DNA from: Leisingera sp. ANG-Vp
GTDB taxonomy: Bacteria; Pseudomonadota; Alphaproteobacteria; Rhodobacterales; Rhodobacteraceae
Reading direction: 5' to 3'
Length of the DNA: 64,000 nt
NCBI RefSeq assembly: GCF_000813725.1
Contig: NZ_JWLD01000027.1
Location: 62,001 to 126,000 of the forward strand
Shown: positions 1 to 64,000 of the stretch, in pieces
Layout: each line of letters begins with the position of its first letter
Numbering within the stretch: position 1 is the stretch's first letter
Program-made: the position numbers and the translations under genes
Notes under the pieces: model-generated
Told to the model about the DNA's origin: nothing
Seen by the model: the letters and a program-made list of their open reading frames with translations, nothing else
Database searches by the model: none

Positions 1-232
1 CGACCTCGGCGCCATCTTTCAGCACATCCATGACCTCTCGCGGTGAAACAGCCAAAGTCTGAGAAAAGACACCATCTATTATCAACATCCTACGAGCACC
101 ATTTGCGCGCGCGCGATAAAGGTCCCCCCGCGCGATCGGCGGCAAAAAGTCAGCCTTTGGCAAGTATTTTTGCAGGTCAGAAATCTTGGCTGTCGGTCCA
201 ACGAATACGACGTCCGAGGTATGCGTGGTCAT
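1..232 (-). CDS. TfuA-like protein, N-terminal part (cut by window edge)
   Basis: This is the first 77 codons of a protein that continues beyond base 1. The translation begins MTTHTSDVVFVGPTAK and goes on with a LPP..RGDLYRA stretch, then LIIDGVF and AVSPREVMD. This is the order of conserved blocks I recognise in the TfuA family. TfuA proteins pair with YcaO enzymes; they are known from trifolitoxin clusters, and from thioamide formation on methyl-coenzyme M reductase and on some peptides, where TfuA is thought to help deliver sulfide. The ATG overlaps the stop of the upstream YcaO gene in an ATGA (229-232), so the two are almost certainly translationally coupled. The family call is from memory of motifs; the missing C-terminal half could not be checked. 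Confidence 0.82.
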   Translation of the reverse strand, partial: MTTHTSDVVFVGPTAKISDLQKYLPKADFLPPIARGDLYRARANGARRMLIIDGVFSQTLAVSPREVMDVLKDGAEV

Positions 233-1503
233 ATCAAGCTCCTCAGCAACCGATCACCTGGGAGACGAGTAGTGAAGCTATAGGGGCATTCCAACCCCGG
301 TACCACAACGCGAACCACTGGCACGCCTAACTCAGCGCGCGTCATGTTTACCACAATGCACCGGTCCAGACCAACCGTGCGCATCGCCTTCAAAGCCCGG
401 TTTGTGTTGCGCGCAATGTCCTCGTCACCGTCGCTAACAAAATCAAACGTGGCCAATGCGTCCGGGTTCAAGACACGGATACGTCGCAACAAGCGGCTTG
501 CCCGATCTGGTCGCGGCCTCATACCTTCAATTGCGTCGCGTGCGCCTAGGAGGGTTACGGAATGCGCCTGCACAGCTTCTGTCACAGCGCGCAGCGCGGC
601 GCGCCCTGCATCGTAGTCACAGCCGTGGCCAACAAAAACAGTGTCTCGATTCATATTCCCCGGAAAACGACGCGTGAGTACATGGGCGGCGATCACCGGG
701 ACGCCTAAGTCCGAGGTCTGATCCTGAAACGTGACCACGCAGTTTTCGCTCCGCAATCGTGCGACCCAGTCCGCAACGGTTGGTGGCAGAGTGTGTGTGC
801 TAAGCATGCGAGGCTGAAATCGCGGCCCGTCGGCGGCCTCGCCGTGCTCCTCAATGAACCGGTCTATCGAGGCCGCGTCTCTTTCAATCACCTCATAGAT
901 GGCGTGCAGGGTCGCTTCAGCAATACTGTTCCCGGACGCTAGGCCGTTTGTCTCTACCCCTTGAAAAACACCGTCTTGAGGTGGCGTGATCACAGCATCA
1001 GAGGGCAACCAAATCTCAGTCTTCTGCTGTACATCATACCCTTTGGTCCAGTGGATGGATGTTTTATTCGTCAACCTTCCTTGCGCGGGTGCGTTCAGAT
1101 CCCCAGGCGTCACGATTGGCAAATCCTGACGCTCTAGCAGGCAGGAAAGACTGCATCGAACCTGCCGATCGCTCGGCAAGCTCTCTCCGCAGACCCTTTC
1201 TATTGCTTCCATGATTGCGCTTGCTTTGGCAGCCTCCGGTGTCTCGCCCTTGCCGGAATGCACAGTGATATCTGCCGCCAGCGGTGTAACGGCGCCCCAA
1301 ACAGGCAATCCAAGACTGTCAATCGTGCTAAGGTCATAGACCCGTGTGACCGGCACCTTGGGAAGGATCGGGGCAACCGTAGCAAGAGTGTCTGAGATGA
1401 GTCTAACATGCCCTGATGCTGTCACGATGGGCTGCGGGTCAAAATCCGAAGCGCACAAACCACTTTGAACGCTGACAAAATCTGACGTCGTACTCAAGCT
1501 CAT
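229..1503 (-). CDS. YcaO-domain cyclodehydratase / thioamide-forming enzyme
   Basis: About 424 aa from the ATG at 1503. An upstream in-frame ATG at 1605 would overlap the preceding TPR gene by 74 bases, so I prefer 1503. YcaO ATP-binding blocks are visible: a SGKGET loop with a following EAIER helix (residues about 83-103), ETNGLASGN (about 184-192) and EVIERDA (about 204-210). The C-terminus lacks the PxPxP tail of azoline-forming YcaOs and ends in LRSLI. YcaO enzymes use ATP to activate a backbone amide, giving azolines, amidines or, with TfuA and a sulfide donor, thioamides. The adjacent TfuA gene favours sulfur insertion, but azoline formation on the Ser/Thr/Cys of the nearby 64-aa peptide is equally open. 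Confidence 0.9.
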   Translation of the reverse strand: MSLSTTSDFVSVQSGLCASDFDPQPIVTASGHVRLISDTLATVAPILPKVPVTRVYDLSTIDSLGLPVWGAVTPLAADITVHSGKGETPEAAKASAIMEAIERVCGESLPSDRQVRCSLSCLLERQDLPIVTPGDLNAPAQGRLTNKTSIHWTKGYDVQQKTEIWLPSDAVITPPQDGVFQGVETNGLASGNSIAEATLHAIYEVIERDAASIDRFIEEHGEAADGPRFQPRMLSTHTLPPTVADWVARLRSENCVVTFQDQTSDLGVPVIAAHVLTRRFPGNMNRDTVFVGHGCDYDAGRAALRAVTEAVQAHSVTLLGARDAIEGMRPRPDRASRLLRRIRVLNPDALATFDFVSDGDEDIARNTNRALKAMRTVGLDRCIVVNMTRAELGVPVVRVVVPGLECPYSFTTRLPGDRLLRSLI

Positions 1504-1531
1504 CTTCCCGTACAAAAATTGACAAAGCGAC

Positions 1532-2836
1532 CTAGGACCCGGTCTCTCTGGGGATGTGTTGGTGTGCCCACTGACGTTTGAAGACACCGCGTTGCTTGAT
1601 TGCATCGAGCGTATTCAAGTGTTCTGTTGCCCATGAGCAGATGGTCTGTTGCCCCAATTGTTTGGAGACCTCGACCAAGGCTTCAGCCGCGGAAATAGCT
1701 TGTGGGTCCAGCGAAAGCGCAGCAAGATACGCATCGCCCGCCTGGTGCAGATCATCCAGCGCTTCCAAACATTGCCCGATCATGAACCACGCAATCTCGC
1801 GCCCCGGAGGTGCCAGCTCCGCTGCGTGCCGATAGGCTTTCAATGCTTGCTCGAATTCGTCGCGCTCAATGTGAACCTCGCCCAGCTGAAGCCAAACACG
1901 AGAGTCATTGGGGGAAATCCGGGTCAAGCGCTGAATCCGTGACAAAGCAAGCTCGGTATCTCCGTTCCAAAGTGCTTCCTTGGTTCGACTCTCAATAACA
2001 GGAAACAGCACTTCATCGGCTGCAATCCGCAAAACTTCGGTGGAGCGGTCCAGTTCATTCGCCAACGCTTCCGCACGTTCCATTTCGGCGACCATGCTGG
2101 CACTGTCCTGTCGCATTTGCGGTAAAAAACCCCCAACCCGATGATAGCGACTGTTGACAAACGTCAGAGTGAATGGGTCTAACGCGTCCATTGCTTCATC
2201 AATGATCGTACGGTGCCGCTCTTGCCAGGCCGAGGCCGTCTCGTGGTCGCCAGCGTGTTTCACCGACTGCACAACAACCTGATACGTCGCATCAATCCGG
2301 TCAATTCCGTCGGCGCCGCGTTCTGAAATAGCTTTGAACTCGTCAATAGAGTACGGCACCGCCGGGTCGTCGACATGCATTCTGTAACGTGAATAGCAGT
2401 GCAGGAACGCGGCCGACGTCTCCAGCGGTGTCATCGGTTCCGACAACTGGTAGGCGCCATCAAAAAGCCGTGCGGTCACGGGCTGGAAACACATCTTTGA
2501 CAGAACCCAACCTACACGGATTTTTTGGATCTCGGTCAGATCAGCGAAGTTATCCAGATAGGTCGCTAGCTGTTTGACTTGATCACTCTGTGAGACATCA
2601 AGCGACTGTATTGGATCTACAATATCAAACTCGAAAAACCCCGTGTCGCGCACGAGACTCTCGCGAAAGGATGGATTGAAACTCGCTTGAATATGCGGAT
2701 AGACGCGACCCTCGACCAACGCGCGAAAGCAAAAATCTATTCCATGCACATGAAAAGGCGCGTCAGTCTCTGGGGCAGACAAGTTAAAGTAGGTCTGAAA
2801 AAGGTGCGCGCGAAAACTAGAAGACAAAAGTCTCAT
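1532..2836 (-). CDS. TPR-repeat protein of the RiPP-like cluster
   Basis: 434 aa from the ATG at 2836; a TTG start at 2875 would add 13 residues, and neither has a strong ribosome binding site. The N-terminal 230 residues match nothing I recognise. The C-terminal third contains tandem tetratricopeptide-like helices, for example RVWLQLGEVHIERDEFEQAL followed by AWFMIGQCLEALDDLHQAG and an AYLAALSLDPQ repeat. There is no signal peptide or membrane segment, so it is probably a cytoplasmic scaffold. It lies 28 bases upstream of the YcaO gene in the same direction, which suggests a role in presenting the peptide or assembling the modifying enzymes. Function is inference from context only. Confidence 0.75.
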   Translation of the reverse strand: MRLLSSSFRAHLFQTYFNLSAPETDAPFHVHGIDFCFRALVEGRVYPHIQASFNPSFRESLVRDTGFFEFDIVDPIQSLDVSQSDQVKQLATYLDNFADLTEIQKIRVGWVLSKMCFQPVTARLFDGAYQLSEPMTPLETSAAFLHCYSRYRMHVDDPAVPYSIDEFKAISERGADGIDRIDATYQVVVQSVKHAGDHETASAWQERHRTIIDEAMDALDPFTLTFVNSRYHRVGGFLPQMRQDSASMVAEMERAEALANELDRSTEVLRIAADEVLFPVIESRTKEALWNGDTELALSRIQRLTRISPNDSRVWLQLGEVHIERDEFEQALKAYRHAAELAPPGREIAWFMIGQCLEALDDLHQAGDAYLAALSLDPQAISAAEALVEVSKQLGQQTICSWATEHLNTLDAIKQRGVFKRQWAHQHIPRETGS

Positions 2837-2905
2837 GAGGTACGTTTTTTTCAGTGTATTGCGGCCGATTAGCAAGCCACGCTAACCGGCCAGCCAATGG
2901 AAGGC

Positions 2906-2974
2906 TCAGAACTGAACGCTAAGCGGCGACTTCGAGTCCAGAGTTTCAAATTTCTTGATCTTCTTCTTTTTCAT
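2906..2974 (-). CDS. 22-aa basic peptide ORF, candidate second RiPP substrate
   Basis: A 22-codon ORF whose product begins MKKKKIKKFETLD and ends SPLSVQF. It has a good ribosome binding site (AAAGGAA, about 7 bases before the ATG). It sits between the 64-aa peptide gene and the TPR gene, in the same direction and with short gaps. Six of the first eight residues are lysine, followed by a Ser-rich C-terminus with three Ser and one Thr but no Cys. It could be a second precursor, a short accessory peptide or a translational leader for the TPR gene. It matches no precursor family I know. Statistical gene finders would miss it because of its size, and coding status rests only on the ribosome binding site and position. 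Confidence 0.5.
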   Translation of the reverse strand: MKKKKIKKFETLDSKSPLSVQF

Positions 2975-3011
2975 GACAGATTCCTTTCGTAAAAAAATGA
3001 TATGGTGCCGC

Positions 3012-3206
3012 TTACCAGCAAAGCACCGCAACGGTGGCTCGAACTAAAGACGGAGACATACGATCCCGTGCTTCTTTGTCCAAATCAACCAAGGTAAGGC
3101 CGGTCAAGCCGTCCAGTCCGCTTGCAGCTTCCAGCTGTTTGCGCTGCTCTGCTGAGAAGTCGATGGTTGCAATTGTTTTTGGTGCGCCAAGTTCAGTCTT
3201 GGACAT
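3012..3206 (-). CDS. Putative RiPP precursor peptide ending Cys-Trp (64 aa)
   Basis: The start is fixed by a GGGAGG ribosome binding site 8 bases before the ATG at 3206; an in-frame ATG ten codons upstream has no such site. The 64-aa product has an acidic/amphipathic N-terminal two-thirds (MSKTELGAPK, then helix-like EQRKQLEAAS and LTLVDLDKEARDR). The C-terminus is Ser/Thr/Val-rich: SPSLVRATVAVLCW. The only Cys is residue 63 and the only Trp is residue 64; the only other aromatic is Phe17. It is the first gene of the TPR-YcaO-TfuA unit. That architecture, leader plus small polar/hydrophobic core, is what a RiPP precursor looks like. The leader/core boundary is unknown, and I recognise no named precursor family. 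Confidence 0.7.
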   Translation of the reverse strand: MSKTELGAPKTIATIDFSAEQRKQLEAASGLDGLTGLTLVDLDKEARDRMSPSLVRATVAVLCW

Positions 3207-3375
3207 ATTGGGATCCTCCCGATCTAATATCCACACCTAACCCTTGCACAGAATCGCGGATTCTCGAAGGAATTTTTGCATGCATAGATTGCAATGAAGT
3301 AGCTGTTATGGCCTTTTGAGTCGCAGAAACCCTTTGATCAACTAAACAAACTTGCTTGATAGTGTTGAGAAGCCT
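3207..3375. promoter_or_regulatory. Divergent promoter region of the RiPP-like cluster with two palindromes
   Basis: This 169-base region separates the leftward peptide operon from the rightward protease-like/halogenase pair and must carry both promoters. It holds a perfect 6-bp inverted repeat, AGAATC-GCG-GATTCT (3250-3264). A 5-bp inverted repeat with a 9-base spacer, TTGCA-N9-TGCAA, lies at 3276-3294. Both look like operator sites for dimeric regulators. No regulator gene lies in the part of the cluster seen here. No clear sigma-70 boxes could be assigned. Confidence 0.5.
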
Positions 3376-5463
3376 ATGCCTGAATTTGTTCTCACAAGTA
3401 GCGAAACGGACATGCGTGCGGTTCTCGAAAGTCCTGAGACTAAAGGTTTTCCTGTCCCCTCAAACTGCGCGTCACAATTCAGAAAGCTGTTCCGAAATGG
3501 GAGCAAAATTTCGGAGCCACGGCGAGGCCCAAGGGTATCTCAGGGTTGCCTCGCTGTTCCTGACAACCATGACGAGGCACTCTTGGCCAAGCGATACGCG
3601 GCGCTAAAAGGATACGAAACGGTCCCGTTTTCACAGCTTGCAAACAGCGAAGGGGACGTAACAGTTGTGTTGCCGATAGGGATGGACCCACAGGACGTTT
3701 TGACAAGATTGTGGCCCTTACATGGGTTGGGGACCAAAGCGTGGCCAATATGCAGCTTTCTAGTTGGTGAAAGCTTGGCAAGCCTTGCGCTTTTGATGGC
3801 AAAGCACTTGGTTCCGGACGCCATGAACGCACAGGCTGAAACCCACGTGTTCTCAAATGAGAGAATGGGTGGCGGCGCGACCTATCCTGACGCGGTCGAC
3901 ATGGAAGGACTCAGCGGGGACCAGATCGCCTCGCAAATGACATCCGCTAACGGGACGCTTCTCATTGGAGGACATAGCAGACCGCATTGCGGATTATTCC
4001 CAACGCAAGACGGGCTGATTGGGCTATGCGCAATGCCCGACGGCGGCGCGTCCGGCCGATGCCTTCAGGGCACCGCATGTTTTTTTAAGGGCAGGCCGAT
4101 TGTGCCCCTACAATCGCTTAAGGCGGAACGTGTTTTTTACAACGGCTGCACAACGGCTGGCACTTCGACACGGCGCCCGGATTTGCTAGACGCGTCCGAA
4201 ATGATTGCGCACGCGGTATTGCGTGGTCCAGCGCGCGAATATGTCGGGAACCTGCGCGCCGGTCGCTACTCGGACCAAGAACTATCTTGGTTTGCAGCAC
4301 TTAGCGCGCATGGACTGCGCCCCGCCGAATGCGTGCGCTTGATCGAGGCTCGACGCGGCGATGTCGGGACCGAAAAACTCCCTTCGCTGGTTCATTTTGG
4401 CGACGTCCAAGCTCCGCCCTGGCCTGTCTCGAATGTCGAAATAGCGCAGCCGACATACCGCGAGAACACCATGACATTGGCCTGGACTGGCGCAAGGTCC
4501 ATCAAGACGGCGCTGATCACCGATCCCGCTTGGCTGCTAGCGATGGGCGCAGGGAAGTTCACAATACAGACCCAAAACGCCGAACCAGCGCAAATAGCCG
4601 TCCTCGAGAGCCCGTTCGACAGCGCTTTGTATGTGCTGCTGGACTGCGGCAGCAGCGAACCAGCCCGGCTCAAACTCACCCGGCAGGACACATCGGCAGC
4701 CCCGGACTTCGAAGCCGCGGCGGGCGCGTGTCTGTCAGAAAGCTATGCGAGATTAGCCGAATTGGCGCGATATCCAGCCTTTCGCGATGCTCTTGGTCTG
4801 AATTTGAACGATCTCGAAAACCTGATGCTAACCGAGCAGTGGGAACTGAAAAGCAGCACAGGGGTTCCGCCGCAGAGCACCACAAACACCTCCCCAGGAA
4901 TTCAAGAGGCTCTGCGCCACACTAATGCCTGTATCTTGACCGTTGCTTTGGCAAAATGCTCTGGCAAATGGAGCTGGCAAGACGAATACCTGGACCGCAC
5001 CCTTGCCACACCCGAAAGCACCCCTGGAACCTGCCCAACCTGCGGCGGAGCAACGGTTGCATATCAAAACGCCAGTCTGCTCAACCCCGCTCTGCGGAGA
5101 AGGTCGGTGGCTTGCGGCATCTGCGGTATCGTGCAGGATCAGCCCGACTATGGTCTCTCCTTCACTTTGCAACGTGAAGGTCTGATCACGCACGGATCTG
5201 AGTTTTCCGGCACCGTGCGAGTTGCGAACACCACTAATCGGTCCCGAGATTGCATCTTGGCCGCAACGGTCCGCGGTGCTCAAACACCTCACGCTAACAA
5301 TGCCATCACAGCGTTTTCGATTGCTGCCCAATCCGCGACCTCCGTTCCTTTCCATTTTTCTACGCAAGCTCTGATCAACGAAGTGGTCCAATGCTGGGTA
5401 ATGATCGTCTGCGATGGGGATATCGGTTTTGCGGGGCGCATTTCCGCCATGAGATCAATATAG
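3376..5463 (+). CDS. Caspase/CHAT-like fold protein with zinc ribbon, cluster-associated
   Basis: 695 aa from the ATG at 3376; a TTG at 3352 would add eight residues, and the numbers below count from that TTG. A block LLIGGHSRPHCG (His208, His212) is followed about 55 residues later by VFYNGCTTAGT (Cys266). A long helix-rich segment then leads to VHFGD. This order, His-Gly loop then Cys after a hydrophobic strand, is that of clan CD cysteine peptidases (CHAT, caspase, gingipain type). Near 561-591 there is CPTCGG...CGIC, a four-Cys zinc ribbon, followed by a beta-rich tail. A peptidase that removes the leader is the natural guess. It is 13 bases upstream of the halogenase gene, so probably co-transcribed. 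The peptidase call is from motif order only. Confidence 0.6.
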   Translation: MPEFVLTSSETDMRAVLESPETKGFPVPSNCASQFRKLFRNGSKISEPRRGPRVSQGCLAVPDNHDEALLAKRYAALKGYETVPFSQLANSEGDVTVVLPIGMDPQDVLTRLWPLHGLGTKAWPICSFLVGESLASLALLMAKHLVPDAMNAQAETHVFSNERMGGGATYPDAVDMEGLSGDQIASQMTSANGTLLIGGHSRPHCGLFPTQDGLIGLCAMPDGGASGRCLQGTACFFKGRPIVPLQSLKAERVFYNGCTTAGTSTRRPDLLDASEMIAHAVLRGPAREYVGNLRAGRYSDQELSWFAALSAHGLRPAECVRLIEARRGDVGTEKLPSLVHFGDVQAPPWPVSNVEIAQPTYRENTMTLAWTGARSIKTALITDPAWLLAMGAGKFTIQTQNAEPAQIAVLESPFDSALYVLLDCGSSEPARLKLTRQDTSAAPDFEAAAGACLSESYARLAELARYPAFRDALGLNLNDLENLMLTEQWELKSSTGVPPQSTTNTSPGIQEALRHTNACILTVALAKCSGKWSWQDEYLDRTLATPESTPGTCPTCGGATVAYQNASLLNPALRRRSVACGICGIVQDQPDYGLSFTLQREGLITHGSEFSGTVRVANTTNRSRDCILAATVRGAQTPHANNAITAFSIAAQSATSVPFHFSTQALINEVVQCWVMIVCDGDIGFAGRISAMRSI

Positions 5464-5476
5464 AGGGGTACAAAGC

Positions 5477-6967
5477 ATGCAGTTTGACGTGGCCGTTATC
5501 GGTGGCGGACCCTCGGGGTCGGTCACCGCTAGCTTGCTTGCTATGGGTGGCGCTTCGGTTGTCCTATTTGAGGCAACGTCCTTCCCCCGATACCAGATTG
5601 GCGAGTCGCTGATGGTCTCGACGGTTCAAGGACTGTGCAAATATATCGGTGCCTTGGAGGAGGTCCTCAAGGCGGGGTTCATTCGAAAACCCGGCGGTGT
5701 ATTCAAATGGGGCGCCTCGTCAGAACTTTGGACATTGGCGTTCACCCAAGCCAACGAACTGCTCGAAGACGACGCGAATTTCGCCTTGCATGTAGATCGG
5801 TCGCGTTTCGACTCTATTCTGCTGGAGACGGCCAAACGCCACGGGGTGGAGGTAAGGCAGCCCAATCGCGTTCGCGAGATTGCTCCCAAAACCCCACATG
5901 CAAAAACCATTACCTTTGACACGCCAAGATCCGGCCGTGAACAAGTAACCTGCCGCTTCGTCATTGATGCCAGCGGGTCTTCCTCGCCATTTGCGAAGCA
6001 AGTTGGTACGCGGGTTCACTCGAAATTCTTCAACAACATGGCGTTCTACGGGTATTTTGAAGGGGCCAGTAGACTGCCCTCACCATTGCAAGGAGGGGGG
6101 ATCACCGAAGCCTTCTCGGAAGGCTGGGCTTGGTTTCTCCCCATTCAGGACAACTTGACTAGTGTCGGCGTCGTGTTGGGGGCAGAAAGCAAACCCAATG
6201 ACGGGCCCGAATTCTTGATGAATACCTATTTGCCAGAGTGCCGGCACATCAGTGGGCTTTTGAAAGATGCGCGGTATGCAACAACGAAGCCGTTTGACGT
6301 TTTCCGTATGCGCAGCGACTTTTCCTACACCACGGACCGGTTGGTGCGCGACGGTGTGTTTCTGGTTGGAGATTCCGCCGCCTTTTTAGACCCTTTATTC
6401 ACAACCGGAGTCCATCTTGGTACCTATTCCGGCCTGCTGGCGGCCCGAACGATCTTATCCATCATGGACGACACGCTACCAGACACGGACCTATATCAGG
6501 AGTTTGAAACGCGCTACCGTTACGAATACGAACTTTTTTACCACTACGTTGTGGCCTATTATGACGCAAACGTTGCACCCAACAGCAACTTTTGGTCAAC
6601 GCGTAAGGTCGCCAACACCACGGAGCAGGAAAACTCTTTCTATATCGATCTAATAACGCAAGGTCGTGATACCGCTTTGGACTATTTCGCGTCCAAAATT
6701 GGCTTGGGTGATTTTGTGCAGGAATGGATCGAAAAACTCAGCTATGTTACCACGCCCGAAGAAAAGGCGCTCGCCTGCCGACGCATGGCTGAAGAGATCC
6801 ATTTCCACTTCCCGCCTCCCTCAGGCCCGCGTCCTTTCCACCTTGGGTTTCAGGATGTGCGCAACATGGCCAACGGCCTCGTGCATGACGAGCCGAAGGC
6901 TGAGGACCTGTTGTTCCAACCGTCTCAAGATGGGCTCAGATGGCAGCTACGTGCCACGACGAGTTGA
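5477..6967 (+). CDS. FAD-dependent halogenase
   Basis: 496 aa. The N-terminus carries the FAD Rossmann motif GGGPSG (residues 9-14). YQIGESLM follows at 39-46, then GFIRKPGGVFKWG at 67-79, with Lys71 in the place of the lysine that forms the haloamine or guides HOCl. The halogenase signature WxWxIP appears as WAWFLP (217-222). FLVGDSAAFLDPLF is the second FAD contact. The IGES and GFxxKxG pattern is nearer to the phenol/pyrrole type (PltA, PrnC) than to free-tryptophan halogenases such as PrnA or RebH. It needs reduced FAD from a separate flavin reductase. The candidate substrate is the lone C-terminal Trp of the 64-aa peptide, but this is inference. Confidence 0.85.
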   Translation: MQFDVAVIGGGPSGSVTASLLAMGGASVVLFEATSFPRYQIGESLMVSTVQGLCKYIGALEEVLKAGFIRKPGGVFKWGASSELWTLAFTQANELLEDDANFALHVDRSRFDSILLETAKRHGVEVRQPNRVREIAPKTPHAKTITFDTPRSGREQVTCRFVIDASGSSSPFAKQVGTRVHSKFFNNMAFYGYFEGASRLPSPLQGGGITEAFSEGWAWFLPIQDNLTSVGVVLGAESKPNDGPEFLMNTYLPECRHISGLLKDARYATTKPFDVFRMRSDFSYTTDRLVRDGVFLVGDSAAFLDPLFTTGVHLGTYSGLLAARTILSIMDDTLPDTDLYQEFETRYRYEYELFYHYVVAYYDANVAPNSNFWSTRKVANTTEQENSFYIDLITQGRDTALDYFASKIGLGDFVQEWIEKLSYVTTPEEKALACRRMAEEIHFHFPPPSGPRPFHLGFQDVRNMANGLVHDEPKAEDLLFQPSQDGLRWQLRATTS

Positions 6968-7762
6968 CCACCGTTGCTGCAAAGACATGGTGCTCAGCAA
7001 GAAGATATCTGCCGCTGAATAACGGCGTTGTGAAACATTAACTTCGGGAGCGCCAGCTCAGGATAGAGGACGTTTAAGGTGCTGTGCAGCAACAGGCTGT
7101 TTGGGCTCGAAGCCCGATTTCGCCGCGCGCGGCACGAATGTCTGCTTCCGCCGAAGGAAAACTTATGAGTCGCAAAAGGTAACTTTGCTGCCTCGGCTGT
7201 AAATATTTCGCTTTAAAATCAATCAACCAAGTTCCCCAAAAAGGAAAAACTATGTGTCGCCCGACAAAATTGTCGAATGCCAAGCAAAACTGACCTTCTT
7301 GTCAGATTGCTGACCCAATTCCCGTTTTCTGCTAGCGGGGTTTGTTAGGTTTGATCTGACTTCCTTCAGGAAAACCAGGGCTGATTTGCAGGTTCAATCG
7401 GGGAAGCCGTTTGTACCTGCTGAGCCGTCATCAGCTATGAGCACCAGGCCGGATTGCTGCAGGCGCAGTTGGTCAACTAGCGGCCCTAAGCGAACTTCCG
7501 GTCTGCCTCGCAGCCGGGATCGGGACTCATGCAAGTCGGGCGGAATCCGGTCATTCGCTGAAAGCTCGGGCCGGACATGGCGAAACGTTGGAAGCCGACC
7601 TTCAGGTAACGTCTCATGAGATTTCTGTTCTGCAGTGCCGCAAGTCTGCTGCGAGCCCAGTTCAGGAATTGCTGCGACTCGACGGAACGTCTCTCTTTAC
7701 AGATTTTCGCAGTCTCCGGATCGTGTGGCCGGGCCGCCTTCGGTGGGAAAAATCAGATAAAT
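6968..7762. other. Intergenic region at island edge, no gene recognised
   Basis: 795 bases between the halogenase gene and the nucleoside importer operon. Short ORFs on both strands have no recognisable product, no convincing ribosome binding site and no similarity to known families. A 6-bp inverted repeat, CGACAA-AA-TTGTCG, lies at 7262-7275. The 14-base motif CCGGTCATTCGCTG at 7547-7560 recurs on the other strand at 13762-13775. The composition changes here from the lower-GC island to the GC-rich flank. Confidence 0.6.
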
Positions 7763-7778
7763 TTGATTATTTGGTCAA
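7763..7778. promoter_or_regulatory. RutR-like operator
   Basis: TTGATTATTTGGTCAA, 16 bases, lies 36 bases before the ATG of the nucleoside-binding protein gene. The Escherichia coli RutR consensus, as I recall it, is TTGACCA-NN-TGGTCAA. The right half here is exact and the left half differs at two positions. RutR is a uracil/thymine-sensing TetR-family regulator of pyrimidine use, and the operon downstream ends in cytosine deaminase, which makes the match functionally sensible. No rutR gene is in the window. Confidence 0.55.
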
Positions 7779-7814
7779 AAAATGTTTCACTGCCGAAAAA
7801 ACTGGGAGGGAACT

Positions 7815-8804
7815 ATGATGAACGCTTCACTAACAAGAAGAGCCGTGCTTGCGGTTTTCTTTGCTTGCGCAAGCCTGCTGAGCGCGGGTGCTGCCGTGGC
7901 CGAAAAGACCAAGGTTGCAGCAATCTACACGCTGCCCGTCGAGCAGCAATGGATCAGCCGGATCCACAAGGCTCTGAACGCCGCAGCCGAGCGTGGCGAT
8001 ATCGACTATGTCTTCTCGGAGAATGTGGCGAATACCGACTATGAGCGGGTGATGCGCGAATATGCCGAACAGGGGCAGCAGCTTATTGTTGGTGAGGTGT
8101 TCGGGCTTGAGCGCGCGGCGCGCAAGGTTGCAAAAGACTACCCCGGAACCGCTTTTCTGATGGGATCTTCTTTTGGTCCGGTGGCGCCGAACTTCTCAGT
8201 GTTCGACAACTGGATTCATGAGCCGTCCTACCTGTCCGGCATGGTTGCGGGTGCCGCGACCGAATCGAATGTGATCGGCATGGTCGGCGGATATGCCATT
8301 CCCGAGGTGAACCGTCTGATGCATGCCTTCATGGATGGCGCGCGGGAAGTGAACCCGGATGTGAAGTTCATCGTGAACTTCATCGACAGCTGGTATGACC
8401 CGCCAAAGGCCAAGGAAAGCGCCTTTGCCATGATGGATGCAGGGGCGGACGTGATGTACGCCGAACGCTTTGGCGTATCCGACGCAGCCGTTGAGCGCGG
8501 TGTGAAGGCCGTAGGCAATGTCATCGACACCTCCGGCGACTATCCGGGCACCATCATGGCGTCGGCCCTCTGGCATATGGAAGCAACCATCGACAAGGCG
8601 GTTGCCAATGTGGCCGGCGGCAGCTTTGAGGCTGCGGATTACGGCCAGTACAGTTTCATGGCCTATGGCGGCGGGTCTCTGGTGATGGACGAAGGCTTGG
8701 TATCCGCAGAAACCGCGGCGGCCGTGAAGGCGCGCGAGGCCGAAATTCTGGACGGGCTGTTCCGTGTGAACGTGAACGATGCCCGCCCGGTTTCCGACAA
8801 CTGA
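7815..8804 (+). CDS. BMP-family ABC transporter substrate-binding protein (nucleoside type)
   Basis: 329 aa, secreted. The start at 7815 (or the adjacent ATG at 7818) follows a GGGAGG ribosome binding site. A signal peptide is evident: Arg-Arg, a hydrophobic stretch AVLAVFFACASLL, then a cleavage region near AAVAEK. The mature part has the BMP/PnrA pattern (TKVAAIYTLPVEQQWISRIH, VIGMVGGYAIPEVNR, MDAGADVMYAE). BMP proteins bind purine or pyrimidine nucleosides, or in some cases other ligands, for an ABC importer. It heads an operon with an ATPase of the double-cassette type, two permeases and cytosine deaminase, so a nucleoside or nucleobase ligand is likely. Confidence 0.9.
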   Translation: MMNASLTRRAVLAVFFACASLLSAGAAVAEKTKVAAIYTLPVEQQWISRIHKALNAAAERGDIDYVFSENVANTDYERVMREYAEQGQQLIVGEVFGLERAARKVAKDYPGTAFLMGSSFGPVAPNFSVFDNWIHEPSYLSGMVAGAATESNVIGMVGGYAIPEVNRLMHAFMDGAREVNPDVKFIVNFIDSWYDPPKAKESAFAMMDAGADVMYAERFGVSDAAVERGVKAVGNVIDTSGDYPGTIMASALWHMEATIDKAVANVAGGSFEAADYGQYSFMAYGGGSLVMDEGLVSAETAAAVKAREAEILDGLFRVNVNDARPVSDN

Positions 8805-8811
8805 CGGCAGA

Positions 8812-8835
8812 AGGGCCGGCATGTGCGCCGGCCCT
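8812..8835 (+). terminator. Intercistronic hairpin after binding-protein gene
   Basis: A perfect 9-bp stem, AGGGCCGGC-atgtgc-GCCGGCCCT, followed by GTTTC. It lies just after the stop of the binding-protein gene and before the ATPase gene. It is probably an attenuating terminator or 3' stabiliser that makes the binding protein more abundant than the membrane components. Confidence 0.6.
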
Positions 8836-8842
8836 GTTTCCC

Positions 8843-10360
8843 ATGACAGATTCCACGGTTCTAAGGCTCAACGGGCTGAGCAAGCGTTTCGGCCCGGTTG
8901 TGGCAAATGACGATGTCAGCCTGACGCTGGCCAAAGGCGAAGCGCTTGCGCTGCTGGGTGAAAACGGCGCCGGCAAGACCACGCTGATGAACATGCTGTT
9001 TGGCCACTACCTGCCGGACGCCGGCAGCGTTGAAGTGGCGGATGAAAACGGCGTGCTGCAGTCCCTGCCGCTGGGCCATCCGCAGGCGGCGCTGGCGGCA
9101 GGCGTGGGCATGGTGCATCAGCATTTTGCCCTGGCCGAGAACATCAATGCGCTCGACAACATCACCTTGGGATCAGAACCCTTGCTGGCGCTGCGGCGCA
9201 ACCGCCAGGCGGCGCGGGCCAAGATCGAGGGGATCATCGAACGCAGCGGGCTGAAGGCACCGCTGAACACGCCTGTCGGCAGGCTTTCGGTTGGCGAACG
9301 CCAGCGCGTGGAGATCCTGAAAGCGCTCTACCGCGACGCCCGGATCCTGGTGCTGGACGAACCCACAGCCGTGCTGACGCCGCAGGAAGCGGACACACTG
9401 TTTGAAAACATCAAGGCGATGACGCGGGAGGGGCTCTCAGTCATCTTCATCAGCCACAAACTGCGGGAGGTTCTGGCGTTTTCGGACCGGATTGCGGTGC
9501 TGCGGCACGGCCGGAAGGTGGGCGAGATGGCCACCGCGGATGCCGATGAGAAGGCAATCGCACGGATGATGGTCGGGGCGGATACGCCCAAGGTCGCCCG
9601 CACCGACATGGCGCCGGGCGCGCCGGTCCTGAACCTGTCGGGGATTTCCGTCACCGGGCGCTCCAAGCGCGATACGCTGAAAGGTGTTGATCTCATGGTA
9701 AACGCGCATGAAATTCTGGGCATTGCCGGGATTTCCGGCAACGGGCAAAGCGCGCTGGCCAATGTGATATCCGGCCTGGCAGCGCCCAGTGAAGGGCATA
9801 TTCAGGTTGACGGTATTCCAGTGCCGAAACCCGGTCCGGCTGCAATGGTGAAGGCCGGTATCGGGCGCATCCCCGAGGACCGCCATCACGAGGGTATTGT
9901 CGGCGCCATGAGTGTCGCCGAGAACATGGTGATCGAACGGCTGGATGATCCGGAGGTGCAATCCCGCGGATTGCTGCGGCGGGACGCCATCCGGGACAAT
10001 GCCGAACGGCTGGCGCAGGCCTATGACGTGCGCGGGCCGGGTGTGACGGCGTCCTCCAGGCTGCTCTCGGGCGGCAATATCCAGAAGCTGATCCTGGCAC
10101 GGGTGTTCGAACGTTCGCCCCGGCTGATCCTGGCCAACCAGCCGACACGCGGCCTGGACATGGGGGCCGCGGCTGAGGTGGGCCGGCGCCTGTTGGAAGC
10201 GCGGGAGCGCGGCGCGGGCGTTGTCCTGATCTCAGAGGACCTTGACGAAATCCTGGGGCTTGCCGACCGCATCGTGGTGATCCGCGACGGCAACCTGGTG
10301 GAGGCAGGCAGCCACGACCGCGAAAAGATCGGGCTGATGATGGCAGGAGAACCGGCATGA
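8843..10360 (+). CDS. ABC transporter ATP-binding protein, two fused cassettes (nucleoside importer)
   Basis: 505 aa with two ABC domains. The first has Walker A GENGAGKTT near residue 34, signature LSVGERQRVEIL and Walker B ILVLDEPTAVLTP. The second has GISGNGQS as a degenerate Walker A, signature LLSGGNIQKLILAR and NQPTRGLDMG as Walker B region. This degenerate second cassette is typical of the sugar/nucleoside class (RbsA/YufO-like). It energises import by the two permeases that follow; its stop overlaps the start of the first permease gene by 4 bases. Confidence 0.92.
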   Translation: MTDSTVLRLNGLSKRFGPVVANDDVSLTLAKGEALALLGENGAGKTTLMNMLFGHYLPDAGSVEVADENGVLQSLPLGHPQAALAAGVGMVHQHFALAENINALDNITLGSEPLLALRRNRQAARAKIEGIIERSGLKAPLNTPVGRLSVGERQRVEILKALYRDARILVLDEPTAVLTPQEADTLFENIKAMTREGLSVIFISHKLREVLAFSDRIAVLRHGRKVGEMATADADEKAIARMMVGADTPKVARTDMAPGAPVLNLSGISVTGRSKRDTLKGVDLMVNAHEILGIAGISGNGQSALANVISGLAAPSEGHIQVDGIPVPKPGPAAMVKAGIGRIPEDRHHEGIVGAMSVAENMVIERLDDPEVQSRGLLRRDAIRDNAERLAQAYDVRGPGVTASSRLLSGGNIQKLILARVFERSPRLILANQPTRGLDMGAAAEVGRRLLEARERGAGVVLISEDLDEILGLADRIVVIRDGNLVEAGSHDREKIGLMMAGEPA

Positions 10361-11424
10361 TCCGCATTGAACCGCGCGAGAACCCGTCCCGCGCCTTTGC
10401 CATTGGCATTCCCATTCTGTCCGCCGTGATTTCCCTGGCCCTTGCCGCCATTCCGCTGCTGGCCGCCGGGGCCAATCCGCTGACCGCCTATGGCGAGATG
10501 ATCAAGGGCGTCTTCGGCTCGGTCTTTGCCCTGTCCGAAATGCTGACCCGTGCAACGCCGCTGATCTTCACGGGTCTTGCCGCTGCTTTGGCTTTCCGTG
10601 CCAAGCTGTGGAACATCGGGGCTGAGGGGCAGCTGTACCTAGGTGCAATGGCGGCTGTTGCCATCGGGTCGGGATACCTGGACGCACCAGGCATTGTGCT
10701 GCTGCCGCTGATCATCCTTCTGGGAGCAGGTGCAGGTGCCGCGGGTATGATGGCGCCGACCTATCTGAAGGTCCGCTTTGGGGCTGACGAGGTCGTGACG
10801 ACGCTCCTGCTGAACTTCATTATCCTGATTTTCCTTCAGATGATGCTGGAAGGTCCGCTGCAGGACCCGATGGGGCTGGGCTGGCCGCAGTCGGCGCCGG
10901 TTCTGGATCAGGGCATGCTGCCGCCGCTGATGGAGCGGATGCGGGTGCATTCCGGACTGATTATTGCCCTGGTATTGGCGGCAATTGCCCAGTTCATGCT
11001 GGCGCGGTCGGTTTGGGGCTTCAAGCTGCGCGCAGTCGGAGAAAACGCCGCCGCTGCCCGCCATGCGGGGATCAATGTGAACCGGTCGCTGTTCGGCGTG
11101 GCCGCAATCTCGGGCGCCTTGGCCGGGCTGGCAGGTGTCAGCGAGGTTGCGGGGCTGAAGGGCTATCTGACTTCGGATCTGTCGCCGGGCTTTGGCTACA
11201 CCGGCATTGTGGTTGCGATGCTGGCCGGGCTGTCGCCCGCAGGCGTGGTCGTTGCGGCCTTGTTCATTGCCTCGGTGTTCGTAGGCGCCGACAGCATGAG
11301 CCGCGCAATGGGCGTGTCGTCCTTTCTGGCGGACCTGGTTGTTTCGATGTCGCTGCTGTGCGTTCTAGTCGGCGGCTTTCTGGCGAAGTACCGCATTCTG
11401 CGCACCAGGGAGGCCGTATCATGA
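10357..11424 (+). CDS. ABC transporter permease (nucleoside importer, subunit 1)
   Basis: 355 aa, inner membrane. It starts within an ATGA overlap with the ATPase gene. Many hydrophobic segments are visible (AVISLALAAIPLLAAGA, PLIFTGLAAALAF, LLLNFIILIFLQMML). The blocks WNIGAEGQLYLGA and RAVGENAAAARHAGI are characteristic of BPD_transp_2 permeases of the nucleoside class (YufP-like). It pairs with the next permease to form the membrane pore. Its TGA overlaps the next ATG. Confidence 0.92.
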   Translation: MIRIEPRENPSRAFAIGIPILSAVISLALAAIPLLAAGANPLTAYGEMIKGVFGSVFALSEMLTRATPLIFTGLAAALAFRAKLWNIGAEGQLYLGAMAAVAIGSGYLDAPGIVLLPLIILLGAGAGAAGMMAPTYLKVRFGADEVVTTLLLNFIILIFLQMMLEGPLQDPMGLGWPQSAPVLDQGMLPPLMERMRVHSGLIIALVLAAIAQFMLARSVWGFKLRAVGENAAAARHAGINVNRSLFGVAAISGALAGLAGVSEVAGLKGYLTSDLSPGFGYTGIVVAMLAGLSPAGVVVAALFIASVFVGADSMSRAMGVSSFLADLVVSMSLLCVLVGGFLAKYRILRTREAVS

Positions 11425-12365
11425 TGGATCTTCTGAACATCCTCCTGAGCGAAAGCTTCTGGGCGGCGTCCTTGCGTATTGCCACGCCACTGATTTTTGG
11501 CGTGCTGGGCGCCTTGATCTGCGAGCGCGCAGGCGTCCTGAACCTCGGGATCGAGGGGATCTTTGTCGTCGGGGCCATGTGCGGCTGGATGGCGGTCTGG
11601 CTGGGGGCCGGTCTGTGGGGCGGCGCCCTTGCAGCGGCGGCGGCAGGAGCGCTGTTCGGACTGCTGCATGCGGTGCTGACGGTTCCCTTGGGCCTGTCGC
11701 AGCATGTGTCCGGACTGGGGATCACTTTGTTTGCCACATCCGTCAGTTACTTCACCTACCGCACAGCCTTGCCCAATGTGTCCTCGCCGCCGCGGATCGA
11801 ACCGTTTCAGGCGCTGGACATTCCGCTGCTGTCGGATCTGCCGTTTCTGGGGCCGGTGCTGTTCCAGCAGACCGCGCTCACCTGGCTCGCGCTGCTGATG
11901 GTGGCAGTGGTCTGGTATATCATGAACCGCACTGCTCTGGGCGTTGCCATCCAGGCGGTCGGCGACAATCCTGACAGCGTTGACGCGCAAGGGCTGTCGG
12001 TCTACGGCCTGCGCATCGGGGCGATTGTTGCTGGCTCGGCGCTGATGGCGCTTGGCGGTGCCTTCCTGACCATGAGCGCCTTTGATGCGTTCTTCTTTGG
12101 GATGGTCAACGGGCGCGGATGGGTCTGTATCGCGCTGGTGATCTTTGCCAGCTGGCGGCCCGGCAAGGCATTGTTCGGCGCCTTGCTGTTCGGGGCATTC
12201 GACGCGCTGCAAGTACGTTTGCAGACGGAAATGGGCGCGCTGGTTCCCGGCCAGGTCTTCCTGATGGCCCCCTATATCCTGTCGATCATCGCGCTTGTCA
12301 TTGCAGCCCGTTCTGCTGACTATCCGCGTGCGCTGCTGACACCCTGGTTCAAGGGACAGCGTTAG
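11421..12365 (+). CDS. ABC transporter permease (nucleoside importer, subunit 2)
   Basis: 314 aa, inner membrane, start at 11421 overlapping the previous stop (ATGA). A longer in-frame reading from 11013 lies inside the previous gene and is not credible. It carries the BPD_transp_2 signature ERAGVLNLGIEGIFVVGA and QAVGDNPDSVDAQGL, with repeated hydrophobic helices. It is the YufQ-like partner of the preceding permease. Cytosine deaminase follows after 26 bases. Confidence 0.92.
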   Translation: MMDLLNILLSESFWAASLRIATPLIFGVLGALICERAGVLNLGIEGIFVVGAMCGWMAVWLGAGLWGGALAAAAAGALFGLLHAVLTVPLGLSQHVSGLGITLFATSVSYFTYRTALPNVSSPPRIEPFQALDIPLLSDLPFLGPVLFQQTALTWLALLMVAVVWYIMNRTALGVAIQAVGDNPDSVDAQGLSVYGLRIGAIVAGSALMALGGAFLTMSAFDAFFFGMVNGRGWVCIALVIFASWRPGKALFGALLFGAFDALQVRLQTEMGALVPGQVFLMAPYILSIIALVIAARSADYPRALLTPWFKGQR

Positions 12366-12391
12366 AAATCCGCTTTGGGAAGGAGAGCCCG

Positions 12392-13675
12392 ATGTTTGAC
12401 CTGATTGTCAGAAACGCCAGCCTGACTGACGGGCAAACGGGCGTCGATATTGCCTGCAAGGACGGCAGGATCGCTGCGGTTGAAGCCTCCATCACCGCCG
12501 AGGCCAAGGAGGTGATCGAGGCAGAGGGATATCTGGTCTCGCCGCCGTTTGTGGACCCGCATTTCCACATGGATGCAACGCTGTCGCTTGGCACGCCGCG
12601 GATGAATGTCTCCGGCACGCTGCTGGAGGGCATCGCCCTGTGGGGAGAGCTGAAGCCGGTCCAGACGGTGGACGACATCATAGAGCGTGCGCTGCGCTAC
12701 TGCGACTTGGCTGTTGCTAAGGGGATCGGCGCAATCCGCAGCCATGTGGATACCTGTGACGACGAACTGAAAGGCGTTCAGGCGCTGCTGGAGGTGCGTG
12801 AAAAGGTGAAGGATTATCTGGACCTGCAGCTGGTTGCCTTCCCGCAGGACGGTGTGCTGCGCGATCCCACGGCAATGGAGAACACAGTCCGGGCCTTGGA
12901 TATGGGGGTGGATGTCGTCGGCGGCATCCCCCATTTTGAACGCACCATGGCGGATGGCGCCGAAAGCGTCCGCCAGCTGTGCCGGATCGCGGCGGACCGC
13001 GGCCTGATGGTGGATATGCACTGCGACGAAAGCGATGATCCTCACAGCCGCCATATCGAAACCCTGGCCTATGAGACACAGCGCCTTGGGTTGCAGGGGC
13101 GGGTGGCTGGATCGCATCTGACCTCAATGCACTCCATGGACAACTACTATGTGTCCAAGCTAATCCCTCTAATCGCCGAAGCCGGAGTTCACGCAATCCC
13201 GAACCCGCTGATCAATATCATGCTGCAGGGCCGTCACGACACCTACCCCAAGCGCCGCGGACAGACGCGTGTTCGCGAATTGCGCGATGCGGGCATTACA
13301 GTTGGCTTTGGGTCCGATTGCGTAATGGACCCTTGGTATTCGCTGGGCAAAGCCGACATGCTGGACGTGGCCTTTATGGGGTTGCATGTGGGGCAGCTTT
13401 CGAGCCGTGATGATATGAGCTGGTGTTTTGACGCCGTGACAGAAAATTCCGCGCATATCATGGGATTGCAGGGTTACGGGGTCGCAAAGGGGAAAGATGC
13501 GAATTTCGTTCTGCTGCAGGCCCAGGACAAGATAGACGCCATACGGCTGCGGGCGCACAGGATAGCGGTCATTCGTGCGGGCAAAGTTGTTTCACGGTCC
13601 GCTGCAGTGGTGCATGAGATCACCAAACCCGGCGATGCCGCTAGGGTTCTCAACGATGCGAAGATCACGGATTAA
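12392..13675 (+). CDS. codA: Cytosine deaminase-like amidohydrolase
   Basis: 427 aa, cytoplasmic. Amidohydrolase metal ligands are visible: FVDPHFHMDATLS (His-x-His), SHVDT, a histidine in DMHCDESDDPHSRH, SHLTSMHSMDNYY, and the late Asp in GFGSDCVMDPW. The HFHMD and CDESDDP blocks are those of CodA, which converts cytosine to uracil and ammonia; related enzymes act on isoguanine or creatinine. The gene is the last of the nucleoside import operon, consistent with nucleobase salvage or use as nitrogen source. A GGGAAGGAGAG ribosome binding site precedes the ATG. Confidence 0.88.
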   Translation: MFDLIVRNASLTDGQTGVDIACKDGRIAAVEASITAEAKEVIEAEGYLVSPPFVDPHFHMDATLSLGTPRMNVSGTLLEGIALWGELKPVQTVDDIIERALRYCDLAVAKGIGAIRSHVDTCDDELKGVQALLEVREKVKDYLDLQLVAFPQDGVLRDPTAMENTVRALDMGVDVVGGIPHFERTMADGAESVRQLCRIAADRGLMVDMHCDESDDPHSRHIETLAYETQRLGLQGRVAGSHLTSMHSMDNYYVSKLIPLIAEAGVHAIPNPLINIMLQGRHDTYPKRRGQTRVRELRDAGITVGFGSDCVMDPWYSLGKADMLDVAFMGLHVGQLSSRDDMSWCFDAVTENSAHIMGLQGYGVAKGKDANFVLLQAQDKIDAIRLRAHRIAVIRAGKVVSRSAAVVHEITKPGDAARVLNDAKITD

Positions 13676-13918
13676 AGAAAGAGCTGATAGGCGCTAGCCC
13701 GCGATGGATGACGGCCTTGTCCGCACTGTTTGGGAGCGGTCACCTCCTGACTTAGCACGCGCAGCGAATGACCGGTAAGCGGGCTGCGCCCGCAGCGCTG
13801 TGAACGCAGGACGGAGGTCCGGAATGGGCCGGCTGCGCCTTTTGTGAATCGTCTTTTCCAAAACCAATAGTGTTTTACCTCAGCCGCAAAGATTCAGCCG
13901 CTTTGAACCAATCCTGCA

Positions 13919-14803
13919 CTAAGCTGCCTTGGCAGCTCCGAATTTGTTCCAAAGCTCATCAGCAACAACGCCAATTGCCTGGTCCCTGCGCCTTATCTTG
14001 AAAATCATGGTCCGGCGAAGCGGGAACCCTTCCAGGTTCAGGGAAAGCAAGGCTCCGGACCGCCGCTCCTCCACCGTCATGTGATCGGGCAAGCCGCCCC
14101 AGCCGAGGCCGGCGAGGATCACCTGTTTCTTGGCTGCGAGGTCAGAAACTGTCCATTTCAGCCCGCCCGGCAGCAGATCCCGGCTTTGTTCATGCGCCGC
14201 ACCGCCCGTTCCGGCCGCCACCACCTGCACATGGCTTTGCATTTCGGAAGCGGACAGGGCGCGGGAACCGGCGGGCAGGCCCAGCCCGGGGCCGGCCACC
14301 GGCCTGATCGTGACCTCTGCAACCGGCTCTGCCTCCACTTCGTCCAGGGGGACCCCGTCCAGGGACGCGAGCGCGATATCCGCCTTGCCCTCCATCAGCC
14401 GGGCAATCGGGCCGCCCATCATTTCCATCCGCAGCCGCAGGTGGGTGGCCGGGTGGTCGCGCCCGGTGTCTGCAAGCGCAGGCAGCAGGGGGGCTAGATC
14501 CATTGTTGCGCTGACGGCAATGGTCAATTCCGGCTCTTCGCGGGCGCGCAGGCGGGACGCGGTGGTGCGCAGCCCTTGCATCTGCCGCAGCACCCGGGAG
14601 GCTTCGCGGTAGAAAATTTCGCCGGCCGGGGTGAGCGAGGGACGGTAGGCTTCCCGGCTGATCAGTTCCAGCTCCAGTTCCTCTTCCAGCTGGCGGATTG
14701 TGTGGCTGATGGCGGACTGCGACTTGTGCAGGCGCTCCGCCGCGCCGCGGAAGGTGCCGGTTGCGACAATGGCATCCAGGGCAATGAGCTGGTCGTGTTT
14801 CAT
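13919..14803 (-). CDS. LysR-family regulator
   Basis: 294 aa. The N-terminal winged helix-turn-helix is clear (QLIALDAIVATGTFRGAAERLHKSQSAISHTI), followed by a LysR substrate-binding domain. It is divergent from the GST / NTF2-like / tautomerase / nitronate monooxygenase operon and is probably its regulator. The 109-base gap holds an ATGAT-N11-ATCAT inverted repeat. The inducer is unknown. Confidence 0.9.
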   Translation of the reverse strand: MKHDQLIALDAIVATGTFRGAAERLHKSQSAISHTIRQLEEELELELISREAYRPSLTPAGEIFYREASRVLRQMQGLRTTASRLRAREEPELTIAVSATMDLAPLLPALADTGRDHPATHLRLRMEMMGGPIARLMEGKADIALASLDGVPLDEVEAEPVAEVTIRPVAGPGLGLPAGSRALSASEMQSHVQVVAAGTGGAAHEQSRDLLPGGLKWTVSDLAAKKQVILAGLGWGGLPDHMTVEERRSGALLSLNLEGFPLRRTMIFKIRRRDQAIGVVADELWNKFGAAKAA

Positions 14804-14814
14804 GGGTTTTCAAT

Positions 14815-14835
14815 ATGATCTGATTTTCTAATCAT
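14815..14835. promoter_or_regulatory. Candidate LysR operator
   Basis: Inverted repeat ATGAT-N11-ATCAT between the divergent LysR and GST genes. The dyad with a gap of about 11 matches the general T-N11-A form of LysR sites. It lies 12 bases upstream of the regulator's start codon, so autoregulation is plausible. Confidence 0.4.
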
Positions 14836-14912
14836 TATGCTGAAAACACAATATTATCAATCAATCATATCAGGAGGTAGTCAGAGGGCATCACCAACCA
14901 AAGGAGACTGTC

Positions 14913-15524
14913 ATGAAACTCTACTACAAGCCCGGTGCCTGCCCGCTGGCCAGCCATATCGCACTGCATGAAACCGGCCGCCCGTTTGAAATCGAATCTG
15001 TCGATACTGCGGCAGGCCGGACCGAAAGCGGCGCAGACTACCGTGCGATCAATCCCAAGGGGTATGTTCCGGCTCTGGGCCTGGACGACGGCAGCGTTCT
15101 GACTGAGGGGGCGGCTGTTTTGCAGTTTATCGCAGACAGCAGCCCGGAGGCTGGCCTGGCGCCGGCGGCAGGCACCCTGGCGCGCGCGCGGATGCAGGAA
15201 CAGCTCAATTGGATCGGGACCGAGCTGCACAAGGCATTTGGCCCGCTGTTCCGCGACGGCACGTCCGAGGCCGGGAAAGACGCGGCGCGCACCGCTGTTG
15301 CAGGCAAGTTCGATCTGATCGAGGCGCAACTGGCGGATGGCCGAGAGTGGCTGGTTGAAGGCCGGTTCTCGGTGGCGGATGCCTATCTGTTCGTGGTCTC
15401 GAACTGGGCGAATTTCACCGGTATCGACCTGGCCCGCTGGCCCAATCTGGCTGCTTTTGTGAGCCGCAGTGCATCCCGTCCGTCGGCTCAGGCAGCGATG
15501 CGCGCCGAGGGGCTGATCCAATGA
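14913..15524 (+). CDS. Glutathione S-transferase
   Basis: 203 aa, cytoplasmic. The N-terminal thioredoxin-like domain (MKLYYKPGACPLASHIAL) contains the catalytic Cys10 of beta-class GSTs, and the glutathione-binding cis-Pro/Glu-Gly loop is GYVPALGLDDG...LTEGAAVLQFI. The C-terminal helical domain has the N-capping motif FSVADAYLFVV. It is first of four genes, and its stop overlaps the next start (ATGA at 15521-15524). Its company, a tautomerase and a nitronate monooxygenase, suggests detoxification or breakdown of an electrophilic or nitro compound. Confidence 0.92.
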   Translation: MKLYYKPGACPLASHIALHETGRPFEIESVDTAAGRTESGADYRAINPKGYVPALGLDDGSVLTEGAAVLQFIADSSPEAGLAPAAGTLARARMQEQLNWIGTELHKAFGPLFRDGTSEAGKDAARTAVAGKFDLIEAQLADGREWLVEGRFSVADAYLFVVSNWANFTGIDLARWPNLAAFVSRSASRPSAQAAMRAEGLIQ

Positions 15525-15901
15525 CGCCCGCCGCCCACAAACAGGTCGGCGAACTGATGGAGACCTATTTCGAGGGTCTCCATCAGGCCGACAGCACCAT
15601 GCTGCGCGAGGTGTTCCATCCGCAGCTGGCCTATGTCTGCGCCACTGAAGGCGATGAGCTTTACTTGGATCTTGAGACCTACCTGGCTCGCGTGGACGGG
15701 CGTGAGCCGCCAGCCAAACGCGGCGACCCGCGGGAAGAGGAAATCCTGGAGATTGCCTTTGCCGGCGGAAGGCTGGCCCGTGTCAGCGCCCGGATGACCA
15801 TGATGGGCCGCGACTTCCATGACTTCCTGACACTTGTCCGCCACGGCGCCGAATGGCGCATCGTTGCAAAGGTGTTTTCCTATGTTCCGCGAAAGGACTG
15901 A
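15521..15901 (+). CDS. NTF2-like / SnoaL-type small protein
   Basis: 126 aa. The pattern is that of the DUF4440/lumazine-binding-like branch of the NTF2 fold: an N-terminal helix QVGELMETYFEGLHQADSTMLREVFHP, then ARVSARMTMMGRDFHDFLTLVRHGAEWRIVAKVF at the end. Members are small cone-shaped enzymes or binding proteins. It overlaps the GST gene by 4 bases and precedes the tautomerase gene by 3 bases, so it is part of that operon. No reaction can be named. Confidence 0.8.
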   Translation: MTPAAHKQVGELMETYFEGLHQADSTMLREVFHPQLAYVCATEGDELYLDLETYLARVDGREPPAKRGDPREEEILEIAFAGGRLARVSARMTMMGRDFHDFLTLVRHGAEWRIVAKVFSYVPRKD

Positions 15902-15904
15902 CTG

Positions 15905-16126
15905 ATGCCCTATGTGAATATCAAGGTGACCCGCGAAGGCGGCCCGGCGGGCACCGGCCCAAGCGTAGACCAAAAGGCACAGCTGATTAGCGGAATCACC
16001 GGTCTACTGCAGGACATTCTGGGCAAGAACCCGGCAACGACCTTTGTCGTGATCGACGAGGTCGCGCTGGAGGATTGGGGTGTCGGCGGCCTGCCGGTGC
16101 AGGACTACCGGAAACAGGCGCCATGA
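15905..16126 (+). CDS. 4-oxalocrotonate tautomerase family protein
   Basis: 73 aa. After the initiator Met comes Pro2 (MPYVNIKVTREGG), which in mature tautomerases is the N-terminal catalytic proline. The rest follows the family: QKAQLISGITGLLQDILGKNP, then TTFVVIDEVALEDWGVGG. Enzymes of this family catalyse keto-enol tautomerisation or hydration/dehalogenation in aromatic breakdown. Its stop overlaps the start of the nitronate monooxygenase gene (16123-16126). Confidence 0.9.
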   Translation: MPYVNIKVTREGGPAGTGPSVDQKAQLISGITGLLQDILGKNPATTFVVIDEVALEDWGVGGLPVQDYRKQAP

Positions 16127-17082
16127 AGACGCGTCTGACCGAGGCGCTTGGGATCACCTGTCCGGTGATCCAGGCGCCGATGGCCTTTGCCGCGGGCGGT
16201 ACGCTGGCCAGCGCCGTCTCCAGCGCTGGCGGGCTGGGCATGATTGGGGGCGCTTACGGAGATGCCGGGTGGATCGATCAGCAATTCGGCGCCGCCGCGG
16301 GCGTCCGCGTTGGCTGCGGGCTGATTACCTGGAAGCTGGCGGAACAGCCGCAATTGCTTGACCGGGTGCTGGCGCATGAGCCGGCGGCGGTTTTCCTGTC
16401 CTTCGGCAATCCGGCGCAGTTTGCATATGCAATCCGGGACGCCGGGGTGCCGCTGATCTGCCAGGTCCAGACCCTGCGCGATGCCCGGCAGGCGCTGGAG
16501 TGCGGCGCGGACATCATTGTTGCGCAAGGAGCGGATGCCGGCGGACATGGCGAGGCGCGCGGCACCTTTGCGCTGGTTCCCGAGGTCGCGGACGAGATTG
16601 CGCGCCAGAACAGCCAGGCACTGTTGTGTGCGGCCGGCGGTGTTACCGACGGGCGCGGTCTGGCTGCGGCCCTGATGCTTGGGGCGGACGGGGCGGTGAT
16701 CGGTACCCGGTTCTGGGCCTCGCACGAGGCGCTGGTGCATCCGCGCATTCTGGAACGCGCGTTGCGGGCGACCGGGGACGACACAATCCGCACCAAGGTC
16801 GTGGACGTGGTTCGCGGTTTCGACTGGCCCGGCCGCTACAACGGCCGTGTTCTGCACAACCCGTTTATTCAGAAATGGCACGGCTCAGAAGACGCCTTGA
16901 AGCTGGAAGCGGGTGTTGAAGCAGAAAAATGGACGGCAGCTCAGGATGTCGGGGATCCTGATATTGCAACTGCATTTGTCGGCGAAGGCATCGGCCTGAT
17001 CAGCTCTGCGGCGCCTGCCGACGATATTCTAGCGAGCCTTGTGGAAGATGCGCAGCGGTGTCTCGCTGGGGCGGCTTTATAG
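16123..17082 (+). CDS. Nitronate monooxygenase (2-nitropropane dioxygenase family)
   Basis: 319 aa from the ATG at 16123, which overlaps the tautomerase stop. It is an FMN TIM-barrel: CPVIQAPMAFAAGG at the N-terminus, GGLGMIGGAYG, then the signature QGADAGGHGE (phosphate-binding and catalytic-His region), and LLCAAGGVTDGRGLAAALMLGADGAVIGTRF. The family oxidises nitroalkanes/nitronates to carbonyl compounds and nitrite. It ends the four-gene operon. Other members of this fold are enoyl-ACP reductases, but the GADAGGH pattern favours the nitronate type. Confidence 0.88.
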   Translation: MKTRLTEALGITCPVIQAPMAFAAGGTLASAVSSAGGLGMIGGAYGDAGWIDQQFGAAAGVRVGCGLITWKLAEQPQLLDRVLAHEPAAVFLSFGNPAQFAYAIRDAGVPLICQVQTLRDARQALECGADIIVAQGADAGGHGEARGTFALVPEVADEIARQNSQALLCAAGGVTDGRGLAAALMLGADGAVIGTRFWASHEALVHPRILERALRATGDDTIRTKVVDVVRGFDWPGRYNGRVLHNPFIQKWHGSEDALKLEAGVEAEKWTAAQDVGDPDIATAFVGEGIGLISSAAPADDILASLVEDAQRCLAGAAL

Positions 17083-17171
17083 AACGCGGTGAACCGGCAA
17101 GCGCTAGAAGCACTTGCGCTGGAGTTTGCGGTGGCATGATTAGCACTTCGAACTCCAGCTCGGGCCGGAAC

Positions 17172-18057
17172 TAGTGTCAGGACCCATTGATTTCCGGTGG
17201 GTGGCGTGATTCACGGTTCGAAAATTGAGCGGTGATATGTCTGATCTTTTCTGGCTGACGGACGCGCAGATGGCCCGTCGTGAACCTTGTTTTCCGAAGT
17301 CCCACGGCAAGCCGCGTGTTGATGACCGGCGTGTTTTGAGCAGAATAGTCTTCATCAATCGCAATGGTTTGCGCTGGCGTGATGCGCCCAAAGATTACGG
17401 CCCGCACAAGACCTTGTACAACCGTTGGAAGCGTTGGAGCGACAAAGGCATCTTTGCACAGATGATGGCCGGTCTGGCTGCTGATCACGGTGAGGAAAAG
17501 ACCGTGATGATCGATGCAACTTACCTGAAAGCACGCCGTACGGCCTCCAGTCTTGGGGTTAAAAAGGGGGGCGTGGGCGCCTGATCGGGCGCACTAAGGG
17601 CGGCATGAACACTAAGCTGCACGCAATCTGTGACAGCCAGGGGCGCCCACTGAACCTGTTCGTGACCGCCGGACAGGTCAGTGATTACACCGGTGCAAAG
17701 GCGCTGCCGAGCGGCCTGCCTGACGTCCAATGGCTTCTCGGAGATCGCGGGTAAGATGCCGATTGGTTTAGAGAAGGGTTGAAAGACAAAGGGATACGCG
17801 CCTGCATCCCCGGTTGAAAGCAGCGCAAGAAAGCCATCAGATACGACAGACGCCGATATAAGCGGCGCAACCGCCCCTCTCGTGACATTGCTGCGCAATG
17901 CACTGCCGGGCAGTGATTGAGATTATGTTCGGCAGGCTGAAGGACTGGCGGCGGGTTGCGACACGATACGACAGATGCCCAAAAGTCTTCCCGTCAGCAA
18001 TCGCGCTTGCAGCCCTCGTTATCTGCTGGCTTTGAAACTCAATGAGTCCAGAGCCTA
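17172..18057 (+). mobile_element. Decayed IS5-type insertion sequence
   Basis: About 886 bases bounded by imperfect inverted repeats. The left end is TAGTGTCAGGACCCATTGAT and the reverse complement of the right end is TAGGCTCTGGACTCATTGAG. This is the end sequence style of IS5/IS427-group elements. The transposase reading frame inside is broken (see the pseudogene). It lies between the nitronate monooxygenase gene and the response regulator gene and disrupts neither. Confidence 0.75.
17237..18037 (+). pseudogene. IS5-family transposase, frameshifted
   Basis: The first 116 codons (from MSDLFWLTDAQMAR; then NGLRWRDAPKDYGPHKTLYNRWKRW, MIDATYLKARRTASSL) are a normal IS5-family N-terminus. The frame shifts near 17575 (after KKGGVGA). 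The downstream part continues in another frame as IGRTKGGMNTKLHAICD...GQVSDYTGAKAL, with in-frame stops at about 17753 and 17816. The catalytic DDE set is therefore split and the element cannot move by itself. Confidence 0.85.
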
Positions 18058-18142
18058 ATGCAGCGGGCAAGGCCCTGTTCTCTCGACAAAGCTGCGGAAA
18101 GCGACAATAGTCCAAGACCGCCCCCACAGAAGAGCGGCAGGT

Positions 18143-19501
18143 ATGACAAATACAGATAAGGCAAGGCTGGCCGACCCGCTCGGGCAAGCAAGTGTTCTCA
18201 TCGTGGACGATGAGCCGGGCATGCGCAATTTCCTGGTGAAAACGCTTCGCCCCCTATGCCAACTGGTGGATGAAGCTGAGAACACTGAAGCCGCAGCTGC
18301 CTTGCTCAATACCCGGCAGTATGACGTGATGATCCTCGACAACATAATGCCGGGCCGAAAAGGCCTGGACTGGCTGGAGGAGCAGCGGCGCGAAGGCGGC
18401 TTCACGGATACCATCCTGATTACCGCCTATGCGGATCTGCAGACGGCGATCGACGCGCTGCGTGCCGGGGCGTCGGATTTCGTTCTGAAGCCTTTCCGCT
18501 CCAACCAGATCCTCAATGCCCTGCGCCGCTGCATCGAGACGGCCCGGCTGAAGCGCGAGAACATGCTGCTGCGGCGGGAGCTGGAAGCCGCCGGTCCAGG
18601 GCGCCGCCGGCGCCGCGAGCTGATCGGGGCGTCGCCCGCCGTTGGCCAGGTGCGCGCATTGCTGGACCGGGTGGCCCAGGTTTCCACCCCGGTGCTGATC
18701 ACCGGAGCTTCGGGCACCGGCAAGGAGGTTGCCGCGCGCCATCTGCATGCGCACTCCAGCCGCGCCGGGGCGCCCTTTGTGCCGGTGCAATGCGGCGCCA
18801 TTCCGGCGGATGTGATCGAGTACGAGCTGTTCGGCCATGCGCCCGGCGCCTTCCCCGGTGCGCCGGCAGGGCGTGAAGGCCTGCTGGCCTCGGCGCAGGG
18901 CGGTACCGTGTTCCTGGATGAAATCGGGGAACTCAGCCCTTCGGCGCAAACCGCACTGCTGAGGGTGCTGGAAGACGGCCGTATACGGCCGATCGGCACC
19001 GAGCGGACAGTGCAGCTCGATGTCCGTTTCGTGATGAGCTCCAGCCGCGCGCTGGACGAGGCGGTGGCGGCGGGCAATTTCCGCGAGGATCTTCTGTTCC
19101 GCATCAATGTGATCGAAGTGGCAATGCCGCCATTGCGCGAGCGCGGCACGGATATTGTCGAGCTTGCCGGGCTGTTCCAGTCCGAAATCGCTGCCCAGCT
19201 GCAAATTGCGCCGCTGGAGCTGTCCGCCAGCGTCAAAGCAGCCCTGTTGCGCCATGACTGGCCCGGCAACATCCGCGAGCTGCGGAATTTCATTGAACGC
19301 TCCCTGATTTTCGGCAGCTTTTCCATGGACACGCTGGCGCCCGCCCGTCCCGCTGCAGACATCCTGCCGCTGGAGGAGGTCGAGCGCCGTGAGATCCTGC
19401 ATGCACTGGAAGCGGCCGGCGGCAACCGCAGCGAGGCGGCGCGGCGGCTGGGTGTCTCGCGCAAGACCATTGACCGCAAATGCGCGGCCTGGGGGCTCTG
19501 A
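18143..19501 (+). CDS. NtrC-family response regulator with altered GAFTGA loop
   Basis: 452 aa. The receiver domain has phosphoacceptor Asp66 (YDVMILDNIMPG) preceded by VDDEPG. The AAA+ domain has Walker A GASGTGKE (about 188-195), Walker B GGTVFLDEIGE and arginine-finger region REDLLFRINV. The C-terminal Fis-type helix-turn-helix is AAGGNRSEAARRLGVSRKTIDRK. The sigma-54 contact loop, normally GAFTGA, reads GAFPGA at 235-240. The gene is followed after 3 bases by a sensor kinase gene and then an MFS carrier gene, as in DctD-like systems. With Thr replaced by Pro it may not activate sigma-54 normally; Rhodobacter capsulatus NtrC, which lacks GAFTGA, works with sigma-70. Confidence 0.9.
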   Translation: MTNTDKARLADPLGQASVLIVDDEPGMRNFLVKTLRPLCQLVDEAENTEAAAALLNTRQYDVMILDNIMPGRKGLDWLEEQRREGGFTDTILITAYADLQTAIDALRAGASDFVLKPFRSNQILNALRRCIETARLKRENMLLRRELEAAGPGRRRRRELIGASPAVGQVRALLDRVAQVSTPVLITGASGTGKEVAARHLHAHSSRAGAPFVPVQCGAIPADVIEYELFGHAPGAFPGAPAGREGLLASAQGGTVFLDEIGELSPSAQTALLRVLEDGRIRPIGTERTVQLDVRFVMSSSRALDEAVAAGNFREDLLFRINVIEVAMPPLRERGTDIVELAGLFQSEIAAQLQIAPLELSASVKAALLRHDWPGNIRELRNFIERSLIFGSFSMDTLAPARPAADILPLEEVERREILHALEAAGGNRSEAARRLGVSRKTIDRKCAAWGL

Positions 19502-19504
19502 GCC

Positions 19505-21469
19505 GTGCGCAGGCTGCGTTTGTTCCTGCGGTCGGTCCGCGTCCGGCTGCTGCTGATCGCACTGCTGCCGATGCTGGTGCTGATGCCGTTGCTGCTGGGC
19601 ATTGCCACCTGGCGCTGGTCGGAAAAGACCGACGGCCTTCTGATCAGCAAGGTGAACGGCGATCTGACCATCGCTGACCAGTATTTGGCCAGGCTGACCG
19701 CCACCTCAGGCGAGCTGCTGGATGCGGTGGCGCAATCGGTTCGCTTCCGCAGTGCCATCACGGCTGGCCGCACCGCGGATTTCCTGGCCCGGGAACAGGC
19801 CCGGCTCGGACTTGATTTCCTCTATCTGGCCGGCCCCGAAGGCCGTGCCGGCTTTGCCCCCGCGGACTGGCCGGTCCTCCGCGGCGCGCTGCAGGGGCAG
19901 TGGCAAAGCGCGGTCGACATTCTGGACGCCGCCCAGCTTGACGCTCTGGCCCCCGGCCTTGCCGCCCGCGCTGCCATCCCGCTGGTGGCGACCGAAGCGG
20001 CTGTGCCCACGGACCGGACCGCCGAGACCCGCGGCATGATCATCCATTCGGCGGCCCCGGTCGCCCTGCCGGGCGGCGGGCGGGCCGTGCTTGCGGGCGG
20101 GCGGCTCTTGAACCGCAACCTGGATTTCATCGACACCATCAACGCGCTGGTCTACCGCGAGCAAAGCCTGCCGGAGGGCAGCCAGGGCACCGCCACTCTG
20201 TTCCTGGAGGACGTGCGGATCTCCACCAATGTGCGGCTATTTGAGAACGTGCGTGCGCTCGGCACCCGGGTCTCGGCCGAAGTGCGCGGCCAGGTGCTGG
20301 GGCGCGGTGACGTTTGGCTGGACCGGGCGTTTGTTGTGAACGATTGGTACATCTCCGCCTATGAGCCGATCCTGGACAGCCGCGGCGACCGTGCCGGAAT
20401 GCTCTATGTCGGCTTTCTGGAAACCCCCTTCCGCCAGGCCAAGCGCAGCACGGTGCTGACGCTCGGCGGGGCCTTCCTGCTGATCGCGGCGATGTCGGTG
20501 CCGATCTTCCTGCGGTGGGCCGGGCGCATCTTCCGTCCGCTCGAGGGCATGACCCAGACCATCGCCAGGGTCGAGCAGGGCGATCTGACCGCCCGCAACC
20601 GCCCGCAAGAGGAAGGCGGCGAGATTGCGCGCGTGGCGGCGCATCTGGACGGCCTGCTGGATCAGGTGCAGGAGCGCGACCGGCAATTGCGCGGCTGGGG
20701 TGAAAGCCTGGAGGCCAAGGTCGAGGAGCGCACCGCCGATCTGCGTGAGGCAAATCAGCGGCTGGAGCGGACGACCGAGCGGTTGATCGTTTCGGAGAAA
20801 CTTGCCGCTGTCGGCGAGATCACCGCTTCTGTTGCGCATGAGATCAACAACCCGGTGGCAGTAATCCAGGGCAATCTCGATCTGGCCCGGTCGGTGCTGG
20901 GCCGTCACGCGGAACCGGTCGAGGACGAATTCCGGCTGATCGACGATCAGGTCTACCGCATCGGCGTGATCGTCTCCAAACTGCTGCAATTCGCCCAGCC
21001 CGAGGAATACTCTGGCGCTGCCGGATTGATTTCCCCGGCCGAGGTGCTGGCCGACTGCCTGGTGCTGACCCGCCATCAGATCGAGGCTACCGGGATCGAG
21101 GCAAAGGCGCACCTCGCCAGTACCGGTCAGGTCAGGATATCGCGCACGGAATTGCAGCAGGTGATCGTCAATCTCATCCTGAATGCGGTGCAGGCGATGC
21201 CCGGCGGCGGCCGCCTCATCCTGACCGCCGAGGATGTCCCGGATGGTGTGCTGCTGGCCGTCGCAGATACCGGCACTGGCATCCCTGCAGAGGTTCTGAA
21301 CCGGATCTTCGACCCGTTCTTCACCACCAAGCAAGCGCAAGGAACCGGGCTGGGCTTGTCGATCAGCCATCAGCTGGTGAGTCGGGCCGGCGGCCGCATC
21401 ACCGTGCAGTCAGAGCTGGGCCAGGGCAGCCGCTTCGAAATTTTTCTGCCTTCCCCCGCTGCGGCCTGA
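19505..21469 (+). CDS. Membrane sensor histidine kinase, partner of the NtrC-type regulator
   Basis: 654 aa from a GTG start 3 bases after the regulator's stop. A first transmembrane helix lies at about 13-35 ([21 protein letters not shown]). A large periplasmic sensor domain follows, with the Cache-like ending [26 protein letters not shown] second transmembrane helix is near 320-340, followed by a HAMP linker and a coiled coil. The HisKA box is [19 protein letters not shown] (phosphoacceptor His), and HATPase boxes are [23 protein letters not shown] and GTGLGLSIS. The signal is probably the carboxylate moved by the downstream carrier. Confidence 0.9.
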
Positions 21470-21514
21470 TCCGGACAATTTGGCGCGAATTCGCTGATCG
21501 TTGCTCACTGGTTC

Positions 21515-21569
21515 GGACAGAATGTCCCGATACCGGCTGCAGAGGTCTGAGGTTCCGGACAGAATGACC
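21515..21569. promoter_or_regulatory. Two direct regulator sites 42 bp apart upstream of the MFS gene
   Basis: GGACAGAATGTCC (21515-21527, a perfect GGACA-GAA-TGTCC dyad) is repeated as GGACAGAATGACC (21557-21569). The spacing of 42 bases is four helical turns. This is the layout expected for an NtrC-type activator. The sites lie 149-203 bases before the MFS start. A TTGACA hexamer follows at 21602-21607, but I find no good -10 box or sigma-54 promoter. Confidence 0.6.
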
Positions 21570-21717
21570 TTCTAAGCTATTGATATTGATAAATTATTTA
21601 TTTGACAGCTGGGTGATCTCTCCGCCTTTGTCAAGCTACGGCACATTGCCGCGGGCCATTCGGGACGGCCGCAATAGGAGGTTGCAGCCGCCGGAAAAGC
21701 ACTAGGGAGGAGACCAC

Positions 21718-23439
21718 ATGAGTACGCCATCATCCGGCGGGCTGAGCTTTCTGCACAAGGATCACATCACCGCCAAACCTGGGTTCAACCGCTGGCGGGT
21801 ACCGCCGGCATCCATCGCCATCCACCTCTGCATCGGCTCGGTTTATGCCTGGTCGGTGTTCAATCCGCCTCTGACCCGCGAGCTGGGGGTGGTCGCCTCC
21901 AGCGCCGACGACTGGAGCCTCAGCTCTGTTGTCTGGATCTTTTCGGTGGCCATCGTCTTCCTTGGGCTCGCTGCCGCCTTCGCCGGAAAATGGCTGGAGG
22001 AAGTGGGCCCGCGCATGGTCGGCGTTGTGGCAGCTTTGCTGTGGGGCGGCGGCTTCATTGTCGGCTCGTTCGGCATTTCCAGCCATCAGCTGTGGCTGGT
22101 CTATCTGGGCTACGGCGTGCTCGGCGGCTGCGGGCTTGGACTGGGCTATGTCTCGCCGGTTTCAACGCTGATCCGCTGGTTTCCCGACCGGCGCGGCATG
22201 GCAACGGGCATGGCCATCATGGGCTTTGGCGGCGGTGCGATGATCGCTGCGCCGGTCAAGGGATGGCTGCTGGAATTCTATCAAACCGCGCCCACCTACC
22301 TTGGCGCCAGGGACGCGGTGCAGACCGTGGTTGAAAACGGCCGCGTCTTTGCCGAGACCGCGCAAGGCAAGATCGAGGTGGTGATCGCCAGCGCGGCGCA
22401 GGCTGCCGAGTTCGGCGGCCAGGCGGGCGCTTACGCCGTGGGCACCGGCAACACCGGCGCAGCACAGACGTTCATGACTCTGGGCGTCGTATACTTCGCA
22501 GTGATGATCCTGGCCGCCTTCCAGTACCGGGTCCCGGCGAAGGACTGGAAGCCCGAAGGCTGGGAGCCGAAACCTGTCGCATCCGGGCTGGTGACGCAGA
22601 ACGACGTGCATATCGACCAGGCGCTGAAAACCCCTCAGTTCTGGCAGCTGTGGGTGATGCTGTGCTTCAACGTCACCGCGGGCATCGGTGTGATCGGTGT
22701 CGCCAAGACAATGATGTCCGAGATCTTCGGCTCGGTGATGCCGCTGGTGGCAACCGCCGCCTTCGCCTCGACCTATGTGCTGATGATTTCGGTCTTCAAC
22801 ATGGTCGGCCGGTTCTTCTGGGCGTCTGCTTCGGATTACATCGGGCGCAAGGCAACCTACATGTGCTTCTTCGTTCTGGGCACTGCGCTCTACTTGTCGA
22901 TCCCCTATTTCGCCTCTGCCGCTGCGGCCAACCCGTCGCTGGTATATCTGATGGGCTTCTACCTGGCGACGATGCTGATCTTCTCAATGTACGGCGGCGG
23001 ATTTGCCACCATTCCGGCCTACCTGGCCGACATGTTCGGCACCATGCACGTCGGCGGCATCCACGGCCGCCTGCTGACCGCCTGGTCAACCGCGGGTGTG
23101 CTGGGGCCGCTGGCGATCACCTCGCTGCGGCAGATGTCGGTGACCAGTGCGGTCCAGGATCTGGCCGCCAAAGTGGACCCGGCTGCCTTTGCAGAGAAAT
23201 TCGGCGCACCCGTTGCGCAGCTGGACCAGCTGGTGGCGGCCAAGACCGTGACCATCGCCAAGCTGATGGAAATCGCACCGGCCGGCACCGTGGATCCGAC
23301 GCCGAGCCTTTACAACACAACGATGTATTGCATGGCGGCGCTGCTGGCGGTGGCCTTCTTTGCCAACCTCTTCATGCGTCCGGTGAAAGAGCACCACCAC
23401 CACGACGAACCGGAGCTGCAAGCTGTTCCGGGAGAGTAA
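21718..23439 (+). CDS. OFA-type MFS carrier (oxalate/formate antiporter family)
   Basis: 573 aa, about twelve transmembrane helices, starting from the ATG after a GGGAGGAG ribosome binding site. Family motifs include RVPPASIAIHLCIGSVYAWSVFNPP, GYGVLGGCGLGLGYVSPVSTLIRWFPDRRGMATG and NMVGRFFWASASDYIGRK. Compared with compact OFA carriers of roughly 400-450 aa it has two soluble insertions: about residues 190-255 (Ala/Gly/Glu-rich) and about 475-530. The C-terminal tail ends with four consecutive His. Substrate is probably a small carboxylate such as oxalate, formate or pyruvate; the upstream two-component pair probably controls it. Confidence 0.88.
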   Translation: MSTPSSGGLSFLHKDHITAKPGFNRWRVPPASIAIHLCIGSVYAWSVFNPPLTRELGVVASSADDWSLSSVVWIFSVAIVFLGLAAAFAGKWLEEVGPRMVGVVAALLWGGGFIVGSFGISSHQLWLVYLGYGVLGGCGLGLGYVSPVSTLIRWFPDRRGMATGMAIMGFGGGAMIAAPVKGWLLEFYQTAPTYLGARDAVQTVVENGRVFAETAQGKIEVVIASAAQAAEFGGQAGAYAVGTGNTGAAQTFMTLGVVYFAVMILAAFQYRVPAKDWKPEGWEPKPVASGLVTQNDVHIDQALKTPQFWQLWVMLCFNVTAGIGVIGVAKTMMSEIFGSVMPLVATAAFASTYVLMISVFNMVGRFFWASASDYIGRKATYMCFFVLGTALYLSIPYFASAAAANPSLVYLMGFYLATMLIFSMYGGGFATIPAYLADMFGTMHVGGIHGRLLTAWSTAGVLGPLAITSLRQMSVTSAVQDLAAKVDPAAFAEKFGAPVAQLDQLVAAKTVTIAKLMEIAPAGTVDPTPSLYNTTMYCMAALLAVAFFANLFMRPVKEHHHHDEPELQAVPGE

Positions 23440-23867
23440 AGATGCCAGCCGGGGCGCATTCTGTGCTCCGGCTGCAGTCTGCAATCAAGACAGTAAATCC
23501 CCAGGCAGAAGTTCAAGATACTGCCGCAGCAATCGGAAATGCCGCAAACGTGACGCAGGACGCAAACCTGCGCCTAGGCATCCGCAACACTGCATCCGTT
23601 ACTAGCTGCAGCGCATAATTTTCTCTGAATGCCCGCTTTCTAATTCTCTGCATGGAAACTGAGCCATTGCAGAAGGCGGAGAGATGCCGCTTAGCGTCTG
23701 CCCGCCGCACAAAAGCACTCAGTTCCGCGGATGTAAGTTCGCGTAAACGGACAGGCGGGCATCTGCTGAGAAGCGGTTCGGGCAGCAGGCAGTAAATGTT
23801 GGACGTCAGCACCCAGCTCATGTCGAACTATCACCAGAAAGTAGGGGCATTTCCAGCGTTTGGCGGT
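23440..23867. other. Intergenic, no gene recognised
   Basis: 428 bases after the MFS gene. Short ORFs here give no recognisable product and have no convincing ribosome binding site. No terminator hairpin with a T-run was seen directly after the MFS stop. Confidence 0.5.
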
Positions 23868-24307
23868 TATGGCTGCGACCGACGGCAAGAGCACCCCGGC
23901 CAGGGCAAAGGTATGGCCTTTGTTGGGCGCAGCTTTCCCGGCCACCCTTCGCGCACAGGCCGGCGCATCGCATGCAAAACGGCTTCCGTCGCAGCAGCCA
24001 TCCAGGGCATTTCCCCGTGCAGTTCGACCGCTAGTTCATCAGCATGGTGCTCAGTAGCAATCGCAGCCAGCTTGACGCCATCCCGCAGCACAGTGAGCCG
24101 CTCCCGGTACTCCCGGGTGAGATGCCCCATGCCGGAAACTGCTGTCCGGCGCTGGCGAAAAAGAGCAACACGGCGGTTGATCCGCGCTCTTTCCTGTTCG
24201 CTGGGGTTGGTGGAGTGGCGGCGCCTGGCGGTTTTATCAAGCAGAAGCTGGACTGCAGACGGATTGCCGGTCTTTCGGCCGATGCGCACCAGTTTGATCC
24301 GCCTCAC
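23867..24307 (-). pseudogene. Possible remnant of an AAA-ATPase gene
   Basis: A 146-codon reading frame whose part EHHADELAVELHGEMPWMAAATEAVLHAMRRPVREGWPG resembles, from memory, the segment just before the Walker A motif of an AAA ATPase found in Roseobacter genomes. In those proteins the next residues run into a GPPGIGKS loop. Here the sequence instead ends in Pro/Cys/Arg-rich residues and a stop. It would then be a truncated leftover. The assignment is weak; the frame could also be a chance ORF. Confidence 0.3.
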
Positions 24308-24400
24308 TAAGTGTTTTCCGCGAGAACGCCGAATCCAGGCCGATAGGCTTGAGCATTGCAGGGAAGGGTAACCCTGCGCTCGTCTTTGTTCAGCATCGTG

Positions 24401-25312
24401 TCACTGGATATCGATTGGGGCACGGGCTTGCTCTGCAACCCAGTCGCAAAATATTCTGGCATCCTTCCGGTTCTCGGTCGCATTGATCAGATAAAAGAAA
24501 TCTCTCTCGATTTCTGGAAAGCCTGCCAGTTTGTGCAAAGAACCGTCCGCTAAGTAAGGGTCGACCAGAGGATTGCCGGCCAGCGCCACGCCATGCCCGG
24601 CAATCGCCGCCTGCAGCATGTTGATGTAGGTGTTCATCACCACGCCGCTGGATTCCGGAGGCGGAGAGACATGGGTTTTCCGGAACCAATTCGGCCAGCG
24701 CGCTCCGGGACGGTAAATACCCGAAAGATGCAGCAGATTCTCTTTCAGCAAGTCTTCGGGATGAGACAGTTCGGTACGGGCCTGATACTTTGGACTCACC
24801 ACCGGGAAAACGCGTTCACGCAGTAATGGTGTGACTTTCTCCCAGGGGGGCGGTGTTTTCGAATAGCGGATCGCCACATCGATGCCTTCTGCCAGCAGGT
24901 CCAGTTTCCTGTCGGAGACCACAAGGTTCAATTCGACATCCGGATAGTGATTGCTGAAGTCCACCAGCCGCGGCATCAGCCAGTATGTGGCGAAGGCAGA
25001 TGTGGTGGTGACTGTCAGGCGGCTTCCCCCTGCCTGCAGTGATGCATTCTGCATAGCAGAAGCAATCTGGTGCAGGGCCGGAGAGACTTCGGCTTCCAGT
25101 GCGCGTCCTGCCTGGGTCAGGGTCACGGTGCGGTGGTCCCTGTGAAACAGCCTGACGCCCAGAGTGTCCTCCAAATCGGCAATCTGGCGGCTGACTGATA
25201 CACGGGTGACCCCAAGCTCCTCGGCCGCGCGCGTAAAGTTGGCATTTCGGGATGCTGCTTCGAAGGTAATCAGATGCGGCAGCTTCGTAAGGGTTTTGCG
25301 TAGATTTGCCAT
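24401..25312 (-). CDS. LysR-family regulator (GcvA-like) of the betaine/choline sulfate operon
   Basis: 303 aa from the ATG at 25312 (MANLRKTLTKLP). The helix-turn-helix is HLITFEAASRNANFTRAAEELGVTRVSVSRQIADLE, with a GcvA-type effector domain (FATYWLMPRLVDFSNHYPDVELNL and PPPWEKVTPLLRERVFPV). It is divergent from the proXVW-sulfatase operon with a 123-base gap. The dyad CACTGTG-N5-CATAGTG lies 3 bases before its start codon. It very likely controls that operon and itself. Confidence 0.9.
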   Translation of the reverse strand: MANLRKTLTKLPHLITFEAASRNANFTRAAEELGVTRVSVSRQIADLEDTLGVRLFHRDHRTVTLTQAGRALEAEVSPALHQIASAMQNASLQAGGSRLTVTTTSAFATYWLMPRLVDFSNHYPDVELNLVVSDRKLDLLAEGIDVAIRYSKTPPPWEKVTPLLRERVFPVVSPKYQARTELSHPEDLLKENLLHLSGIYRPGARWPNWFRKTHVSPPPESSGVVMNTYINMLQAAIAGHGVALAGNPLVDPYLADGSLHKLAGFPEIERDFFYLINATENRKDARIFCDWVAEQARAPIDIQ

Positions 25313-25314
25313 AA

Positions 25315-25333
25315 CACTGTGGTTAACATAGTG
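25315..25333. promoter_or_regulatory. Candidate LysR operator
   Basis: CACTGTG-GTTAA-CATAGTG, a 7-bp dyad with one mismatch. It begins 3 bases from the LysR start codon and lies 103 bases before the binding-protein start. Position and symmetry fit an autoregulatory LysR site between divergent units. Confidence 0.45.
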
Positions 25334-25435
25334 AACCGGATTTTGGAACTTCACAGGGGGCGGTTTCTCACCAACCATTTGCGCAACGAGCGGGCTGAAA
25401 ATACCCGCGCTGCGATGACAACTTGGGAGGATGAC

Positions 25436-26392
25436 ATGAAGCACCTAGTAAAAACGGCTGCCGCACCGGTTCTGGCACTTGCTTTGGCCCTGCCGGCTGC
25501 AGCCGGCGGCATGCCAGGGAAGGGAATATCCGTTTCGCCGATCAAAGGCTCACCTGCAAACGCCTGGTTTCAGCATATGGTGGTGCAGCTGGGCCTTGAA
25601 GCCTTAGGCTACGAGGTCGGGGAAACGCTGGAAGCGGACTTCCCCGCTGTGCACCTTGCCGTGGCCTCAGGTGATGCCGACTACACGTTCAACCACTGGA
25701 AGCCGCTGCACAACGATTTCTTCGACAAGTCCGGCGGCGAGAGCGTCATGACCCGGGTGAATGCGGCCATCACCGGCGCGGGCCAAGGGTATTACATCGA
25801 CAAGAATACCGCCGAGGCGCATGGCATCACCGACATCGGGCAGCTGGCCGACCCGGCTTTGGCCGCGGTGTTTGACAGCGACGGCGACGGGCGCGCAAAC
25901 CTCTCCGGCTGCAATCCCGGCTGGGGCTGCGAGCTGGCCATCGAAACCCATCTGGACGACTTTAAACTGCGCGATGCCGTGCAGCATGATCAGGGCAGCT
26001 ATTTCGCCATCATGGCCGACACCATCACCCGCTACAACGAAGGCGGCGCAATCCTGTACTATACCTGGACCCCGAACTGGATCAGCGATGTTCTGGTTCC
26101 GGGCGAGGACGTGGTACAGATCGGCATCCCCTCAGGCGGCGGGTTCAAAACCGGGTTTGCAGTGAACGACGTCTACATCGTGGCCAACAATGGTTTCCTC
26201 GAAGCCAACCCGGCCGCCGCCAAGTTCTTTGAGATGGTCGACATCCCGATCTCGGCCGTCAACGCAGCCCAGGTGAAGCTGCGCGACGGCGAGAACACCC
26301 AGGAAGATTTCCGCCGCCACGCCGAGGACTGGGTGTCTGCCAATCAGGCTCAGTTCGACTCTTGGGTGGCCGCGGCAGCAAATGCCAACTGA
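25436..26392 (+). CDS. proX: ProX-like glycine betaine/choline-type ABC substrate-binding protein
   Basis: 318 aa, periplasmic. The start at 25436 has a GGGAGG ribosome binding site at 5 bases. The signal peptide is KHLVKTAAAPVLALALALPAAAGG. The mature protein has the ProX pattern: a WFQHMVVQLGLEALGYEV helix and YTFNHWKPLH, aromatic residues that in this family form the cation-pi box for the trimethylammonium group, and a late YYTWTPNWI. It heads an operon with ATPase, permease and a choline-sulfatase, so choline-O-sulfate or betaine is the likely ligand. Confidence 0.88.
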   Translation: MKHLVKTAAAPVLALALALPAAAGGMPGKGISVSPIKGSPANAWFQHMVVQLGLEALGYEVGETLEADFPAVHLAVASGDADYTFNHWKPLHNDFFDKSGGESVMTRVNAAITGAGQGYYIDKNTAEAHGITDIGQLADPALAAVFDSDGDGRANLSGCNPGWGCELAIETHLDDFKLRDAVQHDQGSYFAIMADTITRYNEGGAILYYTWTPNWISDVLVPGEDVVQIGIPSGGGFKTGFAVNDVYIVANNGFLEANPAAAKFFEMVDIPISAVNAAQVKLRDGENTQEDFRRHAEDWVSANQAQFDSWVAAAANAN

Positions 26393-26411
26393 CCCCTCCC
26401 CAAAGGTTGGC

Positions 26412-26440
26412 GGGCGCGGCTTCGGCAGCGCCCATTTTTT
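26412..26440 (+). terminator. Intercistronic terminator after proX
   Basis: Stem GGGCGC...GCGCCC (26412-26433) with an inner GC-TTCG-GC tetraloop, followed by ATTTTTT. It has the full form of an intrinsic terminator. It lies inside the operon, between the binding protein and the ATPase, so partial read-through is expected. Confidence 0.75.
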
Positions 26441-26457
26441 CCGGAAAGGACTGCGCC

Positions 26458-27477
26458 ATGAGTGAAGCGCAAATCGAATGCCGCGACCTGTGGAAAGTCT
26501 ATGGGCGCAGGTCGGACGAAGCCATGCGGGCGGTGCTGTCCGAAGGCCTGAGCAAAGAGGAGGTTCGCGACAGGTTCAACTGCGTTCTGGGCGTGCGCGA
26601 CGCCAGTTTCAGCGTCAAAAAAGGCGAGATCTTCTGCATCATGGGGCTGTCCGGCTCGGGCAAGTCGACGCTGGTGCGGCACGTGAACCGGCTGATCGAG
26701 CCGACGGCCGGCGAAATCCACGTTGCAGGCCAGCGGGTGGACACCATGAACGAAGCCGGGCTGCGCCAGCTGCGGGCTAAGACCATCGGCATGGTGTTCC
26801 AGCACATGGCGCTGTGGCCGCACCGGACGCTGGGCGATAATGTCGGCTTCGGGCTGGAGGTGCGCGGCGTCTCTGCGAACCAAAGGCGCGAGGCGTCGGT
26901 CCGGGCGCTGGAAGCCATGGATCTGGGCGGCTGGATCGACCATTATCCTGACCAGCTGTCGGGCGGGATGCAGCAGCGCGTGGGCCTCGCCCGCGCGCTT
27001 GCGGCAGATCCTGAGATCCTGCTGATGGATGAGCCGTTTTCGGCACTGGACCCGCTAATCCGGCGGCAGCTGCAGGATCAGTTCCTGAACCTTTCCGCGC
27101 AAATGGATAAGACCACCCTGTTCATTACCCATGATCTGGACGAGGCCATCCGCATGGGCGATCACATCGCGATCATGAACGACGGCGAGATCGTCCAGAT
27201 CGGCACGCCTGAGGAGATTGTGACCAATCCCAAGGACGGCTACGTCGCCGAGTTTGTCAAAGGCATCAGCCGGGTCGCCCTGGTCCGTGCGGAAACCATC
27301 ATGGACAGGCTGGACGGCCGCGAGGTCACTGCCAAGCAAGTCGGCCTTGGGGCAGAGCTGGGCGACATCATCGAACATTTCATGGAAGACCAGTCCCCGG
27401 TCACGGTGATGAGCCCTGACGGGCCACCCGTCGGGCAGATCACCATCAAGGCCGCACTGACGGCCTTGCGCGGGTAA
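26458..27477 (+). CDS. proV: ProV-like ABC ATPase
   Basis: 339 aa. Walker A is GLSGSGKST, the signature is QLSGGMQQRVGLARAL, Walker B is ILLMDEPFSALDPL and the switch is FITHDLDEA. The leader REVRDRFNCVLGVRDASFSV and the C-terminal extension, CBS-like in part, are those of the glycine betaine/proline class. It energises the ProW permease encoded 10 bases downstream. Confidence 0.92.
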   Translation: MSEAQIECRDLWKVYGRRSDEAMRAVLSEGLSKEEVRDRFNCVLGVRDASFSVKKGEIFCIMGLSGSGKSTLVRHVNRLIEPTAGEIHVAGQRVDTMNEAGLRQLRAKTIGMVFQHMALWPHRTLGDNVGFGLEVRGVSANQRREASVRALEAMDLGGWIDHYPDQLSGGMQQRVGLARALAADPEILLMDEPFSALDPLIRRQLQDQFLNLSAQMDKTTLFITHDLDEAIRMGDHIAIMNDGEIVQIGTPEEIVTNPKDGYVAEFVKGISRVALVRAETIMDRLDGREVTAKQVGLGAELGDIIEHFMEDQSPVTVMSPDGPPVGQITIKAALTALRG

Positions 27478-27487
27478 GGAGGCGATC

Positions 27488-28405
27488 ATGGACATCTGGA
27501 ATATCTTCGACACCGAATGGGTGCCCATCGGCGGCTGGGTGGAAACCGCGCTGCAATGGGTCGTGACCCATTTCCGCTTTATCTTCCAAGCCATCAAGGT
27601 CCCGTTCGACATCGTGCTGACCGGATTGGAGGACGGGCTGACACAGGCACCGGATCTGCTGATCCTTCTGCTGATTGTGCTGGTGGCCTGGCAGGCGGGC
27701 GGTCGCAGGCTGGGGCTGATCTCGCTGGCCTGCATGACCGGCATCGGCCTGATGGGTGCCTGGGAAGAAAGCATGACAACGCTGTCTATCGTGCTGACCT
27801 GCGTGGTGTTCTGCTCGCTGATCGGCATTCCGCTGGGCGTTGTTGCAGCCAAGAATGACCGGTTCTGGATGGTGCTGCAGCCGGTCCTGGACCTGATGCA
27901 GACGATCCCCTCCTTCGTCTACCTGGTGCCGATCGTGATGCTGTTTTCCATCGGCAATGTCTCGGGCGTGATCGTGACCTTCATCTATGCGCTGCCGCCG
28001 GTGGTGCGGCTGACCAACCTCGGCATCCGTCAGGTGCGGGAGGACATGGTCGAGGCCGCACGCGCCTTTGGCGCTTCGAACCGGCAGACGCTTTTCAAGG
28101 TTGAGCTGCCGCTGGCGATGCCGACCATCATGGCAGGGGTCAACCAGACCATCATGATGGCGCTTTCGATGGTGGTGGTGTCCTCGATGATCTCGGTCAC
28201 CGGCCTGGGCCAGATGGTGCTGCGCGGCATTGGCCGTCTGGACATGGGGCTCGCCACGGTCGGCGGCTTGGGCATCGTCTTCCTAGCCATCGTGATTGAC
28301 CGCACCTCGCAAAGCTTTGGCATCTCGGCCCGCGAACGGGGCCACAGGAAATGGTACGAAACCGGCCCCGCGGGAGCCGTGCGTGCATTGATAAAGAAAG
28401 ATTGA
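27488..28405 (+). CDS. proW: ProW-like ABC permease
   Basis: 305 aa, inner membrane. Hydrophobic helices include LLILLLIVLVAWQAGG and MTTLSIVLTCVVFCSLIGIPLGVVAA. The permease EAA-type loop is EAARAFGASNRQTLFKVELPLAMPTIMAGVNQTIM. Start and stop lie close to neighbours (10 and 3 bases), so it is one operon with the ATPase and the sulfatase. Confidence 0.92.
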   Translation: MDIWNIFDTEWVPIGGWVETALQWVVTHFRFIFQAIKVPFDIVLTGLEDGLTQAPDLLILLLIVLVAWQAGGRRLGLISLACMTGIGLMGAWEESMTTLSIVLTCVVFCSLIGIPLGVVAAKNDRFWMVLQPVLDLMQTIPSFVYLVPIVMLFSIGNVSGVIVTFIYALPPVVRLTNLGIRQVREDMVEAARAFGASNRQTLFKVELPLAMPTIMAGVNQTIMMALSMVVVSSMISVTGLGQMVLRGIGRLDMGLATVGGLGIVFLAIVIDRTSQSFGISARERGHRKWYETGPAGAVRALIKKD

Positions 28406-28408
28406 GAC

Positions 28409-29902
28409 ATGACTGACAGGCCGAATATTCTGTTCATTCAGGTGGACCAGCTGACCGCAAGCGCCCTGCGCGCATACGGCGACCAGATCTGCCACGCGCC
28501 CGCGCTGGACGCTCTGACAGACAATGGCGTGGTGTTTGAAAACGCCTATTGCAACTTCCCGCTCTGCGCGCCGTCGCGGTTCTCGATGGCCACCGGGCAG
28601 CTCTGCTCCACCGTCCGGGCCTATGACAATGCGGCGGAGTTTTCGGCAGAAATCCCGACCTATGCCCATTACCTGCGGGCAGCCGGCTATCAGACCGCCC
28701 TCTCAGGCAAGATGCATTTCATCGGCCCGGACCAGTTCCACGGGTTCGAGAAACGCCTGACCGCGGATCTGTATCCGGGCGATTTCGCCTGGGTGCCGAA
28801 CTGGGGCAACGAGGGCAAGCGCGACACCAACGACCCCCGCGCGGTGCGCATTGCCGGCATCTGCGAACGCTCGGTGCAGATCGACTACGACGAGGAGGTC
28901 ACTTTCAAGGCGGTACAGCACATCTATGACATGGCCCGCTCAGATGACGAGCGTCCGTTCTTCCTGCAGGTCTCCTATACCCACCCGCATGAGCCTTATC
29001 TCTGCCGCAAGGAATTCTGGGATCTTTACGAGGGCAAGGAGATCCCTATGCCGCGCGTTGGCGCCTTGCCGGAGCAGGAGCACGACCCGCATTCCGCCCG
29101 GCTGCTGAAGGATTTCGGGATGCTGGGGATTCAGTTCAGCGATGATGACGTGCGGCGAGCGATCCGCTCCTACTACGGCTCGATCAGCTATATCGACAGC
29201 CTTGTTGCCCGGGTGCTGGATGCGCTGAAGGCAACCGGAGCGGACAAGAACACGGTTATCATCTTCACCTCCGATCACGGCGAGATGCTGGGCGAACGGG
29301 GCATGTGGTTCAAGAAGCACTTCTTCGAGAAGTCGCTGCGGGTGCCGCTGATCATGACCGCCCCCTGGATCAAGCCCCAGCGGGTGCGGGAGCTGGTATC
29401 GCTGGTCGACCTGCTGCCAACCTTCAACGCAATTGCGGGAACCGAGGAGCGCGACGCGCCCTTGGAGGGCGTTGACCTCTCCACTTTGACTGATCGCGGC
29501 GACCCCGCCCCCGAGCGCGCGGTTTACGCCGAATACCTGGCCGAAGCGACGCCGGTGCCAATCTTCATGATCCGCCGCGGGCAGTACAAGTTCATCTCCT
29601 CCTCCCATGATGGAGAAATGCTGTTCGACCTCCGCTCCGACCCCGATGAGCGCAGCAATCTTGTATACGATGCCGGCCACCAAGAGGCCGTGGCCCGTTT
29701 CCGCGAAGAGATTTCCAGGAAATGGAACGAGGCAGCGCTGACCCGGGACATTGTCCTCAGCCAGAAGCGCCGGGCCATTGTCCGCGACGCCATGAGACAA
29801 GGGGAAAAGCAACGCTGGAACCACGGTGAAAGCGGTACGGACATGGTCATCTGGTATCGCGGTGAACAGGGCTACAACGAGTGGGCCTTCGACTATATTT
29901 GA
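28409..29902 (+). CDS. betC: Choline-sulfatase-type sulfatase (first of two in the window)
   Basis: 497 aa, cytoplasmic (no signal peptide). It has the type I sulfatase opening RPNILFIQVDQL, with metal-ligand Asp, and the formylglycine motif CAPSR with Cys53 to be converted. TYAHYLRAAGYQTALSGKMHFIGPDQFHGFEKR is a choline-sulfatase hallmark, and later metal ligands lie in FTSDHGEMLGERGMWFKK. The reaction is choline-O-sulfate to choline and sulfate. It follows the ProXVW-type importer by 3 bases. Another homologue lies at 49129-50637; this one diverges more in its C-terminus, so a related sulfate ester is possible. Confidence 0.85.
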   Translation: MTDRPNILFIQVDQLTASALRAYGDQICHAPALDALTDNGVVFENAYCNFPLCAPSRFSMATGQLCSTVRAYDNAAEFSAEIPTYAHYLRAAGYQTALSGKMHFIGPDQFHGFEKRLTADLYPGDFAWVPNWGNEGKRDTNDPRAVRIAGICERSVQIDYDEEVTFKAVQHIYDMARSDDERPFFLQVSYTHPHEPYLCRKEFWDLYEGKEIPMPRVGALPEQEHDPHSARLLKDFGMLGIQFSDDDVRRAIRSYYGSISYIDSLVARVLDALKATGADKNTVIIFTSDHGEMLGERGMWFKKHFFEKSLRVPLIMTAPWIKPQRVRELVSLVDLLPTFNAIAGTEERDAPLEGVDLSTLTDRGDPAPERAVYAEYLAEATPVPIFMIRRGQYKFISSSHDGEMLFDLRSDPDERSNLVYDAGHQEAVARFREEISRKWNEAALTRDIVLSQKRRAIVRDAMRQGEKQRWNHGESGTDMVIWYRGEQGYNEWAFDYI

Positions 29903-30036
29903 GTGCTGAGAGAGTGGCAGCGGCACCATGATCCTCACGTCGGTCTGGTTCTGCCGGGGGCGGTATTGGGGAGCAGAAAAGGGTGGACCGTCACTAGCGG
30001 CTTCGCACGCCCCTCTGACGAATTTTGTCACAAACT

Positions 30037-30068
30037 GCCACCGCTTAGCGGTGGCCGCCCGAGCGGCC
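30037..30068. terminator. Two overlapping hairpins between convergent genes
   Basis: GCCACCGC-TTA-GCGGTGGC (30037-30055, 8-bp perfect stem) overlaps GGCCGC-CCGA-GCGGCC (30053-30068, 6-bp perfect stem). They lie between the ends of the sulfatase (+) and dioxygenase (-) genes. There is no T-run. It may be a bidirectional terminator or part of an intergenic repeat. The rest of 29903-30199 holds no gene I recognise. Confidence 0.5.
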
Positions 30069-30199
30069 ATTAGCGACCTTGTGCAGCATTCTAGTTTAGG
30101 CAATGCCTCCGGGGCCAAACGGGCTGCCAACCTTGCAAGTGGAAACGGGCGGCCCCGCCCCTTTGGATCTGGGAAAAGCCGCCTGCAGCCCCGCTTGTC

Positions 30200-31096
30200 T
30201 CAGCAGGCAAGACTAACCGCCTTGCGCGCAGTCTCCAGCCCGTCACTGGCAGTCATCGAACAGCATACGCTTGCTAGGGTTCGCGGCTGCTCATAGGGCC
30301 AAGGCATTCCGCGATGGAGCGTTGCTCTCTGGTCCCACATCAGGACATCACCAACCTGCCACTGGTGCGAATACACAAACTGGGGCTGCGTGCAGAAGGC
30401 CATAAGCTCATCCACCAGTGCATCGCCTTCCGCTGGGCTGAGCCCCTCCACTTCGAACACATGCGATGCAATGAACAGTGCCTCATGCCCATTGACGGGA
30501 TTTGCCCAGACTGCCGGCCATCGCTGCGCCGGCCATTTGTTGAACATGGGCAGATTTGCCAGCTCCATTGAAATCCGTTCCCGCGAGCGGCGGTAGTTGT
30601 GCCCCAGTATCCGTCCTCTGATCTTCTGTTTGAGTTCCTCTGGCATCGCGGCCCATGCCGCGCGCGTGGAGGCCAGCTCTGTCTGGCCGCCCTCCGTTGT
30701 CACAACTTTGGCAGCCAGGATGTTGCACAGGGAAGGAACCGGCATGAAGGTGGAATCGATATGCCACTGCTGGTTCGCTTTCAGGTGCAGGGTGTGCAGA
30801 TCCATTTCATCCGTGACACCTGCACCCGTTTCATTGGAAACAAGCGACACCTCCGGCCCCGTGCCCGGCTGCCGTTCATCCTTTTTCCGGTCCTCAATTG
30901 GGCCGAACATCCGCGCCAGGCGCAAGTGGTCTTCCGGCGGCAGTGACTGGTTGCGAAACAGCAGCGCAGAATGATCTTCGAAAAGTTTCCGGAGTTCCGG
31001 GTAATCTTCCTCCGCCGAGGCCTTCGACAGGTCGAAGTTGTGGACGACAGCGCCAAAGCAGTCCGTCAGAGGGCTGATTTCAAGTAAAGGTGACAT
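30200..31096 (-). CDS. TfdA/TauD-family Fe(II)/2-oxoglutarate dioxygenase
   Basis: 298 aa from the ATG at 31096, chosen for the AGGA box 7 bases upstream. The iron ligands are His and Asp in QQWHIDSTF and the distal His in ATLHRGMPW, followed by the 2-oxoglutarate-binding Arg in the PYEQPRTLASV block. FRNQSLPPEDHLRLARMFGPIE is the usual N-terminal family block. Such enzymes hydroxylate sulfonates, sulfate esters, aryloxy acids or betaines. It is divergent from a LysR gene that probably controls it. Nearness to the choline sulfate operon hints at a sulfur or quaternary-amine substrate, which is speculation. Confidence 0.88.
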   Translation of the reverse strand: MSPLLEISPLTDCFGAVVHNFDLSKASAEEDYPELRKLFEDHSALLFRNQSLPPEDHLRLARMFGPIEDRKKDERQPGTGPEVSLVSNETGAGVTDEMDLHTLHLKANQQWHIDSTFMPVPSLCNILAAKVVTTEGGQTELASTRAAWAAMPEELKQKIRGRILGHNYRRSRERISMELANLPMFNKWPAQRWPAVWANPVNGHEALFIASHVFEVEGLSPAEGDALVDELMAFCTQPQFVYSHQWQVGDVLMWDQRATLHRGMPWPYEQPRTLASVCCSMTASDGLETARKAVSLAC

Positions 31097-31191
31097 TGGT
31101 TGTTCCTGTATTGCATCTCCTGACTGCATCCTAAGAGTGCGAAACCGCAAATAAACTTGCTAAATCTGCATGACGTTCATAGCTTTTCTTT

Positions 31192-32112
31192 ATGCAAGGC
31201 CGTTTTCGCCGCACACAGCATCTGCTCAATGCGCTTCCGGTTCTGGAGGCATCCGTAAGGCTTGGCAGCTTTACAAAGGCCGGAGAGCATCTGGGTCTCA
31301 GCCAACCCGCTGTGAGCCGCCACATCGCCAACCTTGAGGATCAGCTGGGAGTGCAGCTCTTTACCCGGGAGCACAACAAGCTGACAGTGACCAGACAGGG
31401 CCGGGACCTGGCGAATGCGGTCAGCCTGGGCCTGACCCATATCGATTCAGCCATCCGCAAAACGGCAGGAAGCGCCGGTGCCGGCGGGGTGCGCCTGGCC
31501 TGCACGCAAAGCTTTGCCAACTGCTGGCTGCTGCCCCGGTTTTCCCGTCTGAGGCAGGCAATGGGGGATGTGCAGGTGCAGCTTGCGGTCTCTCATTGGC
31601 TGGATGACATCGACCCCGACAGCGTCGACATGATTGCCCACTGGCGGCCGCAAGGCTGGGCCGGATGGCCGCGGGAACAGCTTTTTGAGGAAGCAACCTT
31701 TCCGGTGTGCTCCCCGGACTACCTGCGCCGCAACCCCGTGCTCCAGGATGCTTCGGAGGATCCGTCTGTTTTGGTGCGGCCCGATCTGCTGCACTATGAG
31801 GAACGTGCGATGGAGTTCGCAGGCTGGCCCGATTGGTTTGCCGCCTCAGGCATCAGCTACACCGCTCCGGATCGGATTTCCCGGTACCCCAGCTACCAGT
31901 TCATGCTGCAAGCCGCGGCGGATGGCGCCGGGATCGCATTGGCTTGGCAGCACTTGGCTGCAGACAAAATTGCTTCTGGCGATCTGGTGCAGATCGGACA
32001 ATGTCTCCGCCGGGACGGGGCTGGCTACTTTCTGGAATACAGGGATTCAGGAACTGCTTCGCAACTTCCGCAAAGGCTGCTGGACTGGTTCTTCGCGGAG
32101 GCAGGCAAGTGA
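31192..32112 (+). CDS. LysR-family regulator (GcvA-like)
   Basis: 306 aa. The helix-turn-helix is LPVLEASVRLGSFTKAGEHLGLSQPAVSRHIANLE, and the effector domain has FANCWLLPRFSRLRQ and PREQLFEEATFPVCSPDYL. It lies head-to-head with the dioxygenase gene across 95 bases, so it is the likely regulator of that gene. Confidence 0.9.
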   Translation: MQGRFRRTQHLLNALPVLEASVRLGSFTKAGEHLGLSQPAVSRHIANLEDQLGVQLFTREHNKLTVTRQGRDLANAVSLGLTHIDSAIRKTAGSAGAGGVRLACTQSFANCWLLPRFSRLRQAMGDVQVQLAVSHWLDDIDPDSVDMIAHWRPQGWAGWPREQLFEEATFPVCSPDYLRRNPVLQDASEDPSVLVRPDLLHYEERAMEFAGWPDWFAASGISYTAPDRISRYPSYQFMLQAAADGAGIALAWQHLAADKIASGDLVQIGQCLRRDGAGYFLEYRDSGTASQLPQRLLDWFFAEAGK

Positions 32113-32373
32113 AGAGTTTCTTGCAGCAAATCGCTAATTGAGGGCGGGAACCACGTTGAAGGATCATGAGTTTCAAGGAGGTTCTGCCCTTCCTTACTGG
32201 AAGCTGGATGGGAGCTGCAGGTCCTGGACGCGCTGCTGGGTATCAGGCTGGCGTGTTTGGTTCAGGGGTGTGCCAGCGCTGGACCTATCAAGGCTACGGC
32301 CGGCGGCGCAAGCACTCCTTTGATGCGGCTGGCCAGTTGGCATCCGCCGGAAGAAAGGCATAGCCAATGTGCC

Positions 32374-33576
32374 TTACTCATACTTTGGAAATCGGCGTTC
32401 TCGTCCAGTCACAAGCAGTGCTGCAATCATGAAGATCAAAGACGGAATGAGTGCAAGTTCCAGCCAATCCAGGTGTTTGGCAAGCCAGCCTCCCGCCAGC
32501 GGCAATACAAAGGCGATGCCATAGCCAACCAGTGTCATGCCGGCACTAAGCCGGGTAACAGCATGCCCTTTGGCGATCACCGCGGGCAGTGAAACCAGCA
32601 GAATCAATTCAACTGAAGCTGCAAAGCCCGTGAGCAGCGCGGCCGCCCAGGACAGCCATCCGGAAAAGAAGGCAAACCCTGCAAGCCCCGCAACGGATAG
32701 TACGGCCGATGCTGCAATCGGCCCTTGCTTTCCAATCCACCGCGGAAAAGCAAGAACAGCAATCGAGGCCAGAAGAGGGGTCGCGTTGTACGCTAAGAGC
32801 AATCCTGCCAGGGCTTCTGTTTCCCCTCGATCCTGCAGGATCGCTCCTACGTAAGAATTGATGACGTAGAAGGCCACGACCGACCCCGCCAGCAGCACCC
32901 CATACCGCCAGACATGGGGATCGTTCCATCGCGGCAGTGATGCTGTTGTGACCTCTTGGCCAGCCGCGCCTTCTGATGAGCTGCGCTCGGCGTTAGTTGG
33001 CCGGACGAAGGCCGTCGCCAAGGCAATGAGCACAATCGGAATGGACCAGAGCAGCAGCGCCGTGCGCCAGTTGTCTGCAGCCATCGGCAGCACCACAGGG
33101 AGCGTCAAGCCGGCGCCGGACATCTCGCCAACCATCATTCCATTCAGGTACACTGCGCTTCCAAGCGCTATGTGGTTTGGCGTCCAGGCCCGCGTGGCAG
33201 CCGGCAAAGCTGTTTGGAACACGGCAACGCCAAGCCCCATGAGCACTGAAACTGCAAACAGTACCGTGCTGGACGGGGCATAGCCTCTTGCGCTGGACGC
33301 TGCCGCCATCAGAAGAAGCCCCCCGGCAATGGCGGCTTTAAGCCCGAACCGCGCAATGATCATCGCCGCTGGGACCGCTCCAAAAGCGATGGCGACCACC
33401 GGCAGCATGGTCAGCGCCCCTATGCCTGCCGCGTCCAATCCATATGCATCGCCGATGCGTGTTGCCAATGGCGGGGCCGCCAGAACCGGGACGCGCAATG
33501 TCCAGCCGACGAGCCACAAAATGGCAAACATGGCGATTGGATACGAATGGGAACGATGCGTTATGCAGTGACTCAC
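32374..33576 (-). CDS. MFS transporter, CynX/NimT-like
   Basis: 400 aa with about twelve hydrophobic helices. The N-terminal LWLVGWTLRVPVLAAPPLATRI and LTMLPVVAIAFGAVPAAMIIARFGLKAAI fit the CynX/NimT branch of MFS carriers (cyanate, nitroimidazole and related substrates). The gene is convergent with the upstream LysR gene and divergent from another LysR gene at 33684, which probably controls it. Substrate cannot be told. Confidence 0.82.
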   Translation of the reverse strand: MSHCITHRSHSYPIAMFAILWLVGWTLRVPVLAAPPLATRIGDAYGLDAAGIGALTMLPVVAIAFGAVPAAMIIARFGLKAAIAGGLLLMAAASSARGYAPSSTVLFAVSVLMGLGVAVFQTALPAATRAWTPNHIALGSAVYLNGMMVGEMSGAGLTLPVVLPMAADNWRTALLLWSIPIVLIALATAFVRPTNAERSSSEGAAGQEVTTASLPRWNDPHVWRYGVLLAGSVVAFYVINSYVGAILQDRGETEALAGLLLAYNATPLLASIAVLAFPRWIGKQGPIAASAVLSVAGLAGFAFFSGWLSWAAALLTGFAASVELILLVSLPAVIAKGHAVTRLSAGMTLVGYGIAFVLPLAGGWLAKHLDWLELALIPSLIFMIAALLVTGRERRFPKYE

Positions 33577-33660
33577 GAGCGGCTCTTTTTGCTTAGCAGG
33601 CTGAATTCCACAAACATAGCCTTTCTGTAAATTTGGAGAATGGGTATAAGTTAGGCAGGT

Positions 33661-33681
33661 GATTTCGAAAAATTGGAAATC
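33661..33681. promoter_or_regulatory. Candidate autoregulatory operator
   Basis: GATTTC-N9-GAAATC, a perfect 6-bp dyad ending 2 bases before the LysR start codon. Occupancy would cover the ribosome binding region and block expression of the regulator. Confidence 0.45.
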
Positions 33682-33683
33682 AA

Positions 33684-34592
33684 ATGAACCGGTTTGCAGA
33701 GATTGAAGCTTTCGTCGCGGTTATAGAAACCGGCTCGTTCTCCGCGGCCGCAGCACGGCAAGGGGTAGCGGTATCTGCTGTCAGCCGCAGGGTCGACGAG
33801 ATGGAAGCGCGGCTTGATGTTAAGCTCACGCAGCGTTCGACTCGCGGTGTCCAGGCTACCGAAAAGGGGCGCATGTACTATGACCGTTGCCTCCGCCTCC
33901 TGTCGGATTTGACAGAAGCGGACAATGCGATTGCCGGTCTTGATGGATCGGTCTCAGGGCCAATTCGTATCGCTTGCCCGCCCGCATTCGGGCTGCGTCA
34001 TCTCGCACCGCTTGCAAACGCCTATGCTGCTGCGAATCCCGGTGTTCAGTTTGATATCGATATGGGGGACCGGGCAGTTGATCTCGTTGAGGAAGGCTTT
34101 GATTTTGCAATCCGCATTGGAAATACAGACGATCCGGCTCTGATCTCTGAACCTCTTTTTCCTGTTCAGTATGTCATCACCGCAAGTCCGGCATTTTGGG
34201 ATGAATATGGGCGCCCCGGAAAGCCGGAAGACCTGAAGGAGGCGCCGGCGATCGTATTTAAGACTGGCAGTGACCCAGCGCGCTGGCGGATTACCTGTCC
34301 TGACAATCGAACCGTCGAAGTGCGCCTGTCCCGGCGCTTCGTGGCCAACAACGGAGAGATCCTGATCGAGGCGGCAAGAGCCGGGTTGGGTGTTTGCCTG
34401 GAACCCAGATATGCCTGCGACGATGCTATCCGCGACGGTTCACTGGAGGCGGTTCTGAAAGGCCATCGCATTGACGAGCGAATGGTTGAACTCGTGCGGC
34501 CAAGCGCTCGGCCGCTCTCTCGCAGGGCTGGTGATTTTGCCGACATTCTCCGGGAAAAATTTGGCGGGGCCGCTGCTTGGGGCGACGGCTGA
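33684..34592 (+). CDS. LysR-family regulator
   Basis: 302 aa. The helix-turn-helix is FVAVIETGSFSAAAARQGVAVSAVSRRVDEME. The CrgA/DmlR-type effector domain shows RIACPPAFGLRHLAPLANAYAAANPGV and DLVEEGFDFAIRIG. It is divergent from the MFS gene. A clear dyad lies immediately before its start. Confidence 0.9.
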   Translation: MNRFAEIEAFVAVIETGSFSAAAARQGVAVSAVSRRVDEMEARLDVKLTQRSTRGVQATEKGRMYYDRCLRLLSDLTEADNAIAGLDGSVSGPIRIACPPAFGLRHLAPLANAYAAANPGVQFDIDMGDRAVDLVEEGFDFAIRIGNTDDPALISEPLFPVQYVITASPAFWDEYGRPGKPEDLKEAPAIVFKTGSDPARWRITCPDNRTVEVRLSRRFVANNGEILIEAARAGLGVCLEPRYACDDAIRDGSLEAVLKGHRIDERMVELVRPSARPLSRRAGDFADILREKFGGAAAWGDG

Positions 34593-34980
34593 AGCGCAGG
34601 TTCCGATTTGCGGTAAAGGGCAGCTTCCAGGCGCTAGGGCCGAAGCAGCCGGCCCGTGCAAACAAGATCAAACCGGATGCCATTGCATGTGAACTCTGCA
34701 ACCGTTCTGCAGGGCTGGGCCGCGGCACGGGCGTTTGCACGCGCGGCAGGATTGTTGAGGGTACGCCCGCGGAACCGGAACAGCCTGGCGAGGCCACAAA
34801 ACACCTTTGGATTGCAGGGGATCGTGCTTGGTTGGAACCAGATGCAGGTTGCAACTGGTAACTCTAAGGCAACGGCGGCAGAGCACGATCTCCTTTGGCA
34901 GCATCCGGCGCCTCGGACCGTCTTTCGATGGGCTGCTCAATCCTCACGGTCATCTGTCCGCTGTGACCTGCAGCAAGGAA
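34593..34980. other. Convergent intergenic region, nothing recognised
   Basis: 388 bases between the ends of a LysR gene (+) and the amidase gene (-). No gene, RNA or stable terminator with a T-run was found on either strand. Confidence 0.5.
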
Positions 34981-36408
34981 TTACAAGGCGGGCTGTTGCT
35001 GCGCCGAGCAGAACCCGCTGCCGCGGACGTGCTCGTAAGCCATTGCCGCGCGGCAAACGTCTTGGTCGCTGTAGGTATGGCCAACGATCTGAATACCAGT
35101 TGGCACACCGCTGGAGGAGATCCCGGAGGGGGCCGAGACAACCGGACAGCGGCACAGCATGTTGAAGGGCAGAGTCAGAACCCAACCGGTCAGCGGGTGC
35201 ACCCGGTTGCCGTTGATGAATATTTCATCGGTCACACCGTCGCCATCGGCCGGCACCGAGGGAATCCCAGTGGTCGGGCAGACCAGCAGGCGGTAGTCCG
35301 CAAAGATCTTGCTTAGCTTGCTGTACATACCGTTTTCCACTTCTGCCGCATGCAGGAACTTGGCAGCAGTGCTCTTCTTGGCGTTCTCGATATGCGCCTG
35401 TGTGTAGGGCATCAGCAGATCGGGATCTTTCTCCGCCATCGGTGCGAGGTAGGTACCCATCAGATGATTCAGATGCCCCATCGCCCCTTGCAGGACGTCT
35501 ATTGTCCAAGAGAGGTCCACCTGCTCAACAATGGCGCCGGCCTCGCGCAGCACGTCAAGGGCGGCCTCGGTGTTTCTGCGCACTTCGTCGCTGACATTGT
35601 AAAAGCCCAGATCCGGCGAATATGCAATTTTCCAGCCCTTGATGGATTGCAGTTCGGTTGAGATCTCCAGTTTCGGGCGCAGGGAGACGATGTCCTTGGG
35701 GTGTGGTCCGCACATGGCATTTTGCAGCAGGATCATGTCTTTGGCGGTGCGCGCCATCGGACCGTCAACCGCATAGCCATCCAAATTGAAAGGAGAATCT
35801 GTGGGGTTGCGGCCGTAGGTCGGTTTCAGCCCGTACAAGCCGCAGGTCGAAGACGGCACCCGGATTGAGCCGCCGATATCCGACCCGGTACAAAGCGCCG
35901 ATGTGCCTGACGCCAGAGAGGCGCTGGAGCCGCCGGAAGATCCGCCGGGTGTCTGGCTGAGGTTCCAGGGGTTGCGGGTTACCCCCCACAGTTTGCTGTT
36001 CGTGATGACGGTGCCCGAGAACTCGGGCGTAGCGGTGCGCGCATGCATAATGCCGCCTGCGCGGAAGATATGCTCGTTCATCGGCGAGGTCGAAGTTGCG
36101 ATATTGTCCTTGAGCAGCAGCGAGCCATTGGACGTGTGCTTACCTTTGACGTCGCTTTCGTCCTTGATGCCGATGGCCAGCCCTTCCAGCGGGCGGGTGT
36201 CCTGGCCGGATGCATATTTCTCTTCTGCAGCCCGGGCCGCGCTCATGGCCTCATCGAAATAGGTGTAGGTGAAAGCGTTGACTTTGGGCTCCACTTCGTC
36301 GGCGCGGTCGATCATTGCCTGCAAGTGTTCAACGGGCGACAGGGTCTTGGCCCGGAACATCTCAAGCGCTCTATGTGCGGGCAGGTAATGCAGATCGGTC
36401 TGGGACAC
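34981..36408 (-). CDS. Amidase signature family enzyme
   Basis: 475 aa. The Ser-cisSer-Lys triad is visible: Lys in LAIGIKDESDVKG, the Gly/Ser loop QTPGGSSGGSSASLASG with the cis-Ser, and the nucleophile region GSDIGGSIRVPSSTCGLYGLKPTYGR. These enzymes hydrolyse amides to acid and ammonia or amine. It is the last gene of the polyamine-type ABC operon, 157 bases after a YtcJ-like amidohydrolase gene, so it probably processes an imported amide or acylated amine. Confidence 0.9.
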   Translation of the reverse strand: MSQTDLHYLPAHRALEMFRAKTLSPVEHLQAMIDRADEVEPKVNAFTYTYFDEAMSAARAAEEKYASGQDTRPLEGLAIGIKDESDVKGKHTSNGSLLLKDNIATSTSPMNEHIFRAGGIMHARTATPEFSGTVITNSKLWGVTRNPWNLSQTPGGSSGGSSASLASGTSALCTGSDIGGSIRVPSSTCGLYGLKPTYGRNPTDSPFNLDGYAVDGPMARTAKDMILLQNAMCGPHPKDIVSLRPKLEISTELQSIKGWKIAYSPDLGFYNVSDEVRRNTEAALDVLREAGAIVEQVDLSWTIDVLQGAMGHLNHLMGTYLAPMAEKDPDLLMPYTQAHIENAKKSTAAKFLHAAEVENGMYSKLSKIFADYRLLVCPTTGIPSVPADGDGVTDEIFINGNRVHPLTGWVLTLPFNMLCRCPVVSAPSGISSSGVPTGIQIVGHTYSDQDVCRAAMAYEHVRGSGFCSAQQQPAL

Positions 36409-36565
36409 GGGACGTTCCTTGCTGTGTGAGGGATTAGCGCCGTTCTGGCGCCGGCTGTGGAGGCGTGTTTCGGCGAAGACACAGGGAGAGGGTGCCTTCG
36501 CCGGGCTGGCGGCAGGGAGGAGAAACGCCGCTGCCGCCGGCCATTTTCATTGCATTGGCGCGGGG

Positions 36566-38212
36566 TCAGGCCTGGTGGGTGATCCGGCCGCCGCAGATGG
36601 TGACAGCGGCGCGGGCAGTGCTGAGCTGGCTGGGCTCCAGCGCCTCCAGATCCTTGTCCATCACCACGATGTCCGCCATCATGCCCGCTTTCAGGCGGCC
36701 TTTGCGGTGTTCATTGAACTCCACCCAGGCGTTGTCGCGGGTGTAACTGGCGAGCGAGGCACGCAGGCCGAGGCGCTGCTCAGGCCAATGGGCCGGCAGC
36801 TCGACACCCGCAACCGCGCCCTGGATTGACAGCATCGGATCCACCGGCACAACCGGCCAGTCGGTGGACAGCACCACCTTGGCACCGCTGTCGCGGATGG
36901 TTTTCCAGGCAAAGGCGGTTTCGAATTGATGGTCATGCAGGATGTCGCCACCGTCGTAGGGAGGGAAGAATCCGCCGCGCGGGGAGTGCAGCGGCTGCAG
37001 CGAGGCCACCGCGCCCAGCCGGCTGAGGCGGGGAATGTCGTCCGGGTGAATGGTCTCGATATGTTCGATCCGGTGGCGGCTGTCGCGTATACCGTTTGCC
37101 TTTTGGGCGGCTTCATAGCCATCCAGAGTGAGGCGGACGGCGGCATCGCCAATGGCATGAACGGCGATCTGCAGGTTCTGGGCATCGGCGCGGATGCAGA
37201 CTTCGTTGAAATGCTCAGGCGCAAACAGCGGCTCGCTGCGGTCATCGGTGCCCGGATAAGGCTCCAGCATATAAGCGGTTTTGCTGTCCAGAACACCGTC
37301 CACGAACATCTTCACGCGGTTCGACCACAGCATGCTGCCTTGGTAGAGGTTGCGCATTTCCACCGCTTCCGCGATGCGGTCCACCGGGTCGGTGTGTTTC
37401 AGATGCAGCGGGATTTCGGTGCGGCACAACAGGCGTTCTTCGGCCTCCAGCTCTGCCAGCAGCTCCAGCTGGTAAAAGTTGCCGTCCATGTTGTGCAGCC
37501 CGGTGATGCCTTTCTCAGCACAGTGTTTCATCCCCTTGGCCAGCACGTCCTTGTCGGTGGCACGGACTGCCGCAGAGGGGGCAGGGACCGGATCGGCACC
37601 AGTGGTCATGCCCAGCATCTCGCGGCCGCCGAGAGCGGTCAGCGCCATGATGTCCTCGAATGCGGCAGGCTCCAGGAGTTCGCCGGCGGCCAGGCCGTCC
37701 GGCCCCATGACCACCTCTGAGCCGACACCGCAGTTTTTGCCGTGCAGCAGCCCGGCCAGCTCAAGCGCCTTGGTGTTGGCGTAAACGGTATGATGGTCCG
37801 CAGTGGAGGCAGCGAAGGGCCGGTCTGCAATGGCGGCGTCCAGATCGTGGCGGGTGATCGAGCGGTCGCCCATCAAGGCATAATCGATAGAGCAGGCAAA
37901 CAGCAGCTGGTCATCGGGCCGTGCTGCCGCATAGGGCTGCACGGCTGCGCGCAGGGCCTCGACCCCGGTAACGCCGTGGAGGTTCAGGAATTCCAGCTCT
38001 GCAGAGCCTGCGAAAATATGCACATGGCTGTCGATGAAGCCGGGCAGGACGGTGCCGCCCTGAGCGTCGATCACCCGCGCTGCACCCGCGATATCGCGGA
38101 TTTCGGCGGTGGAGCCAACAGCAGTGATCTTGCCGTCCTCAATGGCCAAAGCTTCGGCGTCCGGGCCGTCAAAGGTGATGATCCGCCCATTCAAAATGAC
38201 GATATCAGGCAT
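36566..38212 (-). CDS. YtcJ-like metal-dependent amidohydrolase
   Basis: 548 aa from the ATG at 38212, with a GGAG site before it. Metal-binding motifs of the amidohydrolase_3 type are present: VLPGFIDSHVHIFAGSAELEFLNLHGV (His-x-His), RIEHIETIHPDDIPRLSRLGAVASLQP, and the late Asp in VLSTDWPVVPVDPM. The family acts on N-acyl or cyclic amides, and the true substrate is unknown. It follows the binding-protein gene of the ABC system and precedes the amidase gene. Confidence 0.88.
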   Translation of the reverse strand: MPDIVILNGRIITFDGPDAEALAIEDGKITAVGSTAEIRDIAGAARVIDAQGGTVLPGFIDSHVHIFAGSAELEFLNLHGVTGVEALRAAVQPYAAARPDDQLLFACSIDYALMGDRSITRHDLDAAIADRPFAASTADHHTVYANTKALELAGLLHGKNCGVGSEVVMGPDGLAAGELLEPAAFEDIMALTALGGREMLGMTTGADPVPAPSAAVRATDKDVLAKGMKHCAEKGITGLHNMDGNFYQLELLAELEAEERLLCRTEIPLHLKHTDPVDRIAEAVEMRNLYQGSMLWSNRVKMFVDGVLDSKTAYMLEPYPGTDDRSEPLFAPEHFNEVCIRADAQNLQIAVHAIGDAAVRLTLDGYEAAQKANGIRDSRHRIEHIETIHPDDIPRLSRLGAVASLQPLHSPRGGFFPPYDGGDILHDHQFETAFAWKTIRDSGAKVVLSTDWPVVPVDPMLSIQGAVAGVELPAHWPEQRLGLRASLASYTRDNAWVEFNEHRKGRLKAGMMADIVVMDKDLEALEPSQLSTARAAVTICGGRITHQA

Positions 38213-38229
38213 GAATGTCTCCAATACGC

Positions 38230-38251
38230 GGGATGCCCGGCGGGGCACCCC
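38230..38251 (-). terminator. Intercistronic hairpin after the binding-protein gene
   Basis: On the minus strand, GGGGTGCCC-CGCC-GGGCATCCC, 9 bp with one G-U pair. It lies between the stop of the binding-protein gene and the amidohydrolase start. No T-run follows, so mRNA stabilisation or partial termination is likely. Confidence 0.5.
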
Positions 38252-38269
38252 GTCTGCCGTCAGGCAGGG

Positions 38270-39295
38270 TTACTTTTGCAGATCGGTCCAGATTTTGGTG
38301 TAAATACGCTGCACCTCGGGCGGGCAGGCTTCGGCGACGTAAGCGGCGTCTTTCAGGTGCTCCGGGATGATCACCTCAGGTGCGGAAGCCATATCTTCGG
38401 GCATGAATTCTTCAGATCCCATGATGCCGTTGGCATAGCGTGCAAAGGCTGAGATCAGCGCGGCGTTTTCCGGATCCATCAGGAAGTTCTGAAAGGTCTT
38501 TGCATTTTCGGCGTTCTTGGCGTCTGCAAGCACAACGACGTTGTCCATCCAGACCGGATAGCCTTCCTGAGGATAGCCAAAAACGATGTTTTCGTTTTGC
38601 AGCCGCGCCCGGTAAGAGGGGCCGTTCCAGTTCACTCCGGCAGAAACATCGCCCTTGGCGTATTGCTCGACCGTGCCATAGTCGATCGACAGCCAGTGTT
38701 TCTTGGCCTCAACCAGCGTGTCCCGTACCTGTTTCAGGATGGCCTTGTCGCCGGTGCATTGATCTCCGCCGTGATAGCTGATCGCCAGACCCAGGACATC
38801 ATTCATCTCCGGGACGACATTGATCTTGCCTTTCAGTTCTTCCGGCGGGTCCAGAATGATGGCTGCGGTATTCGGATCGCCGTCATAGACGGCAGAATTG
38901 ACAACAATGCCAACGGTTCCCCATTGCCACGGCACGGAATACTTGCGGCCGGGGTCAAAGGCGACATCCACCCAGCGCGGGTCCACATTTTTAAAGTTTT
39001 CCATTGCATTGGGGTTGGTTTCCATCAAGAGGCCCTCGCCGGCCCAGATCGGAATGTAGGTGCCCGAGGGAACCACGATATCAAACCCGTGGCCGCCGGC
39101 CTTGACCTTGGCCAGAGCGGTGTCGTTGCTGTCGAAATCGGTGAGCGTGACCTTGATGCCGGTCTCTTCTTCGAATTTGGCGATCAGATCGGGGTTGGTG
39201 TAATTGCCCCAATTGTAGATGTTCAGCTCACCCTCGGCCCAGGCAGGCACAGCCAGTGCGGCAGCAGCGCCCAGTGCAGTGATCAGAGTTTTCAT
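38270..39295 (-). CDS. Polyamine-type ABC substrate-binding protein (PotD/PotF-like)
   Basis: 341 aa, periplasmic. The signal peptide is [22 protein letters not shown]. The mature protein begins [36 protein letters not shown], the standard opening of spermidine/putrescine-binding proteins. A Trp/Asp-containing pocket (PVWMDNVVV) is present. It is the fourth gene of the operon after ATPase and two permeases. A polyamine or related cationic amine, perhaps acylated given the two amide hydrolases downstream, is the inferred ligand. Confidence 0.9.
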
Positions 39296-39313
39296 GTGTT
39301 TCCCTCCCTTGGG

Positions 39314-40123
39314 TTACTTTTCTTTACTCTTCGACAGCAGGTAAAACGCCACTACCAGTGCGACGGAGATCGCCAGCAGGACGGTTGAGATCGCATTCAC
39401 CTCCGGTGTGATCGCCCGGCGCAGCTGGCCCAGCATGTAGGTGGGCAGCGTGTCCTGGCCGGCGGATTTCACAAACTCGGTGATCACCACGTCATCCAGG
39501 GAAATCACAAAGGACAGCATCGCGCCTGCCAGCACCCCAGGCCACAGCTGCGGCAGGGTCACCCGGCGGAACACCTGCCAGGGGCGGCCATAGAGGTCGG
39601 CGGCGGCCTGCTCCAGGTTCAGGTCCATGCTCTGAAGCCGGGCGCGGACCGGCATATAGGCGAAAGGAATGCAAAAGGCCGAGTGGGCGATGATCAGGTA
39701 CCAGATGCCGGTATAGCCGGTGGCGACCTTGATCATGGCAAAGAACAGCAGCAGGGCCACGGCGGTCACGATTTCCGGGATCATCAGCGGCTGGTTGATC
39801 ATGGCAAAGACCAGGCCGGAGCCGCGGAACTTGCCGGTCCGGGTGGTGGCCAGGGCCGCCATCACCGCAACGCTGGTCGCCACCAGGGACGCGCTCGAGG
39901 CGATGATCAGCGACAGAACCGTCGCCTCCTGCACCTTCTCGTTCTCCCAGGCCGCCGCGTACCATTGCCAGGAGAACCCCTCCCATATGGCGATGCTGGT
40001 GCCTGCGTTGAAGGAATAGATCACCAGCAGGATGATCGGCAGATAGAGCATCACAAAGCAGCTGAGGGCCACCAGGGTAAAGCCGGTCTGCTGGCGGACG
40101 TCGAATGCGCGCGGTTTAGCCAT
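39314..40123 (-). CDS. ABC permease (PotI/PotC-like)
   Basis: 269 aa, inner membrane, start at 40123 overlapping the end of the preceding permease gene by 8 bases, with GAAGGGG upstream. Helices such as FTLVALSCFVMLYLPIILLVIYSFNA are evident. The permease loop is EQAAADLYGRPWQVFRRVTLPQLWPGVLAGAMLSFVISLDDVVITEF. It pairs with the PotH-like subunit. Confidence 0.9.
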   Translation of the reverse strand: MAKPRAFDVRQQTGFTLVALSCFVMLYLPIILLVIYSFNAGTSIAIWEGFSWQWYAAAWENEKVQEATVLSLIIASSASLVATSVAVMAALATTRTGKFRGSGLVFAMINQPLMIPEIVTAVALLLFFAMIKVATGYTGIWYLIIAHSAFCIPFAYMPVRARLQSMDLNLEQAAADLYGRPWQVFRRVTLPQLWPGVLAGAMLSFVISLDDVVITEFVKSAGQDTLPTYMLGQLRRAITPEVNAISTVLLAISVALVVAFYLLSKSKEK

Positions 40124-41012
40124 GATGCGCCCCTTCGCTTTCGGACGAGCGGACATAGATGATCAGCGCCACCATCACGATGGCCAGAAGGGTGATCGAC
40201 AGGGCCGCGCCCAGGGGCCAGTTGCGCCCTTGGCCGAACTGCAGCTCGATCAGATTGCCCAGCATCAACTGCTTGCCGCCGCCCATGATGCGGGGCGTCA
40301 CATAGGCGCCCAGCGATGGCACGAAAACCAGGATGGAACCCGCCACCGCACCGGGCTTGATCAGCGGCAGGATGACCCGGCGCAGCACTTTCCAGCGCGA
40401 GGCATAGAGGTCGTATGCAGCCTCGACCAAAGAGAAATCCATCCGCTCCATGCTGGCGTAGATCGGCAGTACCATCAGCGGCAGGAAGACGTAGAACATG
40501 CCCAGTGTGACCGCGAATTCGGTGTACATCATCTGGATCGGAGCCTCGATCAGACCCAGTTTCATCAGCACCGTGTTCACCACGCCCTCGTTGCGGATGA
40601 TCTCCATCACCGCGAAGGTCCGGATCAAGAGGTTGGTCCAGAACGGGATCATGATCAGCAGCATCCAGAAGTCGCGTTTGCGAGCCGGGCGGGTGGCGAT
40701 GAAATAGGCAGTTGGAAAACCGACCAGAAACGCTACGGCAGTGGTCATCAGCGAGAGTTTCACAGAGCGCCAAAAGATCGCCAGATGGGCGTCGGAAAAG
40801 GACAGGGTCTCGTCAAAGAAATCGCGTTCCGCGACGACGCTGAACCAGGCGTCGGTCGAGAATGTCCATACTACGCCGCCGTAGTCGCCGGCGGTCAGGA
40901 AGGAATAGACGACAACGATCAGCAGCGGGCCTGCGGCGGCCAGTGTCAGGATGGTCAGTGCCGGCGTCAGCAGCAGCCAGCGGTTGCGTTCGGTCTGGGC
41001 ATCTGCGGACAT
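40116..41012 (-). CDS. ABC permease (PotH/PotB-like)
   Basis: 298 aa, inner membrane. Helical segments include WLLLTPALTILTLAAAGPLLIVVVYSF and TTAVAFLVGFPTAYFIA. The loop EAAYDLYASRWKVLRRVILPLIKPGAVAGSILVFVPSLGAYVTP is the polyamine-permease EAA motif. It starts 4 bases after the ATPase stop with GAGGG upstream. Confidence 0.9.
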   Translation of the reverse strand: MSADAQTERNRWLLLTPALTILTLAAAGPLLIVVVYSFLTAGDYGGVVWTFSTDAWFSVVAERDFFDETLSFSDAHLAIFWRSVKLSLMTTAVAFLVGFPTAYFIATRPARKRDFWMLLIMIPFWTNLLIRTFAVMEIIRNEGVVNTVLMKLGLIEAPIQMMYTEFAVTLGMFYVFLPLMVLPIYASMERMDFSLVEAAYDLYASRWKVLRRVILPLIKPGAVAGSILVFVPSLGAYVTPRIMGGGKQLMLGNLIELQFGQGRNWPLGAALSITLLAIVMVALIIYVRSSESEGAHHG

Positions 41013-41016
41013 GGCG

Positions 41017-42087
41017 TCAGTCCCTCAGAACCTGGGCAATGCCGGGGTTGAAGGAAATGCCGACGCTGTCGCCCACGCTGTGATGCTCTACCGCGTCGGG
41101 CTGGTTCTGGCGGCGGATAACAAAGGTGGGCTGGCCTTCGCTTTCGACGTGGTAATGGGTGTCGGTGCCGAAATAGACGATGTTCTTCAGCCTGCCGTCG
41201 ATCAGCGCGCCGGGCTCTGACAGCATCGCATGTTCCGGGCGCACTGCAATGGTCACCGCGCCGGAATGGGCCCCGCCCTCGGGGCTGCGCGCCTCGACAG
41301 TCGCGCCGGAGGGCAGGCGCACCTGGGCTTTGCCGTTGTCCTCGGACAAAAGGTTGGCGCTGACGAAATTGGTATCGCCGATGAAATCCGCCACAAAGCG
41401 CTCAGCCGGGTGGTCATAGATATCCTTGGGGCCGCCGATTTGCAGGATGCGGCCGGACTTCATCACCGCAATCCGGTCTGACATCGTCAGCGCCTCTTCC
41501 TGGTCATGGGTGACAAAGACAAAGGTGATGCCGGTTTCCGACTGCAGCCGCTTCAATTCAATCTGCATGTCCTTGCGCAGCTTGAAATCCAGCGCCGACA
41601 GCGGTTCGTCCAGCAGCAGCACCTTGGGTTTCGGGGCCAGGGCCCGGGCCAGTGCAACCCGCTGCTGCTGCCCGCCGGAGATCTGGCTGGTCATCCGGTC
41701 CGCCATTGGCGCCATCTGCACCAGATCAAGCATATCAGCCACGACGGATTTGATTTCAGATTTGGGGCGGCCCAGCATCTCCAGGCCAAAACCGATGTTT
41801 TCGGCCACCGTCATATGGGGAAACAGCGCATAGTTCTGGAACACCGTGTTCACAGGACGTGCGTATGGCGGCTTGGACAGCATGTCTTCGCCGTTCACCG
41901 TCAGGCTGCCGGAGGTTGGATTCACAAATCCCGCTATTGAACGCAACAGGGTTGTCTTGCCGCAGCCCGAAGGCCCCAGCAGGGTGAAGAACTCATTTTC
42001 CTTGATCGTGACGTTGATGTTTTCCAGCGCAGTGAAGGCCGAAGGGCCTGCGCCAAAAGTCTTCGACAACCCGGTTATCTCAATCAT
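41017..42087 (-). CDS. ABC ATPase (PotA-like)
   Basis: 356 aa. Walker A is [11 protein letters not shown], the signature is [16 protein letters not shown], Walker B is [12 protein letters not shown] and the switch is [12 protein letters not shown]-terminal TOBE domain ([28 protein letters not shown]) follows. It opens the six-gene operon and is divergent from a TetR gene across about 155 bases. Confidence 0.92.
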
Positions 42088-42178
42088 TGTCCGCGCGCCA
42101 TCCGTACCGTCCTCCCTGTGCGGAGCATCTTTTCCGTACGCTCCAATGGGAGAAAGTAGATATGATCAAATTTCTTCC

Positions 42179-42201
42179 GTCAACTTTTTTATAGTCAACT
42201 T
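42179..42201. promoter_or_regulatory. Direct repeat in the divergent potA-like/TetR promoter region
   Basis: GTCAACTT occurs at 42179-42186 and again at 42194-42201, 15 bases apart. Related ACTT/AACTT units follow up to the TetR start. It may be a regulator binding zone; the symmetry is not typical of TetR sites, so confidence is low. Confidence 0.3.
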
Positions 42202-42241
42202 CAATTTTGTACTTGGCTTCAAACTTGCACTGGAACTTGGA

Positions 42242-42886
42242 ATGAATATGATCACCGGCATGGCGGGATTGAGAGAAAAGCAAAAGCAGCTGCGCCGCAG
42301 CGAGATGCTGAAGGCAGCAATGTCCCTGTTTGCCGCACAGGGCTACAGTTCAGTAAAACTTGAAGAAGTCGCGGAGGAGGCGGGAGTTTCGCCGGGCACG
42401 CTCTACACCTACTTCAAAACCAAGAACGACCTTCTGCTGGCAGTGGTGACCGAGGATTTCGAGCACGGCTTCACCTTGGGCCGGCAGGTCATTGATGCGC
42501 CGCAGGCGGATGCTTTGACAGCAATCAACACCCTGACGAAATGCCTGTACAAATACCGCATGGGAGGGCCGACCTCGGAAATGTGGCGATTCGCCGTGGC
42601 AGCGTTCATGACCCAGCCAAAGTCGCACTTTGCCCGTGAGTATGAGAAATGCCTGAAACGTCAGCGCGGTCAGTTTGCCCGCCTGATCCGGAGGCTGCAG
42701 GCCGCCGGTCTCTTTCCCGAAGCTGCTGATGCAGATGATTTCGTCTATCTCCTCGATAGCGCCGCGTCGTTGAGCTTTCTTGAGCATATCCGTGATGATG
42801 AGGCGCCGGACACCGACCTGGAGGCAAAACTGTACAGGTGCAATGAGCAGCTGCTCTCTATGGTGTTCCAGCGGGGGGCTGCATAA
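42242..42886 (+). CDS. TetR-family regulator of the polyamine-type operon
   Basis: 214 aa from the ATG at 42242, with a second ATG at 42248. The TetR DNA-binding domain is RSEMLKAAMSLFAAQGYSSVKLEEVAEEAGVSPGTLYTYFKTKNDLL. The ligand domain is unclassified. A longer reading frame upstream lies antisense to the ATPase gene and is not credible. Divergent orientation suggests it regulates the ABC operon. Confidence 0.88.
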   Translation: MNMITGMAGLREKQKQLRRSEMLKAAMSLFAAQGYSSVKLEEVAEEAGVSPGTLYTYFKTKNDLLLAVVTEDFEHGFTLGRQVIDAPQADALTAINTLTKCLYKYRMGGPTSEMWRFAVAAFMTQPKSHFAREYEKCLKRQRGQFARLIRRLQAAGLFPEAADADDFVYLLDSAASLSFLEHIRDDEAPDTDLEAKLYRCNEQLLSMVFQRGAA

Positions 42887-43073
42887 CCAAGCTTTTAGCA
42901 GGCCGTGCAGGCAAGGTGGTCTGGTACATTCCTGCGTGCCAATAGGCTTGGAACGGAGATGACTCCGCAAGAACGGCCTTCGCCTCCGCCGCACCGAAGA
43001 AGCGCGCTGGGCGGAGCTTTGCGCCTCTCTAGTCAGCAAAAGGTGCTTAAGGGGCTGCTCTTTAGTGCTGTCA

Positions 43074-43538
43074 TTAGATCGGTAGCGACAGTCCGACTTT
43101 GGTGCGTTCCATTGACACTGAGGTTCGGAACCGGCGGACATTGGAGTTCTCGAAGAACAGGCGGTGGGTCAGGGCCTCGAAATCCTGCATGTCCTGAGCG
43201 CTGCAGATCAGGATGAAGTCTGCATCACCAGTCACATAGTAGCATTGCTGCACCTGCGGGTCGGACCTGGCCCGTTTGCGGAAATGATCCAGCTGGTCCA
43301 ACGATTCACGGTCCAGCTCAACCAGGACCACAAATGTCATCTTGTAGTTGAAGCGGGCAGGGTTAAGGATCGCCACTTCCTGCTGGATAAGGTCGGATTC
43401 CCGCAGCTTTTTCAGCCTGCGCTGTACAGACGGAACGGAAAGAGAGCACTCCTGAGAGAGTTGCTCCAATCCGATTCGGCAGTCTTTCTGGAGCTGGCGC
43501 AGGATTATTAAGTCAGTTTCGTCCAGATCAATATTCAT
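43074..43538 (-). CDS. Lrp/AsnC-family regulator
   Basis: 154 aa. The AsnC helix-turn-helix is DLIILRQLQKDCRIGLEQLSQECSLSVPSVQRRLKKLRESDLI, followed by the RAM ligand domain with VQQCYYVTGDADFILICSAQDMQDFE. It is divergent from the PLP-lyase gene at 43640, whose amino acid substrate it probably senses. Confidence 0.92.
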   Translation of the reverse strand: MNIDLDETDLIILRQLQKDCRIGLEQLSQECSLSVPSVQRRLKKLRESDLIQQEVAILNPARFNYKMTFVVLVELDRESLDQLDHFRKRARSDPQVQQCYYVTGDADFILICSAQDMQDFEALTHRLFFENSNVRRFRTSVSMERTKVGLSLPI

Positions 43539-43639
43539 GACTTCATCATATCACGTTGAGGTAAGTTGGCGAGAAACTTTTTCAAGTTCCAGCCGGTCGA
43601 TGAAAATTTCAAGTGGCCAGTGCGTGTTAGTTTTGGGCC

Positions 43640-44686
43640 ATGGAACAGATAGACTCTCTCAGCTTTGCCCCGGACTTCGAACGTGCATTGAAGTTTTTCC
43701 AGGCGCAGGAAAACTATGAAGCCTCGCCGCTTCGCGAACTCAGCAGCCCGGACGGCCTGACCGTCCTGGCCAAGGATGAAACCGGCCGGATGGGCCTGGG
43801 TGCCTTCAAGGCGCTCGGGGCGCCTTATGCGGTGGCCCGGATCCTGCAACAGGCCTGGGAGCAGAAAACCGGTGAAATTCCGACGCTGGAACGGCTGAAG
43901 GACGCTGACATCCGCGCTTTTGCCGCCACCCATACCTTTGTTTGCGCCAGCGCCGGCAACCATGGCATGGGCGTTGCCGCAGGGGCCCGCGCGATGGGCG
44001 CCAAGGCCCGTATCCATCTGGCGAAAACTGTTCCCGAAAGCTTTGCCGAGCGGCTGCGCGGCCTGGGCGCCGAGGTCGTGCGTTCCGGCGATGTCTATGA
44101 TGTGAGCGTTGCCGCAGCCATTGCCGATGCGGATGAAAGCGGCGCGGTGCTGCTCGCGGACGGCACCTGGGAAGGCTATACCGAGATCCCGAAATGGGTG
44201 ATGGAAGGCTATTGCGTCATCGCCGAGGAAATGCGCGCAGTTTTCGAGGCCTCCGGCACCTGGCCGACCCATGTCTACCTGCAGGCCGGCGTCGGCGGCC
44301 TGGCTGCTGCCATGGCCTATATGATCCGCCGCAACTGGGCCGAACAGCCCGAGCTGATCGTGGTCGAGCCCGAGGCCGCTGCCTGCCTGAAAACCAGCCA
44401 TCTTGCCGGTGCGGCCACCCGCGCTGACGGCCCGGATTCTAATATGGGCCGCCTGGACTGCAAAGAGCCATCGGTTGTGGCCTGGCACGCGCTCGAAAAA
44501 GCCCAGGTGTCTTATCAGACCCTCACGGAGGAGGAGGGCGAAGCAGCGGCGGAAGCGGTTTCGGCTCTGGGCCTGGAAACAACCCCCTCGGGCGCGGCCG
44601 GCTATGGCGCGCTCTGCAAAGGGGCTCCCCATGACCAAGGCACGGCATTCCGCCCCCTTGTCATCATTTCGGAAGGCGCCGCGTAA
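43640..44686 (+). CDS. Diaminopropionate ammonia-lyase-like PLP enzyme
   Basis: 348 aa, fold type II. The PLP lysine is in GLGAFKALGAPYAVA. Phosphate and cofactor contacts are in CASAGNHGMGVAAGARAMGAKARIHLAKTVPE, YLQAGVGGLAAAMAYMI and IVVEPEAAACL. This resembles DpaL/YgeX, which converts 2,3-diaminopropionate to pyruvate and ammonia, but it is somewhat shorter than the usual size of about 400 aa. Threonine dehydratase or another amino acid lyase is the alternative. It is followed after 24 bases by a TRAP transporter whose cargo may be its substrate. Confidence 0.78.
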   Translation: MEQIDSLSFAPDFERALKFFQAQENYEASPLRELSSPDGLTVLAKDETGRMGLGAFKALGAPYAVARILQQAWEQKTGEIPTLERLKDADIRAFAATHTFVCASAGNHGMGVAAGARAMGAKARIHLAKTVPESFAERLRGLGAEVVRSGDVYDVSVAAAIADADESGAVLLADGTWEGYTEIPKWVMEGYCVIAEEMRAVFEASGTWPTHVYLQAGVGGLAAAMAYMIRRNWAEQPELIVVEPEAAACLKTSHLAGAATRADGPDSNMGRLDCKEPSVVAWHALEKAQVSYQTLTEEEGEAAAEAVSALGLETTPSGAAGYGALCKGAPHDQGTAFRPLVIISEGAA

Positions 44687-44710
44687 GCGGCGAGCAAGAG
44701 GATCACCTAA

Positions 44711-45760
44711 ATGACCAACTTCACCCGCAAACTGCTGTCATCGGCCGTGCTGATTGCCGGTCTGGCAACCTCGGCAGTTGCTGACACCTGGAAATTCGCC
44801 TCTGAAGAGGACAAAGGCGACGTTCAGGATATCTTTGCCCAGGCCTTTGCCGACAGCATCAAAGAGCAGTCGGACGGCGATATCAAAGTGCGCATCTACT
44901 ACTATGGCCAGCTGGGCACTGAGAACGACATTGTCGAGCTGACATCAAAAGGCACCGTGCAGTTCGTGTCCGTCGGCACCGGCCACCTGGGTTCTTATGT
45001 GCCCGAGGCACAGGTGCTGGATCTGCCCTATGTCCTGGGCGGCGACATCGACACCATCCGCAAGGTGCTGACCACCAGCCCGACCATCTATGAAGGTCTG
45101 AGCGCGAAGTTCGAGAAGGTGAACCTCAAGCTCCTGACCATGATCTCCGAAGGCGAGATGGCCTGGGGCGCAAACAAGCCGATCCGCTCGCCGGAAGATT
45201 TCGACGGCCAGAAGGTCCGCACCTTCACCTCGACCATTCCGGTTGAGACCTACAAGGCATTCGGCGCCAACCCGACGCCGCTGTCCTGGGGCGAGGTCTA
45301 CGGCGCGCTGCAGCTGAAGACCGTCGACGGCATGGTGAACCCGGTTTACTTCATCTACAACGCTAAGTGGCACGAGGTGCAAGACTACCTGATGTTCCCG
45401 GGCCAGCAGCCCTATGTCGGCACTGTTTCCACCAACAGCGAATGGTTCAACGGCCTGCCTGCGGAAGAGCAGGAGATGGTCCGCACCGCAATCGCAGCCG
45501 CCGAGCAGGCCGCGCATGACTACCAGATCTCGATCAACTCCCAGAACATGGAGAAGATCAAGGCCGAGCGCCCCGACCTGGAAGTGATCGTGCTGAGCGA
45601 AGAAGAGCGCGCCGTTTTCAAAGAGCTGAGCACCGGCCTGCATGAAACCTTCTTTGACGTCGTCGAAAACGCCTATGGCGACGACGAGAAGGCAGAGGCC
45701 CGCGCAGGCGCCGAGGCGATCCTGAACGGTGTTCTGGCAGACGTCGCGGCCGCCAACTAA
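44711..45760 (+). CDS. dctP: TRAP transporter substrate-binding protein (DctP)
   Basis: 349 aa, periplasmic. The signal peptide is KLLSSAVLIAGLATSAVADT. The DctP motifs are FADSIKEQSDGDIKVRIYYYGQLG and FDGQKVRTFTS, with the conserved carboxylate-binding Arg. The mature protein begins TWKFASEEDKGDVQD. TRAP systems use the sodium or proton gradient. The ligand is an acid, here perhaps an amino acid, inferred from the lyase next to it. Confidence 0.92.
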   Translation: MTNFTRKLLSSAVLIAGLATSAVADTWKFASEEDKGDVQDIFAQAFADSIKEQSDGDIKVRIYYYGQLGTENDIVELTSKGTVQFVSVGTGHLGSYVPEAQVLDLPYVLGGDIDTIRKVLTTSPTIYEGLSAKFEKVNLKLLTMISEGEMAWGANKPIRSPEDFDGQKVRTFTSTIPVETYKAFGANPTPLSWGEVYGALQLKTVDGMVNPVYFIYNAKWHEVQDYLMFPGQQPYVGTVSTNSEWFNGLPAEEQEMVRTAIAAAEQAAHDYQISINSQNMEKIKAERPDLEVIVLSEEERAVFKELSTGLHETFFDVVENAYGDDEKAEARAGAEAILNGVLADVAAAN

Positions 45761-45781
45761 CCCGGCTTGCTGAAACTGGAG

Positions 45782-45815
45782 GGCGCGGCTTCCCGGGGAG
45801 GGGAACCGCGCCTTT
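45782..45815 (+). terminator. Intercistronic hairpin after dctP
   Basis: GGCGCGG pairs with CCGCGCC (45782-45788 with 45806-45812). An inner TTCCC-GGGAA stem and one bulged C complete it, followed by TTTCCTT. It begins with the same GGGCGCGGCTTC as the terminator after proX at 26412. It probably reduces dctQM expression relative to dctP. Confidence 0.65.
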
Positions 45816-45855
45816 CCTTGAAGTGCGCGCACCTCGCGGCGCGAGGGAGAGAGAC

Positions 45856-46392
45856 ATGAAGACCCTGCTGCTTGCCCTGAGCAAAGGCACCGAGCTGATT
45901 GAGAAGACCGTCATCATTCTGGCGATCCTGCTGATGATGCTGAATTCAACTGCCAACGCCATCGGCCGCTACGGCTTTGGCAAGAGCCTGTTCTTCTCAG
46001 AAGAGGTGAACCAGTTTCTGATCGTCGCGGTGACCTTTGTCGGATTCGCCTATGCGGTGCGCAAAGGGCGCAACATCCGCATGACCGCCGCTTATGACCT
46101 GCTGCCGCCGCGCGGCCGCAAGGCAATGATGCTGCTGATCACCGGAACCACAAGCGCGCTCCTGCTGTTTCTCGCCTACCAGGCGGTGTTCTATGTTCTT
46201 GAAATCAAAGCGGTGAACCGGCTGAGCCCGGCGCTGCAATTCCCGGTCTATCTCATCTACGCTGTGATCCCCGTGGGTCTGGCCATGGCCGGGCTTCAGT
46301 ACCTTATCGCCTTCCTGATGAACGTCACCCATGCGGGCACCTGGCTGTCTTATGAGGTCAAAGACGGCGAAGCCGAAGAGATCGGAGTCTGA
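45856..46392 (+). CDS. dctQ: TRAP transporter small permease (DctQ)
   Basis: 178 aa from the ATG at 45856 (GAGGGAGAGAG upstream). Four hydrophobic helices are visible, such as TVIILAILLMMLNSTANAIGRY, FSEEVNQFLIVAVTFVGFAYAVRKG and AMMLLITGTTSALLLFLAYQAVFYV. The SEE...Q and R.G..IR motifs are those of DctQ. It is followed by the large subunit gene after 1 base. Confidence 0.92.
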   Translation: MKTLLLALSKGTELIEKTVIILAILLMMLNSTANAIGRYGFGKSLFFSEEVNQFLIVAVTFVGFAYAVRKGRNIRMTAAYDLLPPRGRKAMMLLITGTTSALLLFLAYQAVFYVLEIKAVNRLSPALQFPVYLIYAVIPVGLAMAGLQYLIAFLMNVTHAGTWLSYEVKDGEAEEIGV

Positions 46393-46393
46393 G

Positions 46394-47725
46394 ATGGAGT
46401 TTCTGAACGATATCCTTTCGGGCGAGCTGGATACATATGTCATCACCGCAGCGCTGGTGGTGCCGATGGTGGTGCTCTTGTTCATGAGCTACCCGATGGT
46501 GGTGCCGCTGGTGGCTGCCACGCTGATCGGTCTGGTTCACTTTTCGCAGACCGACACTGGCGTGGTGATCCAGCAGATGGTGACGGGGATTTCTCCCAAC
46601 GCACTGATTGCGGTGCCGATGTTTATCCTTGCCGCCGACATCATGGCGCGGGGCCATACCGCCAATAACCTCCTGGGGCTGATCCAGGCCTATGTCGGCC
46701 ACCGCCGCGCGGGCCTGCCGATCACCGCCTGTATTGCCTGCACCCTGTTCGGCTCAGTTTCCGGCTCGACCCAGGCAACCGTGGTATCGATTGGACAGAT
46801 CATGCGGCCGCGGCTGCTGAAAGCGGGCTACAAGGACAGCTTTGTGATGGCGCTGATCATCAACGCCAGCGACATTGCCTTTCTGATCCCGCCCAGCATC
46901 GGCATGATCCTCTATGGCACCCTGGCCAACACCAGCGTCGGCGACCTGTTCATCGCAGGCATCGGCCCCGGCATCCTGCTGGCGGTGCTGTTTTCTGTCT
47001 ATTGCTACTTCTACAGCCTGTGGCAGGGCGACACGATTGCGCTGGTTCCCAAAGCCACGCGCGCAGAACGGCTGGCGGCCATCAAAAAGGCAGTCCTGCC
47101 GCTGGGCTTCCCGGTGCTGATCGTCGGCGGCATCTACTCCGGTGCAGTCACCCCGACCGAGGCGGCCTCTTTCTCGGTGCTCTATGCGCTGATCGTGGAG
47201 TGCGTGATTTACCGCGAGCTGAAATTCAACGACGTGATGGATGCCGCTCTCAGCACCGGGCTGATCACTGCTGTTGTGTTCATCCTGGTGGGGGCAGGGC
47301 AGGCGTTCTCCTGGTATATTTCCTTTGAGCAGGTGCCGCAGGGGCTGTTGGAGCCGCTGAATCTGGAAGGCGCCTCGCACGAGTACATCCTGTTTGTCAT
47401 CGCGCTGTGCTTCTTTGTAGGCTGCATGTTTGTGGACTCGCTGGTGGTGCTGGTGATTCTGACGCCGATCTTTGTGCCGATCATCAGCGCCTCCGGCCTG
47501 GATCCGGTGCTGGTGGGGGTCATGATCACGCTGCAGATGGCCATCGGCTCGGCGACACCGCCCTTTGGCTGCGATATTTTCACGGCAATTGCGATCTTCA
47601 ACAGACCCTACCTGCAGGTAATCAAAGGCACACTGCCCTTCTTCCTGATCCTGGCCCTAATGACGGCGCTGCTGATCTACTTCCCAGGCATAGCGCTGTT
47701 TCTGCGGGACCTGGCGAACCTCTAG
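46394..47725 (+). CDS. dctM: TRAP transporter large permease (DctM)
   Basis: 443 aa with about twelve helices, start at 46394. It has the DctM hallmarks ISPNALIAVPMFILAADIMARG, ITACIACTLFGSVSGSTQATVVSIGQIMRPRL and INASDIAFLIPPSIGMILYGTL. An upstream in-frame ATG lies inside dctQ and is not used. A strong hairpin terminator follows at 47753. Confidence 0.93.
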   Translation: MEFLNDILSGELDTYVITAALVVPMVVLLFMSYPMVVPLVAATLIGLVHFSQTDTGVVIQQMVTGISPNALIAVPMFILAADIMARGHTANNLLGLIQAYVGHRRAGLPITACIACTLFGSVSGSTQATVVSIGQIMRPRLLKAGYKDSFVMALIINASDIAFLIPPSIGMILYGTLANTSVGDLFIAGIGPGILLAVLFSVYCYFYSLWQGDTIALVPKATRAERLAAIKKAVLPLGFPVLIVGGIYSGAVTPTEAASFSVLYALIVECVIYRELKFNDVMDAALSTGLITAVVFILVGAGQAFSWYISFEQVPQGLLEPLNLEGASHEYILFVIALCFFVGCMFVDSLVVLVILTPIFVPIISASGLDPVLVGVMITLQMAIGSATPPFGCDIFTAIAIFNRPYLQVIKGTLPFFLILALMTALLIYFPGIALFLRDLANL

Positions 47726-47752
47726 ACCTGCAACGAGGCACAATGAATTGGA

Positions 47753-47780
47753 CAGGCACCGCCGGGTAAAGCGGTGCCTG
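47753..47780 (+). terminator. Terminator of the TRAP operon
   Basis: Perfect 10-bp stem, CAGGCACCGC-N8-GCGGTGCCTG, 27 bases after the dctM stop, followed by CTTCAAATTT. Confidence 0.7.
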
Positions 47781-48039
47781 CTTCAAATTTCTGCATGATT
47801 GGAGCCACTCGCGCGTAGCTTGCTGGTTCGTGTGTTTGCGGCCGGTACGCGCAGACGCTTACACACAAATCTATTCACGCATCCAGAAGCCCGTAAGCCT
47901 TCTGGACATTCGCTCAACGCATCAAGTTTCGGCTCTCTAGCTGCGGCTGGCGGATGCAGTCAATGTCCGCTTTCCGCGTGCTTGGTGGCCAGCGGGAACC
48001 TGCAGGGCATGGAGGGGCCATACGGTGTGAGCTCATGAC
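47781..48039. other. Convergent intergenic region, no gene seen
   Basis: About 259 bases between the TRAP terminator and the end of betI, together with the preceding terminator forming a gap of just over 300 bases. A fragment CAATGTCCGCTTTCCGCG (about 47961-47978) looks like the degenerate intergenic repeats common in this group. No coding signal. Confidence 0.4.
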
Positions 48040-48612
48040 CTACTGGCGGGCAAGCAGCGCATCGAAAGCCAGTATTACGGTCTCGGCGGCCAGCGGATCC
48101 GGTCCCTGTTTGCCCAATGCTGCCCGCAAATAGACGCCATCTATCAGGGCGGATAGTGTGCGTTCGATTTTTTCCGGCCGGCTGCTCGTCTTGCGAAGGT
48201 CGTGCAGAAGGTTGCTGCGCAAACGCTTTTGATAGATCTCCATCAGATGCGCGGCGTCTTCGTTGCTTTGCGACAAGGCGTAAAAGCTCAGCCAGGCCGA
48301 AGTCTTCCGCCTTTCAAAGACGTGATCCTCAAAGTTAGCCCGAATGATCGCTTTGATGCGTTCTGCCGGCCCTTCGGCGTCAGCCAGTCCAGCTATGACC
48401 CGCTGCGAGAAAATTGTCAGAATATGCCGCATGGCAGCGATCAGCATTTGATCTTTGCTGCCGAAGTAATGATGTGCCAGACCGCTGCTCATCCCAGCAC
48501 GTTTTGCAATCTTGGATACGGTGACGTCTAGCGAGCCAGCCTCGCCGATTTCATCGATTACCGCATCCACAAGTGCTGCGCGCCGCTTAGGCTCCATCCC
48601 CAATTTTGGCAT
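48040..48612 (-). CDS. betI: Choline-responsive repressor BetI
   Basis: 190 aa from the ATG at 48612, chosen because the protein then begins MPKLGMEPKRRAALVDA. As I recall it, E. coli BetI also begins MPKLGM, and AGGGGAAA precedes this ATG. The TetR helix-turn-helix is DVTVSKIAKRAGMSSGLAHHYFGSKDQML. BetI represses bet genes and is relieved by choline. It lies downstream of betC on the same strand with a gap of about 516 bases; no betA or betB is in the window. Confidence 0.88.
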   Translation of the reverse strand: MPKLGMEPKRRAALVDAVIDEIGEAGSLDVTVSKIAKRAGMSSGLAHHYFGSKDQMLIAAMRHILTIFSQRVIAGLADAEGPAERIKAIIRANFEDHVFERRKTSAWLSFYALSQSNEDAAHLMEIYQKRLRSNLLHDLRKTSSRPEKIERTLSALIDGVYLRAALGKQGPDPLAAETVILAFDALLARQ

Positions 48613-49128
48613 AGGTTTCCCCTTGTGTGCAGGCATTTTTTTAACTTGGGACTGGACCAAGGATCAATCGGTTACATCGTTTGGCCGCCATGGAATACTC
48701 TGTTCCGGCTGGGTGCAACTCCGGCATTTTGACCCCTGCACGCAAAATGGGAGTAAGCGTGCAGGGGAGGCTCAGGTCAACTTGTCCAAGCTGCTGGTGC
48801 GCTGCTTCGGACTGGTTGACCAGGCCAAGGCGGGCTAGGGCAAAAGCTGCCGCTGCATGGCGATGCCATGCAGCAGTATTTGCCAGAGTCCGCCTGAAAA
48901 GATGAACCGGTACAGCTTCGGTTTGGCCTGGAGCGGAGGCCGATATCGGAAGCTGCACAAGCCTCCCGGCGATCATTTTTGAGATCACCGTCGCATAGAC
49001 ATGCGCGTTTAACGTCTATCCTATGGGCTGCAACTCTGTTCGGGTGGTTTCTTCGGTGCTGAGGGTCTCCTCTTTTGGCGCTCTGCGTTCTGACAGGGAA
49101 CAGGCGCCGGCGTCTCCCAAAGCACTGG
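48613..49128. other. Gap between betC and betI, no gene seen
   Basis: 516 bases with only short, unconvincing ORFs. It must hold the ribosome binding site and possibly an own promoter of betI. No dyad resembling the one upstream of betC was found here. Confidence 0.5.
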
Positions 49129-50637
49129 CTACTCTCCGCGGGGAAACCTTGCGTTTTCCTCCACTACGTTAAGATCCATGTGATTGCGCATGTAGCGTTC
49201 ACTGGCTTTCTGCAGCGGCTGGTAGTCCCAGGGGAAATAGCCCCCCTCGCGCAGCGCCTCATAGACCACCCAGCGGCGGGCCTGGCTTTCGCGCACGTCT
49301 GCGTCGAACCGTTCCAGATCCCAGCGCTCCGCCGCTGCCGCCTTGAGGTGCTCCAGAGTTTCACTGTGGGCCGGATCGCCCGCAAGATTGGTCAATTCAT
49401 GAGGATCGGCATCAAGATCGAACAGCTGGTCCGGATCCAGGCTGCACAGGTTCAGTTTCCACTGGCCAAAGCGCAGTGAGACCATGGGCGCATAAGATGC
49501 TTCAGCGGCATATTCCATCGCCACCGGTGTCGTCCGTTCCCCGCCTTGGCCCAGCGGAACAAGTGTTTCGCCTGAGGTCCAGGGCATCACCTCCTCCATG
49601 CTGACACCGGCCAGATCGCACAGCGTCGGACAGACGTCGATGTTGGAGACCGGGGTGTCCACCCGGCCCGGGGCCATCTGCGGTGCTGCCACCATCAGCG
49701 GCACCCGCGCCGAGCCTTCATAAAAGCTCATCTTAAACCACAGGCCGCGCTCGCCCAGCATGTCGCCATGATCCGAGACAAACAGGATGATGGCCTCCTG
49801 CCGGGTGCTCTCCAGTGCCTCCATCACTTCGCCGATTTTGTCATCGAGATAGGAAATATTGGCGAAATAGGCCCGGCGGGAGCGGCGGATGTCCTCTTCG
49901 GTGATGTCGAAGCTGCGCCAGTCGTTGGCATCAAAGATCCGTTGTGCATGCGGGTCCTGATTGTCATAGCCAAGGTCCGCCACCTCAGGCAGGAGGTGTT
50001 CGCAATCCTCGTACAGGTCCCAGTACTTTTTGCGCGCCACATAAGGGTCATGCGGGTGGGTGAAGGAGACGGTCAGCGCCCAGGGACGGCTGTCCTTGCC
50101 GCGGGCAAGATCATAGATTTTCTGGGTGGCGTGGAAGGCAACTTCGTCGTCGAACTCCATCTGGTTTGAAATTTCGGCAATGCCTGCGCCGGTGACGGAC
50201 CCCATGTTGTGATACCACCAATCGATCCGCTCGCCCGGTTTGCGGTAGTCCGGAGTCCAGCCGAAGTCAGGGGGGTAGATGTCGGTGGTCAGGCGGTCCT
50301 CGAAGCCGTGCAGCTGGTCGGGGCCAACAAAATGCATCTTGCCGCTGAGGCAGGTGTAGTAACCCGCGCGGCGCAGATGGTGCGCGTAAGTTGGAATGGA
50401 AGAGGCGAACTCGGCCGCATTGTCATAGACTCTGGTGGCCGAGGGCAGCTGGCCCGACATGAAGCTGGCCCGCCCCGGTGCGCAAAGCGGTGATGCGGTA
50501 TACGCGTTGCGGAACCGGGTCGAGCGGTCAGCAAGCTTCTTCAAATTGGGGGTGTGCAACCACGCGGCGGGGCCATCTGGGAACAGAGTTCCATTCAGCT
50601 GATCCACCATGAAAATCAGTATGTTGGGTCGGGTCAT
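49129..50637 (-). CDS. betC: Choline-sulfatase BetC (second in the window)
   Basis: 502 aa from the ATG at 50637 (MTRPNILIFMVDQLNGTLFP). The formylglycine motif is CAPGR with Cys52. The BetC hallmarks are VYDNAAEFASSIPTYAHHLRRAGY and SGKMHFVGPDQLHGFEDR. Metal-ligand region is FVSDHGDMLGERGLWFK. It hydrolyses choline-O-sulfate to choline, feeding betaine synthesis. It is nearer to the classical BetC than the sulfatase at 28409. A TTGATTG-N6-CAATCAA dyad lies 165 bases upstream. Confidence 0.92.
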   Translation of the reverse strand: MTRPNILIFMVDQLNGTLFPDGPAAWLHTPNLKKLADRSTRFRNAYTASPLCAPGRASFMSGQLPSATRVYDNAAEFASSIPTYAHHLRRAGYYTCLSGKMHFVGPDQLHGFEDRLTTDIYPPDFGWTPDYRKPGERIDWWYHNMGSVTGAGIAEISNQMEFDDEVAFHATQKIYDLARGKDSRPWALTVSFTHPHDPYVARKKYWDLYEDCEHLLPEVADLGYDNQDPHAQRIFDANDWRSFDITEEDIRRSRRAYFANISYLDDKIGEVMEALESTRQEAIILFVSDHGDMLGERGLWFKMSFYEGSARVPLMVAAPQMAPGRVDTPVSNIDVCPTLCDLAGVSMEEVMPWTSGETLVPLGQGGERTTPVAMEYAAEASYAPMVSLRFGQWKLNLCSLDPDQLFDLDADPHELTNLAGDPAHSETLEHLKAAAAERWDLERFDADVRESQARRWVVYEALREGGYFPWDYQPLQKASERYMRNHMDLNVVEENARFPRGE

Positions 50638-51308
50638 GTTCGTTTTCCCAAATGAGGCCAATGTTTCTGCCGCGCAGGCCTTGGAGCCGGCGGGCGGGTC
50701 AGGTTGCACGCGCAGCAGTGTTCTGCCTTGCAGCTGCTGCCGATAGGGGGCAGCGGCCCTGCAGGCGAAGAATCCGGGCGTGGCGGAGAAATTGCCTTAT
50801 ATTGATTGGTCAGTCAATCAAAAACCGCTGCAACGGCATTTCGCTTGTGCTGGCTGATCTGGCCGCCCAGGTTTCCGGGCGCTGTGCCGCCGCAGGGCAG
50901 CGGTGAACCCAGACCGAATTTGCCGCAGCGGCGTAAGGAGCCGCGCCGTCTCACAGCGAAAACAGCATCCGTTCTTGCTTGTGGTAGAAGAGCTAAGGTG
51001 AAGCGTGATGAGATCACCGCGCTCGCCGATGCCCGAAAACGCGGTGCCGAGGATTGCGGGTGCTTCTTCCATAGCGGTATGGCAGCACCCGCTTAGACGG
51101 CTCTCATTATGGCTGGAGCAGGGGAATCAATTTCAGGCCGGCTGATGTGAACATTATGCGAACACTGCCGCGCGGGTTTTGCATGCGAATTACATGCAGT
51201 TCCGTAAAAGTTCCCGGGAAACTGGGGAAATTTCCCTATTTTTGTGATGCGGCAAAAATTTGAAAAAACGCCTTGTTTCTCTAGGCTCTGGCAAATATAC
51301 GGGTCAGC
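50638..51308. other. Gap between betC and tRNA-Ser, promoter region only
   Basis: 671 bases. Apart from the dyad at 50802-50821 no feature was recognised; short ORFs have no ribosome binding site or recognisable product. Confidence 0.5.
50802..50821. promoter_or_regulatory. Candidate BetI operator
   Basis: TTGATTG-GTCAGT-CAATCAA, a perfect 7-bp dyad upstream of betC. BetI binds an inverted repeat in bet promoters; I do not claim the exact consensus. Position and symmetry fit. Confidence 0.5.
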
Positions 51309-51398
51309 GGAGACGTGGCCGAGTGGTCGAAGGCGCTCCCCTGCTAAGGGAGTAGGCGGGAAACCGTCTCGAGGGTTCGAATCCCTTCGTCTCCGCCA
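51309..51398 (+). tRNA. tRNA-Ser (GCT anticodon)
   Basis: 90 bases. The acceptor stem GGAGACG pairs with CGTCTCC, followed by discriminator G and encoded CCA. The anticodon loop is CTGCTAA with anticodon GCT. A long variable arm (TAGGCGGGAAACCGTCTC region) and the T-arm GAGGGTTCGAATCCCTT are present. This is the class II structure of serine tRNA. Confidence 0.96.
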
Positions 51399-51597
51399 TC
51401 ATCTTATGATTTTCTTGAATGAAAGGCGTTTGCCTGCATCAGCTGCCATCCATCCGCGTGGTGAAAAAAACGCCGCGGTTTATGGGAAAGGCCAAGGTGC
51501 TGAGTGGTAGGAAATTGTGCGCCCGCGACGCCGGGGCACTTTTCGATCAAGCCGGAAGGCAAGCCCGGAGCGGTTGCACCAGGCCTGTATTTTTGCT

Positions 51598-52380
51598 TCA
51601 GAACCGCAGCGACAGGCAGGACATGCCGCCGTCAAGCTTGGCGCAGTCGGTGTTGTCGATCTGGACGACATCATATCCAGCCTTGTCCAGGACTTCTGCG
51701 GTGCGGGGGAAGCCTGCGGCCATCAGCACCAGGTTGTTGAAGCGGATGGCGTTGGCGGCGGCTTCCTCGCCCTCCGGCACATGCAGCACTCGGTAGCCTT
51801 GGAAACAGCCGGACGCATCCAGGCGCTTGGTCGACAGGATGGTTTCACCGTCCATCAGCGAGCAGTCGGTTTTGAAGTGCAGCACACCTGCGGGGGTGAA
51901 GACTTCGCGCAGGCTGTGTCCCCATTCGGCGGCAATCTCTGCCAGTTCGGCAACGCCTGCGGCGTCGGTGCGATCGGAGCGGCCGACCAGGATTTCCTTC
52001 TCCGTTACCAGGATGTCGCCGCCTTCGACATGGCCGGGGCCGGTGATTTCGCGAACCTCATCGTAGCAGGCGCGGAGGGTTGGAGCCATTTCGGCGACCT
52101 CACCCAGACGCGACGGCGCGCCGGGGCGCATCAGAATAGCGCCCTGAGGCAGGCAAAGGGCGGTGTCCTCGACAAACTGGGCGTCGGGAAAGGCTTCCAG
52201 CGGATCCAGCTCGATCACCTCGGCGCCGGTGCTGCGCAGGGCGGCGACATAGGCCGTGTGGGCCGCCAGCATGCTGTCGAGGCTGGGGTTGCCGATATCC
52301 TCGGCGCGCAGGCCGGCGGCGATGGTGGAGGCCGGGCGGCGGGTGATGGCGCGGGTAAACTCGTAGGTGGGGTTGCGCAT
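51598..52380 (-). CDS. Dimethylarginine dimethylaminohydrolase-like enzyme
   Basis: 260 aa, pentein fold. DAQFVEDTALCLPQGAILMRPGAPSR holds the substrate-binding FVED block. GPGHVEGGDILV follows, and a catalytic His lies in VLHFKTDCSLM. The nucleophile Cys is near the C-terminus (DGGMSCLSLRF). DDAH converts methylated arginines to citrulline and methylamines. It is the last gene of a TetR-aruH-aruI-ddaH unit, so its substrate is probably a guanidino compound. Deiminase activity on arginine itself is the alternative. Confidence 0.85.
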   Translation of the reverse strand: MRNPTYEFTRAITRRPASTIAAGLRAEDIGNPSLDSMLAAHTAYVAALRSTGAEVIELDPLEAFPDAQFVEDTALCLPQGAILMRPGAPSRLGEVAEMAPTLRACYDEVREITGPGHVEGGDILVTEKEILVGRSDRTDAAGVAELAEIAAEWGHSLREVFTPAGVLHFKTDCSLMDGETILSTKRLDASGCFQGYRVLHVPEGEEAAANAIRFNNLVLMAAGFPRTAEVLDKAGYDVVQIDNTDCAKLDGGMSCLSLRF

Positions 52381-52383
52381 GGG

Positions 52384-53988
52384 TTACTCCTGCTCCGGCG
52401 CGGGGCCGGTGATTTCGATTTCCACGATGGAGGGGGCTTGGCGTTTGCTCGCCTCGGCCAGTGCGGCAGCGATCGCTTGCGGGTCCTGGGCTACGCGGGT
52501 GAAGGGGATGCCGAAGGAGGCCGCAGTGGCGGCAAAGTCCGGCGGTGTTGGGTCGCAGCCGACCACCTCGACGCCGACGGCCTCCATCGAAGAGGCGATC
52601 TCGCCATAGCCGCGGTTGTTCCACAGAACAAAGGTGATAGGCAGGTTTTCGTCCACCGCGGCCATGATTTCAGGCAGCGAGAACTGGGCGCCGCCGTCGC
52701 CTGCGATGCAGATCACTGGAGTTCCGGGGGCAGCAATGGCCGCACCGATGGCGGCGGGGATGCCATAGCCAAGCGCGCCATATCCGGTGGCGGCATTGAA
52801 CCAGCCGCCGGGGCGGTCATGGTCGTAGTAGAGGTTGCCGGCATAGATCGGCTGGGTGGAATCCCCCACCATCAGCGAATCCGGCACGGCCGCACGCATG
52901 GCGTTCAGCACTTCGACCTGGGCGCGGTAGCCCGGACCGATTTCCTCAAACGCAGCGGCGCGGGCCTGTTCGGCGCGGGCGGCGCCTTCGCTTGTCTTTG
53001 AAGGATCGGGAAGGGTGGTCAGCAACGCTGAGATGGCATCGTCGGTTCGGCCTTGAATGGCGAGTGCCGCGTCATGCCGGGCCAGCTGTTCGGCGCAGAT
53101 GTCGACCCGGATCAGCCCCTCCATGGCCGCCATGCGACCGGTGGCATACATGTCGTAATCGGTGGGCCCAAGCTCGGTGCCCAGTGCCAGCACACAATCG
53201 GCACCTTCGATCAGGGCGCGGACGGCTTGCAGGCTGGGGCTGGCAGGTACGGTCAGCGCATGGCCGTGCATCAACCCGCGGGCGTTGACGGTTTGCACCA
53301 CTGGCGCATCAAGGCGTTCGGCCAGCGCTTGCAGGTCTGCGCCTGCGGCTTTGGCGCCGCCGCCGGCCAGGATCACCACTTGTTTGGCAGCGGAGAGCCG
53401 GTCTGCGGCCTGGGTAACCAAGCCCATGTCCAGAGTCGGCTTGGCGGCGTCTTCTGCGGTCGGGGTGCCCTTTGCGCCGGTGCCGGCCACATCCAGCGGG
53501 ACCTGGACATGGGTGGGTCCGGGGCGGCCTGCGGAGAAGGGGGTAAAGGCGCGGTCCAGCGCGGTGCTCAGCTCTTCCGGCCGGGCGACATGTTCCGAGA
53601 CCAGCGCCACGGTCTTGGCCAGGGCGTGCTGATCCGGCAGCTCGTGCAGGTGGCCGTGGCCCTTGCCGAGGGTGCCGCTGGCATTGACGCCGGACAGGAC
53701 CAGCATCGGCACCGAATCCGCGCGGGCCTGGGCCATTGGGGTCAGCGTGTTGGTGAGGCCGGGGCCGGTGATCACAAAGGCAACGCCGGGTTTGCCGGAG
53801 GCACGGGCATAGCCGTCGGCCATGAAGCCTGCGCCCTGCTCGTGACGGGGGGTGACGTGGCGGATGCCAGAGGCCGCGAGGCCGCGGTAGAGCTCTACCG
53901 TGTGGACGCCGGGAATGCCGAAGACGCAGGAGACGCCGCGCGCTTTGAGTCCCGCGACCAGCGCTTCACCCACTGTTTGTTTGGTCAT
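52384..53988 (-). CDS. aruI: Thiamine-diphosphate decarboxylase, AruI-like (2-ketoarginine)
   Basis: 534 aa. The ThDP-dependent fold opens GEALVAGLKARGVSCVFGIPGVHTVELYRGL with the catalytic Glu in HEQGAGFMADGYAR. The ThDP-binding block is CIAGDGGAQFSLPEI, ending in the NN of FVLWNN. It belongs to the acetolactate-synthase-like group. Neighbour genes for an AruH-like aminotransferase and DDAH point to AruI, which decarboxylates 5-guanidino-2-oxopentanoate to 4-guanidinobutanal. Start overlaps the stop of the aminotransferase gene (ATGA). Confidence 0.85.
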   Translation of the reverse strand: MTKQTVGEALVAGLKARGVSCVFGIPGVHTVELYRGLAASGIRHVTPRHEQGAGFMADGYARASGKPGVAFVITGPGLTNTLTPMAQARADSVPMLVLSGVNASGTLGKGHGHLHELPDQHALAKTVALVSEHVARPEELSTALDRAFTPFSAGRPGPTHVQVPLDVAGTGAKGTPTAEDAAKPTLDMGLVTQAADRLSAAKQVVILAGGGAKAAGADLQALAERLDAPVVQTVNARGLMHGHALTVPASPSLQAVRALIEGADCVLALGTELGPTDYDMYATGRMAAMEGLIRVDICAEQLARHDAALAIQGRTDDAISALLTTLPDPSKTSEGAARAEQARAAAFEEIGPGYRAQVEVLNAMRAAVPDSLMVGDSTQPIYAGNLYYDHDRPGGWFNAATGYGALGYGIPAAIGAAIAAPGTPVICIAGDGGAQFSLPEIMAAVDENLPITFVLWNNRGYGEIASSMEAVGVEVVGCDPTPPDFAATAASFGIPFTRVAQDPQAIAAALAEASKRQAPSIVEIEITGPAPEQE

Positions 53989-55169
53989 GCAACGCTCCGT
54001 TTCTTGCGGTTTGCGTGGGCCACGATGCGGTCGAGCGCGGTGGCGAATTTGCTGTCATCAATGGTGAGGGCAACCCGGACCCAGTCGCGCAGGCTGTCGC
54101 CGAAGGCAGAGCCGGGCATGACGGACACGCCGTGCTCCAGCAGGTCCCAGGCGTAGGCGTCGCCGTCCATGCCGGTGGCAGCGACATTGACCAGGGCGAA
54201 CATGCCGGCGTCGGGGCGGTGCACGGTTAGTCCGGTTTCGCTGTGTAGCCGCTGCATCATCAGGTCTGCGCGGGCGGAGAAACGGGCGGCCATGCCGGCG
54301 GCGACGGAGGACCCCTCGCGCACGGCTTTCTCGGTCATGTCGGCGATGAAGGGCTGGTTGCCGAACAGCATGGTCTCCGAGACCGGCAGCAGCGCGGTGC
54401 AGAAGTCTGCGGGGCCGACGCACCAGCCGCTGCGGAAGCCCGGGGCGGCGTGGGATTTGGAGATTGAAGAGACTGCAATCACCCGGTCTGCCAGAGCGGG
54501 GTCAGAAAGCGGGGAGACGAATTCGGCGCCATCAAACACCATGTGCTCATAGACTTCATCCGAGATGATCCAGAGGTCGTGCTTGATCGCCAGTTCGCCT
54601 ATCTCCTGCAGGTCCTGAGCGGTCAGGATGGCGCCGGTCGGGTTGTGCGGTGTGGTCAGCAGGATGGCACGGCTGCGCGGAGTGATGCGCTCTGCGATAT
54701 CGGCGGCTTGCATGCGGAAGCCGGCCTCGGGGTGCAGCGGAACCGGCGCGGGGTCTGCGCCGGAGGCACGGATCACGCCTTCGTAAGTGGCATACATCGG
54801 ATCACCCACCAGCACCTCGGTGCCTGCCTCGGCCACGCCCTGCAGGACTGCATAAAGCGCGGTCTGAGTGCCCGGGAAGCAGAGAATGTTTTCCGGTGTG
54901 AATTCGCGGCCGCGGCTTGCGGTGTAAGATACGGCCAGAGCTGCGCACAGCCCGGCCTCGCCGCGGCCGTTGGAATAGCCGGTGCGGCCCGATTGCAGCG
55001 CCTCGGCAGCTGCGTCGAGCAGCTCCTGCGGGGCGGGAACATCCGGTTCGCCAATGGTCATTTCGACCAGGTCGGCGCCATCCGTTGCCATTTGGCGCGC
55101 CTTCAGGTGCACCCCCCATTTGCCGCCGCCCAATCCGGCCAGGCGTTCGGTAATTGCTGTCAGCCTCAT
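53985..55169 (-). CDS. aruH: Class I aminotransferase, AruH-like (arginine:pyruvate)
   Basis: 394 aa, PLP fold type I. NPTGAILTAQDL, DEVYEHMVFDGAEF and the PLP lysine SSISKSHAAPGFRSGW are visible. N-terminal residues are VEMTIGEPDVPAP. With the AruI-like decarboxylase gene directly after it, the arginine:pyruvate transaminase role is most likely. Both ends overlap neighbours by 4 bases, so all four genes form one translationally coupled operon. Confidence 0.87.
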   Translation of the reverse strand: MRLTAITERLAGLGGGKWGVHLKARQMATDGADLVEMTIGEPDVPAPQELLDAAAEALQSGRTGYSNGRGEAGLCAALAVSYTASRGREFTPENILCFPGTQTALYAVLQGVAEAGTEVLVGDPMYATYEGVIRASGADPAPVPLHPEAGFRMQAADIAERITPRSRAILLTTPHNPTGAILTAQDLQEIGELAIKHDLWIISDEVYEHMVFDGAEFVSPLSDPALADRVIAVSSISKSHAAPGFRSGWCVGPADFCTALLPVSETMLFGNQPFIADMTEKAVREGSSVAAGMAARFSARADLMMQRLHSETGLTVHRPDAGMFALVNVAATGMDGDAYAWDLLEHGVSVMPGSAFGDSLRDWVRVALTIDDSKFATALDRIVAHANRKKRSVA

Positions 55170-55813
55170 GTCTTGTCAGCCTCCTGCGTTAAGTTCAATC
55201 CAATGAGGGCGGCAACGGATTGCCGTCCGATTTCAGGCAGTTCCCCGGGCGTGAAGGCGTCGGGCAATGCGCCGCCCTCCAGCCAGAGGCCGTCAATCAC
55301 AGCGTTGCAGGCAATCGCCAGCTGCCGCAGCCGGGCAGGGGGTGCGGCGCGGCCTGCTTCCTCCAGCGCGGCGGCAATCAGCCCCTCCAGCTGGTCGCGG
55401 AAATAGGCATAGGTGCGCTCGTGCGTGGCCTTCATCTGGGGGTCGTTCTGCACCTTGTTCAGAAAGCTGGCCCAAAGCGCTAGTGAGCGCGGATCGACCA
55501 CCGGCGGCGTCAGCGAGGCCTCAACAAAGGCGCGCAGCTTGGCTAGCGCGGAGCCCTGGACGCCTTCTGCCGGGGCAAAGGTTTCATCCGTCATCGCGTT
55601 CATATGGTGCTCGTAAGCGGCGGTGATCAGCTCTTCCTTGGAGCTGAAATAATGGCGGATCAGCCCCTGGGTCACATCGGCGCGTTCGGCGATTCCCCGC
55701 ACCGTGGCACCGCGCACGCCTTTCTCGGCCACCAGTTCGAGCGTGGCGAGGATCAGTGCTTCCTGCCGGGATTCGGCTGACTCGCGTTTGAATTTTTTGC
55801 GCTCCTCGCTCAC
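55166..55813 (-). CDS. TetR-family regulator of the arginine operon
   Basis: 215 aa. The helix-turn-helix is LELVAEKGVRGATVRGIAERADVTQGLIRHYFSSKEELITAA, and the C-terminal domain is BetI-like (LALWASFLNKVQNDPQMKATHERTYAYFRDQLEGLIAAAL). First gene of the operon and divergent from the ABC importer. The palindrome AATTATACACTTGCATAATT in the 96-base gap is the probable site. Confidence 0.88.
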   Translation of the reverse strand: MSEERKKFKRESAESRQEALILATLELVAEKGVRGATVRGIAERADVTQGLIRHYFSSKEELITAAYEHHMNAMTDETFAPAEGVQGSALAKLRAFVEASLTPPVVDPRSLALWASFLNKVQNDPQMKATHERTYAYFRDQLEGLIAAALEEAGRAAPPARLRQLAIACNAVIDGLWLEGGALPDAFTPGELPEIGRQSVAALIGLNLTQEADKT

Positions 55814-55840
55814 CTTAGCTCCCTTTTCGCCGGGTGAAGA

Positions 55841-55860
55841 AATTATACACTTGCATAATT
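55841..55860. promoter_or_regulatory. Candidate TetR operator
   Basis: AATTATACACTTGCATAATT, with 6-bp perfect outer arms and 8 of 10 symmetrical pairs. It lies between the divergent TetR gene and the amino acid ABC importer and would control both. Confidence 0.5.
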
Positions 55861-55909
55861 ACTGGGATCGCGGCTTACTGCAATCAGAAAATTTGAGGAT
55901 CACGCAACA

Positions 55910-56707
55910 ATGGACACAGCCGCAGCTGCCGCATCAGTTCAGGAGCCGGACACGCGCCGGGAGGCGATCCGGGTGGAGGACTTGCACAAGTCCTTCGGCA
56001 ATCTGGAAGTGCTGAAAGGCGTGGATCTGACCGCGCAGCAGGGCGATGTGGTTGCGATCATCGGCGGCTCCGGCTCGGGTAAATCGACCATGCTGCGCTG
56101 CATCAACTTCCTGGAGACGCCGAGCTCGGGCAAGATTGTGATCGGCGGCGAGGAAGTCGCGATGCGGGGTGATGGCAGCCCTGCCAATCAGAAGCAGATC
56201 GAACGCATCCGCACCAAGCTGGCGATGGTGTTCCAGCAGTTCAATCTGTGGACCCACCGGACGCTTTTGGAGAATGTCATCGAGGTGCCGGTGCATGTGC
56301 TGAAGGTGCCCAAAGCCGAAGCCATCGAACGGGCGCGGGAGCTGCTTGATCGGGTGGGATTGGCCGGCCGGGAGGACACCTATCCTGCCTATATGTCCGG
56401 CGGCCAGCAGCAGCGGGCGGCGATTGCGCGGGCACTGGCTGTGGATCCGTCGGCGATGCTGTTTGACGAGCCGACCTCGGCGCTGGACCCCGAACTGGTG
56501 GGCGAAGTGCTGACGGTTATCCGCGGCCTGGCCGCTGAAGGGCGCACCATGCTGCTGGTCACCCATGAAATGAAGTTCGCGCGCGAGGTCGCGAACCATG
56601 TTGTCTACCTTTACCAGGGCCGCATCGAAGAGCAGGGACCGCCTGCCGAGGTCTTTGGCAATCCGCAATCAGAGCGGCTGAAGCAATTCCTGAGCTCGGT
56701 CGCCTGA
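55910..56707 (+). CDS. Basic amino acid ABC transporter ATPase (HisP/ArtP-like)
   Basis: 265 aa. Walker A is IGGSGSGKST, the signature is YMSGGQQQRAAIARAL, Walker B is AMLFDEPTSALDPE and the switch is LVTHEMKFAREV. These are typical of polar amino acid importers. It opens an operon of binding protein and two permeases. The neighbouring AruHI-DDAH operon suggests arginine or methylarginine. Confidence 0.92.
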   Translation: MDTAAAAASVQEPDTRREAIRVEDLHKSFGNLEVLKGVDLTAQQGDVVAIIGGSGSGKSTMLRCINFLETPSSGKIVIGGEEVAMRGDGSPANQKQIERIRTKLAMVFQQFNLWTHRTLLENVIEVPVHVLKVPKAEAIERARELLDRVGLAGREDTYPAYMSGGQQQRAAIARALAVDPSAMLFDEPTSALDPELVGEVLTVIRGLAAEGRTMLLVTHEMKFAREVANHVVYLYQGRIEEQGPPAEVFGNPQSERLKQFLSSVA

Positions 56708-56747
56708 CACAAGAAGAACCCAATAAAATCAACAGGGAGAGAACCTC

Positions 56748-57512
56748 ATGAAACTGAAAGCACTGCTTGCCGCTGCAACCGCAGCTGCCGCCCTGACGGC
56801 TGGCGCCGCTGCCGCGGAACAGGTCAAGATCGGCATCGCCGCCGAACCTTACCCGCCGTTTTCCTCGCTCGACAGCTCGGGCAACTGGGTTGGCTGGGAA
56901 ATTGAAGTTATCAAAGCAGTCTGCGCCGCCGCAGAGCTGGACTGCGTGATCACCCCGGTGGCCTGGGACGGTATCATCCCGTCGCTGACCGGCCAGCAGA
57001 TTGATGCGATCATGGCCTCAATGTCGATCACCGAGGAGCGCCTGAAGACCATCGACTTCTCGGATGCCTATTACAATACGCCGGCAGTGATCGTGGCGGA
57101 CAAGTCGATGAACATCGAGCCGACACCGGACTCGCTGGCGGGCAAGATTGTCGGCATTCAGGCTTCGACCATCCACCAGGCTTATGCGCAGGAATACTTC
57201 AAAGATGCCGAACTGAAGGTTTATCAGACCCAGGATGAGGCAAACCAGGACCTGTTTGCCGGCCGCATCGACGCGACCCAGGCGGACAGCATTGCAATGG
57301 CGGACTTCGTGAATTCCGACAATGGCGGCTGCTGCGAGATCAAGGGCGCGGTTGCCGATGACCCGTCGATCCTGGGCCGCGGTGTGGGTGCCGGCGTGCG
57401 CAAGGGCGATACCGAGTTGCTGGAAGCGCTCAACAAGGGCATCGCAGCAATCCTGGCTGATGGCACCCACGAGAAGATCACCGCGGGCTATTTCACCACC
57501 AGCATCTACTAA
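56748..57512 (+). CDS. Amino acid ABC substrate-binding protein (HisJ/ArtJ-like)
   Basis: 254 aa, periplasmic. The signal peptide is LKALLAAATAAAALTAGAAAAE. The mature part begins QVKIGIAAEPYPPFSSLDSSGNWVGWEIEVI. FDAMMASM-type block DAIMASMSITEERLKTIDFSDAYYNTPAV fits the SBP_bac_3 family of basic/polar amino acid binders. GGGAGAGAA ribosome binding site. Confidence 0.92.
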   Translation: MKLKALLAAATAAAALTAGAAAAEQVKIGIAAEPYPPFSSLDSSGNWVGWEIEVIKAVCAAAELDCVITPVAWDGIIPSLTGQQIDAIMASMSITEERLKTIDFSDAYYNTPAVIVADKSMNIEPTPDSLAGKIVGIQASTIHQAYAQEYFKDAELKVYQTQDEANQDLFAGRIDATQADSIAMADFVNSDNGGCCEIKGAVADDPSILGRGVGAGVRKGDTELLEALNKGIAAILADGTHEKITAGYFTTSIY

Positions 57513-57521
57513 GGTGCTGCC

Positions 57522-58268
57522 GTGACCGGACTGTTTGAGATACTGGGCCTCGGCGCCAGCGCGGAGCTGCTGTCGCTGGAGGGCTGGGGAGGCAACCTGC
57601 TGCGCGGGCTAGCCAACTCCCTGCAAATCGCCTTTGGCGCCTTTGGGCTGGGGCTGGTGATCGGGCTGTTCGGAGCCTATGGCAAACTCTACGGCGGGAA
57701 GGTCACACGCGATCTTCTCGCCATCTACACCACGGTGATCCGGGCAGTGCCTGAACTGGTGCTGATCCTGATCCTCTACTACGTGGGCAGCGATATCATC
57801 AACAAAATCTCGGAAGCGCTTGGCGGCGGCCGGGTTGAGATCAACGGCGTTGCCGCCGGCATCTGGGTCTTGGGCGTGGTGCAGGGGGCCTATGCCACCG
57901 AAGTGCTGCGCGGTGCCATCAAGGCTGTTCCCGTCGGGCAGATTGAGGCGGCGAAATCCTATGGCATGCCGACTCTCATGATCATGCGGCGGGTGACGAT
58001 CCCGGCGATGATGAGCTTTGCGGTGCCCGGGCTGGCGAACCTGTGGCTGATTGCGACCAAGGACACGGCACTCCTGGCTGTGGTCGGCTTCAACGAACTG
58101 ACACTGGAAACCCGGCAGGCGGCCAGCAGCACCCGGGCCTATTTCACCTTCTTCCTGGCGGCGGGCTTCCTTTATCTGATGGTGACGCTGTGTTCGGGCG
58201 CGGTCTTTGCCCGGGTTGAGAAATGGGCGCGGCGCGGCCAGCCTTCGCTGAAAGGAGGCACGGCATGA
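57522..58268 (+). CDS. Amino acid ABC permease (HisQ-like)
   Basis: 248 aa from a GTG start at 57522. Helices and the permease loop VLRGAIKAVPVGQIEAAKSYGMPTLMIMRRVTIPAMMSFAVPGLANLWLIATKDTAL are typical. RAVPELVLILILYYVGSD is the His/Glu/Gln/Arg permease signature. Its stop overlaps the next ATG. Confidence 0.92.
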   Translation: MTGLFEILGLGASAELLSLEGWGGNLLRGLANSLQIAFGAFGLGLVIGLFGAYGKLYGGKVTRDLLAIYTTVIRAVPELVLILILYYVGSDIINKISEALGGGRVEINGVAAGIWVLGVVQGAYATEVLRGAIKAVPVGQIEAAKSYGMPTLMIMRRVTIPAMMSFAVPGLANLWLIATKDTALLAVVGFNELTLETRQAASSTRAYFTFFLAAGFLYLMVTLCSGAVFARVEKWARRGQPSLKGGTA

Positions 58269-59041
58269 TCAGCGTGAAGGAGCTGATGCAACCGCACCGT
58301 ATCGTGATGATGCTGGTTTTTGCGGCGCTGGTGGTCTGGTGCGCGGTCTCGCTGCGCTGGGACTGGATCCCGAAGTATGCTCCCTTGGCGCTGGAGGGGC
58401 TGTGGGCCACGGTGTGGATCCTGGCGGTTTCGACTTTCCTGGGCTTCCTGCTGGCGGTGCCGCTGGGCTTGGCTCAGGCTGTGGGCCCCTGGTATCTGTC
58501 GATCCCTGCGCGCACCTTCTGCACCGTTATACGCGGCACGCCGCTGCTGCTGCAAATCTGGCTTTTGTATTACGGACTGGGCTCGCTGTTTCCGCAGTTC
58601 CCCTGGATCCGGTCTTCTGAGCTGTGGCCCTACCTGCGGCAGGCCTGGCCCTATGCGGTGCTGGCGCTGACCCTGTCTTATGCGGGCTATGAGGGCGAGG
58701 TGATGCGGGGCGCGTTTTCTGGTGTTGCCAAAGGCCAGCTGGAAGCCGCGAAGTCCTTTGGCATGCCCCGTTTCACCATGTTCCGCCGGATCTGGCTGCC
58801 GCAGGCGATCCGCAACGTGCTGCCAACCTTGGGCGGAGAAACCATCCTGCAGCTGAAGGCAACGCCGCTGGTGGCGACAATCACGGTGGTAGAGATCTAC
58901 GCGGTCTCGTCACGGGTGCGGGCGGATACCTTCATTGTCTACGAACCGCTGCTGCTGCTGGCATTGGTCTATATGGCGATTGCAGGGGTGATTGCCTTGG
59001 CGTTCCGGCGGTTTGAAGCCGGCACACCGCAACGCCGCTAA
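58265..59041 (+). CDS. Amino acid ABC permease (HisM-like)
   Basis: 258 aa, start at 58265 overlapping the previous stop. RTFCTVIRGTPLLLQIWLLYYG is the family signature. The loop is VMRGAFSGVAKGQLEAAKSFGMPRFTMFRRIWLPQAIRNVLPTLGGETILQLKATPL. Last gene of the importer operon. Confidence 0.92.
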   Translation: MISVKELMQPHRIVMMLVFAALVVWCAVSLRWDWIPKYAPLALEGLWATVWILAVSTFLGFLLAVPLGLAQAVGPWYLSIPARTFCTVIRGTPLLLQIWLLYYGLGSLFPQFPWIRSSELWPYLRQAWPYAVLALTLSYAGYEGEVMRGAFSGVAKGQLEAAKSFGMPRFTMFRRIWLPQAIRNVLPTLGGETILQLKATPLVATITVVEIYAVSSRVRADTFIVYEPLLLLALVYMAIAGVIALAFRRFEAGTPQRR

Positions 59042-59049
59042 GCAGGTCG

Positions 59050-59068
59050 GCCCGGCAGAGCGCCGGGC
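59050..59068. terminator. Bidirectional terminator hairpin
   Basis: GCCCGGC-AGAGC-GCCGGGC, perfect 7-bp stem, between the converging HisM-like gene and the flavoenzyme gene. Confidence 0.6.
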
Positions 59069-59083
59069 TGAAGCCTGTTTCGA

Positions 59084-61495
59084 CTACGCCTTTTGCCGTG
59101 CGTTGGAGGGATCCCAAGCCGGGGCATCCAGAAGCGTGAAGGCGCGGCGCCTGCCCAGGATGACAACCTCCAGCCCATCGCATGCGTCAGGGATCACATA
59201 GGCGAACGCCAGGCTTTTGCCGGTTGCGTGGCCATAGCCGCCCGAAGTGCAGACGCCAACCACCTTGTCTCCCTGCATCACCGTCTCGCCGCCGTAGATG
59301 TCGCAATCACCGGCAGCAACCTCGCCGTAAACCAGCCGGGTGGCGATGCCTTTGCCGCGGACGGCTTCGGTCGCGGTACGGCCTTTGAAGTCTCCTTTGT
59401 CCGCTGCGTAGAAACGGGTGCAATCGGCCTCGATCAGGGTGATCTCGTTGGTCAGTTCTGCGCCATAGCCGCGATAGGCTTTCTCCATCCGCAGCGAGTT
59501 CACCGCCTGGACGCCGAAATCGGCAATGCCGTGGGGTTCTCCGGCTTCCCAGATAGCGCTGTAGAGCGCTGCCAGCTGCGCCATTGGCGCGTGCAGCTCC
59601 CAGCCCAGTTCGCCGACATAGTTCACCCGCAGGGCGCGGACCGGTATGCCGGCAATGGTGATCTCCTGGCCCGAAAGCCAGCGGAAGGCGGAGTTGCTCA
59701 GATCTGCATCGGTCAACGGTGCCAGCACCTCGCGGGACCTGGGGCCTGCGACCACCAGCATGCCATAGTCATCGGTCACGTTTGTGATGACCGCGTCGTT
59801 GCCTGCGGCAAAACTCAGCTGATCCTGCACCATCCGCTCGGTTCCGGCGCCGGAGAGAACGTAGAAGCGGTCCTCAGCCAGCCGGGTGATAGTCCATTCA
59901 CCCTCGATCCGGCCATTGTCCGACAGCACATGGGTCAGGTTGATGCCGTCGGTTTTCTTTGGCAGGCGGTTGGCGGTGAGATGGTTCAGCAGGGCCTCAG
60001 CACCGGGGCCGGTGACGTCGAATTTGGCAAAGCTCGACAGGTCCATGATGCCAGCCCGCTCGCGCACGGCGCGGCATTCTTCGGCGACGATTTGGAACAA
60101 ATTGTTGCGGCGGAATTGCAGGTCTTCGGTAAAGCCCTCGGGGGCGAAATACTTCGGCCGCTCCCAGCCGTAAACCTGGGTGAAAGCCGCCCCCTTCGCC
60201 TTGAGCGGCTCATAAAGCGGCGTTGTGCGGGCCTCGCGCCCTGCCGCCGCTTCGCGCCCGGGCAGGGGGGTCACGAACATCTCGTGGTAATCTTCGAAGC
60301 TTTTAGCGCGGGTATAGTCCTGATCGGCAAAGCCGCCAAAGCGGCGCGGGTCGGTGCAGGCCATATTGATCTCGGCATCGCCGTGGACCATCCATTGGGC
60401 CAGGTATTTGCCGACCCCAGCCCCCTGGGCGATGCCGATGGAGGAGCCGCAGCATTGCCAGAAGTTGCGCAAGCCCGGTGCGGGGCCGGCCAGCGGGTTG
60501 CCGTCCGGCGTATGCGGAATGGCGCCATTGATGATGCGCTTGATCCCTGCATTGGCAAAGACGGGCATGCGCTCAAATGCCTGTTCCAGCCAGGGTGCAA
60601 TACGGTCGATGTCGCCGTCGAACAGTTCGTTCTCGCTCTCCCATTCGGGGGAGCCGCCGCGGTGGTCCCAGGCTTCCTTGGCGCCATAGTGCTCGTAGAT
60701 GCCGACCAGACCGGATTTCTGCTCCTGCCGGTAATACCCGGCGGTGGCCGGGTCGCGCATCACCGGCAGCTCGCCCTCCCAGGTCTTGAATTCGTCCAGC
60801 GCTTCGGTGACCAGGAAGTGGTGCTCCATGTTTGTGATCGGTGTATCCAGCCCGACCCAGAGGCCGACTTCGCGCGCATAGCATCCGCCGGCGTTGACCA
60901 CATGCTCGCAGGTGATGCTGCCCTGTTCGGTGAACACGTCCCACTCGCCTGAGGCGCGCTGCTTGATATCCATCACCCGGTTGCGGCGGATGATGGTGAC
61001 ACCCATCTGGCGGGCGCCCGCCGCCATGGCGTTGCAGGCGCTGGAGGGGTCCACATGGCCGTCCATGTTTGTATAGGCACCCGCCAGGATGCCATCGGTT
61101 TGCAGCCAGGGGTTCAGCTCCTTGATGCGGTCCGGCCCGATGACTTCCATGTGGAAGCCCACATTGGGCGCAAATCCGGCGACATAGTTGAACCAGTCCA
61201 CCTCTTCCTGAGTGGTGGCCAGCCGGATGCCGCCGCAGCCGTGCCAGCCGGCGGGCTGGCCGGTCAGCTCCTCCAGCCGGGGGTAGAGCGTGTTGGAGTA
61301 ATGGTGGATCTTGGCCATGTTGTAATTGCCGATGAAGCTGGGGCATTGGCCGGCCGCGTGCCAGGTGGAGCCCGAGGTCAGCTCGCCCTTCTCGACCAGC
61401 ACCACGTCTGTCCAGCCCTCTTCGGCCAGGTGATAGGCCAGGCCGACACCCATCATGCCGCCGCCGATGATCACCGCTTTTGCGTGAGACTGCAT
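59084..61495 (-). CDS. Dimethylglycine/sarcosine dehydrogenase-like flavoenzyme with GcvT domain
   Basis: 803 aa from the ATG at 61495. The FAD domain opens VIIGGGMMGVGLAYHLAEEGW, with STWHAAG at 43-49. His46 sits where the family attaches FAD covalently. Then comes an FAO_M-type middle part. The second half is a GcvT aminomethyltransferase fold that passes a one-carbon unit to tetrahydrofolate (DLSSFAKFDVTGPGAEALLNHLTANRLP, GELGWELHAP, VQAVNSLRMEKAYRGYGAELTNE). It demethylates a methylamine such as dimethylglycine or sarcosine. It follows an MttB-family methyltransferase gene, so a chain of demethylations is likely. Confidence 0.9.
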   Translation of the reverse strand: MQSHAKAVIIGGGMMGVGLAYHLAEEGWTDVVLVEKGELTSGSTWHAAGQCPSFIGNYNMAKIHHYSNTLYPRLEELTGQPAGWHGCGGIRLATTQEEVDWFNYVAGFAPNVGFHMEVIGPDRIKELNPWLQTDGILAGAYTNMDGHVDPSSACNAMAAGARQMGVTIIRRNRVMDIKQRASGEWDVFTEQGSITCEHVVNAGGCYAREVGLWVGLDTPITNMEHHFLVTEALDEFKTWEGELPVMRDPATAGYYRQEQKSGLVGIYEHYGAKEAWDHRGGSPEWESENELFDGDIDRIAPWLEQAFERMPVFANAGIKRIINGAIPHTPDGNPLAGPAPGLRNFWQCCGSSIGIAQGAGVGKYLAQWMVHGDAEINMACTDPRRFGGFADQDYTRAKSFEDYHEMFVTPLPGREAAAGREARTTPLYEPLKAKGAAFTQVYGWERPKYFAPEGFTEDLQFRRNNLFQIVAEECRAVRERAGIMDLSSFAKFDVTGPGAEALLNHLTANRLPKKTDGINLTHVLSDNGRIEGEWTITRLAEDRFYVLSGAGTERMVQDQLSFAAGNDAVITNVTDDYGMLVVAGPRSREVLAPLTDADLSNSAFRWLSGQEITIAGIPVRALRVNYVGELGWELHAPMAQLAALYSAIWEAGEPHGIADFGVQAVNSLRMEKAYRGYGAELTNEITLIEADCTRFYAADKGDFKGRTATEAVRGKGIATRLVYGEVAAGDCDIYGGETVMQGDKVVGVCTSGGYGHATGKSLAFAYVIPDACDGLEVVILGRRRAFTLLDAPAWDPSNARQKA

Positions 61496-61545
61496 TTGGA
61501 GTTCCTTTCCTGAAATCTTTGGAATCTTGGTGACTGGGTTTGGAG

Positions 61546-61564
61546 GGCCGGGCGCTGCCCGGCC
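61546..61564 (-). terminator. Intercistronic hairpin between mttB-like and flavoenzyme genes
   Basis: Perfect 8-bp stem with a 3-base loop (GGCCGGGC...GCCCGGCC). No T-run; probably a stabiliser or attenuator. Confidence 0.5.
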
Positions 61565-61607
61565 TATCGGCCGGGTGGCATTGTCAGTTTCAGAAGCGCC
61601 ACTCTGG

Positions 61608-63158
61608 TCACCAGATACCGTTGCCGCCGAACATCCGGGCGCGGGGCAGAATGATGTTGAAGTTCTCGCGCAGCTGCCGGTCCAGCTGCTCGGGGATGTG
61701 GCGGGGGTAGTGTTCCGCCAGGATGGCCTGCACCTTGTCCCGCGCGGCGTCGCGGGCATCGCGGGCGCCGGCCTCCTCCCATTCGCTGATGCTGCGGCGG
61801 TCGGCGATCTCGGGGTAGAGGTAGTCGGTCTTCATCCTGGCAAAGGTCTGCGGGTGGCCGAGGTAATGGCCTTCGCCCAGCACCACGTCGCGGATCACCT
61901 CGAAGTTCAGCGTGTCCTCGCTGACTTCGACGCCTTTCACCGTGCGCAGGATGGCGCCCAGCAGGTCGTTGTCGAGCACGTAGCTCTCAAAACTGGTGCC
62001 CATCAGGCTGCCGTGCATGCCTGCGCATTCGTGGATCATCGAAGCGCCGGCATGGGCCGCCAAGGAGATGGTGTAGCCCTTTTCGCCGCCTGCCTGCATG
62101 TCGGGCAGCTTGCTGTCGGTCATGCCGGCAGGCACCGAGTTCGGCAGGTCATAGAAACCGGCCATCTGGGCACAGGCCGCGGACAACAGTGCCTGCTCGC
62201 CCGAGCCGCCGGACATGGCGCCGGTGCGCAGGTCGCTGACAAAAGGCCAGGTGGCAAAGATGGCGCGGCAGCCGGGGTCGATGATGTTGCAGAGGATCAG
62301 CCCGGCCAGAACTTCGGCGCAGGCTTGCGCCACCGCGCCTGCAAGGGCGGCAGGGGCGGTGGCTCCGGCCTGGCCTGCAGCCACCAGCAGGATCGGCATC
62401 CCGGCCTCAACCGCGGCCTCAAGCGCGTCGCAGCTTTCGGTGGCAAAGCGCATCGGCGGCACCACGTGGCAGCAGACCGCGGTGCAAAAGGGGCGCTGGC
62501 GGAATTTGTCCTCGCCGCCCGCCACCGCGTCCAGCATCGGCATCACCGCCTTGACGCTGGCGCTGTCGGTGTAGCTGACGGCGATGGATTTCGAGGTGCC
62601 GGAGAGGCAGGCGTAGGTGGTGTTGATATCGAGATCCAATATCGACGTGGTGTCCCGGGCCACCACCGAGCGGTGGTACCAGTGGATATTGTCCATCTGG
62701 TCCACCAGCCGGGCGATGTCATAGAGATCGCCGACGGTGCTTTCGCGGTATTTTCCGGTGTGGAAGTCCATCATGGTGGGGGCGGCGCCGCCGGTACCGG
62801 CATGCACGCGGCGGCCGCCGATTTCGATGTCATGCACCGGATCGGTTCCATGCAGGGTGAACTTGCGCCTTGTGCGGGCGATCACATCTTCAACCAGACT
62901 GCGGGGAAAGCGCAAACGCCCCGCATCGTCCACCTGGCATCCTGCCGCAACGGCGCGGGCCTGAAGGCTGGGTGTGACCTGCGATAACCCGAGATCACCC
63001 AGCAGCTGCAGCACGAGCTGGTGGATGCGCTCCATCTCTGCCGGGCTCAGCGGCCGGTAATGGCCCCCGGGCATGCCGGGAGTGATGGGCGGCGCGGCGG
63101 CAGTATCTGAGGCGCCCCGGGCACGGCGGCCGGGGCGGCGTGGAGCGGTAGCTGGCAT
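61608..63158 (-). CDS. MttB-family (non-pyrrolysine) methyltransferase
   Basis: 516 aa, from the ATG at 63158 with GAGG 7 bases upstream. The TIM-barrel MttB pattern is visible: HYRPLSPAEMERIHQLVLQLLGDLGL, then GTGGAAPTMMDFHTGKYRESTVGDLYDIARLVDQMDNIHW, GASMIHECAGMHGSLMGTSFE and the C-terminal HYPRHIPEQLDRQLRENFNIILPRARM. There is no in-frame TAG, so it is the non-pyrrolysine type, some of which demethylate glycine betaine or other quaternary amines to a corrinoid protein. No corrinoid protein gene is in the window. Confidence 0.9.
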   Translation of the reverse strand: MPATAPRRPGRRARGASDTAAAPPITPGMPGGHYRPLSPAEMERIHQLVLQLLGDLGLSQVTPSLQARAVAAGCQVDDAGRLRFPRSLVEDVIARTRRKFTLHGTDPVHDIEIGGRRVHAGTGGAAPTMMDFHTGKYRESTVGDLYDIARLVDQMDNIHWYHRSVVARDTTSILDLDINTTYACLSGTSKSIAVSYTDSASVKAVMPMLDAVAGGEDKFRQRPFCTAVCCHVVPPMRFATESCDALEAAVEAGMPILLVAAGQAGATAPAALAGAVAQACAEVLAGLILCNIIDPGCRAIFATWPFVSDLRTGAMSGGSGEQALLSAACAQMAGFYDLPNSVPAGMTDSKLPDMQAGGEKGYTISLAAHAGASMIHECAGMHGSLMGTSFESYVLDNDLLGAILRTVKGVEVSEDTLNFEVIRDVVLGEGHYLGHPQTFARMKTDYLYPEIADRRSISEWEEAGARDARDAARDKVQAILAEHYPRHIPEQLDRQLRENFNIILPRARMFGGNGIW

Positions 63159-63249
63159 AGGCGGACCTCATGTCGAATTTGAGATCCAGTTGCGGTCAAA
63201 ACCGGGGCGTGCTCAAACGATCATTCTGAATGCGTTGCATTCTTTCAGA

Positions 63250-64000
63250 TCATGCCAAATTATCTGCCGCTTCGACCTCTTCTAAGATCCACTTGAGGAA
63301 ATCTCTGATCAGCGGATTGGAGATCTTATCTTCGGATGTGCACGCGTAATAGCCTTCACCGGTTTCCAAGGGTCTGTCCGCAGGGCAGGTCAGGCGGCCA
63401 TCGGCCAGCATCGGATCGGTGATGTAACTCCAGCCCAGGGCAATGCCGCGGCCTGCCTCTGCGGCCTGCAGCACCATCGGGTAGCTGTTGAGGCGGATGC
63501 CGGGGCGCTGCGGCTGGCCGGTGACACCCTGCTGCGCCAGCCAGACCTGCCAGTCAACGCCGCCCCAGATATTGCCGCCGCCCTCCAGATGCAGAAGCGT
63601 CTGCTCCAGAAAATCCGCGGGCTGACGCAGCTCCGGATGCAGCTGCAGATAGGTGGGGCTGCACACCGGATAGACCCGCTCGCCGAACAACCGCCGGGCT
63701 TTGGTGCCGGGCCAGTGCCCGTCGCCATAAAGCACCGCGATATCGGCGTCGCCCTTGCTGGGGTCCACTTGCTGGTCGGTGGCCAGAACCCGCAAGTCCG
63801 CGGCGGGGTGGCGTGCGCTGAAGCGTTCCAGCCGCGGCATCAGCCAATAGTAGGAAAAGGCAACCGAGGCGGCCACGGTGATTTGCGGCGGGGCCTGGGC
63901 TGCGCGCAGCCCATCGACGCAGCGGGAGATCTCCTCGAATCCCCGGGTGACGGCGGCAAACAGCTGGCGGCCTTCGGGGGTGAGGTCGATGGCGCGGTGG
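63250..64000 (-). CDS. LysR-family regulator, C-terminal part (cut by window edge)
   Basis: The reading frame runs into the right edge of the window. The visible part starts ..HRAIDLTPEGRQLFAAVTRGFEE, the end of the LysR linker helix. The GcvA-type effector domain follows (VAASVAFSYYWLMPRLERFSARHPAADLRVLA, YPVCSPTYLQLHPELRQ). The helix-turn-helix lies outside. It sits upstream of the mttB-like gene in the same direction, 91 bases away, and may regulate that methylamine module. Confidence 0.88.
   Translation of the reverse strand, partial: HRAIDLTPEGRQLFAAVTRGFEEISRCVDGLRAAQAPPQITVAASVAFSYYWLMPRLERFSARHPAADLRVLATDQQVDPSKGDADIAVLYGDGHWPGTKARRLFGERVYPVCSPTYLQLHPELRQPADFLEQTLLHLEGGGNIWGGVDWQVWLAQQGVTGQPQRPGIRLNSYPMVLQAAEAGRGIALGWSYITDPMLADGRLTCPADRPLETGEGYYACTSEDKISNPLIRDFLKWILEEVEAADNLA

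Follow-up and report, generated by a model that had tools for sequence, protein, structure and literature searches.

The locus lies at the left end of the window, by which we mean the whole 64,000-nucleotide stretch of DNA analysed here, and comprises a row of minus-strand genes encoding, in this order, a 64-aa peptide (64-mer), a 22-aa peptide (22-mer), a TPR protein, a YcaO protein and a TfuA protein, with an orphan protein and a flavin halogenase encoded divergently from the row (Table 1). No transporter or recognised protease was found in the cluster. A 64-aa open reading frame (ORF) ending in VAVLCW had been reported at 3012–3206 in the initial annotation and was borne out here, on the minus strand, a strand which that annotation had left out; the 22-aa ORF between the 64-aa gene and the TPR gene had been overlooked.

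Table 1. Features of the cluster, from left to right in window coordinates.
Feature	Position	Strand	Basis
TfuA gene, first part (rest left of the window; L002 8977–10233)	1–232	−	PF07812, 133.4 bits
YcaO protein	229–1605	−	PF02624, 216.5 bits
TPR protein (434 aa if started at ATG 2836), a proposed scaffold for peptide binding	1532–2836	−	Pfam; Streptomyces homologue
13-bp hairpin between 22-aa ORF and TPR gene	2862–2892	−	folding energy
22-aa Lys-rich ORF MKKKKIKKFETLDSKSPLSVQF, second candidate precursor	2906–2974	−	similarity to Streptomyces 22-aa ORF
64-aa candidate precursor peptide	3012–3206	−	ORF reading, codon score, ribosome-binding site
GGGAGGA ribosome-binding site of 64-aa ORF	3214–3220	−	sequence; −10.3 kcal/mol
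Orphan protein of 695 aa (703 aa if read from TTG 3352), encoded divergently to the peptide gene	3376–5463	+	ORF
Flavin-dependent halogenase, CndH/CmlS type	5477–6967	+	PF04820; 3e1t, 354 bits

The best NCBIfam models for the YcaO and TfuA proteins are the McrA-glycine thioamidation pair, each scoring under its cut-off (TIGR03266, 198 bits against 365; NF033432, 167.6 bits against 235.2), and the TfuA gene overlaps the YcaO stop codon. Azoline-type YcaO enzymes carry a C-terminal PxPxP motif and go with an RRE or ThiF-type partner; here, PxPxP is absent from the last 20 residues of YcaO, and scanning the cluster proteins against Pfam and NCBIfam returned no RRE or ThiF family. An adjacent TfuA gene marks the thioamide-forming arrangement of YcaO (PMC8120280; this and all other papers are cited for their available parts), while an azoline-forming, Cys-using YcaO with an RRE domain is exemplified by MprC (PMC12455567). 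Because TfuA-paired YcaO enzymes act on backbone amides, a Cys is not required in the substrate. The original suggestion that the Cys of the 64-mer suits YcaO/TfuA chemistry keeps its precedent in the YcaO that acts on the Cys residues of SrpE, and loses force for the pair present here, whose type needs no Cys.

The annotated starts of the TPR and YcaO genes have almost no ribosome-binding site (+0.4 and +0.2). The YcaO ATG at 1605 overlaps the TPR gene and lacks such a site (+0.2), and the ATG at 1503 follows the TPR stop codon with a pairing of −4.3 and may be the true start. The strong site of the peptide gene, set against the near-absent ones of the TPR and YcaO genes, is the stoichiometry expected for a precursor and its enzymes.

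As judged by its distribution in related genomes, the gene row is accessory. At E ≤ 1e-60, YcaO had no match in any of the 393 other family genomes, and a contig scan for YcaO found nothing. At E ≤ 1e-20, matches appeared in 20 of the 21 genus genomes (own included), with 32–35% identity outside the own genome; these matches, in 19 of the 20 other genus genomes, are probably of a chromosomal type like that on contig C133 of the own genome, where we observed a second YcaO-TfuA-like pair (L048 6813–8036 and 8033–9379, plus strand; TfuA called by eye). Alignments with three relatives end left of a transporter gene, just before the cluster, at window positions 7479, 7656 and 7707, and a single isolated match of 172 bp lies beyond the alignment end, at 7102–7266, in one of the three. 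The transporter gene itself, of the Bmp family (7782–8804, plus strand), stands right of the cluster and has close orthologues in 3 of the 20 other genus genomes; the sequence to its left differs in each relative, and this site looks variable. A transposase-like ORF was noticed by eye at 17225–17584 (plus strand). The nearest named plasmid relatives of the cluster proteins are actinobacterial, among them Streptomyces cadmiisoli for YcaO (41.9% identity) and TfuA (139 identities over 376 aligned residues) and Nonomuraea for the halogenase (44.2%); an actinobacterial donor is only suggested by these matches, the plasmid collection being a biased sample.

The 64-aa ORF runs from ATG 3206 to a TAA stop at 3012. 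Given this start, it contains no Cys other than Cys63 and no Trp other than Trp64, in agreement with the first reading; an alternative in-frame GTG at 3236 would bring in a second Trp, with a ribosome-binding site pairing of −4.3 kcal/mol versus −10.3 kcal/mol for ATG 3206. The strength claimed for this site holds, as, of the 2069 window ATGs, just 1.35% are preceded by a site equally strong or stronger, and so does the claimed first position in the operon, since the gene heads the minus-strand row. The acidic, leader-like N-terminus proved a weak point, residues 1–50 carrying a net charge of −2. The codon score of the ORF, 0.186 bits per codon on a scale trained on only five genes and hence rough, was matched by none of 60 out-of-frame ORFs (at least 40 aa, from the five large cluster genes), and held-out 64-codon windows of those genes gave median scores of 0.08 to 0.21. 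Because codon score and ribosome-binding site both beat their nulls, the 64-aa ORF is probably translated. That it is instead a chance reading frame in a divergent promoter region is very improbable: regions between divergent genes often hold spurious ORFs, this one does sit between divergent genes, and no convincing homologue of the 64-mer was found, all of which would fit chance; however, both of these scores, and a codon score below zero for the ORF at 3034–3240 on the opposite strand, tell against chance.

In the surrounding DNA, a scan of 2700–3500 for sigma-70-like promoters left the minus strand without a match, the lone match in this interval lying on the plus strand at the level found in shuffles, and Rfam had no match in 2600–3500. 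Two copies of the LXXXXL leader motif in the 64-mer were dropped as evidence, as 71% of 64-mer shuffles also contain one.

Homologue searches with the 64-mer returned itself alone in its own genome. Across 61 relatives (own included), nine had a match at E ≤ 1, eight of them other genomes, in which the matches were partial (E 0.08–0.95) and lay within ORFs of 130–584 codons; across 394 family genomes (own included), three had a match at E ≤ 0.05, the own genome among them, the other two again being partial (E 0.004–0.025) and within ORFs of 336–439 codons. We took these weak matches to be chance. No match was found among plasmids or among viral contigs, leaving no convincing homologue, by these comparisons, in 393 other family genomes, 60 relatives, plasmids or viral contigs, and Pfam and NCBIfam gave no family for the 64-mer up to E 10. 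Beside the Streptomyces and Kitasatospora homologues of the TPR protein, no 64-mer-like peptide was recognised; these go with other short ORFs.

The Cys-Trp ending is rare, yet was picked out post hoc. Among 2453 distinct ORFs of 30–120 aa from the window and the retrieved loci, 6 end in CW or WC, as do 16 of 16,912 ORFs from 20 shuffled windows; counts of a sole Cys plus sole Trp at the terminus were zero in both the real and the shuffled sets, in a scan that takes the longest start and reads the 64-aa ORF from its GTG. It is unlikely, though worth weighing, that the 64-aa ORF encodes a functional but unmodified small protein, for example an immunity or regulatory one, and that its ending is a coincidence. 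Such a protein would fit a sequence with neither homologue nor family, a post hoc choice of an ending that about 0.1–0.25% of ORFs show by chance, and a YcaO-TfuA pair of a type with no call for Cys; it fits less well with a gene that heads its row and has by far the strongest ribosome-binding site of the minus-strand genes, or with a sole Cys and Trp placed at the very end, at a locus with YcaO and a halogenase, in a match to a published core ending (available part of PMC10858898).

The 22-mer ends in VQF and contains no Cys, Tyr, Trp or His. Its codon score was reached by 4 of the 60 null ORFs, and its ribosome-binding site is moderate, 16% of window ATGs having one as strong. An unannotated 22-aa ORF, MKRNTNNLFQTFNPKRPLTTLV, lies upstream of the gene for the TPR homologue in Streptomyces (L035 8740–8808); the two 22-mers match over their length with a score of 35 (shuffle p 0.0004 and 0.0002), and together with its own longer form this ORF ranks first of the 373 short ORFs in the Streptomyces locus. 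Kitasatospora likewise has an unannotated ORF upstream of its TPR gene, of 28 aa and with a GGAGG site (L037 8166–8252), the product of which is dissimilar to the other short peptides (p 0.82). Between the 64-mer and the 22-mer themselves there is no similarity (p 0.20). Judged by these comparisons, the 22-mer has better conservation evidence than the 64-mer. In the window, Streptomyces and Kitasatospora alike, a hairpin lies between the short ORF and the TPR gene (z −3.4, −4.9 and −5.4); the window hairpin region, 2837–2905, folds with −25.3 kcal/mol and received no terminator call, and T runs follow both actinobacterial hairpins but not that of the window.

Pfam places TPR hits in the C-terminal third of the TPR protein (scanned from an upstream TTG). 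A full-length homologue with 38.1% identity is present in Streptomyces sp. NBC_00015 and NBC_00723, whose two plasmids are near identical (TPR 99.8%) and were counted once, and homologues occur in 3 of 72,556 plasmid records. Among 337 class and 398 phylum genomes, the TPR profile found the own genome only, and no homologue turned up among phages and viral contigs; a contig scan with the TPR alignment found nothing, which is weak evidence, only two short peptide patterns having been used. Searched against plasmids, the Streptomyces and Kitasatospora TPR proteins returned themselves only, and the Streptomyces 22-mer its own two plasmids only. AlphaFold2 run on the single sequence of the window TPR protein gave a mean pLDDT of 39. 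On the plasmid, some 92 kb separate the Streptomyces TPR gene from the nearest YcaO gene; on both Streptomyces plasmids (L035, L036) the YcaO gene was matched as two overlapping pieces and is possibly frameshifted or split. The protein downstream of the Kitasatospora TPR gene has what we take to be an HTTM-like appearance, a reading dropped when Pfam gave no hit.

These observations raise the possibility, which we regard as substantial but doubtful, that the 22-mer is the precursor and that the 64-aa ORF has another role, encoding either a leader that acts in trans or a small protein that partners YcaO, TfuA or the TPR protein. In that case, the conserved F-x-T-x-x-x-K-x-P-L of the 22-mer would be bound by the TPR protein, and a brake on transcription at the hairpin would hold the level of peptide above that of enzyme. 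Consistent with this, a short ORF (22, 22 and 28 codons) followed by a hairpin precedes the TPR gene in all three families, and the window and Streptomyces 22-mers are similar at the p values and rank given above. The dissimilar Kitasatospora 28-mer and the codon score that 4 of 60 null ORFs attain weaken the case, however, as does a peptide offering the halogenase no aromatic residue except Phe; moreover, with no YcaO close by, the Streptomyces pair shows a link between peptide and TPR protein only.

Flavin-dependent halogenases share GxGxxG, a WxWxIP-like motif, an Fx.Px.Sx.G-like motif and a catalytic Lys. All are complete in the window halogenase (GGGPSG, WAWFLP, FLDPLFTTG and Lys71), the catalytic Lys falling in an alignment column that CndH and CmlS have in common with it. 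Its sequence matches CndH (3e1t) with 354 bits, CmlS with 209 bits and MibH (5uao) with 24 bits, so that CndH, the chondrochloren halogenase (PMC8539768), is its closest solved relative. CndH is cited for tyrosinyl substrates (PMC8269204), and the halogenase type, as assigned from sequence, points to tyrosyl rather than indole substrates; unlike these, the 64-mer has no Tyr. Tyr is absent from both short peptides, and only the 64-mer has a Trp; were either peptide its substrate, the halogenase would thus find no indole or phenol other than Trp64. The idea that a terminal Trp suits the neighbouring halogenase has a precedent in the bromination of the SrpE Trp, but it had leaned on the Pfam name Trp_halogenase, and the kin of the enzyme are CndH and CmlS.

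A C-terminal Trp beside a halogenase also recalls the ammosamide pathway (PMC12424672), in which light the 64-mer would be a scaffold peptide extended by an aminoacyl-tRNA-dependent ligase. We consider this extremely improbable: Cys and Trp are already encoded in the 64-mer, and no peptide aminoacyl-tRNA ligase (PEARL) was detected among the six cluster proteins scanned, so that the earlier remark that no amino-acid ligase is seen stands.

In the srp proteusin system of sponge symbionts, SrpE has the core LCCCW, the Cys residues of which are converted to thiazolines by YcaO; SrpI, which prefers Trp as last residue and tolerates one added Ala but not three, brominates the C-terminal Trp in a leader-dependent manner, its action being confined to the terminal position and the one beside it (PMC10858898, PMC10286304). 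The likeness to our locus lies in a C-terminal Leu-Cys...Trp and in a YcaO (SrpC) and a flavin halogenase (SrpI) beside the peptide gene, and in the 64-mer, too, a Cys adjoins the very last Trp. The differences are as follows: one Cys versus three in the SrpE core; no match to a nitrile-hydratase-like leader family at E ≤ 10 in either Pfam or NCBIfam; a whole peptide of 64 aa versus srp-type leaders of at least 80 aa (PMC10858898); a YcaO that is TfuA-paired and without PxPxP, RRE or ThiF family; and a halogenase nearest to CndH/CmlS (5uao, 24 bits), whereas SrpI was found with MibH as the hook. Because leader, YcaO type and halogenase type differ, we do not class the 64-mer, on its sequence features, as an srp-type member. 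By analogy with srp, a precedent that the initial annotation did not cite, the idea of YcaO acting on Cys and a halogenase on the terminal Trp is nevertheless chemically sound, and the Leu-Cys-Trp end is a plausible candidate modification site.

Clusters for TfuA-YcaO thioamidated RiPPs resemble the locus in their adjacent YcaO and TfuA genes (PMC8120280, PMC6511847), to which the window adds a TPR protein, a CndH-type halogenase, the orphan 695-aa protein and two short ORFs; the terms 'halogen', 'TPR' and 'tetratricopeptide' have no occurrence in the available main text of these two papers. The crocagin precursor CgnA, a Lys-rich peptide of 21 aa with the core Ile-Tyr-Trp, invites comparison with the 22-mer by its length and composition, and crocagin is further alike in having a Trp-ended core formed by the last few residues and peptide-binding proteins that guide the enzymes (PMC10070186). 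The Tyr-Trp kept in crocagin-like precursors is absent here, however (LCW in the 64-mer, VQF in the 22-mer), and TPR does not occur in the available part of the crocagin paper. A full-text literature search for papers that combine YcaO, TfuA and a halogenase with a precursor peptide, with most subscription journals outside its scope, produced one paper, the available part of which names these enzymes in general terms only.

The locus is best read as a RiPP cluster of TfuA type in which two peptides, of 64 aa and 22 aa, are candidates for the precursor. The gene order, protein families, codon usage, ribosome-binding site and halogenase motifs on which it draws are observed. That the 64-mer is a precursor that undergoes modification, whether alone or alongside the 22-mer, we put at just short of an even chance. 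From the first precursor reading, we retain a gene that looks translated, a YcaO/TfuA row and an adjacent halogenase; against it stand the homologue searches, the types of YcaO and halogenase, and the 22-mer it had missed. For the 64-mer as precursor also speak its coding signal and ribosome-binding site, the accessory nature of the cluster and the srp precedent; against it also speak the other short ORFs beside the actinobacterial TPR genes, the lack of a well-initiated, CW-ending ORF among the 11 short ORFs listed at the S. cadmiisoli locus, a cluster in which neither transporter nor recognised protease was found, and the missing promoter match on the minus strand upstream of the gene.

Under this reading of the 64-mer, the ORF would encode the precursor for a small YcaO-TfuA RiPP cluster gained by horizontal transfer, with the first fifty or so residues as leader and ...VAVLCW as the core or part of it; its role as substrate, every modification, leader removal and the product are predicted. 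The TPR protein would replace the usual leader-binding domain and present the peptide, YcaO would activate a backbone amide with ATP, and TfuA would help sulfur delivery to yield a thioamide, a thiazoline at Cys63 being the less likely outcome. The halogenase may then modify the terminal Trp64, and a putative protease would free the peptide end. The 22-mer would be either a further precursor or a partner for the TPR protein. In a more elaborate form, which we think decidedly unlikely, the precursor is split, and the TPR-bound 22-mer, as a trans leader, directs YcaO-TfuA and the halogenase to the Leu-Cys-Trp of the 64-mer.

If the 64-mer is the substrate, the cluster would represent a TfuA-type counterpart of the srp pathway, joining backbone thioamidation to a CndH-type halogenase on a ribosomal peptide, a pairing for which the searches made turned up no earlier test. 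If the precursor is indeed split, a thioamidated, halogenated, Trp-ended product would arise without an RRE domain, and a TPR family common to an alphaproteobacterium-side cluster and Streptomyces would recognise a Lys-rich 22-mer. Should the 22-mer be the substrate, the TPR family and its matching short peptide would provide a handle on precursors that automatic annotation skips.

The orphan protein gave no Pfam or NCBIfam hit over cut-off, no PDB sequence match up to E 10, and no homologue in 288 other class genomes, among plasmids (only noise at E 4–5) or among viral contigs; its single-sequence AlphaFold2 model has a mean pLDDT of 36. Two CxxC pairs were noted near its C-terminal third. 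The stretches GGHSRPHC and VFYNGCTTAG presumably recall caspase-like peptidases, a guess that no family match supports and that was set aside, and a defence-system reading was likewise rejected, PADLOC returning only two weak hits, both to the halogenase.

In the closest YcaO-TfuA locus found, that of S. cadmiisoli, none of the 11 short ORFs listed is well initiated and ends in CW. We did observe, at 5756–5896 (minus strand) of this locus (L012), beside a cupin gene and the YcaO-TfuA pair, an ORF of 46 aa, rich in Glu and with a Gly-Gly close to its end, which is possibly the precursor of the S. cadmiisoli cluster.
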